A stretch of 30,701 nucleotides of DNA from a virus: positions 1 to 30,701 of IMG/VR virus record IMGVR_UViG_3300050138_000040; one strand, written 5' to 3'. Numbering within the stretch: the stretch's first letter is position 1; every line of letters begins with the position of its first letter. A program made the translations under genes and the position numbers. Below the pieces are notes generated by a model. It made no database searches. It was not told the origin of the DNA and saw nothing but the letters and a program-made list of their open reading frames with translations. Below, one piece after another: positions 1 through 30,701 of the stretch.

Positions 1-1
1 C

Positions 2-835
2 GCCGGCGCTGCCGGGGTGACGATCGGCCGCTTTGCCTGGTGGAGCGCATTAGCGCTCGATCCGGATGGCGCACCCATCCTCGTCAACAACTTCGGCGCA
101 GGTCCGGTCACCGGCTTCGTGCACCGTGAACAGCAAGGCCTGATCACGACGTACCTCGCGGATGCCAGCATGGTGATCCCGCAGGGCTTCGGCATGACGC
201 TGATGTCCGGCGGCAGCTTCTGGGTCAAGAATGACGGCCTCACCGAGGCGCTCGTCGGCCAGAAGGCTTACGCGAATTTCGCCGATGGCAAGGTGTCCTT
301 CGCGGCCACGGGTTCGCCTCTCGGCGCAACGTCATCGGCAGGCTCTATCGCCGCCAATACCGCAGCCGTCACTGGCTCGATTGCCGGAGACATTCTCACG
401 GTTACCGCGGTCGGTTCCGGCGTGCTCGTCCCTGGAGGCATTCTCTCGGGCACCGGCGTCGCAGCCGGCACCCAGATCCTGTCGCAGCTCACCGGTGCCG
501 CGGGCGGCATCGGCACATACGTCGTCAGCATCCCTGAGCAGGCTGTTGCCTCGACGGCGATTGCCGAGACCTACGGCACATTCACGGCCGGCGGCACGCT
601 CGTCGGAGTGTTCGGGATTGGCGACGTCCTGTCCGGCAGCGGCGTCACCGCCGGCACGACCATTACGGCGCTGGGCACGGGAACGGGCGGCGCCGGGACG
701 TACATCGTCCAGACGACGCAAACCGCTTCCAGCACTGCGATCACGGTCGGGACGGACGTCGAGACCAAGTACGTCGCGATGTCTGCCGGGCTTCCCGGCG
801 AGCTCGTCAAGATCAGCAGCCACCTGCTCGGCTAA
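2..835 (+). CDS. Structural cement (capsid decoration) protein, Gp24-like, 5' partial
   Basis: Decoration protein that would stabilise the capsid lattice from outside. The frame is open to the left edge. A GTG at 17 exists, but it falls inside the conserved core (V-TIGRFAWW), so the true start is upstream and the protein is truncated here. Recognisable family motifs are [20 protein letters not shown] (about residues 32-51 counted from the GTG), MVIPQGF and FWVKNDG, then the closing block [20 protein letters not shown] (about 249-269). Between core and closing block lie two tandem Gly/Thr/Ala-rich repeats. It lies directly before the major capsid gene, as cement genes usually do. The family call rests on motif recognition and position. 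Confidence 0.85.
371..751 (+). repeat. Two tandem beta-rich repeats inside the cement protein
   Basis: Residues about 119-185 and 190-245 (counted from the GTG at 17) share the pattern LSG-x-GV-x-AGT-x-I...TG-x-GG-x-GTY-x-V...Q...ST-x-I. Copy 1 shows [12 protein letters not shown] and GTYVV; copy 2 shows [12 protein letters not shown] and GTYIV. Such Gly/Thr-rich repeats are common as surface add-ons of phage structural proteins. A surface-exposed role is inferred. Confidence 0.75.
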
Positions 836-898
836 ACGGCGGCCATCCCCCAACCCGTGCTCGGCTGAAAGCGCCGGCGACAAGCGGAGTGAACCTCG

Positions 899-1987
899 AT
901 GAATCTTCAAGAAGCAATGGCCGCCTGGAATGCCGACAAGGCGCACCTGGCGGCGCGCGGCGCAGTCCTCGACGACGTGAGGGCGTACATTCCAGAGGAG
1001 TTCAAGCGGGACTTTCGCCTCGCGATGGACGCCCAGCCGACGCTGACGACCGACCCGAACTCGGCGGTGCCGGCGTTCCTCACCACGATGATCGACCCGG
1101 CCGTGTTCAGGATCCTGTTCGCCCCTAACAGGGCGGCGATCATCCTCGGTGAAGTCCGCAAGGGCACGTGGCTCGACCAAACGGCGATGTTCCCGGTCGT
1201 CGAGCATACCGGCGAGGTATCGAGCTACGGCGACTTTGCCGAGAACGGCCATGCCGGCGTCAACACCAACTGGCCACAGCGTCAGTCCTATCTGTTCCAG
1301 ACCGTCAAGGAATACGGCGAGCTGGAGCTCGAGCGGGCTGGGCTTGCCCGCATCAATTGGGTTTCGGAGATCGACCAGGCTGCGGCCACCGTCCTCAACA
1401 AGTTCTCCAACCTCACCTACTTCTTCGGAGTGGCCGGCTTGCAGAACTACGGTCTGCTCAACGATCCGAACCTGTCGGCGGCGCTCACTCCGGCGACCAA
1501 GGCGGCGGGTGGTGTGAAGTGGGTCAGCAACGGCGTGATCGTCGCCACGGCGAACGAAATCTATGCCGACATCCAGTCGCTATACATTCAGCTGATCACC
1601 CAGACTGCCGGTCTGGTCGAGGCCGATAGCAAGATGGTCCTCGCCATGTCGCCGGCATCGGCCGCGGCTCTGACCGCGACGAATACCTTCAACGTCAATG
1701 TCGCCGATCTCTTGAAGAAGAACTTCCCGAACATCCGGATCGAGACGGCAGTTCAGTATGGCGCTCTCTCGGCGTCTAACCCGCAGGGAATCGCCGCCGG
1801 CAACGAGATCCAACTGATCGCCGAGAACATCGAAGGTCAGGCGACCGGCTACGCGGCGTTCAACGAAAAGATGCGCTCGCATCCGATCATCCGCGCCATG
1901 TCGTCCTTCAAGCAGAAGCTGACGGCCGGCACCTGGGGAGCGATCCTTCGCATGCCTGTGGCTATCGCCCAGATGGTGGGCGTCTAG
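899..1987 (+). CDS. Major capsid protein, DUF2184 family
   Basis: Forms the icosahedral head shell. The 362-residue product shows the pattern of the DUF2184 major capsid family: an acidic N-terminal arm (LDDVRAYIPEEFKRDFRLAM), then PAFLTTMIDPAVFRILFAPN, the E-loop-like stretch WLDQTAMFPVVEHTGEVSSYGDF, YGELELERAGLARINWVSEI and a C-terminal SHPIIRAMSSFKQKLTAGTWG block. The ATG at 899 has a GGAG-like site about 8 bases upstream. The length is usual for the family and no separate scaffold or protease follows. It sits directly after the cement gene, which strengthens the assignment. Confidence 0.92.
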   Translation: MNLQEAMAAWNADKAHLAARGAVLDDVRAYIPEEFKRDFRLAMDAQPTLTTDPNSAVPAFLTTMIDPAVFRILFAPNRAAIILGEVRKGTWLDQTAMFPVVEHTGEVSSYGDFAENGHAGVNTNWPQRQSYLFQTVKEYGELELERAGLARINWVSEIDQAAATVLNKFSNLTYFFGVAGLQNYGLLNDPNLSAALTPATKAAGGVKWVSNGVIVATANEIYADIQSLYIQLITQTAGLVEADSKMVLAMSPASAAALTATNTFNVNVADLLKKNFPNIRIETAVQYGALSASNPQGIAAGNEIQLIAENIEGQATGYAAFNEKMRSHPIIRAMSSFKQKLTAGTWGAILRMPVAIAQMVGV

Positions 1988-2051
1988 CCCCTCAAGGCCT
2001 CTCGTCAGAGGCTGTTCTTCCAAGCCAATCAACTTATCGGAGCGCTCCTTG

Positions 2052-2468
2052 ATGTCGACGGTCACCGTTGCCTGCAAACTCCCCCATGGCCTGTTTCTTC
2101 GGCTGTTCAAGATGGTGGAATATTCGGAGCCCGTCATGGGCGGCGGCTCCAAGATGGTCCCGCGAGCGGAACAGATCGGCGGGGCGGTCACCATCCATGG
2201 CTACGCAGCCCCGTTCGGCAAGCCGCCGGTAGCGCAGGTGGTCGGTGGCTATGCGCTGACGCCCAACGTCGATGCGGACTTCTTCGCCGAGTGGCTGAAG
2301 CAGAACGCAGACCACGACGTGGTCAGGAACAACCTGATCTTCGCCAATGAGAAGCCGGAATCGGTTCACGGCAAGGCGAAGGGACGCGAGAGCATCCGCA
2401 ACGGGCTTGAGCCGATCGATCCGAACAAGCTGCCGAAGGGCATCGAGTCTGCCAAGGCGGCGGCTTAG
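2052..2468 (+). CDS. Conserved phage protein next to the capsid gene
   Basis: A 138-residue soluble protein. The ATG at 2052 is preferred over the adjacent TTG at 2049, with a CGGAG site just upstream. The N-terminus (TVTVACKLPHGL-x-LRLF) resembles a small protein I have seen in this position in other myovirus-like genomes. The middle (GGYALTPNVDADFFAEWLKQN) and C-terminus (IDPNKLPKGIESAKAAA) look like a compact domain with a lysine-rich tail. There is no signal peptide or membrane segment. Its position after the major capsid gene suggests a minor head or connector role, but no function can be assigned from sequence. Confidence 0.8.
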   Translation: MSTVTVACKLPHGLFLRLFKMVEYSEPVMGGGSKMVPRAEQIGGAVTIHGYAAPFGKPPVAQVVGGYALTPNVDADFFAEWLKQNADHDVVRNNLIFANEKPESVHGKAKGRESIRNGLEPIDPNKLPKGIESAKAAA

Positions 2469-2517
2469 CCGCCGGCCAGCGATCCTGCCGACAAAACTCA
2501 CAACAAGGAATTCCGCC

Positions 2518-3258
2518 ATGAAGTCCTTTCTTTCCCGCGCCATCGTCGCGGCCGCGCTGCTGTTCCCGTCGATCGCGTTGGCGCAGACCACGTTTGAGGA
2601 TCAGCTGCCGATTCCGCTTAGCAGCACCAACGGCCAATCGGAGCTGTTGACGCAGAGCATCAGTGTCAGCGGCGGGACGCTCTACCTCACCACGCTGCGT
2701 CAGCCGGGCATACAGGGGCAACCTGCCGGCGTGGCTCAGACATTCGTTCCGGTGGCGGCTGGCGGCCTCGTCCGTTATGTGCGTCTGACTGACGCCAAGA
2801 GCGACCTCGGCGTGCCGATGACGGCCGCGGCGGGCACGCCGTCGGGCACGGTGGGTGTTTCGCGCACCGCCGGCACCAGCCTGGCGCTCACCGGTGAAGC
2901 GACGTCCGGAGCAGCCGCCAAGACCGATAAGGCGCTCTTCGAGTTCAATTTACCTGACACCTACGTGGCCGGTGCCAACATTCCGGTGACGGTCAATTGC
3001 ACGACGAGCGGAACTACGATCACCGCCGCCAGCACCACGATGACGGTGGCGGCCTATACCGAGGTCAACGGTGTTGAAACGGCGCTCACGGTGAGCGCGG
3101 CTCAGCAGATCCCGGCCACAGCCGCCAATCTTGTGTTCACCGTCACCGGCACTGCTCTCACGCCAGGGCAGCATGTCGTCGTCGAGCTGGTCATGCTGGT
3201 CACGACCTCGGCCGGCGCGGGCACCGGCACGATCAACGCCGTGTCCTATCAGGGGTGA
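2518..3258 (+). CDS. Exported Thr/Ala-rich protein of the structural region
   Basis: A 246-residue protein with a clear Sec-type signal peptide (MKSFLSRAIVAAALLFPSIALA-QTT). The mature part is Thr/Ser/Ala/Val-rich and probably beta-rich. The start is the ATG at 2518 with AAGGAA upstream; upstream in-frame codons overlap the previous gene and read as arginine-rich shadow sequence. I recognise no family. It is odd for a gene in a capsid-to-tail operon to encode an exported product. It could be a virion surface protein, a periplasmic or outer-membrane factor made during infection, or an accessory cargo gene. Confidence 0.75.
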   Translation: MKSFLSRAIVAAALLFPSIALAQTTFEDQLPIPLSSTNGQSELLTQSISVSGGTLYLTTLRQPGIQGQPAGVAQTFVPVAAGGLVRYVRLTDAKSDLGVPMTAAAGTPSGTVGVSRTAGTSLALTGEATSGAAAKTDKALFEFNLPDTYVAGANIPVTVNCTTSGTTITAASTTMTVAAYTEVNGVETALTVSAAQQIPATAANLVFTVTGTALTPGQHVVVELVMLVTTSAGAGTGTINAVSYQG

Positions 3259-3297
3259 TCATCGACTTTCGTCGATACGGGAGAGTGAGAAAACACC

Positions 3298-5625
3298 ATG
3301 CGAAATTGGTTGATGGCATGGTTGGCGCTATGCCTCGCGCTGCTCTTTGGCGGCGTCACTGCGTCTGCCGACCCGGGTGCACCGACCTATAGCAGCTGGC
3401 AATCGCTGGGCCGTCTGGCGACACCGATAACGGCAACATCGACTACAGCCGCGACGGCGCTGCCGACGGGTGGCCTCACCGCCCAAGTCTGCAATCAGGG
3501 CAGTGTAGACGCTTACGTGACGCTGGGGACGACCAGCGGCGTCACGACTGATGCAACGACTGGATCGTGGATCAAGAACGGCACCTGCACACCGTTCAAT
3601 CTTCGGCCGCTGCCGAACATCACGTACACCTACATCGCGGCGATCACCGCCAGCAGCACGACTACGTTGTACGTGGAAGTGGGTCTCGGCAACATCAGCC
3701 GCGCCGGCGGGACAAGCGGGGGCGGAGGCGCGGGTATCACGAGCCTTGCCCCCGGTAGTGCGAACATCATCCTCTCGCCGAACCCGATCACGGCGACGGG
3801 AACGATCGACTTCTCCACTACTCCGGCGCTCGGCGCTGTCACCGCGACCTCTATCAACAAGGTTGCGCTGACCGCGCCGGCGACGGGTGCGACGCTGGCT
3901 CTGGTCGATGGCACTACGATCACCGGCCCGAGCGCGACGACGACGCTGCCGGGCCTCTCGCTGCCGAACGTCTTTAGTTCAGCCGTTCAGACTGTCCAAG
4001 GGCTCACCACAACATCATCTGGCTGGTATGCACAGATTACTGGAGACACATTTGCGCGTGTCCGCATTGGTCTCAACGGCAATGACATCGCCTCCCTCGC
4101 AATGGGCTCTGGGTCGGGCGCCAGAGACACATTCATCGAGCGGGCTGCCGCTGCGAACGTGCGCTTTGGTGCTCCAGACGCTGCGGCTCCTGTAGCGCAG
4201 ATCGAGTCCGTTCAGAACGTCGTCGCAGGCACCAGCAACGTCGCCGGAGCAGACCGGACACTCACACTCTCGCAGGGCACCGGGACCGGGGTAGGCGGCA
4301 AGCTGCTCGTCCAGGGCGCTCCTGCGGGTACGACGGGAACGGCGCAGAACGCTCTCGCCACGCTGGCCTCGTTCAACAATGTAGCCTCGGCGTTTCTACT
4401 TACCCCCGCCGTCAACACCAACGCGCTGGCCGTGACCGGATACTCGCTGACCGGGACCGACACGCACTCGCTGATGGATTTGGCGGGGACGTGGAATGTC
4501 GGGACTACAGTTGAGACAGCACTCAAGCTGAACGTGACCGACACGGCGAGCGGGGCAGCGTCGTTGCTGGCGGACTTGCAGGTTGGTGGAAGCTCGGTTG
4601 CACAAATTACTAAGACTGGCGCGCTAAACATCGTCGGAAATTCTAACGGCCAAACCCTTCTCACGACCAGATTTGGCAAGTTGTATTTCGGTGGTGGCCC
4701 ATCAGCAGGAGACACTTCTCAGTCCGCTTGGTTTTTGGACGCGAGTGCCACCATTTTTGCAGGAAGATCAACGGCGACGATTGGGTGGACTTCTAGCACG
4801 ACTAATGCAGCAGGAACTCTTGATCTCTCCATCTTCCGCGACGCCGCCAACACCCTAGCCCAGCGCAACGGGGTGAATGCGCAGAAGTTTCGTGTCTATG
4901 GAACCTTCACCGACGCCAGCAACGGCGACTGGCTGGAGTTCACCAAGGCAGCGGGTGGTCTGGCTTCGATTGCGACGGTCGCCAACGGTACTGGTACTGC
5001 TGGAAATCTGTCTCTAACTGCTGGAACTGTGACTGCGAGTGCTATTTTAACGGCAGTTGGAGCTATCAGCAGCGGCGGTCAAATTACTGCCGTTACTAAC
5101 TTTCAGGCAGGGGCGGCAGGACAGATTTATTTTCTTAATAGAACGACACTTAGTTCACCGTCCGACGGGGTGTTGCTTGCCTTTAATTTTGCAGGCACCG
5201 ATTTCAACCGCCTCCAGTTCGGTGGCACTACATCGTCATTCCCCGCCCTCAAGCGTAACGCGGCGAATCTGGAAGTCCGGCTGGCGGACGATAGCGCGCC
5301 CACGTCTGCAATCGCACGGTCGTTGATTTCATCCGGCGCGGTTCCCACGGTAGTCCTCGCCGGTGGTACCTGTGCCGGGACCGTGATCGCGGGCGGCTCT
5401 ACGGCCGGAACGGTCACGCTGACAGGGGCCTGCGTTACAACTAACACAATGACGCTCAGTGTCATGCCGACTGCCCCGACTGGATATTCCTGCGACGCGG
5501 TTGACCGCACGCTCGGCGTTAGCGACTTGGGCGAAACCTCAACTTCGACGACTGGAGCAGTGTTTACATTCGGGAGCACGACTGGCGCGACCGACGTGAT
5601 CCAATACAAGTGCATCGCGTACTAG
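3298..5625 (+). CDS. Large exported fibre-like protein
   Basis: A 775-residue Gly/Ala/Ser/Thr-rich protein with an N-terminal signal peptide (MRNWLMAWLALCLALLFGGVTASA). After a small N-terminal domain comes a Gly-rich linker (about 139-145), then a long low-complexity beta-type region typical of phage fibres (ITSLAPGSANIILSPNPITA, TLSQGTGTGVGGKLLVQGAP). A C-terminal domain has several cysteines (TCAGTVIAGG, GACVTT, GYSCDAVDR, YKCIAY). About nucleotides 4620-5200 are visibly more AT-rich than the surroundings, suggesting an exchanged module. The start is the ATG at 3298. Location before the neck genes, far from the other fibres, is unusual. A host-binding or surface-decoration role is inferred from composition only. 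Confidence 0.75.
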   Translation: MRNWLMAWLALCLALLFGGVTASADPGAPTYSSWQSLGRLATPITATSTTAATALPTGGLTAQVCNQGSVDAYVTLGTTSGVTTDATTGSWIKNGTCTPFNLRPLPNITYTYIAAITASSTTTLYVEVGLGNISRAGGTSGGGGAGITSLAPGSANIILSPNPITATGTIDFSTTPALGAVTATSINKVALTAPATGATLALVDGTTITGPSATTTLPGLSLPNVFSSAVQTVQGLTTTSSGWYAQITGDTFARVRIGLNGNDIASLAMGSGSGARDTFIERAAAANVRFGAPDAAAPVAQIESVQNVVAGTSNVAGADRTLTLSQGTGTGVGGKLLVQGAPAGTTGTAQNALATLASFNNVASAFLLTPAVNTNALAVTGYSLTGTDTHSLMDLAGTWNVGTTVETALKLNVTDTASGAASLLADLQVGGSSVAQITKTGALNIVGNSNGQTLLTTRFGKLYFGGGPSAGDTSQSAWFLDASATIFAGRSTATIGWTSSTTNAAGTLDLSIFRDAANTLAQRNGVNAQKFRVYGTFTDASNGDWLEFTKAAGGLASIATVANGTGTAGNLSLTAGTVTASAILTAVGAISSGGQITAVTNFQAGAAGQIYFLNRTTLSSPSDGVLLAFNFAGTDFNRLQFGGTTSSFPALKRNAANLEVRLADDSAPTSAIARSLISSGAVPTVVLAGGTCAGTVIAGGSTAGTVTLTGACVTTNTMTLSVMPTAPTGYSCDAVDRTLGVSDLGETSTSTTGAVFTFGSTTGATDVIQYKCIAY

Positions 5626-5636
5626 GAGCAATCTTA

Positions 5637-5810
5637 ATGAAACTACTTCTTCTCGTCAGCGCCTTCGCGCTGCTCACCCTCCCAGCCCTCGCCGTCCCAG
5701 TGACGTTCACGGTCGGGGGCTCGACCTTTTCGACCACGATCGCTAACATTCAGTCCAGCGAGACTGCCACCGCTCAGAAGGCCATCGTGGCCCCGGCTCC
5801 GGTGAACTGA
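5637..5810 (+). CDS. Small exported protein, unknown
   Basis: A 57-residue product starting at the ATG at 5637, with a good AGGAG site that overlaps the stop of the preceding gene. The first ~19 residues are a signal peptide (MKLLLLVSAFALLTLPALA). The mature part is only about 38 residues (VPVTFTVGGSTFSTTIANIQ...). It follows the large exported fibre-like gene within 12 bases, so the two are probably co-translated and may work together. Function is unknown. Confidence 0.6.
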   Translation: MKLLLLVSAFALLTLPALAVPVTFTVGGSTFSTTIANIQSSETATAQKAIVAPAPVN

Positions 5811-5835
5811 CCGCAAGCATCAGAAGGGGCCGACG

Positions 5836-6267
5836 ATGACGATCGCTTACGCCGACTTCGTCGCGGCCTTCCCCGAGTTCTCTAACGCTGGCACGTATCC
5901 GGCAACCCAGATCAACTTCTGGATTCCGCAGGCATACGCGCAGCTCAACCCCCGCCGCTTCGGGGTTCAGATCGATCTGGCGGCGATGCTCTACGTCGCG
6001 CACAACGTGGTCCTCTCGGCGCGCGCCCAAGCCTCGGCAAACGCCGGGCAGGTCGTTGGCGAGGCGCGCGGGCTGGTCGCCTCGAAGAGCGTCGGCGATG
6101 TTTCGGTCTCTTACGACACCAATTCGATCGCGACCAAAGATGCCGGGATCTGGATGTCGACGGTCTACGGCCAGCGCCTCTACAAGATGATGCAGACCTT
6201 CGGAGGGCCCGTCTATGCGGTGCCGCGGCGTCGGTGGACAGACCGTGGCGCGTGGTGGGGCCTGTGA
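5836..6267 (+). CDS. Head-tail connector / adaptor, DUF4054
   Basis: A 143-residue protein with the DUF4054 pattern: FVAAFPEFSNAGTYPATQINFWIPQAYAQLNPRRFG, then an AAMLYVAHNVVLSARA helix, SKSVGDVSVSYDTNS and YGQRLYKMMQTFGGPVYAVP. This family corresponds to gp6-like connector proteins that bind below the portal and prepare the head for tail attachment. Its position between capsid and neck genes fits. The stop codon overlaps the start of the next gene (GTGA). Confidence 0.88.
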   Translation: MTIAYADFVAAFPEFSNAGTYPATQINFWIPQAYAQLNPRRFGVQIDLAAMLYVAHNVVLSARAQASANAGQVVGEARGLVASKSVGDVSVSYDTNSIATKDAGIWMSTVYGQRLYKMMQTFGGPVYAVPRRRWTDRGAWWGL

Positions 6268-6764
6268 GCAAGTCCGGGGTCACCGTCGTCGTCGACCAAG
6301 TGTCCAAGGTGCTCGCCGGCGTCGGCCACCTGGCGTCGACGCGAGTCCTGGTCGGCGTGCCAGCGGAGAAGACGGGACGCACAGACGGTGAGGCGATCAA
6401 CAATGCTTCGCTCGCCTATATTCACGACAAAGGTGCTCCCGAGGCGAACATCCCGGCGCGGCCGTTCATGGAGCCCGGCGTGCTCTCGGCAAAGGCCGGG
6501 ATCGAGGACGGCCTGAAAAAGGCTGGTGAGTTCGCATTTGATGCCCGTCCCGAAGCGGTCGAGCGGCAGTTCCAGCGTGTCGGCAGGATCGCCCGGGACG
6601 CCATCAAGATGAAGATCACCGATGGGCCGTTCGCACCGCTGGCGCCCGCGACCATCGCGGCGCGGAAGAGCAAACGGAAGAGCCGGTCTAACACCGATAT
6701 TCGCCCACTTATCGACACCGGCGAATTAAGAAACGCCATAAATTTTGTCATCCGCAAGGTCTGA
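6264..6764 (+). CDS. Tail-completion / virion morphogenesis-like protein
   Basis: The start chosen is the GTG at 6264, which overlaps the preceding stop as GTGA and gives 166 residues. Features are VLVGVPAEKTGRTDGEAINNASLAYIHDKGAPEANIPARPFMEPGV, a helical middle and the C-terminal block PLAPATIAARK...RPLIDTGELRNAINFVI. The E-x-G-x-x-x-x-IPARPFM and PLIDTGELRNAI motifs are those of phage tail-completion proteins (Mu gpG / HK97 gp10-like groups), which cap the tail tube before it joins the head. It lies among the neck genes. Confidence 0.78.
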   Translation: MSKSGVTVVVDQVSKVLAGVGHLASTRVLVGVPAEKTGRTDGEAINNASLAYIHDKGAPEANIPARPFMEPGVLSAKAGIEDGLKKAGEFAFDARPEAVERQFQRVGRIARDAIKMKITDGPFAPLAPATIAARKSKRKSRSNTDIRPLIDTGELRNAINFVIRKV

Positions 6765-6774
6765 AGGGATCACC

Positions 6775-7053
6775 ATGAAGAGATTGCTGATTGCCGCCAT
6801 CGTCGCCTCCGCAATGCTCATTCCGGTATCTGTCCAGGCCAAGGACGTTACGCTCCCGCCGCTCAACGACGCGCAGCAGTCCGCGCTCATCCAACTCCTC
6901 GATATCGCGGTGAAGTCCGGCGGTCTCGCGATCTCCCAGAATGCCAATTTCTTCTATGCCATGATCGTGGCCGCACAGAATGCGCCGGCGGCGACCACTC
7001 CCGCACCCGACGCGGCGAAGCCGGGTAACGCATCCCCAGACGCCAAGCCGTAG
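6775..7053 (+). CDS. Small exported protein, unknown
   Basis: A 92-residue protein starting at the ATG at 6775, with a GAAGGGA site upstream. Residues 1-22 are a signal peptide (MKRLLIAAIVASAMLIPVSVQA). The mature part has one helical segment (LNDAQQSALIQLLDIAVKSGGLAI) and an Ala/Pro-rich tail. It is another exported product inserted between morphogenesis genes. No family is recognised. Confidence 0.65.
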   Translation: MKRLLIAAIVASAMLIPVSVQAKDVTLPPLNDAQQSALIQLLDIAVKSGGLAISQNANFFYAMIVAAQNAPAATTPAPDAAKPGNASPDAKP

Positions 7054-7078
7054 GCGCTGCGCCTGATGGGGCTCGGTG

Positions 7079-7480
7079 ATGCCGGAAATAGATGTCACCG
7101 ACGTTTTATTCGACCCGATGGTCGGTGGAACCGCCTTCACCGTCCTGCGCCGCGTCCAGACGCTCGGCATCAACGGTCAAGTCGCCATCGTCGAGACGGC
7201 AATAGTCCCGTCGCCTGTCGGCTCAGTGCGCCCAACCGGCGATCAGAGCCTGGTTCGCGAGGATGCCTTTCAGCAACAGGCCAAGTCGATCCGCGTGGTG
7301 ACCACATTCCGACTTCGCGGCGAGGCCACTGATGGCGGCGCCGACTATCAGCCCGACGTCGTGGTGTGGAAGGGTTCGCGCTTCCTGGTGCGGACGATCG
7401 AAGACTACAGCCAATTCGGTGCGGGCCTGATCCAGGCCGATTGCACGTCGATGACCTTCGTCGATCCGCCACCGTCGTGA
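7079..7480 (+). CDS. Neck-region protein, possible head-closure factor
   Basis: A 133-residue soluble protein. The ATG at 7079 follows a GTG directly (7076); either may start it. The sequence alternates predicted beta strands: VTDVLFDPMVGGTAFTVLRRV, IRVVTTFRLRGEA, QPDVVVWKGSRFLVRTIEDYSQFGAGLIQADCTSM. The WKG-x-x-F-x-VRTIEDYS-x-FG-x-G block is typical of small beta-barrel neck proteins in myovirus-like genomes. Position between tail completion and neck terminator supports a head-closure role; the exact family is not certain. Confidence 0.7.
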   Translation: MPEIDVTDVLFDPMVGGTAFTVLRRVQTLGINGQVAIVETAIVPSPVGSVRPTGDQSLVREDAFQQQAKSIRVVTTFRLRGEATDGGADYQPDVVVWKGSRFLVRTIEDYSQFGAGLIQADCTSMTFVDPPPS

Positions 7481-7500
7481 TCAACATCTGAGGGTAAGTG

Positions 7501-7740
7501 ATGGCCGAACATCCCGACGTCGTCGAATTGCAGGACAAGCACCGCGCCGAGATCGATGAGCTGGTCGCCGCCTTCGGTGCGAAGCATGCGGAGCTGGTCC
7601 ACGCCGAGCCCAAGCTCCGCGATGCGGTAGCCGAGGCTGCTCTGAAGACGCGGTTCCGCACCGACATTCTCGCGGCCATTGCCCGCCACACGGCGGAAGC
7701 GAACGCGCTGTCGGGGCAATTGGCAGGTCAGGCGATCTGA
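7501..7740 (+). CDS. Small helical phage protein
   Basis: A 79-residue, highly charged, all-helical protein (VVELQDKHRAEIDELVAAFG...ALKTRFRTDILAAIARHTAEANALSGQL). The ATG at 7501 is preceded by GAGGG, with an alternative GTG directly before it at 7498. Neither signal peptide nor membrane segment is present. It lies between neck genes; function unknown. Confidence 0.6.
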   Translation: MAEHPDVVELQDKHRAEIDELVAAFGAKHAELVHAEPKLRDAVAEAALKTRFRTDILAAIARHTAEANALSGQLAGQAI

Positions 7741-7770
7741 GCTGCGGGGCTCTAAGCATCGGCAGTTCAG

Positions 7771-8391
7771 ATGAACGACTCCAGCACTGGCGGTCCGCTC
7801 GCGCCGATCGGCGGCGGACCGGCGCCACTCGAGGGGCTCGCGCTCAACAACTTCCTGCAGGGTTGGATCGTCGGCATCACAGGCCTCGCTGGTGCCATGG
7901 TGCGGCCGCGCTGGCAACCAGAGCCAGCGAATATCCCGACAGAGGGCAACGCCTGGGCGGCAATCGGCGTCCAGGTCCGGCCAGCCGATACATTCCCGCT
8001 CGTGCTCCACAACGCCAGTGCCAACGGTGGCAATGGTCAGGATGAGGTCCACCAACACGAGGACCTCGACATCCTGGTGAGCTTCTACGACCTCGGCACG
8101 AATGGGCAGGCCGATGCCTATGCCGCGATCCTGCGCCAAGGCGTGGCGATCGATCAGAACCTCGAGCTGCTGACCGACAACGGCATGGGGCTGATCGCCT
8201 GCGGTGAACCGATCCCCCTGCCTTCGTTGCTCAAGCAGAGGTGGCTCTACCGCGTGGATCTCGCCATCCAGGTCAAGCGCGAGATCATTCGAGCCTATCC
8301 GGTGCTGAACCTCGTAACCGCCGCCGCGACGCTCAAGGCCGAGAACGCCGGCGGCCATCTCCTCGTCGATACCCTCGCGATCCATCAATGA
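7771..8391 (+). CDS. Phage neck terminator, gp12-like
   Basis: A 206-residue protein with the pattern of the neck terminator (gp12-like) family: LNNFLQGWIVGITGLAGAMVRPRWQPEP near the N-terminus, AAIGVQVRPADTFP, then HEDLDILVSFYDLGTNGQADAYAAILRQGVAIDQN and a C-terminal RWLYRVDLAIQVKREI strand. This protein ends the tail tube at the head side in contractile tails. It lies directly before the sheath gene, which is where it is expected. The ATG at 7771 is the only reasonable start. Confidence 0.82.
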   Translation: MNDSSTGGPLAPIGGGPAPLEGLALNNFLQGWIVGITGLAGAMVRPRWQPEPANIPTEGNAWAAIGVQVRPADTFPLVLHNASANGGNGQDEVHQHEDLDILVSFYDLGTNGQADAYAAILRQGVAIDQNLELLTDNGMGLIACGEPIPLPSLLKQRWLYRVDLAIQVKREIIRAYPVLNLVTAAATLKAENAGGHLLVDTLAIHQ

Positions 8392-8404
8392 AGGACTATC
8401 CCCG

Positions 8405-9928
8405 ATGTCCGTAGGCTTGCCGGTATCGAAGCTCATTGCCGTGGCCGTCACGCTCACGACGCCGGCCGCGCAGGGCATCAATTTCAACTCGCTGCTGATC
8501 GTCGGCGATTCCAACGTGATCAACACGAAGGATCGCCTGCGGCTCTACACGTCGCTGTCGTCGATCGCGACCGACTTCGGCACGAGCGCTGCCGAGTACC
8601 TGGCGGCGAGGGACTACTTCTCGCAGGCGCCCCAGCCCTCCAGCGTCTACATCGGCCGATGGGCGAAGACTGCGACCGCCGGCATCATCGTCGGTGGCGC
8701 GCTCACAGCACTACAGCAGGCCATCGCGACGTGGCAGGCGGTCACCAATGGCGGCTTCCACATCGCGGTGGATGGTGGTGTCGCCTCCAACGTCACCGGG
8801 CTCAACTTCTCGGCGCTGACAAACCTCAACGCCATTGCGGCATCGATCCAAGCGGCAATTCAGGCGCTCGGCGGCGCCTTTGTGGCGGTGACCTGCGTCT
8901 GGAATTCGACCTACGGGCAATTCACGATCTCATCGGGAACGACCGGCGCGACTTCCGCAGTGGCGGCTCTGACTGCGCCCACAGCGAACACCGACATTTC
9001 GGGCGTCGGCTTCCTGCAGATGACGGCCGCCACCAAGTCGGAGATTGTCGGTGGCATCGCTGCGGAGAGCGCCATCGCCGCGGTTGTCATCCTCGACGGC
9101 CTGACCACCAACTGGTACGGCCTGACCTTCGCGGCCGGGGCTGGCAACGTCGACATCGTGGACAGCGACCACCTCGCCATCGCTGCATACATCGAGGCAG
9201 ACACCTTCCCGCACCTCTACGGCCTGACGACTTCGGAAGGCGCGGCGCTGATCACGCCGGACACCACCTCGATCGGCGCGCAGCTCAAAGCGCTCGGGTA
9301 CAATCGGACGGGGTTCCAGTGGTCGAGCTCAGATCCGTTCGCGATCTGCTCCGCATTCGGCAAGCTCCTGACCATCAACTTCCTCGCCAACAATACGATG
9401 CTCACGTTGATGTGGAAGCAGGAGCCCGGCGTGCTCGCCGAGAACCTGACCTCAGGGCAGAGCGCATCTCTCGATGCGAACAACTACATTTACTTCGCCA
9501 ATTTCAACAATAATACCGCCATCATCGTCAACGGCACGGTGGCGAGCGGGCACTACTTCGACGAGATCATCGGCGTCGACTGGCTGGCGAACTACATCCA
9601 GACGAATATTTACAACCTGCTCTACACGACGCCGACCAAAATCCCGCAGACCGATGCCGGCATGCACCAGCTCGCCACGCAGATCCAGGTGTCATGCGAG
9701 GCCGGCGTGAACAACGGGCTGCTCGCTGCAGGCACATGGAATTCGGCCGGGTTCGGGCAGCTCAAGACCGGCGACTTCATGCCCAAGGGATTTTACATTT
9801 TCACCCCGCCGATCGCGAGCCAATCGCAGGGTGCGCGTTCGGCGCGCATCTCCGTGCCATTCCAGATCGCGGCAAAGCTTGCCGGCGCGGTGCACGATGT
9901 AAGCATCGCGCTGACGGTAAATCAGTAG
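8405..9928 (+). CDS. Tail sheath protein, DUF3383
   Basis: The contractile sheath subunit; 507 residues, usual for DUF3383. The start (SVGLPVSKLIAVAVTLTTPAA-x-GINFNSLLIVGDSNVI) and the AAEYLAARDYFSQAPQPSSVYIGRW segment are family hallmarks. A middle domain (about 110-230) is followed by the conserved C-terminal sheath core (NYIYFANFNNNTAIIVNGTVASG, EIIGVDWLANYIQTNIYNLLY, PFQIAAKLAGAVHDV). Its presence makes this a contractile-tail phage. Neck terminator upstream and tube downstream match the usual order. Confidence 0.93.
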   Translation: MSVGLPVSKLIAVAVTLTTPAAQGINFNSLLIVGDSNVINTKDRLRLYTSLSSIATDFGTSAAEYLAARDYFSQAPQPSSVYIGRWAKTATAGIIVGGALTALQQAIATWQAVTNGGFHIAVDGGVASNVTGLNFSALTNLNAIAASIQAAIQALGGAFVAVTCVWNSTYGQFTISSGTTGATSAVAALTAPTANTDISGVGFLQMTAATKSEIVGGIAAESAIAAVVILDGLTTNWYGLTFAAGAGNVDIVDSDHLAIAAYIEADTFPHLYGLTTSEGAALITPDTTSIGAQLKALGYNRTGFQWSSSDPFAICSAFGKLLTINFLANNTMLTLMWKQEPGVLAENLTSGQSASLDANNYIYFANFNNNTAIIVNGTVASGHYFDEIIGVDWLANYIQTNIYNLLYTTPTKIPQTDAGMHQLATQIQVSCEAGVNNGLLAAGTWNSAGFGQLKTGDFMPKGFYIFTPPIASQSQGARSARISVPFQIAAKLAGAVHDVSIALTVNQ

Positions 9929-9947
9929 AGCCGAGCGCAAGGCTCTA
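9926..9947 (+). other. Short hairpin after the sheath gene
   Basis: A perfect 7-bp stem (TAGAGCC ... GGCTCTA) with an 8-base loop includes the sheath stop codon at 9926-9928. No T-run follows, so it is not an intrinsic terminator. It could protect or process mRNA between sheath and tube. It could also be chance. Confidence 0.3.
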
Positions 9948-9966
9948 AGCAGAGGAACCCGCCGCG

Positions 9967-10419
9967 ATGACAACTTATAGCTTCAAGAATGTTCAGGCGT
10001 CGCTCTCCGGGCCTGGCGGCAGCCTGAGCCTGGGGGCCGGATCCGGGCCGGCCGAGGAAGGCATCACTGTCGAGATGCTCGAAGAGAAGGACTTGATGAC
10101 GGTCGGGGCCGACGGCCAGATCATGCACACGCTGCGCGCCAGTAACGCCGCGCGGTTCAGTCTCCGATATCTGAAGACGTCGCCGATCAACGCGCAGCTC
10201 TCGGCGCTCTACAATTTCCAGCGGTCATCTTCAGCAAACTGGGGACAGAATGTGCTGGTGATCAGCGATACGATCCGCGGCGACGTGGTGTCCGGATCGG
10301 AGATTGCTTTCGCCCGCCAGCCACAGCTGACGTACGCCCGCGATAGCGGTATGAACGAATGGATTTTTTACGGCAGCGTTAATGAGCAGCTCGGCTCCGG
10401 CTCGCCGAGCGTGAACTAA
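9967..10419 (+). CDS. Tail tube protein, DUF3277-like
   Basis: A 150-residue protein with YSFKNVQASLSGPGGSLSLG at the start, then AEEGITVEMLEEKDLMTVGADGQIMHTL, RFSLRYLKTSPINAQLSALYNFQ, WGQNVLVISDTIRGD and a terminal YARDSGMNEWIF-x-G-x-V block. These are the marks of DUF3277, the small tube/virion protein paired with DUF3383 sheaths. It would form the inner tail tube. The order sheath, tube, chaperone, tape measure is standard. Confidence 0.88.
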   Translation: MTTYSFKNVQASLSGPGGSLSLGAGSGPAEEGITVEMLEEKDLMTVGADGQIMHTLRASNAARFSLRYLKTSPINAQLSALYNFQRSSSANWGQNVLVISDTIRGDVVSGSEIAFARQPQLTYARDSGMNEWIFYGSVNEQLGSGSPSVN

Positions 10420-10421
10420 CC

Positions 10422-10919
10422 ATGCGGCCCGCAATCGAATTCGACGTTGGCGAAGTGCACTACCGCGCCGATCGCCTCAGCGCCTTCAAGCAGTTCGCCA
10501 TCGTGCGGCGACTGGGCAAGGTAGTTGGGGCCTTTGGCGAGGCGCTGGAGGCCTGGAAGCGGACGGCGCCCGCCGCGTCTGGGGGGGCGACTGTATCGGC
10601 GCCGCCATTCGATCCGCTGGCGCTACTGGAGCCCTTTCTGCTCGCGCTCAGCGAACTGCGCGACGAGGATGTCGACTTCATTCTGAGCACATGTTTAGCC
10701 CAAGTCAGCCGCCAGCAGGCGTCGGGGTGGGCGCGCCTGGTGGTCACCGGGCACCTGATGTTCGAGGACGTCGACGACATGGCGGTAATGGGGCGCATCG
10801 TGTGGGGCGTGCTGCAGGGTAGCCTCGCTGATTTTTTTACAGAACTCCTCTCCGCATTGCCCGGCCCAGCGGCGACGGAGTCGACTGGGTCCGGCTCCCA
10901 GGCGGCGAGGAGTGGCTAA
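10422..10919 (+). CDS. Tail assembly chaperone, zero-frame product
   Basis: A 165-residue protein between the tube and tape measure genes, the normal site for the chaperone that coats the tape measure during tail assembly (lambda G / P2 E role). Helical core: DRLSAFKQFAIVRRLGKVVGAFGEALEAW, then LLEPFLLALSELRDEDVDFILSTCLAQVSRQQ and MAVMGRIVWGVLQGSLADFFTELLSAL. The last part, after ADFFT, contains a slip heptamer (10832-10838). A second reading frame continues to 11071. The tail after the slip site (GPAATESTGSGSQAARSG) is low complexity, as expected if the frameshifted end is the structured one. Confidence 0.85.
   Translation: MRPAIEFDVGEVHYRADRLSAFKQFAIVRRLGKVVGAFGEALEAWKRTAPAASGGATVSAPPFDPLALLEPFLLALSELRDEDVDFILSTCLAQVSRQQASGWARLVVTGHLMFEDVDDMAVMGRIVWGVLQGSLADFFTELLSALPGPAATESTGSGSQAARSG
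10832..10838 (+). promoter_or_regulatory. Programmed -1 frameshift site T_TTT_TTT
   Basis: Seven consecutive T lie exactly as X_XXY_YYZ in the zero frame (GAT TTT TTT ACA). After a -1 slip the frame stays open from 10838 through the zero-frame stop and into the small gene ending at 11071, with no stop in between. This is the arrangement that makes chaperone G-GT type fusions in many tailed phages. The predicted fusion is 216 residues (139 zero-frame plus 77 in -1). Confidence 0.75.
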
Positions 10920-11071
10920 TGCGTCCCGCCGGCCCTGATGGCTACTGCCTATATGAATCGCTCCTCAACGGCAGGCTTGGGCTCGCCGACGTTGCTCTAA
11001 TGAACGAGGCCATGGACGTGCGCGAGGAGAACGAACGCCGCGCCGCCGAGGCTGCGAAGACGCGGAGATAG
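10838..11071 (+). CDS. Tail assembly chaperone, -1 frame extension
   Basis: This frame can be read after a -1 slip at 10832-10838, or independently from the ATG at 10919, which overlaps the zero-frame stop as TAATG and gives 50 residues (MRPAGPDGYCLYESLLNGRL...ALMNEAMDVREENERRAAEA). The bridging segment DGVDWVRLPGGEEWLMRPAG looks like real coding sequence: no stop, and sensible composition. The C-terminal part resembles the small proteins that follow chaperones in DUF3383-type phages. By analogy with lambda GT, the extension would recruit tube subunits to the tape measure. Confidence 0.7.
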   Translation, partial: YRTPLRIARPSGDGVDWVRLPGGEEWLMRPAGPDGYCLYESLLNGRLGLADVALMNEAMDVREENERRAAEAAKTRR

Positions 11072-11075
11072 GACT

Positions 11076-12746
11076 GTGGCTTCCGCCGGCACTTTGCGTG
11101 AGTTCCTGATTGCGCTTGGATTTTCCGTGGACCAGCCGGGGCTGGCGAAGTTCGAGACCAGCATCGGACGGGCCACCAAGTCGGCGGTCGGACTGGGCGA
11201 GGCGGTCTTCGCCACGGCTGCTGCGATCGAGATCGCGGTTGTACGCATCGGGCGCCAATTCGAGGACTTGTACTATCTCTCGCAACGCACCGGAGCATCG
11301 GTCGCGGCGTTGCAGGCATGGCAGTACGGCGCCCAGCAAGTCGGTATTGCTGCTGATGCCAGCCGCAGCGCCATCGACAGTTTCGCCCGCTCCCTGCGCA
11401 ACCAGCCGGGCAACGTCGGACTGCTGCACCTGCTCGGAGTTCAGACGCAGGGTCGCACCACCGACCAGATGTTCAACGATCTCGTCGATAGGCTCGCAAA
11501 GTTGAAGCCGTACATTGCGGCACTCCGTGCCCAGCAGTTCGGGCAAGACCCAGATACGATGTACCAGCTGGAACTGAATCGTGGTGTGGACCGGGCGGCA
11601 CAGGCTGACATCAGCAAGCGTCAGAGTGCGGCGGGATTTGATCCCGATAAGTGGTCTAAGTCGTCGGTCGACTTTGTACGCGACCTCAACAAATTGGAGT
11701 CGGAGTTCGGCATCCTCGCCGATCGCATCGGCCGAGATTTCATGCCATGGGCCGACAAGTTCGTGAACTGGCTCGATGGTGTAGTGCAGATTTTCAACAA
11801 CTGGGACAACACCGTCGGCGATTGGGCCAGCTGGGTAGGGACGATCGCGACCACGGCGATGGGTGCATGGATCGCGAAAGCGTTCCTGATGCGCACCGCC
11901 GCTCTGGGTCTGTCTGCTGGACTGGCGGGAGTCGCATCGTCTGTCTTGGGCATTGCCGCGCTGGGCGGTGCGGGAGCGGCGCTCCTCGCGACGATCTGGC
12001 CTCAGCAGGCAAACGCCGGCGAAGACGCGATCACCGCAGCCCGACATGGCGCGGCGGGCGGCAGTAGTGGAAATAATTCCGCGATTGTCCCCCGTGAACT
12101 CAGATACCAGCACGCACAAGAAGCCGTCGCTCGACTCCTCGCGACGATCTGGCCTCAGCAGGCAAACGCCGGCGAAGACGCGATCACCGCAGCCCGACAT
12201 GGCGCGGCGGGCGGCAGTAGTGGAAATAATCCCGGAAATATGCGCCCCCCCGGTGCGAGCACTGGTTACCAGAAGTTCCCGACAATGCTGTCGGGCCTTT
12301 CCGAGATGGCTCGACAACTGCTCGTTTATGGCGATCGCGGTCTAACCTCGGTCAGTTCAATCGTCAGCAAGTGGGCTCCGCCCAGGGAGAACAACACCGC
12401 CGCATACATCGCCGATGTCTCGGCGCGCACTGGCTTCTCCGCTGACCAGCAACTCAACCTACGCGACCCGACCACACTCCAGCGACTGATGGACGCGATG
12501 ATCCGCCACGAGACCGGGAAGCGCGGGGACCCCGCCATAGAGATGGCCGCGATCAACGCGCGTCTTGGTCTGCCGAATGTCGCCCTTGCTCCCGGTGGGT
12601 CGGGCGGCGGCGTAACCATCAATCAAAAGACTGACATCGTCGTCAGCGGGGTGAGCGATCCGAAAGCCGCGGGCGCCGCAGTGCTGGCCGGCCAGGCGCG
12701 CACCAACGCTAACATCGTTCGCAACCTGGCCGGCGTCATTCGGTAA
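11076..12746 (+). CDS. Tail tape measure protein with C-terminal NPGN-type domain
   Basis: Sets tail length and lies inside the tube. The start is the GTG at 11076, four bases after the preceding stop; the product is 556 residues, short for this role, suggesting a short tail. The N-terminal half is helical (LREFLIALGFSVDQPGLAKFE, QFEDLYYLSQRTGASVAALQAW). Residues about 248-308 are hydrophobic. A 32-residue segment is present twice (303-334 and 354-385), separated by 19 residues. The C-terminal region (from NNPGNMRPPGAS, about 384, to IRHETG) matches a domain seen at the ends of phage virion proteins, marked by NPGN-x-R, MARQLL-x-Y-x-x-RGL and SKWAPP-x-ENNT-x-AYI. It may act on peptidoglycan during DNA entry. 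Confidence 0.82.
   Translation: MASAGTLREFLIALGFSVDQPGLAKFETSIGRATKSAVGLGEAVFATAAAIEIAVVRIGRQFEDLYYLSQRTGASVAALQAWQYGAQQVGIAADASRSAIDSFARSLRNQPGNVGLLHLLGVQTQGRTTDQMFNDLVDRLAKLKPYIAALRAQQFGQDPDTMYQLELNRGVDRAAQADISKRQSAAGFDPDKWSKSSVDFVRDLNKLESEFGILADRIGRDFMPWADKFVNWLDGVVQIFNNWDNTVGDWASWVGTIATTAMGAWIAKAFLMRTAALGLSAGLAGVASSVLGIAALGGAGAALLATIWPQQANAGEDAITAARHGAAGGSSGNNSAIVPRELRYQHAQEAVARLLATIWPQQANAGEDAITAARHGAAGGSSGNNPGNMRPPGASTGYQKFPTMLSGLSEMARQLLVYGDRGLTSVSSIVSKWAPPRENNTAAYIADVSARTGFSADQQLNLRDPTTLQRLMDAMIRHETGKRGDPAIEMAAINARLGLPNVALAPGGSGGGVTINQKTDIVVSGVSDPKAAGAAVLAGQARTNANIVRNLAGVIR
11982..12077 (+). repeat. 96-bp direct repeat, copy 1 (in tape measure gene)
   Basis: Identical over 96 bases to 12135-12230, offset 153 bases (51 codons), so the frame is kept. 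It encodes residues 303-334 (starting LLATIWPQQANAGED). See the paired copy and the inverted segment between them. Confidence 0.95.
12077..12135 (+). repeat. 59-bp inverted copy of baseplate gene sequence between the direct repeats
   Basis: Reverse complement of 14527-14585 in the baseplate hub gene, matching at 56 of 59 positions. The only differences are three adjacent bases at 12116-12118. It fills exactly the gap between the two 96-bp copies, sharing one base with each. Confidence 0.92.
12135..12230 (+). repeat. 96-bp direct repeat, copy 2 (in tape measure gene)
   Basis: Second identical copy of 11982-12077. It continues directly into the NPGN domain, so copy 2 has the ancestral downstream junction and copy 1 the ancestral upstream junction. 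Confidence 0.95.
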
Positions 12747-13408
12747 TGCCGCTTCCTTTCACCACAGGGTTCAGCACTACCGCGATTCCGACCGGAATTA
12801 GCATCGCTGGGGCCGCTCTGCTGGGCCTCATCGGCCCGGTAATATTTCGGCAGCGCATACTGGGCGTTTTTGTCGCCGACGTCACGGTGGAGGAACACCA
12901 CGTCGACGAACTGGCGATCACCGAAATGCCCGTGGAGCAGGGCGCGGCGATCACGGATCACTCCTACAAGAGGCCGGCACGCCTGACGGTGACCGCCGGA
13001 TGGACCGATAGCGTGCCGGGCGGTGACCCTAATCGCGTGCAGGTGATATACGCGGCGATGTTGGCGCTGCAGGCGACACGCATCCCCTTCGAGGTGATTA
13101 CTGGCAAGCGCTCCTATATCAACATGTTGTTTCGCAGTCTGTCGGTTACGACCAACGAAAAGAGCGAGAACGCTCTGATGCTGGTTGCTGAATTGCAGGA
13201 GATCATCCTGGTCAGCACGCAGGTGCTGACCGTGCCGGACGCGAGCGTGATGAAGACGCCCCAGATCAATGCCGCAACGCTCAACACCGGAGCGAAGGGG
13301 CTCATTCCGGCGACCAATCTGAACAACTCAGCTCTGCCTCCGGGCATCCCGATGATCGACGTCCAACACATCCCGGGCAACACCGCGGGAGTTCCGAGCG
13401 GTGGCTAG
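12746..13408 (+). CDS. Baseplate protein, Dit-like
   Basis: A 220-residue protein whose ATG overlaps the tape measure stop (TAATG). After a hydrophobic N-terminus comes the pattern of the Dit-like tail protein N-terminal domain: VFVADVTVEEHHVDELAITEMPVEQGAAITDHSYKRPARLTVTAGWTDS, then ITGKRSYINMLFRSLSVTTNEKSENALMLVAELQEI. Dit-like proteins form the ring that joins the tail tube to the baseplate hub. The location between tape measure and plug fits. Confidence 0.82.
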   Translation: MPLPFTTGFSTTAIPTGISIAGAALLGLIGPVIFRQRILGVFVADVTVEEHHVDELAITEMPVEQGAAITDHSYKRPARLTVTAGWTDSVPGGDPNRVQVIYAAMLALQATRIPFEVITGKRSYINMLFRSLSVTTNEKSENALMLVAELQEIILVSTQVLTVPDASVMKTPQINAATLNTGAKGLIPATNLNNSALPPGIPMIDVQHIPGNTAGVPSGG

Positions 13409-13724
13409 CGCATTCGAAATCCCGACGTCGCCGACGCCGCAGAAGTTCTCGGTGTCGCTCTCCGGTGTCACACGTGAGCTGATGCTACATTGGGACGCCC
13501 CGGCCGCCTGCTGGATCATGGACATTGCCGATGATACCGGAACGCCGATCCTCTCCGGCATTCCGCTGATCACCGGCGCCGATCTGCTGGCGCAATATGC
13601 CTACGCCGGCCTCGCCGGCATCATGCTGGTGCAGACTGACCACGATCCGGACGCCGTGCCAACCTTCGCCAATCTGGGCACCGCCGGGCACCTCTTTTTC
13701 GCATCCACGGGTGCAGGCGCGTGA
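13401..13724 (+). CDS. Baseplate plug protein, Pam3 gp18-like
   Basis: A 107-residue protein starting at GTG 13401, overlapping the preceding gene by 8 bases. The family pattern is clear: KFSVSLSGVTRELMLHWDAPAACWIMDIAD, DDTGTPILSGIPLITGADLLAQYAYAGL and PTFANLGTAGHLFFAS. This is the baseplate plug family named from cyanophage Pam3, whose baseplate is minimal. It seals or fixes the centre of the hub. Its end overlaps the next start (GTGA). Confidence 0.82.
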   Translation: MASAFEIPTSPTPQKFSVSLSGVTRELMLHWDAPAACWIMDIADDTGTPILSGIPLITGADLLAQYAYAGLAGIMLVQTDHDPDAVPTFANLGTAGHLFFASTGAGA

Positions 13725-14662
13725 GTGACCAATATCTCAGAAAGTGGAGCCTGATCCTCACCGAGGGAAGCAAAGCGCTCGATCTGTCCGAGATGCATAT
13801 TCGGTTTAAGGTCAACCAGGCTGACAACACGGCCCCGAACACGGCGTCGATCCGCATTTACAATCTCGCCGACAGCACGGCACAGGCCATCCAGAAGGAA
13901 TACCAAAGCGTCGTCTTGCAGGCGGGCTACGAAACCGGGAATTTCGCGGTCATTTTTCAGGGCACGATCGCGCAGATCGTGCGAGGCCGCGAGAGTGCGC
14001 TCGACAGCTTCGTTGAGATACACGCCGCCGATGGTGATGAGGCGATCAATTTTGCCTGTGTCAGCAAGTCCTCTGCCGCAGCTGCGACGAGCAACGCCGA
14101 TCGGATCAAGGTCGCTACCGACGCGATGAAGCCCTACGGGGTCGATGTCGGCAACGTCGATCTCGGTGACGCTCCCGAGACTGGGGGCATACTGCCGAGG
14201 GGCAAGGTGTCGTTTGCTTTGGCGAGTCACCAGCTGGATGATGTCTGCGCCTCCACGGCGACGACGTGGAGTGTGCAGGGCGGGAAAATCGTAATCATCC
14301 CGCTGACGGGCTACCTTCCCGGCGAGGCGGTGGTGCTCTCGGCTCAGACCGGTTTGATCGGCATTCCCGAGGCGACCGTCGATGGTATCAACGTTCGCTG
14401 CCTCTTGAACCCTCTGATCCGCATCGGCGGCCGGGTACAGATCGACAACGCATCCATCAACCTGACTACTGTCAGGCAGCAATTTCTTTATCCGAACTAT
14501 AGCGACGCCAACATGATCGCGAACCCGTCGAGCGACGGCTTCTATCGCGTGCTGGTATCTGAGTTCACGGGGGACAATCGCGGAAACGAGTGGTATTCGG
14601 ATTTAGTATGCTTGGCGATCGACCCAAGTTCCGTCGCGAACAAGTCGGTGCAGGCGTATTAG
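13721..14662 (+). CDS. Baseplate hub protein
   Basis: A 313-residue protein starting at GTG 13721 (GTGA overlap). The N-terminus (RKWSLILTEG...LDLSEMHIRFKVNQADNTAPNTASIRIYNLADSTAQ) and VVLQAGYETGNFAVIFQGTIAQIVRGRESA are typical of gp27/gpD-like hub proteins of compact baseplates. A C-terminal strand block (NMIANPSSDGFYRVLVSEF...) includes the source of the inverted insert in the tape measure gene (14527-14585, residues about 269-288). The hub trimer holds the spike. Position before the spike gene, apart from the minus-strand pair, agrees. Confidence 0.8.
   Translation: MSDQYLRKWSLILTEGSKALDLSEMHIRFKVNQADNTAPNTASIRIYNLADSTAQAIQKEYQSVVLQAGYETGNFAVIFQGTIAQIVRGRESALDSFVEIHAADGDEAINFACVSKSSAAAATSNADRIKVATDAMKPYGVDVGNVDLGDAPETGGILPRGKVSFALASHQLDDVCASTATTWSVQGGKIVIIPLTGYLPGEAVVLSAQTGLIGIPEATVDGINVRCLLNPLIRIGGRVQIDNASINLTTVRQQFLYPNYSDANMIANPSSDGFYRVLVSEFTGDNRGNEWYSDLVCLAIDPSSVANKSVQAY
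14527..14585 (-). repeat. Source partner of the inverted segment in the tape measure gene
   Basis: Its reverse complement recurs at 12077-12135 with 56 of 59 matches. Here the sequence is embedded in normal coding sequence of the hub gene, so this copy is taken as the original. Confidence 0.9.
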
Positions 14663-14667
14663 CCGCC

Positions 14668-15123
14668 TCAGTTGCGCAAGAACATCGCCAAGCTAAAGAG
14701 CGTAGAGGGTGCGTTGGCGGAGGGCGCCACGCTCAGAAAATGCTCGAACGGCGGATCCATCTTTCGCACGTAGACGCGCACGCCAGCCTGCCATTCCTCA
14801 CATCCAAGCGCGGCGAACTTGTCGCTCCGATGAAAGATTGAAAGCAAGGCGTCGTTGAGCCCTTGGATACCGTGTCCCTCGCGTACGTCGAAGAACAGTG
14901 ACTGAGGACAGATCAAGGTGGCGTCGTCGGTAAAGACTGGCCGCGATAGATCCAGCGGCGGTGGCGCCGGTGGCGGTGGTGGTGAGGTGTCAGTGAAGAT
15001 CGGGGGGCCGTCGCTCACGCTGTCGTCATGATTGCCGACGCTGGGCGCGTTGTTCTTCTCGAAGACGTACGCCCCGCCGGCGAAGAGCACGATCCCGAGT
15101 ACGAGGTATGCTGGCCATCGCAT
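14668..15123 (-). CDS. Membrane-anchored protein, minus-strand moron candidate
   Basis: A 151-residue protein starting at 15123 on the minus strand, with a strong GGGAGG site about 7 bases before the ATG. Residues about 4-20 form one membrane segment (WPAYLVLGIVLFAGGAYVF), followed by a proline-rich linker (SPPPPPAPPPLDLSRP, about 48-63) and a C-terminal domain of about 85 residues with two cysteines (ATLICPQ, AALGCEE). The topology would be an anchored domain outside the cytoplasm. It is opposite to every baseplate gene around it and shares direction with the gene at 15249-15635. Such inserted, opposite genes are often morons expressed in lysogens. No family recognised; superinfection exclusion is a guess. 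Confidence 0.72.
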   Translation of the reverse strand: MRWPAYLVLGIVLFAGGAYVFEKNNAPSVGNHDDSVSDGPPIFTDTSPPPPPAPPPLDLSRPVFTDDATLICPQSLFFDVREGHGIQGLNDALLSIFHRSDKFAALGCEEWQAGVRVYVRKMDPPFEHFLSVAPSANAPSTLFSLAMFLRN

Positions 15124-15164
15124 GAAGCCCTCCCATTTTTCGGGAGAATGCACCGAGACGGGCT

Positions 15165-15192
15165 AGGCAAGGCTTGGTCAGGCAAGGCTTGG
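15165..15192. repeat. Short tandem repeat upstream of the minus-strand membrane gene
   Basis: A 13-base unit (AGGCAAGGCTTGG) occurs at 15165-15177 and 15180-15192, a 15-base period, about 40-70 bases upstream of the start at 15123. It could be an operator or a slip product; nothing more can be said. Confidence 0.55.
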
Positions 15193-15210
15193 CAAGTCAC
15201 GGCTGACAAG

Positions 15211-15234
15211 AAGGGCGCCCCGTGGGGCGCCCTT
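15211..15234. other. Strong GC hairpin between the two minus-strand genes
   Basis: Perfect inverted repeat AAGGGCGCCC-CGTG-GGGCGCCCTT. It lies just downstream of the minus-strand gene ending at 15249. No T-run on either strand, so intrinsic termination would be weak; RNA stabilisation is also possible. Confidence 0.6.
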
Positions 15235-15248
15235 CGCAGTTTAGGCAC

Positions 15249-15635
15249 TCAACGCGGCAATACGGCCTGAGCCCAGCATCGACAGTATCCTTGCGGACAG
15301 TGGACAGAGCCGGGATGACCACCGGGAGGGTCAGCATTCCAGCGGAATTTCCGGCCGCTGAATTTCTTGCAATCCGCGCAAACGTCCTCGTCGCCAGACG
15401 TCTGCCAAATATAGAACTTCGATCCGGTGGATAATGCCCTCTCGCGAACATCGATGAATGAAGCGATCGCATTCGCGCGTAGTTCTCGTTTGTAGCGAGC
15501 CTCGTCGGTCGCGATCTCTTCTTTGGATCGCCCCCGCCTCTTGGGTCGTTGAGGTCGCTGCAGGCTGACAAGATCCGGCGCCGTTACTGCGCCGGTGCCT
15601 CGTAGAAGTCTCAGAAGATCTATCAGCCATTTCAT
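15249..15635 (-). CDS. Small protein with Mu F-like (phage minor head) C-terminal motif
   Basis: A 128-residue protein starting at 15635 on the minus strand, with GGGGAGG upstream of the ATG. The N-terminus is hydrophobic-basic (MKWLIDLLRLLRG), the middle charged (QRPKRRGRSKEEIATDEARYKREL). The C-terminal half carries the pattern of the Mu gpF / SPP1 gp7 minor head protein end: FYIWQTSGDEDVCADCKKFSG, then FRWNADPPGGHPG and CRCWAQAV. Here it is stand-alone, far shorter than a head morphogenesis protein, and outside the head gene cluster. Cysteines of the motif are intact. It could be a displaced fragment, but good start signals and intact motif argue for a working gene. Function unknown. Confidence 0.72.
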   Translation of the reverse strand: MKWLIDLLRLLRGTGAVTAPDLVSLQRPQRPKRRGRSKEEIATDEARYKRELRANAIASFIDVRERALSTGSKFYIWQTSGDEDVCADCKKFSGRKFRWNADPPGGHPGSVHCPQGYCRCWAQAVLPR

Positions 15636-15696
15636 CGTGCGCCTCCCCAAATATCGTGGTGAGGCTATCCGCTCGCTCAATCGAGAGTCGAATCGC

Positions 15697-16338
15697 ATGG
15701 ATCGCCGCGAACGCATCGACAATCAGGTGACGGCCTTTCAGGCGGCGCTGCAGGGATGGACTGCCGGGTTGTGGGTTGCTCTGCCCGGCATCCTGCAATC
15801 CTTCAACGGCACCAAGAGAACGGCGACTGTGCAGCCGAGCATCCAGGCGCAGATACGCGATACGAAGGGAACCTGGCAGAATCACACGCTGCCGCTGCTA
15901 CTCGACTGCCCGGTCGTCTTTCCCGGTGGCGGCGGATATGGCTGGACATTCCCGCTCGCAAAAGGGGACGAGGGCCTGGTGATCTTCGCGTCCAGATGTA
16001 TCGACGCGTGGTGGCAGTCGGGGGGTGTGCAGCCGCAAGCCGAGCTACGCAGCTTCGATCTATCGGACGGCATCTTCTTTCCCGGCCTCTTTTCGCAGCC
16101 GCGTCTGCCGGCGGTGCCGGTGTCGATGACTTCCGCCCAGATCCGCAGCGATGACGGGAGTACCCTCATTGATCTCTCATCTGGCAAGGTCGCCATCACC
16201 GCGAACGAGATTGATCTGACTGCCAGGAACAAGCTCTCTCTCAGCGGCGGCGGAGTAGGCGTCGTCTACACGGCGGGTAACGTCGACGACTACACCGAGG
16301 GGACGGTCGTGACGCCTCACGTACCGCCGGTGCCGTAG
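15697..16338 (+). CDS. Membrane-puncturing baseplate spike, Gp138 family
   Basis: A 213-residue product from the ATG at 15697; codons upstream are arginine-rich and overlap the divergent gene, so the shorter start is chosen. The N-terminal OB-like part (LWVALPGILQSFNGTKRTATVQPSIQAQIRD) and the segment LPLLLDCPVVFPGGGGYGWTFPLAKGDEGLVIFASRCIDAWWQSGG are diagnostic of Gp138-type spikes. The C-terminal part (TSAQIRSDDGSTLIDLSSGKVAITANEIDLTA) forms the beta-helical needle. It would pierce the outer membrane on sheath contraction. It belongs with the hub gene upstream, from which the minus-strand pair separates it. Confidence 0.88.
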   Translation: MDRRERIDNQVTAFQAALQGWTAGLWVALPGILQSFNGTKRTATVQPSIQAQIRDTKGTWQNHTLPLLLDCPVVFPGGGGYGWTFPLAKGDEGLVIFASRCIDAWWQSGGVQPQAELRSFDLSDGIFFPGLFSQPRLPAVPVSMTSAQIRSDDGSTLIDLSSGKVAITANEIDLTARNKLSLSGGGVGVVYTAGNVDDYTEGTVVTPHVPPVP

Positions 16339-16694
16339 TGAGATACCGGGCATTGGACACGAACGGCGACTACACCTTCGGCGCCGGTAGCGCGAACTTC
16401 CTGATCGACTCGCCGGCCGCCGTGGCGCAGTCCGTGCTGACCCGCCTACTCCTGCTGCAGGGTGAGTGGTTTCTCGACGTAACTGAGGGCACCCCCTGGC
16501 TGCAGGAGGTGATCGGCTACGGCACCAAGTCTCTCTACGACATGGCCATCCGGCAGCGAGTCCTCGACACCGAGGGCGTGACCAGCATCGATGCCTACTC
16601 GAGCAATCTCGATCCGGTGGAGCGCAGCCTGTCGGTCACGATGACGATCAGCACTCAGTTCGGTCAGTCTGCCCCGATCAGCGTGGTGCTCTGA
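16338..16694 (+). CDS. Baseplate wedge protein, gp25 (gpW)-like
   Basis: A 118-residue protein; the GTG start shares one base with the preceding TAG. Features are FLIDSPAAVAQSVLTRLLLLQGEWFLDVTEGTPWLQEVIGYGTKSL followed by IRQRVLDTEGVTSIDAYSS, then two strands. The EW-x-x-D-x-x-x-G-x-PW signature marks gp25-like sheath-initiator wedge proteins. It lies between spike and J/gp47 as usual. Confidence 0.86.
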   Translation: MRYRALDTNGDYTFGAGSANFLIDSPAAVAQSVLTRLLLLQGEWFLDVTEGTPWLQEVIGYGTKSLYDMAIRQRVLDTEGVTSIDAYSSNLDPVERSLSVTMTISTQFGQSAPISVVL

Positions 16695-16695
16695 G

Positions 16696-17871
16696 ATGGC
16701 GACCCTTGCTCCGCAGATCACGTCGGCCGGTATCTCGGCACCGAGCTACGCGGACATCCTCGCAGAGCTCCAGTTTTTCTTCTGGTCGATCTACGGGTCG
16801 GATGCCGATCTCGACGCCGACACCCAGGACGGCCAGTTTCTGGCCATTATCGCCCAGGCCATCTACGACACCGGCCAGACCGCGATCGCCGTCTTCAACA
16901 TGTTCTCGCCGGCGACGGCGCAGGGCGCCGCTCTTTCCAGTCTGGTGAAAATCAACGGCATCACGCGCCGAGTGCCGTCGAACAGCTCGGCCGTGGTCAC
17001 CGTGGTGGGTGTCGCCGGCACCACCATCAACAACGGCCTGGTCGGCGACAATCTCGGCCTCAATACTCAGTGGGCCCTCCCGTCCGTCGTGGTCATACCC
17101 CTCAGCGGGACGATCGATGTCACGGGGACGTGCACACAGCCAGGCAACTTCACCGCGGCTGCGAACTCGCTGACCGCGATCCTGACGCCGACACTCGGGT
17201 GGCAGTCGGCCAACAACGCGGTAGCGGCGCTGCCCGGTCTGCCGGTGGAGAGCGATGCTCAGCTCCGTCAGCGGCAGTCGGTCTCAACGTCGCTCCCGGC
17301 GCTGACCACGCTCGAATCGATCACCGCCGCGATCGCCAACATCAATGGTGTCGGCCGGCTGTTCGTCTATGAAAACGACACCGATGCCGCGGACGGAAAT
17401 GGCGTGACGGCGCACTCCATTTCGGCAGTCATCGAAGGCGGCGACGTGCAGCAGATTGCGGCGGCGATCGCCAGCAAGAAGTCACCAGGGACCGGAACCT
17501 ACGGCACAACCAGCGAGGTCGTCACCGACAACAATGGCGTGCCGGATACGATCCGCTTCTACGAACTGACATCGGTCCCGATCACCTTCGAGATCGATAT
17601 CACCGCGCTCCCTGGCTACGTGTCGACAACCGGCGATGCGCTCAAGGCGGCGGTGGCGGCGTTCATCAGCAGTCTGGCCATCGGCGAGGACAGCTATCTC
17701 GCCCGGCTCTACTCGCCGGCCAATAGCGGAGGCATGGGCCTCGGAGCGACTTACGTGGTCACGGCGATCAAGCAATCGCGCGCTGGGCCACCGGCCGCGG
17801 CCAATGTCGTGATCGCGTTCAATGAAGCGGCCACGAGCGCAATTGGCAACGGCACTTTGGTCGTCTCGTGA
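16696..17871 (+). CDS. Baseplate J / gp47 family wedge protein
   Basis: A 391-residue protein. The N-terminus (YADILAELQFFFWSIYGSDADLDADTQDGQFLAIIAQAIYD) and AAQGAALSSLVKINGITRR-like start of the core domain are those of baseplate J-like proteins (P2 gpJ, T4 gp6, Mu gp47). The core includes LPGLPVESDAQLRQRQSVS and NINGVGRLFVYENDTDA. C-terminal strands follow to VVIAFNEAATSAIGNGTLVVS. With gp25-like and DUF2612 proteins it builds the wedge ring around the hub. The stop overlaps the next start (GTGA). Confidence 0.92.
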   Translation: MATLAPQITSAGISAPSYADILAELQFFFWSIYGSDADLDADTQDGQFLAIIAQAIYDTGQTAIAVFNMFSPATAQGAALSSLVKINGITRRVPSNSSAVVTVVGVAGTTINNGLVGDNLGLNTQWALPSVVVIPLSGTIDVTGTCTQPGNFTAAANSLTAILTPTLGWQSANNAVAALPGLPVESDAQLRQRQSVSTSLPALTTLESITAAIANINGVGRLFVYENDTDAADGNGVTAHSISAVIEGGDVQQIAAAIASKKSPGTGTYGTTSEVVTDNNGVPDTIRFYELTSVPITFEIDITALPGYVSTTGDALKAAVAAFISSLAIGEDSYLARLYSPANSGGMGLGATYVVTAIKQSRAGPPAAANVVIAFNEAATSAIGNGTLVVS

Positions 17872-18614
17872 CATTCATCGATCGATGGGACCAAGGCGGC
17901 ACTTTTGATTCTGGTTTGCAGTGGGACACAAACGTCGGCCCCAATCTCGGGGACGTCACGCCGTACCTGAACCTCGTCACCAGCGAGCATCGGAGCAAAC
18001 CGAAGTTCATCGCGATGTTGGGCGGAGTACTGCAGCCGTTCGCCGATGTTCAGGGCCTCTTGAGCGGCATGGCGGCGCTCTTCGATCTCGATACCGCAGT
18101 CGGCTCGCGGCTCGACGTCGTCGGGCAATGGATCGGGCAATCACGCCAACTGAATGTGCCGCTGACGGGGGTCTACTTCAGCTTCGATACAGCTGGCGTC
18201 GGTTTCGACCAGGGCACCTGGTACGGCCCCTTCAATCCGATCTCGGGTGTCATTTCGCTGCCCGACGACGCTTATCGAGCACTGCTTCGGGCGAAGATCG
18301 CGGCAAATAGCTGGGACGGTACGATCAATGGCGCCTACGCGGCGTGGAACATCCTCTTCGCCGGAACTGGCTTCGGTATTCTGATCCAGGATGAGGGCGA
18401 CATGCACATGCTGTTCGCGCTCACCGGGCCGCTTCCGGACGCGGTTACGTTAGCCCTGCTGACCGGCGGCTATCTCAGTCTGAAACCCGCCGGCGTGCAC
18501 GTCGACAGCTACCTCACGCCTTCCGTGGCGAACACGCCGTACTTCGGCTTCGACGCAGAGAACGCCAACGTGGCCGGGTTCGATACCGGCGCGTGGGGCC
18601 TCGTAACGGCCTAA
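17868..18614 (+). CDS. Baseplate wedge / tail protein, DUF2612
   Basis: A 248-residue protein starting at GTG 17868. It has the DUF2612 pattern: YLNLVTSEHRSKPKFIAMLGGVLQPFADVQGLLSGMAALFDLDTAVGSRLDVVGQWIGQSR, then LPDDAYRALLRAKIAANSWDGTINGAYAAWN and a C-terminal domain ending FGFDAENANVAGFDTGAW. This is the gpI-like partner of J that carries the fibres. Fibre genes follow at once. Confidence 0.88.
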   Translation: MTFIDRWDQGGTFDSGLQWDTNVGPNLGDVTPYLNLVTSEHRSKPKFIAMLGGVLQPFADVQGLLSGMAALFDLDTAVGSRLDVVGQWIGQSRQLNVPLTGVYFSFDTAGVGFDQGTWYGPFNPISGVISLPDDAYRALLRAKIAANSWDGTINGAYAAWNILFAGTGFGILIQDEGDMHMLFALTGPLPDAVTLALLTGGYLSLKPAGVHVDSYLTPSVANTPYFGFDAENANVAGFDTGAWGLVTA

Positions 18615-18629
18615 CCGGAGACGTCACCT

Positions 18630-19208
18630 ATGCCGACTGTCGACTTCCAGAACTTCGCGGATGCGGGGGGCGCCAACGTCATCGATCAGGCGACCTACCT
18701 GGCATTGCCGGCGCGCCTGCAAGGGTTCCTTGCCGGACTGGCTCAGTCCGCGCAGGTCAACAAGGTCTTGCGCCAATCGGCGTTCGTTACGGCAGCTCTC
18801 GCGCAGGTAATTTCCACCGCACTCGCCGCTGACGTGCTCGACAATGGCAACAGCGCTGCTTTCATCTTGCAGCTTCAGCAGGCGCTGGCGATCCTCGCCG
18901 GCAGCCGCGCCGTGCGCGTCGTCACGGCGAGCGTCGATCCAGCTATCACGCTCGCCGATTATCGCATCGCGTTTGATCGGACCGCCGGTGTGGCGGCCAC
19001 GCCGGTGGCACTGCCGAATCCAGGCACCAACTTTGGACAATCCTTCAAACTCGTCGACGTGGTCGGGAACTTCAATGCGGCTCCGGTGACAGTGTCGCCG
19101 CCGGCCACTCATACCATCGCCGGCCTCGCCACCTTCGTCATGAACGAAGATCGGCAGGCTGGCGAGTTTTGCTTCTGTAGTGCCGGCCTCTGGAGCGTGG
19201 AGACGTGA
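18630..19208 (+). CDS. Tail fibre / fibre attachment protein
   Basis: A 192-residue protein. The N-terminal helical part (QNFADAGGANVIDQATYLALPARLQGFLAGLAQSAQVNKVLRQSAFVTAALAQVIS) is a common start of fibre proteins that dock on the baseplate. The C-terminal half is beta-rich (YRIAFDRTAGVAATPVALPN...GQSFKLVDVVGNFNAAPVTVSPP) and ends in a small cysteine-containing domain (FCFCSAGLWSVE). It is short and may be only the proximal fibre segment. Location directly after DUF2612 supports the call. Confidence 0.78.
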   Translation: MPTVDFQNFADAGGANVIDQATYLALPARLQGFLAGLAQSAQVNKVLRQSAFVTAALAQVISTALAADVLDNGNSAAFILQLQQALAILAGSRAVRVVTASVDPAITLADYRIAFDRTAGVAATPVALPNPGTNFGQSFKLVDVVGNFNAAPVTVSPPATHTIAGLATFVMNEDRQAGEFCFCSAGLWSVET

Positions 19209-19210
19209 TC

Positions 19211-20491
19211 ATGATCAGAAAGATTGCCGCGGCTCTGCTCGCTGCATTTCTCGTCGCTGCCGGCATCGCAGCGGCCGTTGCTGCCCCCTTCCCGGAACAA
19301 GGCACCTGGGGCGGTACGTCTGGCGGCAGCGCGAATGCGCAGACGCTGACGATCGCCAACTATCACGTGTACACGCCGGGGGTGACGCTGCGTTTCATTG
19401 CCGTGGCTACCAACACTGGGCCGACCACGCTCAACGTCAGCGGCATCGGCACCAAGAATGTCTACCGACTGACGGGGACGGGCCCAGCAGCACTGAGCGG
19501 TGGCGAGATCGTCAGCGGTCAAATCTCCGCGGTGATGTACGATGGGACCCAGCTGGAATTGTTGACCGTCGCGCTGACGCCGCCAGTGTCTCCACCGCAG
19601 GGGCGGCTCACGCTCGTCTCCGGCTCTCCGGTCATGACCTCGAACCAGTCGGGCGTCGGTACAATCTACTACGACCCCTATAAGGGGAACCAGGAGCCCA
19701 TCTGGAACGGAACCAGCTACACGACGACGACGCTCGCTGAGCTCTCGCTGGTGCTCAGTTCCTCGGCGGCACTCTCGGGCTCGAATTACGACCTATTCCT
19801 GGCGGTCAATTCCGGCACACCGACGCTTTGCCAGGGTCCAGCGTGGTCGAGCGGCACGGCCCGGAGCACGACGCTTAGCTACAACAGCGGTCTGCTCGCG
19901 AACGCCTCCTCGATGTCCTGTGTACCGACAGGATCGCCGTTCACAGTCGGGGCAGGCGCGGGGCTCTACGTCGGCACGTTTCAGGCTAGTGCCAACGGAC
20001 AGACCTCGTGGGTACCGCTGCCCGCGGCGGCGGCTGGTGGAGGAAATGCGAAGCTGTTTTTGTGGAACGAGTATAACCGAGTCCTCGTCTCAGCTGCGTC
20101 GATGGATAATACAGCGAGCTGGGTCTACTCGACTGCCGCTTGGGAGGCTGCCGACGCCAGCAATAGCAATCGCATCTCCGTCGTGCAGGGTGAGGGAGAC
20201 GATGCGATCTCATCTAGCTACACGGTGCTCGAGACTAGAAGTACGAATGCACTAACGGATTACAACGGCATCGGAATAGACTCGACGACGGTTGCGAGCG
20301 GGAGCATCGGCGCCAAGAACGGTAGCGCATCTTTCGGTAACACCAGCGGTATGACCGCACTCTTGAGCATCAATACGACTCCTGGATCGCACTTCTTTCA
20401 GGCGCTGGAGTGGGCGGGTGGGGTTGCCGGTACCTGGTACGGTCTGGCCGCGCCTTTCCAGATGACACTCTCTCTGATGGGGACATTCTGA
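19211..20491 (+). CDS. Tail fibre-like protein with signal peptide
   Basis: A 427-residue protein. The ATG at 19211 is preferred because GGAG lies 8 bases upstream; an in-frame GTG at 19205 overlaps the previous stop and is the alternative. It begins with a signal-like segment (MIRKIAAALLAAFLVAAGIAAAVAA). Residues about 45-120 carry a domain common in fibres: LTIANYHVYTPGVTLRFIAV, ATNTGPTTLNVSGIGTKNVY, GEIVSGQISAVMYDGTQLEL. The rest is Ser/Thr/Gly-rich. Host recognition is inferred. The signal peptide is unexpected for a virion fibre assembled in the cytoplasm. Confidence 0.75.
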   Translation: MIRKIAAALLAAFLVAAGIAAAVAAPFPEQGTWGGTSGGSANAQTLTIANYHVYTPGVTLRFIAVATNTGPTTLNVSGIGTKNVYRLTGTGPAALSGGEIVSGQISAVMYDGTQLELLTVALTPPVSPPQGRLTLVSGSPVMTSNQSGVGTIYYDPYKGNQEPIWNGTSYTTTTLAELSLVLSSSAALSGSNYDLFLAVNSGTPTLCQGPAWSSGTARSTTLSYNSGLLANASSMSCVPTGSPFTVGAGAGLYVGTFQASANGQTSWVPLPAAAAGGGNAKLFLWNEYNRVLVSAASMDNTASWVYSTAAWEAADASNSNRISVVQGEGDDAISSSYTVLETRSTNALTDYNGIGIDSTTVASGSIGAKNGSASFGNTSGMTALLSINTTPGSHFFQALEWAGGVAGTWYGLAAPFQMTLSLMGTF

Positions 20492-20580
20492 AGCTGCGCG
20501 ATCTGCCGCGACTTCGGTCCATCACCTCCATCGTTTGATCTCCGTGCCTTTCCGTGCGCGGCTAAATCCAGGACATCGGC

Positions 20581-22965
20581 ATGCTTCACCGGCGCATCAT
20601 CGCGGCGATCGCAGCGGCGTGGCTGCTTGCGCTTGCGCCCGTGGGCGCACAGGCGGCGAGCACGATCGATCCGACCGTCCCGGCACAGAACGCGCCGCTG
20701 AACAGCGAGCCGATCCGCAACAACTTCATTGCCGCCTTCAACGACGTCAACCACATCCTGAATATGTACGCCGGGGCGGTCGCCCCGACGAACCCGTACC
20801 TCTTCGAGTTCTGGGGAGACACCAGCACTAATCCCTACACGGTCCGGCAGTACGATGGCGCAGTGTGGACAGCGATTGGCACGCTGAACCCATCGACACA
20901 CACCTTCGTGCCGGGCTTCGGCACCATTCCTGCCAACACCGTCATTGCCGGTCCGAGCAGCGGCTCTCCGGCCAATGCCGCAGCGCGTGCGCTCGTCGGC
21001 GCCGATCTGCCACTTCCCGCGGCATCGACCCTTGGCGGTGTGCAGTCGGCCGCGGCCGTCTCGCATCAATGGATCAATTCCATTTCCACGCTGGGTGTGC
21101 CGGCTCTCTCGCAACCGAGCTACGCGGACATCTCCGGGACTCTTCCGGCCGCGGCCTGTCCGAACCCTTCGGCAAGCACGCTCGGCTGTACCGAAAGCAT
21201 CGCGGTCGTCAGCCACAACTTCCTGACAGGCATCTCGACTTCTGGCGTGCCATCGCAAGTGCAGCCGGCCTTCACCGACATCTCCGGCTCGGTTGCGGCG
21301 GCGCAGTTGCCGAACCCGACCGCCTCCACGCTTGGCGGCATCGAGTCCTATGTGGGCGTCTCCCACCAGTGGCTGAACGCGATCTCGACTTCGGGCGTGC
21401 CGGGCTCGACGCAGCCGGCCTGCACGGACCTATCCGGGGTGGCAGCGAGCTGCAGCACCGACACCACGAACGCCGGCAACATCAGCTCAGGCCTTCTCGG
21501 CGTCGCCCAGGGTGGCACGCATCTCGCCTCCGGCACCTCCGGCGGCATCCTCGGCTACACGGCGTCGGGCACGCTGGCCAGCTCGGCAGCGCTTCCGGCG
21601 AACGCGCTTGTACTCGGTGGCGGGGCTGGCGCGACACCGACCGCGCTCGGCTCCCTAGGCACGGCGACGACGCTCCTGCACGGCAATGTCGGCGGTGCGC
21701 CGTCTTTCGCTGCCGTCTCGCTCACGGCCGACATATCTGGAACTCTTGGCCTCGGGAACGGAGGCAGCGGTCAGGCGACCGCGGCCGCGGCTCGTGCCTC
21801 CTCCGGCTTCGACATCGATCAGGCGACCACGCACGGCGACAGCATCTACACGATCCTTGCGACGGATCGGACAGTCATCACCAGCGCCAGCCTGACCGCC
21901 CCGAGGACGTGGACGCTTCCTGCCGCGAACGCGGTCAACCCCGGGCAAGAGGTGGACGTCATGGACGCCGCCGGGGGCGTCGGGGTCACCAACACACTAA
22001 CGCTCGCCAGAGCTGGGGCCGACACCGTCAACGGCGGCACTTCCGCCGTCATCAACAGCCAGTATGGCGGCCTGCGTCTGAAGTCTGACGGCGTATCGGC
22101 TTGGACGTTTGTTCCCCAAGCCGCCGGCGCGGGCTCCGGTACTGTCACGTCGGTCACCTGCGGCTCCGGGCTCAGCGGTGGCACGTTTACCGTCTCCGGC
22201 ACTTGCGCGATCTCCGCGCCCGTCTCGGTCCCCAACGGCGGCAGCGGCGCTACGACGCTCACCGGAGTGCTGCACGGCAATGGCGCCTCGGCCTTCACGG
22301 CCGCAGCAGTCTCGCTCACTGCCGATGTCAGCGGCATCCTACCATCGGCGAACGGCGGCTCCGGCGTTGCATCGCCAACTGCACACAGTCTCATGGTGGC
22401 GGAGGGCGCTTCCGCCTTCACGCTGCTCGGGGCGGCGACTGCCGGCCGGATGCTCCTCGACCAAGGCGCCGCTGCGGACCCTTCGTTCAATGCGATGTCC
22501 GGGGACGCGACGATATCTTCGGCCGGAGCGCTCACCATCGGCGCCGGCAAAGTCACCTATGCCGACGTGGCGACCGCCGCGCTGGCGACTGCCGCCAACT
22601 TTCAGGCGAACGCTGCCAGCGTTGTGTTGCCGGCATCCTCGGTCTGGAGCGCGGCGGCGCTGACGGCACTCACCGATGCGGCGACAATCGCCACCGACAT
22701 GTCGACCGGGTTCAACTTCTCGGTCACGCTCGGCGGCAATCGAACACTCGGCAACCCGACGAATACAAAGGTCGGGCAAACCGGGTGCTACTATATCTCT
22801 CAGGACGGCACCGGATCGCGCACGCTTGCCTATGGATCGAGCTTTAAGTTCGCCGGGGGCACGGCGCCCGTGCTGACCACGACGGCAAGCGCCTTGGACG
22901 TGTTCTGCTACCAGGTTGAGACATCGACCTTCATCCTGGCCTCGCTGACCGCGAACGTGAAGTAA
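20581..22965 (+). CDS. Large tail fibre protein with 50-residue repeats
   Basis: A 794-residue protein starting at ATG 20581 (AGGA upstream). It starts with a signal-like peptide (residues 1-25, ending GAQA). The N-terminal module has PTVPAQNAPLNSEPIRNNFIAAFNDVN, a pattern of phage fibre proximal parts. Residues 148-290 hold three repeats of exactly 50 residues. The shaft contains the recurring NGG-SG motifs (GNGGSGQAT, NGGSGATT, NGGSGVAS) and TADISG/TADVSG segments typical of fibre shafts. The C-terminal knob candidate runs from about 690 (LGGNRTLGNPTNTKVGQTGCYYI...). It probably determines host binding. Confidence 0.82.
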   Translation: MLHRRIIAAIAAAWLLALAPVGAQAASTIDPTVPAQNAPLNSEPIRNNFIAAFNDVNHILNMYAGAVAPTNPYLFEFWGDTSTNPYTVRQYDGAVWTAIGTLNPSTHTFVPGFGTIPANTVIAGPSSGSPANAAARALVGADLPLPAASTLGGVQSAAAVSHQWINSISTLGVPALSQPSYADISGTLPAAACPNPSASTLGCTESIAVVSHNFLTGISTSGVPSQVQPAFTDISGSVAAAQLPNPTASTLGGIESYVGVSHQWLNAISTSGVPGSTQPACTDLSGVAASCSTDTTNAGNISSGLLGVAQGGTHLASGTSGGILGYTASGTLASSAALPANALVLGGGAGATPTALGSLGTATTLLHGNVGGAPSFAAVSLTADISGTLGLGNGGSGQATAAAARASSGFDIDQATTHGDSIYTILATDRTVITSASLTAPRTWTLPAANAVNPGQEVDVMDAAGGVGVTNTLTLARAGADTVNGGTSAVINSQYGGLRLKSDGVSAWTFVPQAAGAGSGTVTSVTCGSGLSGGTFTVSGTCAISAPVSVPNGGSGATTLTGVLHGNGASAFTAAAVSLTADVSGILPSANGGSGVASPTAHSLMVAEGASAFTLLGAATAGRMLLDQGAAADPSFNAMSGDATISSAGALTIGAGKVTYADVATAALATAANFQANAASVVLPASSVWSAAALTALTDAATIATDMSTGFNFSVTLGGNRTLGNPTNTKVGQTGCYYISQDGTGSRTLAYGSSFKFAGGTAPVLTTTASALDVFCYQVETSTFILASLTANVK
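21022..21450 (+). repeat. Three 50-residue repeats in the large fibre
   Basis: Residues about 148-197, 198-247 and 248-290 repeat the pattern STLG...VSH-x-(W/F)-(I/L)-x-x-IST-x-GVP-x-x-x-QP-x-x-(A/T)D-(I/L)SG...PNP-x-A. STLG recurs at 149, 199 and 249. The exact spacing and the divergence at codon level suggest an old structural repeat, likely a shaft segment. Confidence 0.85.
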
Positions 22966-23696
22966 TGCGCCGCCTCATCTTTCTTGCACTAGCACTACTG
23001 GCACTCGCCGCGCCGGCGTCCGCCATGATGCCGGGCATCGCTCCGGTGCTGGCGGGGATGAGTGCCGTCCCAGTTGCTCAATCGACTTACGCTTCGGACG
23101 CGGTCAATGTCGTCAATCAATCGTCCTTCTCGTTCACAAGCCAGGGGATAGGCACGGCAGCGAACAATCGCTACGTCGTCGTCTGCGTTACCCTGCGGAG
23201 CCTCAGCTCCGGTATCGCCATCTCGTCGCTGACCGTCGGCGGTCAGGCGACCACTCTTCTCAGTTCGGAACTCGACACCAGTGCCGGCGACTATGCCGGC
23301 CTATTGATCACCAACGCGCCGGTTACCTCCGGAACGACGGCGACGATCGCCTTCACGATGACTCTCGGTAACAGCTCCGGCACAGTCATTGGCGTGTGGG
23401 CGCTGACCGGGTTGACGAGCACGACGCCGACGGCGACCGCCGTCTCCAACGCTTCGCCGCCGTCCGCATCGATCACTGCATCAGCCGGCGGAACGGTTCT
23501 CGGCTGCGCCATGACCGATGCGGGTTCAAGTTCATTCACCTGGACAAACGCGACCAAGGCTTTCGACATTCCGAGCGGCGGCGCGCACAACACGACTTCC
23601 GGGGCGAACAACGACCGCAACTCGGCGATTACTCAGACAGTGACGGCAACGCCGGCGGCGGGTACCGGCGCAATGGCGCTCGCCGCGCTGCGATAG
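22965..23696 (+). CDS. Exported Ser/Thr-rich protein, fibre-associated
   Basis: A 243-residue protein whose ATG overlaps the fibre stop (TAATG), so translation is coupled. Residues 1-20 are a signal peptide (MRRLIFLALALLALAAPASA). The mature part is a probable beta-sandwich (NNRYVVVCVTLRSLSSGIAISSLTVGGQATTLLSS, VIGVWALTGLTSTTP). Such folds occur in surface-binding proteins. It may be a fibre tip or an exported partner; no family name is justified. Confidence 0.68.
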   Translation: MRRLIFLALALLALAAPASAMMPGIAPVLAGMSAVPVAQSTYASDAVNVVNQSSFSFTSQGIGTAANNRYVVVCVTLRSLSSGIAISSLTVGGQATTLLSSELDTSAGDYAGLLITNAPVTSGTTATIAFTMTLGNSSGTVIGVWALTGLTSTTPTATAVSNASPPSASITASAGGTVLGCAMTDAGSSSFTWTNATKAFDIPSGGAHNTTSGANNDRNSAITQTVTATPAAGTGAMALAALR

Positions 23697-23781
23697 AGGC
23701 ATCAACAAGCGCCCGGCGGTTTGACCGTCGGACGCTCTGCGCTGCCTTTTCTTCCATCGCTACATTCCACGGAGACTGCCA

Positions 23782-24249
23782 ATGTTGGTACGCGCCGACA
23801 CTCTGAACCCGTGGACAGGCGAACACCTCAATGGCATTGCCTACCCCGCCAACATCGAGCAGCTGTGGGCGGACGCTGATCTCGGCGCAATTGGCCTAGC
23901 GCGCCCGGCGCCGTTCGTCGCGCCATCCGGGCAGGTCGCTGTTGGCGCGGCCAGCTATCAGCTTCAGCCAGACGGGACGATTGCCCAAGTCTACGCCACG
24001 CAGGCGGCTCCGGCCGCAGCTCCCGCCACCATTCCGAAATCGGTTGTCGTCGGTCGAATTATCGCGGCAGGGAATAATGCACAGGGCACCGCCTATATCG
24101 AAGTGGCGAAACAGGCACTCTTCGCCAATGCGGCGGCATTTGCCCGCTGGATTGCGGCAGACCATCCAGTAGTCAACGCCGACGATCCCGATGTGATCGC
24201 CATGGTGAAGGGGATCGGGCTAGATCCCACAGTGATCCTCGCGCCGTAG
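23782..24249 (+). CDS. Phage protein after the fibre genes, unknown
   Basis: A 155-residue protein starting at ATG 23782 with CGGAGA upstream. The N-terminus (LVRADTLNPWTGEHLNGIAYPANIEQLWADADLGAIGLARPAPF) resembles short chaperone-like or cap proteins that follow fibres in some phages. An Ala/Pro linker leads to a helical C-terminal domain (SVVVGRIIAAGNN, FARWIAADHPVVNADDPDVIAMVKGIGLDP). Fibre assembly help is an inference from position. Confidence 0.62.
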   Translation: MLVRADTLNPWTGEHLNGIAYPANIEQLWADADLGAIGLARPAPFVAPSGQVAVGAASYQLQPDGTIAQVYATQAAPAAAPATIPKSVVVGRIIAAGNNAQGTAYIEVAKQALFANAAAFARWIAADHPVVNADDPDVIAMVKGIGLDPTVILAP

Positions 24250-24291
24250 TGCGTTGAGGGGCTGGGGCTCCTGACGAAAGGAACCTCCATC

Positions 24292-24642
24292 ATGCCAAAC
24301 CGCCTTCTCCCGGCGTTCGCACTGGCGTGCGCTCTTGCCTTCGCCATGCCGGCAGAGGCGGCCGAACATGGTCTCGCATCCTGGTATGGCCCCGGATTCT
24401 ACGGCCACAAGACGGCGTGCGGTCCGATCTTGCAGCGGCTCTCATACTGGATCGCCCACAAGACGCTGCCATGCGGCACTCGGGTGAGGGTGACGAACAA
24501 GGCCAACGGCCGGAGCATCGTTGTGCAGGTGCTGGATCGCGGCCCCTACATTCGCGGGCGCGTGGTCGATCTGACTGTCGCGGCGGCGCAGAAGCTCGGC
24601 GTTAGCGGCACGGCGCCGGTTCAGGTCGAGGTGGTGCGGTGA
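24292..24642 (+). CDS. RlpA-like exported protein (double-psi beta-barrel)
   Basis: A 116-residue protein with a signal peptide (residues 1-24, ending AEAA). The rest is one RlpA-like double-psi barrel: ASWYGPGFYGHKTACG (29-44), AHKTLPCGTRVRVTN (55-69) and LDRGPYIRGRVVDLTVAAAQKLG (81-103). His56 and Asp82 lie at the conserved positions of lytic RlpA enzymes; two cysteines (43, 61) may pair. RlpA cuts denuded glycan strands in the periplasm. It has no SPOR domain. Good AAAGGAA upstream. In this place it is probably a lysis helper or a wall-opening factor. Confidence 0.85.
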   Translation: MPNRLLPAFALACALAFAMPAEAAEHGLASWYGPGFYGHKTACGPILQRLSYWIAHKTLPCGTRVRVTNKANGRSIVVQVLDRGPYIRGRVVDLTVAAAQKLGVSGTAPVQVEVVR

Positions 24643-24723
24643 CGATCCAAATCTTGAATTGAATTCCGGGAGACCGGGATAGCGCTCGGCATTTCGTCGG
24701 CGCTCTCTAAAAGGTGAACCAAG

Positions 24724-24963
24724 ATGGCACCCGAAACGGTGAACAGCGCCTCCGATCAGCGGACGGTGAACAACACGAACACGATGCGCCACAACTATCG
24801 CGTCCTCTCCGATGCGGAGAAGGCCAACATGGTCCAGGTCAAGGACATGGGCCTCGCTTTGCATGACTTCATCGACGGCCTCGGCAAGAGCCGGGAAATT
24901 AGCTTGGCCAAGACGAAGGTCGAGGAAGCCGTCATGTGGGCCGTGAAGCACATCACTGGCTAA
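24724..24963 (+). CDS. Candidate Acb2/Tad1-like hairpin protein (anti-CBASS / anti-Thoeris sponge)
   Basis: A 79-residue protein starting at ATG 24724 with AAGGTGA upstream. After a polar N-terminus comes a two-helix unit: NYRVLSDAEKANMVQVKDMGLALHDFID (about 24-51) and SREISLAKTKVEEAVMWAVK (56-75). The pattern YR-x-L-x-x-x-E...VK-x-x-G-x-x-L followed by A-x-T-x-x-EEA-x-MWAVK is one I associate with the Acb2/Tad1 hairpin family, small phage proteins that oligomerise and bind cyclic nucleotides or cyclic ADP-ribose signals of CBASS and Thoeris. The family link is from motif memory, not a search. Ligand cannot be predicted. It lies between the RlpA gene and endolysin. Confidence 0.6.
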   Translation: MAPETVNSASDQRTVNNTNTMRHNYRVLSDAEKANMVQVKDMGLALHDFIDGLGKSREISLAKTKVEEAVMWAVKHITG

Positions 24964-25146
24964 AGTCAATCGGGGCGGTCTCCCCGGCCTCCCTCCCATC
25001 ATTCCGGCGAGCGGCGGTGACGCCGGCGAAGCGACGGCAGGTGTCCACGCTCAGGCGGGAAGCAGAGCCCCCGCGAACCTGTCCTCGATAAGCGCGGCTA
25101 GTAACCGCCTCGCCGAACCATTTCCACCAAATCCTGAGAAAACGCC

Positions 25147-26847
25147 ATGCTGAGCAGTCCGCAGGGTAGCGCCTTCACGCGCGCCCACGAAGGCACCGTC
25201 ACGCGCTCCTATCCCGACAGTGGCGGCCGCATCACCATCGGCATTGGGTTCACGATGCTCTCGACGGTGTTCGCCGCTTGGTGGCGGGCGCGTCACGATC
25301 ACGACCTTCGCATGGGCGATACAATGACCGTCGACGAGGCCACCGAGGTTCTCGGCCTTCTGCTGGCGCAGGAGTACGGGCCCCCGGTCAATCGGGCGCT
25401 CCCGAACGCCACCCAGCCCCAATACGACGCCTCGGCCGATGTCTCCTACAATGCCGGCCCTGGGGCGCTGGGGGACGGCTGGGCGCGGGCTCTTGCGGCG
25501 GGCGACATCACTCAGGCCGCCACACTGCTGCGCTCTGACAGGGTCACCGCGGGGCACCACACGCTTCAGGGTCTCATCAACCGGCGGGCCGACGAAGCCC
25601 GGCTCCTCGAGACCGGCGACTATGGCATCGCCGCCAGCCTGCCGCCGCACCTCGCCCCCTCAGTCTCGACGCACCCCAACGACATCCGGGCCTACCAGAC
25701 GCAGCTCGCCGCTCTCGGGCTCTACAAGGGCACCGTAGACGGCTCCGCCGGGCCGATAACGTGGGCGGCCGTCGTCGCCTTCCAGAAGGTCAACGGTCTT
25801 GTTCCGGATGGGATCGTGGGGCCCGCTACCAGGGCCACGCTCGCCAGCGCTGTAGCCGCCAAGGCCACACCCCGCTTCCGCTTCGGCAAGAAGCCGGCGC
25901 GCCCCGACGCGGTGAAGCTCAAGTTCGCGAAGTACGCCGATCGCGCGGCGTTGCTGCCGAGGATCCCGCCGGAGTTTGGCTATGAGGACAAACTGCCGGC
26001 CGACAGCGGGATCCTCGGCAATGACCAGTGGGGCGATTGCGTCTTCGCCGGCGCCGACCACGAGACCATCCTCTGGAACGCGATCGCCGACGCCTCGGTC
26101 ACCTTCGATAATGCCGCGGCGCTTGCCGACTATTCGGCGGTGACCGGGTTCAACCCGGCCGATCCGAGCACCGACCAGGGCACCGATATGCAGGCGGCGG
26201 CGTCCTACCGCCGCAAGACCGGCATCGTCGACGCGGCCGGCAGCCGCCATCACATCGGTGCCTATGTCTCGCTGACGCCCGGCGATCTCGAGGAGCACAA
26301 GGCGGCGGCGTACTTGTTCGGCGCGGTGGGTCTGGGACTCACGATCAGCGATGCCCAGATCGACCAGTTCGACGCCGGTCAGCCCTGGGACGGCCCACTG
26401 GGCCCTAACGCCGGCGGCCACTACGTGCCGCTGATCGGCTTCCGCGGCGGCTACTTCCTCGTCGTGACGTGGGGGAAGGTCCAGCGCGTCTCGGCCGCCT
26501 TCTTCACCGCGAACAACGATGAGAGCTGCGCCTACCTCAGCCTCGAGATGCTGAAGGCCGGCAAGAGCCCGATCGGTCTCGATCTCGCAGCGCTACAGGC
26601 CGATCTCGCCGCGGTCACTTCTCAATCATCAGCCCCAGCAACCAAAGGACCAGCACCTATGCCTATCACGACTCCGGCTCTTACAGCCGAGGAACAGGCC
26701 GCCGCCAAGATCGCTGTCAAGGCCAAGCTCGACGAACTCGTGCCGGCTTGGAAGCAGTCGCTCATCGGCAACGAGGACGCCCTGCTGACTCAGCTCACGG
26801 CTGCTGCCGTCAGCGCCATCGATGCGGTTCGCAACGCGCAGCAATAG
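25147..26847 (+). CDS. Multidomain endolysin: GH24 muramidase, PG-binding, cysteine-peptidase-like
   Basis: A 566-residue protein with three recognisable parts. Residues 1-160: T4-lysozyme-like GH24 muramidase with Glu15, Asp24 and Thr30 at exactly the T4 spacing (AHEGTVTRSYPDSGGRIT, then IGIGFT). Residues about 178-233: peptidoglycan-binding helices (IRAYQTQLAALGLYKGTVDG, DGIVGPATRATL). Residues about 280-470: a papain-like or C39-like domain with Cys298 (GNDQWGDCVFAG) and His425 (GGHYVPLIGF), often seen as a separate bacterial protein. Residues 505-566 form a helical tail beginning at an internal Met with its own ribosome site. It has no signal peptide, so a holin should release it. A dual glycosidase-peptidase lysin is inferred. 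Confidence 0.85.
   Translation: MLSSPQGSAFTRAHEGTVTRSYPDSGGRITIGIGFTMLSTVFAAWWRARHDHDLRMGDTMTVDEATEVLGLLLAQEYGPPVNRALPNATQPQYDASADVSYNAGPGALGDGWARALAAGDITQAATLLRSDRVTAGHHTLQGLINRRADEARLLETGDYGIAASLPPHLAPSVSTHPNDIRAYQTQLAALGLYKGTVDGSAGPITWAAVVAFQKVNGLVPDGIVGPATRATLASAVAAKATPRFRFGKKPARPDAVKLKFAKYADRAALLPRIPPEFGYEDKLPADSGILGNDQWGDCVFAGADHETILWNAIADASVTFDNAAALADYSAVTGFNPADPSTDQGTDMQAAASYRRKTGIVDAAGSRHHIGAYVSLTPGDLEEHKAAAYLFGAVGLGLTISDAQIDQFDAGQPWDGPLGPNAGGHYVPLIGFRGGYFLVVTWGKVQRVSAAFFTANNDESCAYLSLEMLKAGKSPIGLDLAALQADLAAVTSQSSAPATKGPAPMPITTPALTAEEQAAAKIAVKAKLDELVPAWKQSLIGNEDALLTQLTAAAVSAIDAVRNAQQ
26659..26847 (+). CDS. Possible nested small gene at the end of the lysin
   Basis: An in-frame ATG at 26659 has AAAGGA nine bases upstream, the same leader style as the next gene (AAAGGA before ATG 26893). 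It would give a 62-residue helical protein (MPITTPALTAEEQAAAKIAV...). The preceding stretch (TSQSSAPATKGPAP) looks like a linker or former spacer. It may be a separate protein fused to the lysin by loss of a stop, or an internal start. Confidence 0.35.
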   Translation: MPITTPALTAEEQAAAKIAVKAKLDELVPAWKQSLIGNEDALLTQLTAAAVSAIDAVRNAQQ

Positions 26848-26892
26848 CGGACTGCGCCCTCAACTTCCCATCCAAAAATGAAAGGAACGCCT

Positions 26893-27234
26893 ATGCTACG
26901 AAAGGTCATTCTCGCGGCGCCGTTGGCCGCTTCGTTCGCGCTCGCCAGTTGCGCCCCGGCGGGAGGTCTTTCGCCCGCGCTGCAGACTTCGGTCAATACC
27001 GTTCAGGGCATCGTGGCAGGACTCTGCCACTTCATTCCCCTTGCCGAGCAGATCGCAACCATTCTCTCTAAGTCGCCCGCGGCTCCGCTGACGCAGGTGG
27101 CCGTTGCAGTATGCACAGCCATCGGCTCTCCGCCGCCGGCCTCGTCAAGGCTGCGCGGTCCATTGTCATCGACGCTGACGGTATCGCCAGGCGTCGTTGA
27201 TGGCGTGGTGATCAGCGGCGGGACGCACTTCTAG
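26893..27234 (+). CDS. Small lipoprotein of the lysis cluster
   Basis: A 113-residue protein. The ATG at 26893 is preferred to the one at 26878 because AAAGGA lies between them. The N-terminus is a lipoprotein signal (MLRKVILAAPLAASFALASC) with lipobox LASC, so Cys20 would be acylated. The mature part has one helical stretch (LCHFIPLAEQIATILS) and a Ser/Pro-rich end. It could be an outer-membrane spanin-like partner, though no proline-rich Rz1 pattern or paired Rz is evident. Confidence 0.68.
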   Translation: MLRKVILAAPLAASFALASCAPAGGLSPALQTSVNTVQGIVAGLCHFIPLAEQIATILSKSPAAPLTQVAVAVCTAIGSPPPASSRLRGPLSSTLTVSPGVVDGVVISGGTHF

Positions 27235-27305
27235 CGGATCATTCGCCAGTCCCCAGCGCGCCGGGCAGGGCGCGCACCCTTTCCCTCTTCCAGGAGTACC
27301 CGACA

Positions 27306-27827
27306 ATGAAGCTCTCCGCCCGCCTGGCGGCGACGGCCGCCGTCGCATGCCTCGTGCCCGCCGCCGCTCTCGCCGATGCCAGCACGACCGTCTCGGCCGG
27401 CCCGTTGTGGGCGGCCATCGAAGGCCCGCTTGTTCAACTGGTGGTGCTGGTCGTGCTCGGCGTCATCACGTGGATGACTGCCACCGTCGGCGCGATCATC
27501 AAGAAGAAGTTCAACGTCGACATCACCACTGGACTGCTCGCTCAGGAGGCTTCGCACCGCGATGCGCTGCAGGTCGCCTTGACCAACGCCGCCGGCTCTA
27601 TCGTTCAAAAGATCGGAGCGCAGGCGGACATGACCAAGGTGGACGTGCGCTCCCCTGAAATGGCGGCGGCGGTCAACAGCGTCGTCTCGGCGGTTCCCGA
27701 CGCGATGAACAGGTTCGGGCTGACCGCCGCGGACCTCGCCCCGAAGATCCTCGCCAAGCTGCCGCAGGTGGCTCAACCAACGGCTCCGACGCCCGCGCCG
27801 CCGACGTTTGCTCCGTCCAAGAAGTGA
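27306..27827 (+). CDS. Holin candidate (LLH-like) with signal-like N-terminus
   Basis: A 173-residue protein starting at ATG 27306 (AGGAG upstream). It has a signal-like segment (1-23), a membrane segment at about 41-66 (PLVQLVVLVVLGVITWMTATVGAIIKKKF) followed by a helical domain (HRDALQVALTNAAGSIVQKI...VNSVVSAVPDAMNRFGL) and a Pro-rich end. The membrane segment followed by lysines and a cytoplasmic helix resembles LLH-type phage holins. Position near the lysin supports the role; other small membrane proteins nearby are rivals for it. Confidence 0.55.
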   Translation: MKLSARLAATAAVACLVPAAALADASTTVSAGPLWAAIEGPLVQLVVLVVLGVITWMTATVGAIIKKKFNVDITTGLLAQEASHRDALQVALTNAAGSIVQKIGAQADMTKVDVRSPEMAAAVNSVVSAVPDAMNRFGLTAADLAPKILAKLPQVAQPTAPTPAPPTFAPSKK

Positions 27828-27916
27828 CGACCCTCGCCATCGCGGCCTTCGTCATCATCGAGCTCGTGATCATCGGCGCCTGTCCGGTCTCGCTGTGGCT
27901 GGACGGACGCCGCTAG
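27824..27916 (+). CDS. 30-residue membrane peptide
   Basis: A GTG at 27824 overlaps the preceding stop (GTGA) and opens a 30-codon frame: MTTLAIAAFVIIELVIIGAC, then PVSLWLDGRR. Residues 3-20 form one membrane helix with a basic end. Coupled translation and lysis-cluster position make it a plausible real gene. Its role is unknown; an antiholin or holin modulator is possible. Confidence 0.5.
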   Translation: MTTLAIAAFVIIELVIIGACPVSLWLDGRR

Positions 27917-27931
27917 AGAAGGAATTGCCCC

Positions 27932-28096
27932 ATGTCCATCGGTCTGCTTCTCGTCATCCTCCTCGTCATCGCGCTGTTCGGCGGCTTCAGCGGCCGTTTC
28001 GGCGGCTACGGCTACGGTTACGGTCACGGCGGCGTCGGGATCCTCGGCGTCGTCCTGATCGTTGTCGTCGTTCTGCTGCTGACGGGCAGGATTTGA
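27932..28096 (+). CDS. DUF3309-like small membrane protein
   Basis: A 54-residue protein from ATG 27932 (GAAGGAA upstream). It has two hydrophobic segments (SIGLLLVILLVIALFGGF and GVGILGVVLIVVVVLLLTG) joined by a Gly/Tyr-rich loop (GGYGYGYGHGG). This matches the DUF3309 pattern, common in Alphaproteobacteria, which ends in LLL-x-G-R-I as here. Possible holin-like function in this setting is inferred. Confidence 0.65.
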   Translation: MSIGLLLVILLVIALFGGFSGRFGGYGYGYGHGGVGILGVVLIVVVVLLLTGRI

Positions 28097-28097
28097 C

Positions 28098-28454
28098 GTG
28101 GACCCCTTCGAAAATCTCCCCTCGCATCGCCTTCGACGGATCGAGCAGAAGGTCGACGCGATCGCAGAAAGGCTCGGTCTGCTCCAGAAAGAGGAACTAT
28201 CCATCATGGCTGACGCCAACTCAGTTCTTGCGAAGATTACTGCGAACACGAGCGTTCTTAACTCTATCGCTGCGGCCGCCACCGCGTTGGAAGCGGGCCA
28301 CTCGACGATCCAGGACGAGATCACTGCCCTCAAGGCCCAGATCGCGGCCGGCACTCCGCCGGACTTCACCGCGCTCGATGCCGCTGCCGATGCTCAGTCG
28401 ACCCTCATTGGCGGCATCGCCACGGCCATCCCGGCGAACACTCCGGCGGCCTAA
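28098..28454 (+). CDS. Coiled-coil protein, possible fusion of two small genes
   Basis: A GTG at 28098, one base after the preceding stop, opens a 118-residue frame. The first 36 residues (DPFENLPSHRLRRIEQKVDAIAERLGLLQKEEL) form one charged helix. From Met37 (ATG 28206) a second unit starts with its own GAGGAA site and is helical, Ala-rich (SVLNSIAAAATALEAGHSTIQDEITALKAQIAAG). It ends just before the terminator at 28481. No membrane segment. Function unknown. Confidence 0.6.
   Translation: MDPFENLPSHRLRRIEQKVDAIAERLGLLQKEELSIMADANSVLAKITANTSVLNSIAAAATALEAGHSTIQDEITALKAQIAAGTPPDFTALDAAADAQSTLIGGIATAIPANTPAA
28206..28454 (+). CDS. Possible separate start inside the coiled-coil protein
   Basis: ATG 28206 with GAGGAA about 10 bases upstream would give an 82-residue protein (MADANSVLAKITANTSVLNS...). 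Together with the same situation at 26659 it suggests stop loss between adjacent small genes, or deliberate double starts. Confidence 0.4.
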   Translation: MADANSVLAKITANTSVLNSIAAAATALEAGHSTIQDEITALKAQIAAGTPPDFTALDAAADAQSTLIGGIATAIPANTPAA

Positions 28455-28480
28455 AGCCTAACTTCCATGCATGACACGAT

Positions 28481-28517
28481 CGGGGAGGCGGCCGCTATGT
28501 CGCTTCCCCGCTTTTTT
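28481..28517 (+). terminator. Intrinsic terminator
   Basis: A 10-bp stem CGGGGAGGCG / CGCTTCCCCG (one G-T pair) with a 10-base loop is followed by CTTTTTT at 28511-28517. It separates the coiled-coil gene from the next membrane genes, so those may have their own promoter or depend on readthrough. Confidence 0.85.
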
Positions 28518-28534
28518 GTCGTAGGGGCACCGCG

Positions 28535-29152
28535 ATGATCTCGACGCCGCACGAACCCAACCAGCGAAGCAGCCGCGGCGCCATCCCTTTTCCGGTCATG
28601 GCTGCCGTTTGCATCGCCATCGCCTCACTGTCGTTTCCAGCGGCGGCTCAGCCGACGAGTCCAGAGACGAGCGTCGATATGGCCGTGGCGGCTCAAATGC
28701 CGGCTTCTGTCGTCGATACGTCGACCGTCAGTCTCCGGGACTTCATTATCTCACTTCTCGACGACCGAGATCGGGCGGTTACCGCGGCACTTGAGGCCAT
28801 CAACCAGCGGTTTACCGGCGTCAATGAATTCCGGGCGCAGCTTAACGATCAAGCCAAGACGTTCGCGACGCGGGATCAGATCGACGCTTTCGCGGTACGC
28901 TTGAACGAAGCCTCCGCGCGGGCGGACGCCCTGATTAACCGCATGACGGTAATTGAGTCGAGCATATCGCCTGCCGATCGCCAGATTCAGATCGACATGC
29001 AGGCGCTCACCCAGCGTGTGACCTCGATAGAGCAGAAGAGCATCGGCCAGAACCAGGCGTGGGACGTGGGCGTGGCGATCGCGGGCCTGTTGTTCGGCGT
29101 CGTAGCCACGTGGGGCTTTCTGAGAACGCGGTCGGGAGGGACTAGAATATGA
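28535..29152 (+). CDS. Coiled-coil membrane protein
   Basis: A 205-residue protein from ATG 28535, 18 bases after the terminator T-run. It has a hydrophobic N-terminal segment (about 17-38, ending PAAAQ, possibly a signal peptide), a long helical part with the recurring block ALEAINQRFTGVNEFRAQLND, QAKTFATRDQIDAFAVRL, RMTVIESSIS, and a C-terminal membrane segment (about 177-196, VGVAIAGLLFGVVATWGFL). The NEFR-x-QL-x-DQA-x-TF-x-x-R motif occurs in small phage and mobile-element membrane proteins. It could span the periplasm. Stop overlaps the next start (ATGA). Confidence 0.7.
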   Translation: MISTPHEPNQRSSRGAIPFPVMAAVCIAIASLSFPAAAQPTSPETSVDMAVAAQMPASVVDTSTVSLRDFIISLLDDRDRAVTAALEAINQRFTGVNEFRAQLNDQAKTFATRDQIDAFAVRLNEASARADALINRMTVIESSISPADRQIQIDMQALTQRVTSIEQKSIGQNQAWDVGVAIAGLLFGVVATWGFLRTRSGGTRI

Positions 29153-29577
29153 CCGTCGCAGACCCACCCGCGCACCAGGGGCCGATCGTCACCTTCGCGA
29201 AGAGCGACGCCGGGATGGTCGCGACGCGGGTGATGGTGGTGGCGGCGCCCGTTATCCTGGCTCTCATGGGCTGGCTCGCCACGCGCTACCTGGACGGGGC
29301 GTTCCAGCACGAGACCGATCAGATAGCGTCGGTGTCGTCGCGGGTGAGTGCGATCGAGAGTTCGGCCGGGGCGGCGGCCAACAAGGCGGAGAATGTCGCC
29401 AACAACCTGACGGCGACAGCGACCTCCCTGAAAGATGAGCAGGCACAGGCGGCTGCCTTCCGCATCGAGACATCGAACAAACTCGACAAGGCGTCCGACA
29501 CGCTGACGACACTGTCGAACACGCTTGCTGGGATCTCCGCAAAGATCGACGCGTGGCACCAGCAAGGGCAGCCGTAA
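29149..29577 (+). CDS. Single-pass membrane coiled-coil protein
   Basis: A 142-residue protein starting at ATG 29149 (ATGA overlap). The membrane segment is about 27-48 (VMVVAAPVILALMGWLATRYL), followed by a long Ala/Ser/Thr-rich coiled coil (IASVSSRVSAIESSAGAAANKAENVANNL...DKASDTLTTLSNTLAGISAKI). Architecture is that of an inner-membrane protein reaching into the periplasm, as for i-spanins, but no spanin family is recognised. Coupled to the preceding gene; the two may be partners. Confidence 0.65.
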   Translation: MTVADPPAHQGPIVTFAKSDAGMVATRVMVVAAPVILALMGWLATRYLDGAFQHETDQIASVSSRVSAIESSAGAAANKAENVANNLTATATSLKDEQAQAAAFRIETSNKLDKASDTLTTLSNTLAGISAKIDAWHQQGQP

Positions 29578-29587
29578 GGACACCCCC

Positions 29588-30217
29588 ATGACCAGCTACC
29601 TCCGCGCCGCGCTCGTCGTGGCAGGCATCCCCGTTGCTGCGGTCCTGCTGACGTTCGCCTGGCAGGCTAAAGCCGACACGCCCGCTCCCGGCTGCATGAC
29701 GTGGGACAGCGCCCGCGATAAGGTCAAGACGGACTACGGCGAGACGGCTACCTTCATCGCCCTGAGCAAGAACGGCAGCGTCATCGTTTTTACCATCAAC
29801 CAAACAACCGGAACGTGGACATTGTTCCAGATGCCGGATGCTGCCAGCGCCTGTCCCCTGACGGCAGGGCAGGGCTGGGAAGCAGCCCCAGCATCAATTG
29901 CCAACCCGCCCGCTACACCGGAGCCCAAGCCGCCCCTTCCACAGATGTACGCCGTCCCCGGCCCTTGGGGACCGCACTACAATGCTGAGGGCAAGCATCG
30001 ACTGACGCATTCCATCTGCTGTCGCTCCCCGTGCGGGGGCGTGGATCGAAACGCCTACCCAGCGAGGTATTCCAGCCCGGCTCCGCTTCGGCGGGCCGGG
30101 CCTTTTTTTTGCGTTTGGGGAACGCGCGACGAACGGACCGTGCCGGATTCGTGCCGCACGATGGCGCGCGTTCACGCAAGGTTCTGCTTGGATCGGCTAG
30201 ATGACCGCCGAGGATAG
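29588..30217 (+). CDS. Exported small protein; 3' end doubtful
   Basis: From ATG 29588 (AAGGAC upstream) the frame gives 209 residues. It begins with a membrane or signal segment (YLRAALVVAGIPVAAVLLTFAWQAKA), then a small domain (CMTWDSARDKVKTDYGETATFIALSK, GSVIVFTINQTTGTWTLFQMP) and a proline-rich stretch (ATPEPKPPLPQMYAVPGPWG). After about residue 140 the frame runs through a CRISPR-like repeat (30021-30052) and an intrinsic terminator (30075-30110), and the composition turns Arg/Cys-rich. The last 60-70 residues are therefore probably not native: a stop may have been lost or a frameshift occurred. Function unknown. Confidence 0.6.
   Translation: MTSYLRAALVVAGIPVAAVLLTFAWQAKADTPAPGCMTWDSARDKVKTDYGETATFIALSKNGSVIVFTINQTTGTWTLFQMPDAASACPLTAGQGWEAAPASIANPPATPEPKPPLPQMYAVPGPWGPHYNAEGKHRLTHSICCRSPCGGVDRNAYPARYSSPAPLRRAGPFFCVWGTRDERTVPDSCRTMARVHARFCLDRLDDRRG
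29978..29983 (+). promoter_or_regulatory. Possible -10 element before the CRISPR-like repeat
   Basis: TACAAT (one mismatch to TATAAT) lies 37 bases before the repeat. No convincing -35 is found at 16-18 bases spacing. If used, transcription would start near 29990 and end at the 30110 terminator, a transcript of about 120 bases. Confidence 0.25.
30021..30052 (+). CRISPR. Solitary type I-C-like CRISPR repeat (possible RNA anti-CRISPR)
   Basis: A 32-base element begins GTCGC, has an inverted repeat GCTCCCC-GTGC-GGGGGC and ends GTGGATCGAAAC. Type I-C repeats have the same length and form (GTCGC...GTGGATTGAAAC), with one base different in the 3' handle here. Only one copy is visible, with no second repeat at spacer distance and no cas gene. 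It is followed after 22 bases by a strong terminator. Phages are known to carry such solitary repeat units, whose RNA captures host Cas proteins (Racr). That role is inferred here. Confidence 0.72.
30075..30110 (+). terminator. Strong intrinsic terminator ending the late operon
   Basis: Stem GCCCGGC-t-CCGC, loop TTCG, GCGG-GCCGGGC, followed by eight T (30103-30110). The cTTCGg tetraloop gives extra stability. It closes the late/lysis region and also the short transcript with the CRISPR-like repeat. Confidence 0.93.
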
Positions 30218-30252
30218 ATGCGTCAAAACCCCATGAATACTATGGTTTTCAA

Positions 30253-30304
30253 TGGTGCTGCCGCGCAGGATTGAACTGCGGACCTCTCCCTTACCAAGGG
30301 AGTG
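30253..30304 (-). other. 3' fragment of tRNA-Thr(GGT), candidate attachment core
   Basis: On the minus strand from 30304 to 30253 there is the anticodon stem-loop CTCCC-TTGGTAA-GGGAG (anticodon GGT, Thr), the variable part AGGTC, the T-arm CGCAG-TTCAATC-CTGCG, the acceptor strand CGGCAGC, A and CCA. Upstream on that strand the D-arm and 5' acceptor strand are missing. A tRNA 3' half that repairs the host gene is the classic attachment core of temperate phages. As phage genes lie beyond its 3' end and no 5' half precedes it, attP or an old remnant fits better than an intact prophage border. Confidence 0.8.
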
Positions 30305-30585
30305 AATGACGTTACTTTCCTCGTTTCTTTCCAGACACTGACGGCTTCCGAAAATACCTGAAGACGCTCGAAGTTCAGCCTGTCCGCTCCGGCCGGAGAA
30401 CTGGGTGAAATGGCCGGCCCTCCTAGAATGCAAAACGCCGCCTGGCAGGGCGGCGTTCGCAGGGGATTTGATCGCTCTTCAACTCGATCGAGCCGAAGAC
30501 TAATTTCTCCCTGCGATAAAGGCAACGCCTTCCCGTCCGCCGAAACCGGCGCTCCCGAACCCTCCGACAAGGGCGGAACGCCGGT
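30305..30585. other. Non-coding stretch beside the tRNA fragment
   Basis: No convincing gene is seen on either strand. Open frames here run through the tRNA fragment and have biased, Arg/Pro-rich composition. It holds one perfect hairpin at 30434-30457. Being next to a likely attachment core it may contain integrase arm sites, but none can be recognised. Confidence 0.4.
30434..30457 (-). terminator. Hairpin, weak minus-strand terminator candidate
   Basis: Perfect 9-bp stem AACGCCGCC / GGCGGCGTT with a 6-base loop. Read on the minus strand it ends in GTTTTGC, a short T-run. On the + strand no T-run follows. It may stop transcription arriving from the right. Confidence 0.45.
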
Positions 30586-30696
30586 ATGAGCGACGACGCG
30601 ACGATCGATTTTACGGCGGTGAGCAGGCGGCGGTCGGCGTCCGGCTCAATGTTGCTCTTTGGGCCACGCCGACCTGAAGATCGTTCCCCTGGTTGA
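30586..30696 (+). CDS. Possible small gene at the right edge
   Basis: A 36-codon frame from ATG 30586 (AAGGG about 12 bases upstream): MSDDATIDFTAVSRRRSASG, then SMLLFGPRRPEDRSPG. Its stop is followed by GAGGAGG at the very edge, a strong ribosome site for a gene beyond the window. That signal suggests + strand genes continue. The small frame itself is weakly supported. Confidence 0.3.
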   Translation: MSDDATIDFTAVSRRRSASGSMLLFGPRRPEDRSPG

Positions 30697-30701
30697 GGAG
30701 G

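Follow-up and report, generated by a model that had tools for sequence, protein, structure and literature searches.

A duplication in a phage tape measure gene enclosing an inverted copy of hub gene sequence, best explained by template switching

The window, i.e., the whole stretch of DNA analysed here, corresponds to one IMG/VR virus record, and its 30,701 bases include no N and no end repeats. Pfam and PHROG matching of its ORFs assigns its structural genes to the contractile-tailed phage type: major head protein, neck, DUF3383 sheath, tail assembly chaperone, tape measure and Dit-like protein, together with plug, baseplate hub, baseplate wedge and J proteins, and fibres. A 775-aa ORF located amid the head genes (3298-5625) is matched by neither Pfam nor PHROG. 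None of the ORFs scanned in the window could be recognised as coding for a polymerase, recombinase or reverse transcriptase. Two of the genes are of concern here, and their identities, already proposed in the first-pass annotation, are supported by homologues, those of the tape measure being present both in phages and in IMG/VR contigs:

11076..12746, + strand: the recipient gene, encoding a tape measure protein of 556 aa; matched by PHROG 2276 'tail length tape measure protein' (E 4e-66)
13721..14662, + strand: the donor gene, encoding a baseplate hub protein of 313 aa; matched by PHROG 196 baseplate hub (E 6e-71) and by Pfam E217_GP41

The scar in the tape measure gene comprises a direct duplication and, between its copies, an inverted piece of hub sequence, the donor being 2.4 kb away from the recipient site:

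11982..12077, + strand: copy 1 of the 96-bp direct duplication, residues 303-334, LLATIWPQQANAGEDAITAARHGAAGGSSGNN; retains the original left flank; identical to 12135-12230
12078..12134, + strand: 57-nt inverted templated insert, residues 335-353, SAIVPRELRYQHAQEAVAR; reverse complement of 14528-14584
12116..12118, + strand: three adjacent substitutions within the insert relative to the hub donor, ACA for GAT; one residue change, Ile to Gln
12135..12230, + strand: copy 2 of the duplication, residues 354-385; runs on into the original right flank (...GNN|PGN), the NNPGN junction being conserved and single in relatives
14527..14585, + strand: donor segment, copied as its reverse complement (56/59 match); encodes the conserved SSDGFYRVLVSEFTGDNRG
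14525..14538, + strand: perfect 6-bp hairpin CCGTCG-AG-CGACGG at the donor end where copying would have stopped

The two 96-bp copies display zero differences, and their starts are 153 bp apart. Taken together with one shared base per side, the spacer (12077-12135) matches 14527-14585 in reverse complement at 56 of 59 positions (95%). The junction homology is thus 1 bp at either end; past the shared bases, the flanks of the donor and the target align at chance level. The added length of 153 bp corresponds to 51 codons, and the 556-aa frame (11076-12746) remains open. The first-pass annotation had claimed the identical copies, the 59-bp reverse complement with its adjacent mismatches, the in-frame addition of 153 bp and the sharing of a single base at the junctions, and all of these were borne out.

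An inverted match of 59 nt at 95%, coming together with an exact repeat of 96 bp, lies far outside what chance would give. No second pair of this kind was found in the 30.7-kb window. A survey for exact 24-bp repeats and exact inverted 18-mers across 926 kb from related phages, in partly redundant loci built around related tail genes, turned up no spaced direct repeat of at least 24 bp. The sole exact inverted 18-mer pair across these 926 kb is at positions 8222 and 9692 of locus L080.

The derived state of the tape measure gene is evident from the motif NNPGN, conserved at the opening of the C-terminal domain of tape measure proteins. Copy 2 runs into NNPGN, and copy 1 runs from NN into SAIVPREL. 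In 21 distinct related tape measures, NNPGN occurs once and without the repeated unit, and an alignment of 16 tape measures gave the same picture with a single NNPGN; hence, the single-copy form is ancestral. This comparison with related phages was made at the protein level, because no DNA-near relative was available: viral_contigs, genome_contigs and phages yielded none, whether carrying the insert or lacking it. Likewise, tape measure peptide patterns retrieved no relative from viral_contigs or genome_contigs, an exact 26-mer of the duplicated unit had no match, and sheath patterns had none in genome_contigs; since such searches may omit records of the window's own genome or very near ones, this absence of near relatives is not proof. 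The closest phage DNA to the window reaches 67-76% over short pieces. The nearest relative, L005 (positions 1-5494), is a mosaic: its sheath protein is 92% identical to that of the window and its tape measure 37%, the latter being another reason for relying on protein homologues.

In the sheath region, the DNA of the window and that of L005 differ by 16%, and the 96-bp copies are identical; therefore, either the event was recent or the copies have been homogenised. The identity of the copies and the uniqueness of the pair, both in the window and in the 926 kb, are as expected of a recent single event. The earlier suggestion of such an event is thus supported by the homologues and by the identical copies, with homogenisation as an alternative reading of the identity.

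The direction of copying can be deduced from the hub gene. Its segment SSDGFYRVLVSEFTGDNRG is a conserved stretch of the baseplate hub family, and the Tyr which the ACA of the insert would destroy in the hub sense is kept in 39 of 39 hub homologues (those in the fetched loci with a recognisable form of the motif). In addition, an exact 20-mer containing TATCGC is common to the hub donor and to an independent contig, L097. Therefore, the hub gene is the donor, as had been proposed initially, and it was in the tape measure copy that the three adjacent changes came about. Judging from this conservation, the hub version of the 12116-12118 site is the ancestral one. The changes amount to one replacement, so a single multi-nucleotide error would fit them better than three separate mutations; no k-mer of at least 10 nt spanning the cluster, i.e., no second template for it, was found elsewhere in the window.

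The best explanation for the scar, to which we would assign a probability of about 0.56, is one recent two-jump template-switching event in vivo, accompanied by a 3-nt error in the copied piece. According to this scenario, a nascent strand would have been extended rightwards along the tape measure gene as far as 12077 during phage replication or repair and then left its template. It would next have copied approximately 57 nt of the opposite-sense hub strand, running from 14585 to 14527 with a single 3-nt error, before rejoining the tape measure gene at 11982, 96 bp upstream of the exit point, and continuing. The product would be copy 1, the inverted hub piece and copy 2 in succession, i.e., an in-frame gain of 153 bp and 51 residues. 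Two of the hallmarks of template switching are present: the insert has an identifiable nearby template (56/59, 2.4 kb away), and the original template is regained, since copy 2 leads on into the right flank with its conserved NNPGN. The copying could have been stopped by stalling at the 14525-14538 hairpin, but this site is suggestive only, because such hairpins cover 4.9% of the window. The folding energy at the breakpoints is ordinary.

At the same time, the exact pathway is unproven, because 1-bp homology at both ends is at chance level: random junctions display a homology of 0 in 54% of cases, of 1 in 28% and of at least 1 in 46%. Two further points weigh against template switching: the collections named above yielded no near relative at the DNA level, and the scanned ORFs contained no recognisable polymerase, recombinase or reverse transcriptase. 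The junction homology does not favour microhomology-primed jumping over end joining in vivo, in which a staggered break with filled-in 96-nt overhangs would generate the duplication and a 57-bp hub fragment would be captured between the ends. The product of such a process is identical to the observed scar, and the chance-level junction homology fits it at least as well. Still, end joining would require a pair of nicks spaced by exactly 96 nt as well as a separate 57-bp fragment, and no Ku, ligase or related gene was recognised among the window ORFs scanned (a scan covering phage ORFs). Overall, we regard end joining as unlikely. The template-switch signature claimed in the first-pass annotation stands, therefore, as the best explanation but not as a unique one.

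The main rival of template switching, and the one named as the main alternative from the start, is a laboratory chimera: a displaced 3' end could have jumped twice during amplification (e.g., phi29 MDA) or library preparation, and the chimera could have entered the assembly. Chimeras formed during MDA are inverted in 85% of cases and mostly join segments less than 10 kb apart (PMC1855051), a pattern matched by the inverted join over 2.4 kb reported here. Moreover, the record is a metagenomic contig, and no independent contig with the junctions was found. On the other hand, complementarity of at least 2 bp is present in 93.5% of the inverted MDA chimeras joining segments less than 10 kb apart (PMC1855051), whereas both joins in the window share 1 bp, which lowers this rival without removing it. 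Unlike an MDA chimera, the scar combines two joins and a return with a frame that stays open and with three changed nucleotides in the copied piece; two jumps plus the return would have been required, and the chimeric molecule would have to be the consensus. The three adjacent changes would be unexpected from a high-fidelity polymerase, and variation of the donor is an unlikely source of them because the changed Tyr is conserved. Random inserts of such a type kept the frame open in 19.8% of trials, so being in frame and open by chance (0.198) gives a roughly five-fold factor in favour of a real, functional variant. To our knowledge, assemblers make no joins on 1-bp overlaps, and this was also counted against a chimera. 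All in all, a laboratory origin of the scar is not likely, although it deserves more weight than end joining.

The presence of a template and its altered copy a few kb apart, with clustered differences, also brings to mind a programmed element, such as a diversity-generating retroelement or an invertible cassette, using the hub segment as the template. A diversity-generating retroelement was ruled against, since the changes are not confined to template adenines (GAT to ACA; on the other strand, ATC to TGT) and none of the ORFs scanned was recognised as a reverse transcriptase. Furthermore, the recipient site lies between the copies of a direct duplication, and such a copy occurs in 0 of the 21 distinct related tape measures, making a programmed origin extremely improbable.

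Template switching of this sort has counterparts in known systems. The templated mutations of phage T4, as outlined in PMC3016281 (citing Schultz et al. 2006), arise by sequential strand switching, with copying elsewhere followed by a return; the likeness to the scar is that the polymerase copies a distant genome segment and then resumes the original template. T4 switches to an imperfect repeat of the target, whereas here the donor and the target had no prior similarity, their flanks aligning at chance; the copy in the window is also inverted, and the return point 96 bp upstream results in a duplication. Templated insertions of the MMBIR/FoSTeS type are similarly short, have an identifiable template and regain the original locus (PMC8421209). 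In lung adenocarcinoma, MMBIR-type insertions have 2-12 bp of homology at 80% of junctions (PMC8421209), as opposed to the chance-level 1 bp per junction seen here. Small inverted triplications (DUP/INV/DUP) resemble the scar in having direct duplications of about 100 bp around an inverted piece, but they take that piece from the very locus that is duplicated and have about 6 bp at their junctions (PMC13334657); the piece in the window comes from another gene 2.4 kb off (hub 14527-14585). The scar belongs to an already known class of mutation, met here in a new setting and rarely seen so fresh and clean.

In the tape measure protein, the added residues 303-353 come right after a hydrophobic stretch (hydropathy peak near residue 295) and ahead of the C-terminal domain. 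The AlphaFold model, at pLDDT 55 too poor to support a fold search, is of low confidence between residues 204 and 382 and places only a weak helix, 340-358, within the added part. Because of this low confidence, the region of the insertion is probably a linker that tolerates additions. A comparable part of a related tape measure, the Ala/Gly-rich part encoded in L007, harbours a 48-bp in-frame tandem duplication (11345-11448; two overlapping 56-bp exact copies), and the related protein of L008 has no repeated 12-mer.

The helical rise is 0.15 nm per residue; if fully helical, the 51 residues would add at most ~7.7 nm. In the lactococcal phage TP901-1, tail length tracks the length of the tape measure (PMC5099701). 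The full account, in which a real and very recent template-switch event added the 51 residues (partly antisense hub) and the longer form became the consensus by way of a tail longer by no more than ~7.7 nm, seems distinctly unlikely. If real, the scar would be a clean, fresh case of a phage structural protein gaining residues in one step from a gene copied backwards. It would also offer a natural single-gene test of whether linker residues outside the folded domains lengthen a contractile tail. Given its 96-bp direct copies, this form should be unstable, so mixed populations could be used to measure the rate of reversion.

Other repeats are found in the vicinity and in the related loci. The tape measure gene itself contains, ~48 bp past copy 2, the perfect inverted repeat CCCGACA-ATGC-TGTCGGG (12278-12295), and in L013 (167-249) an exact 38-bp sequence recurs in direct orientation at a spacing of 45 bp.
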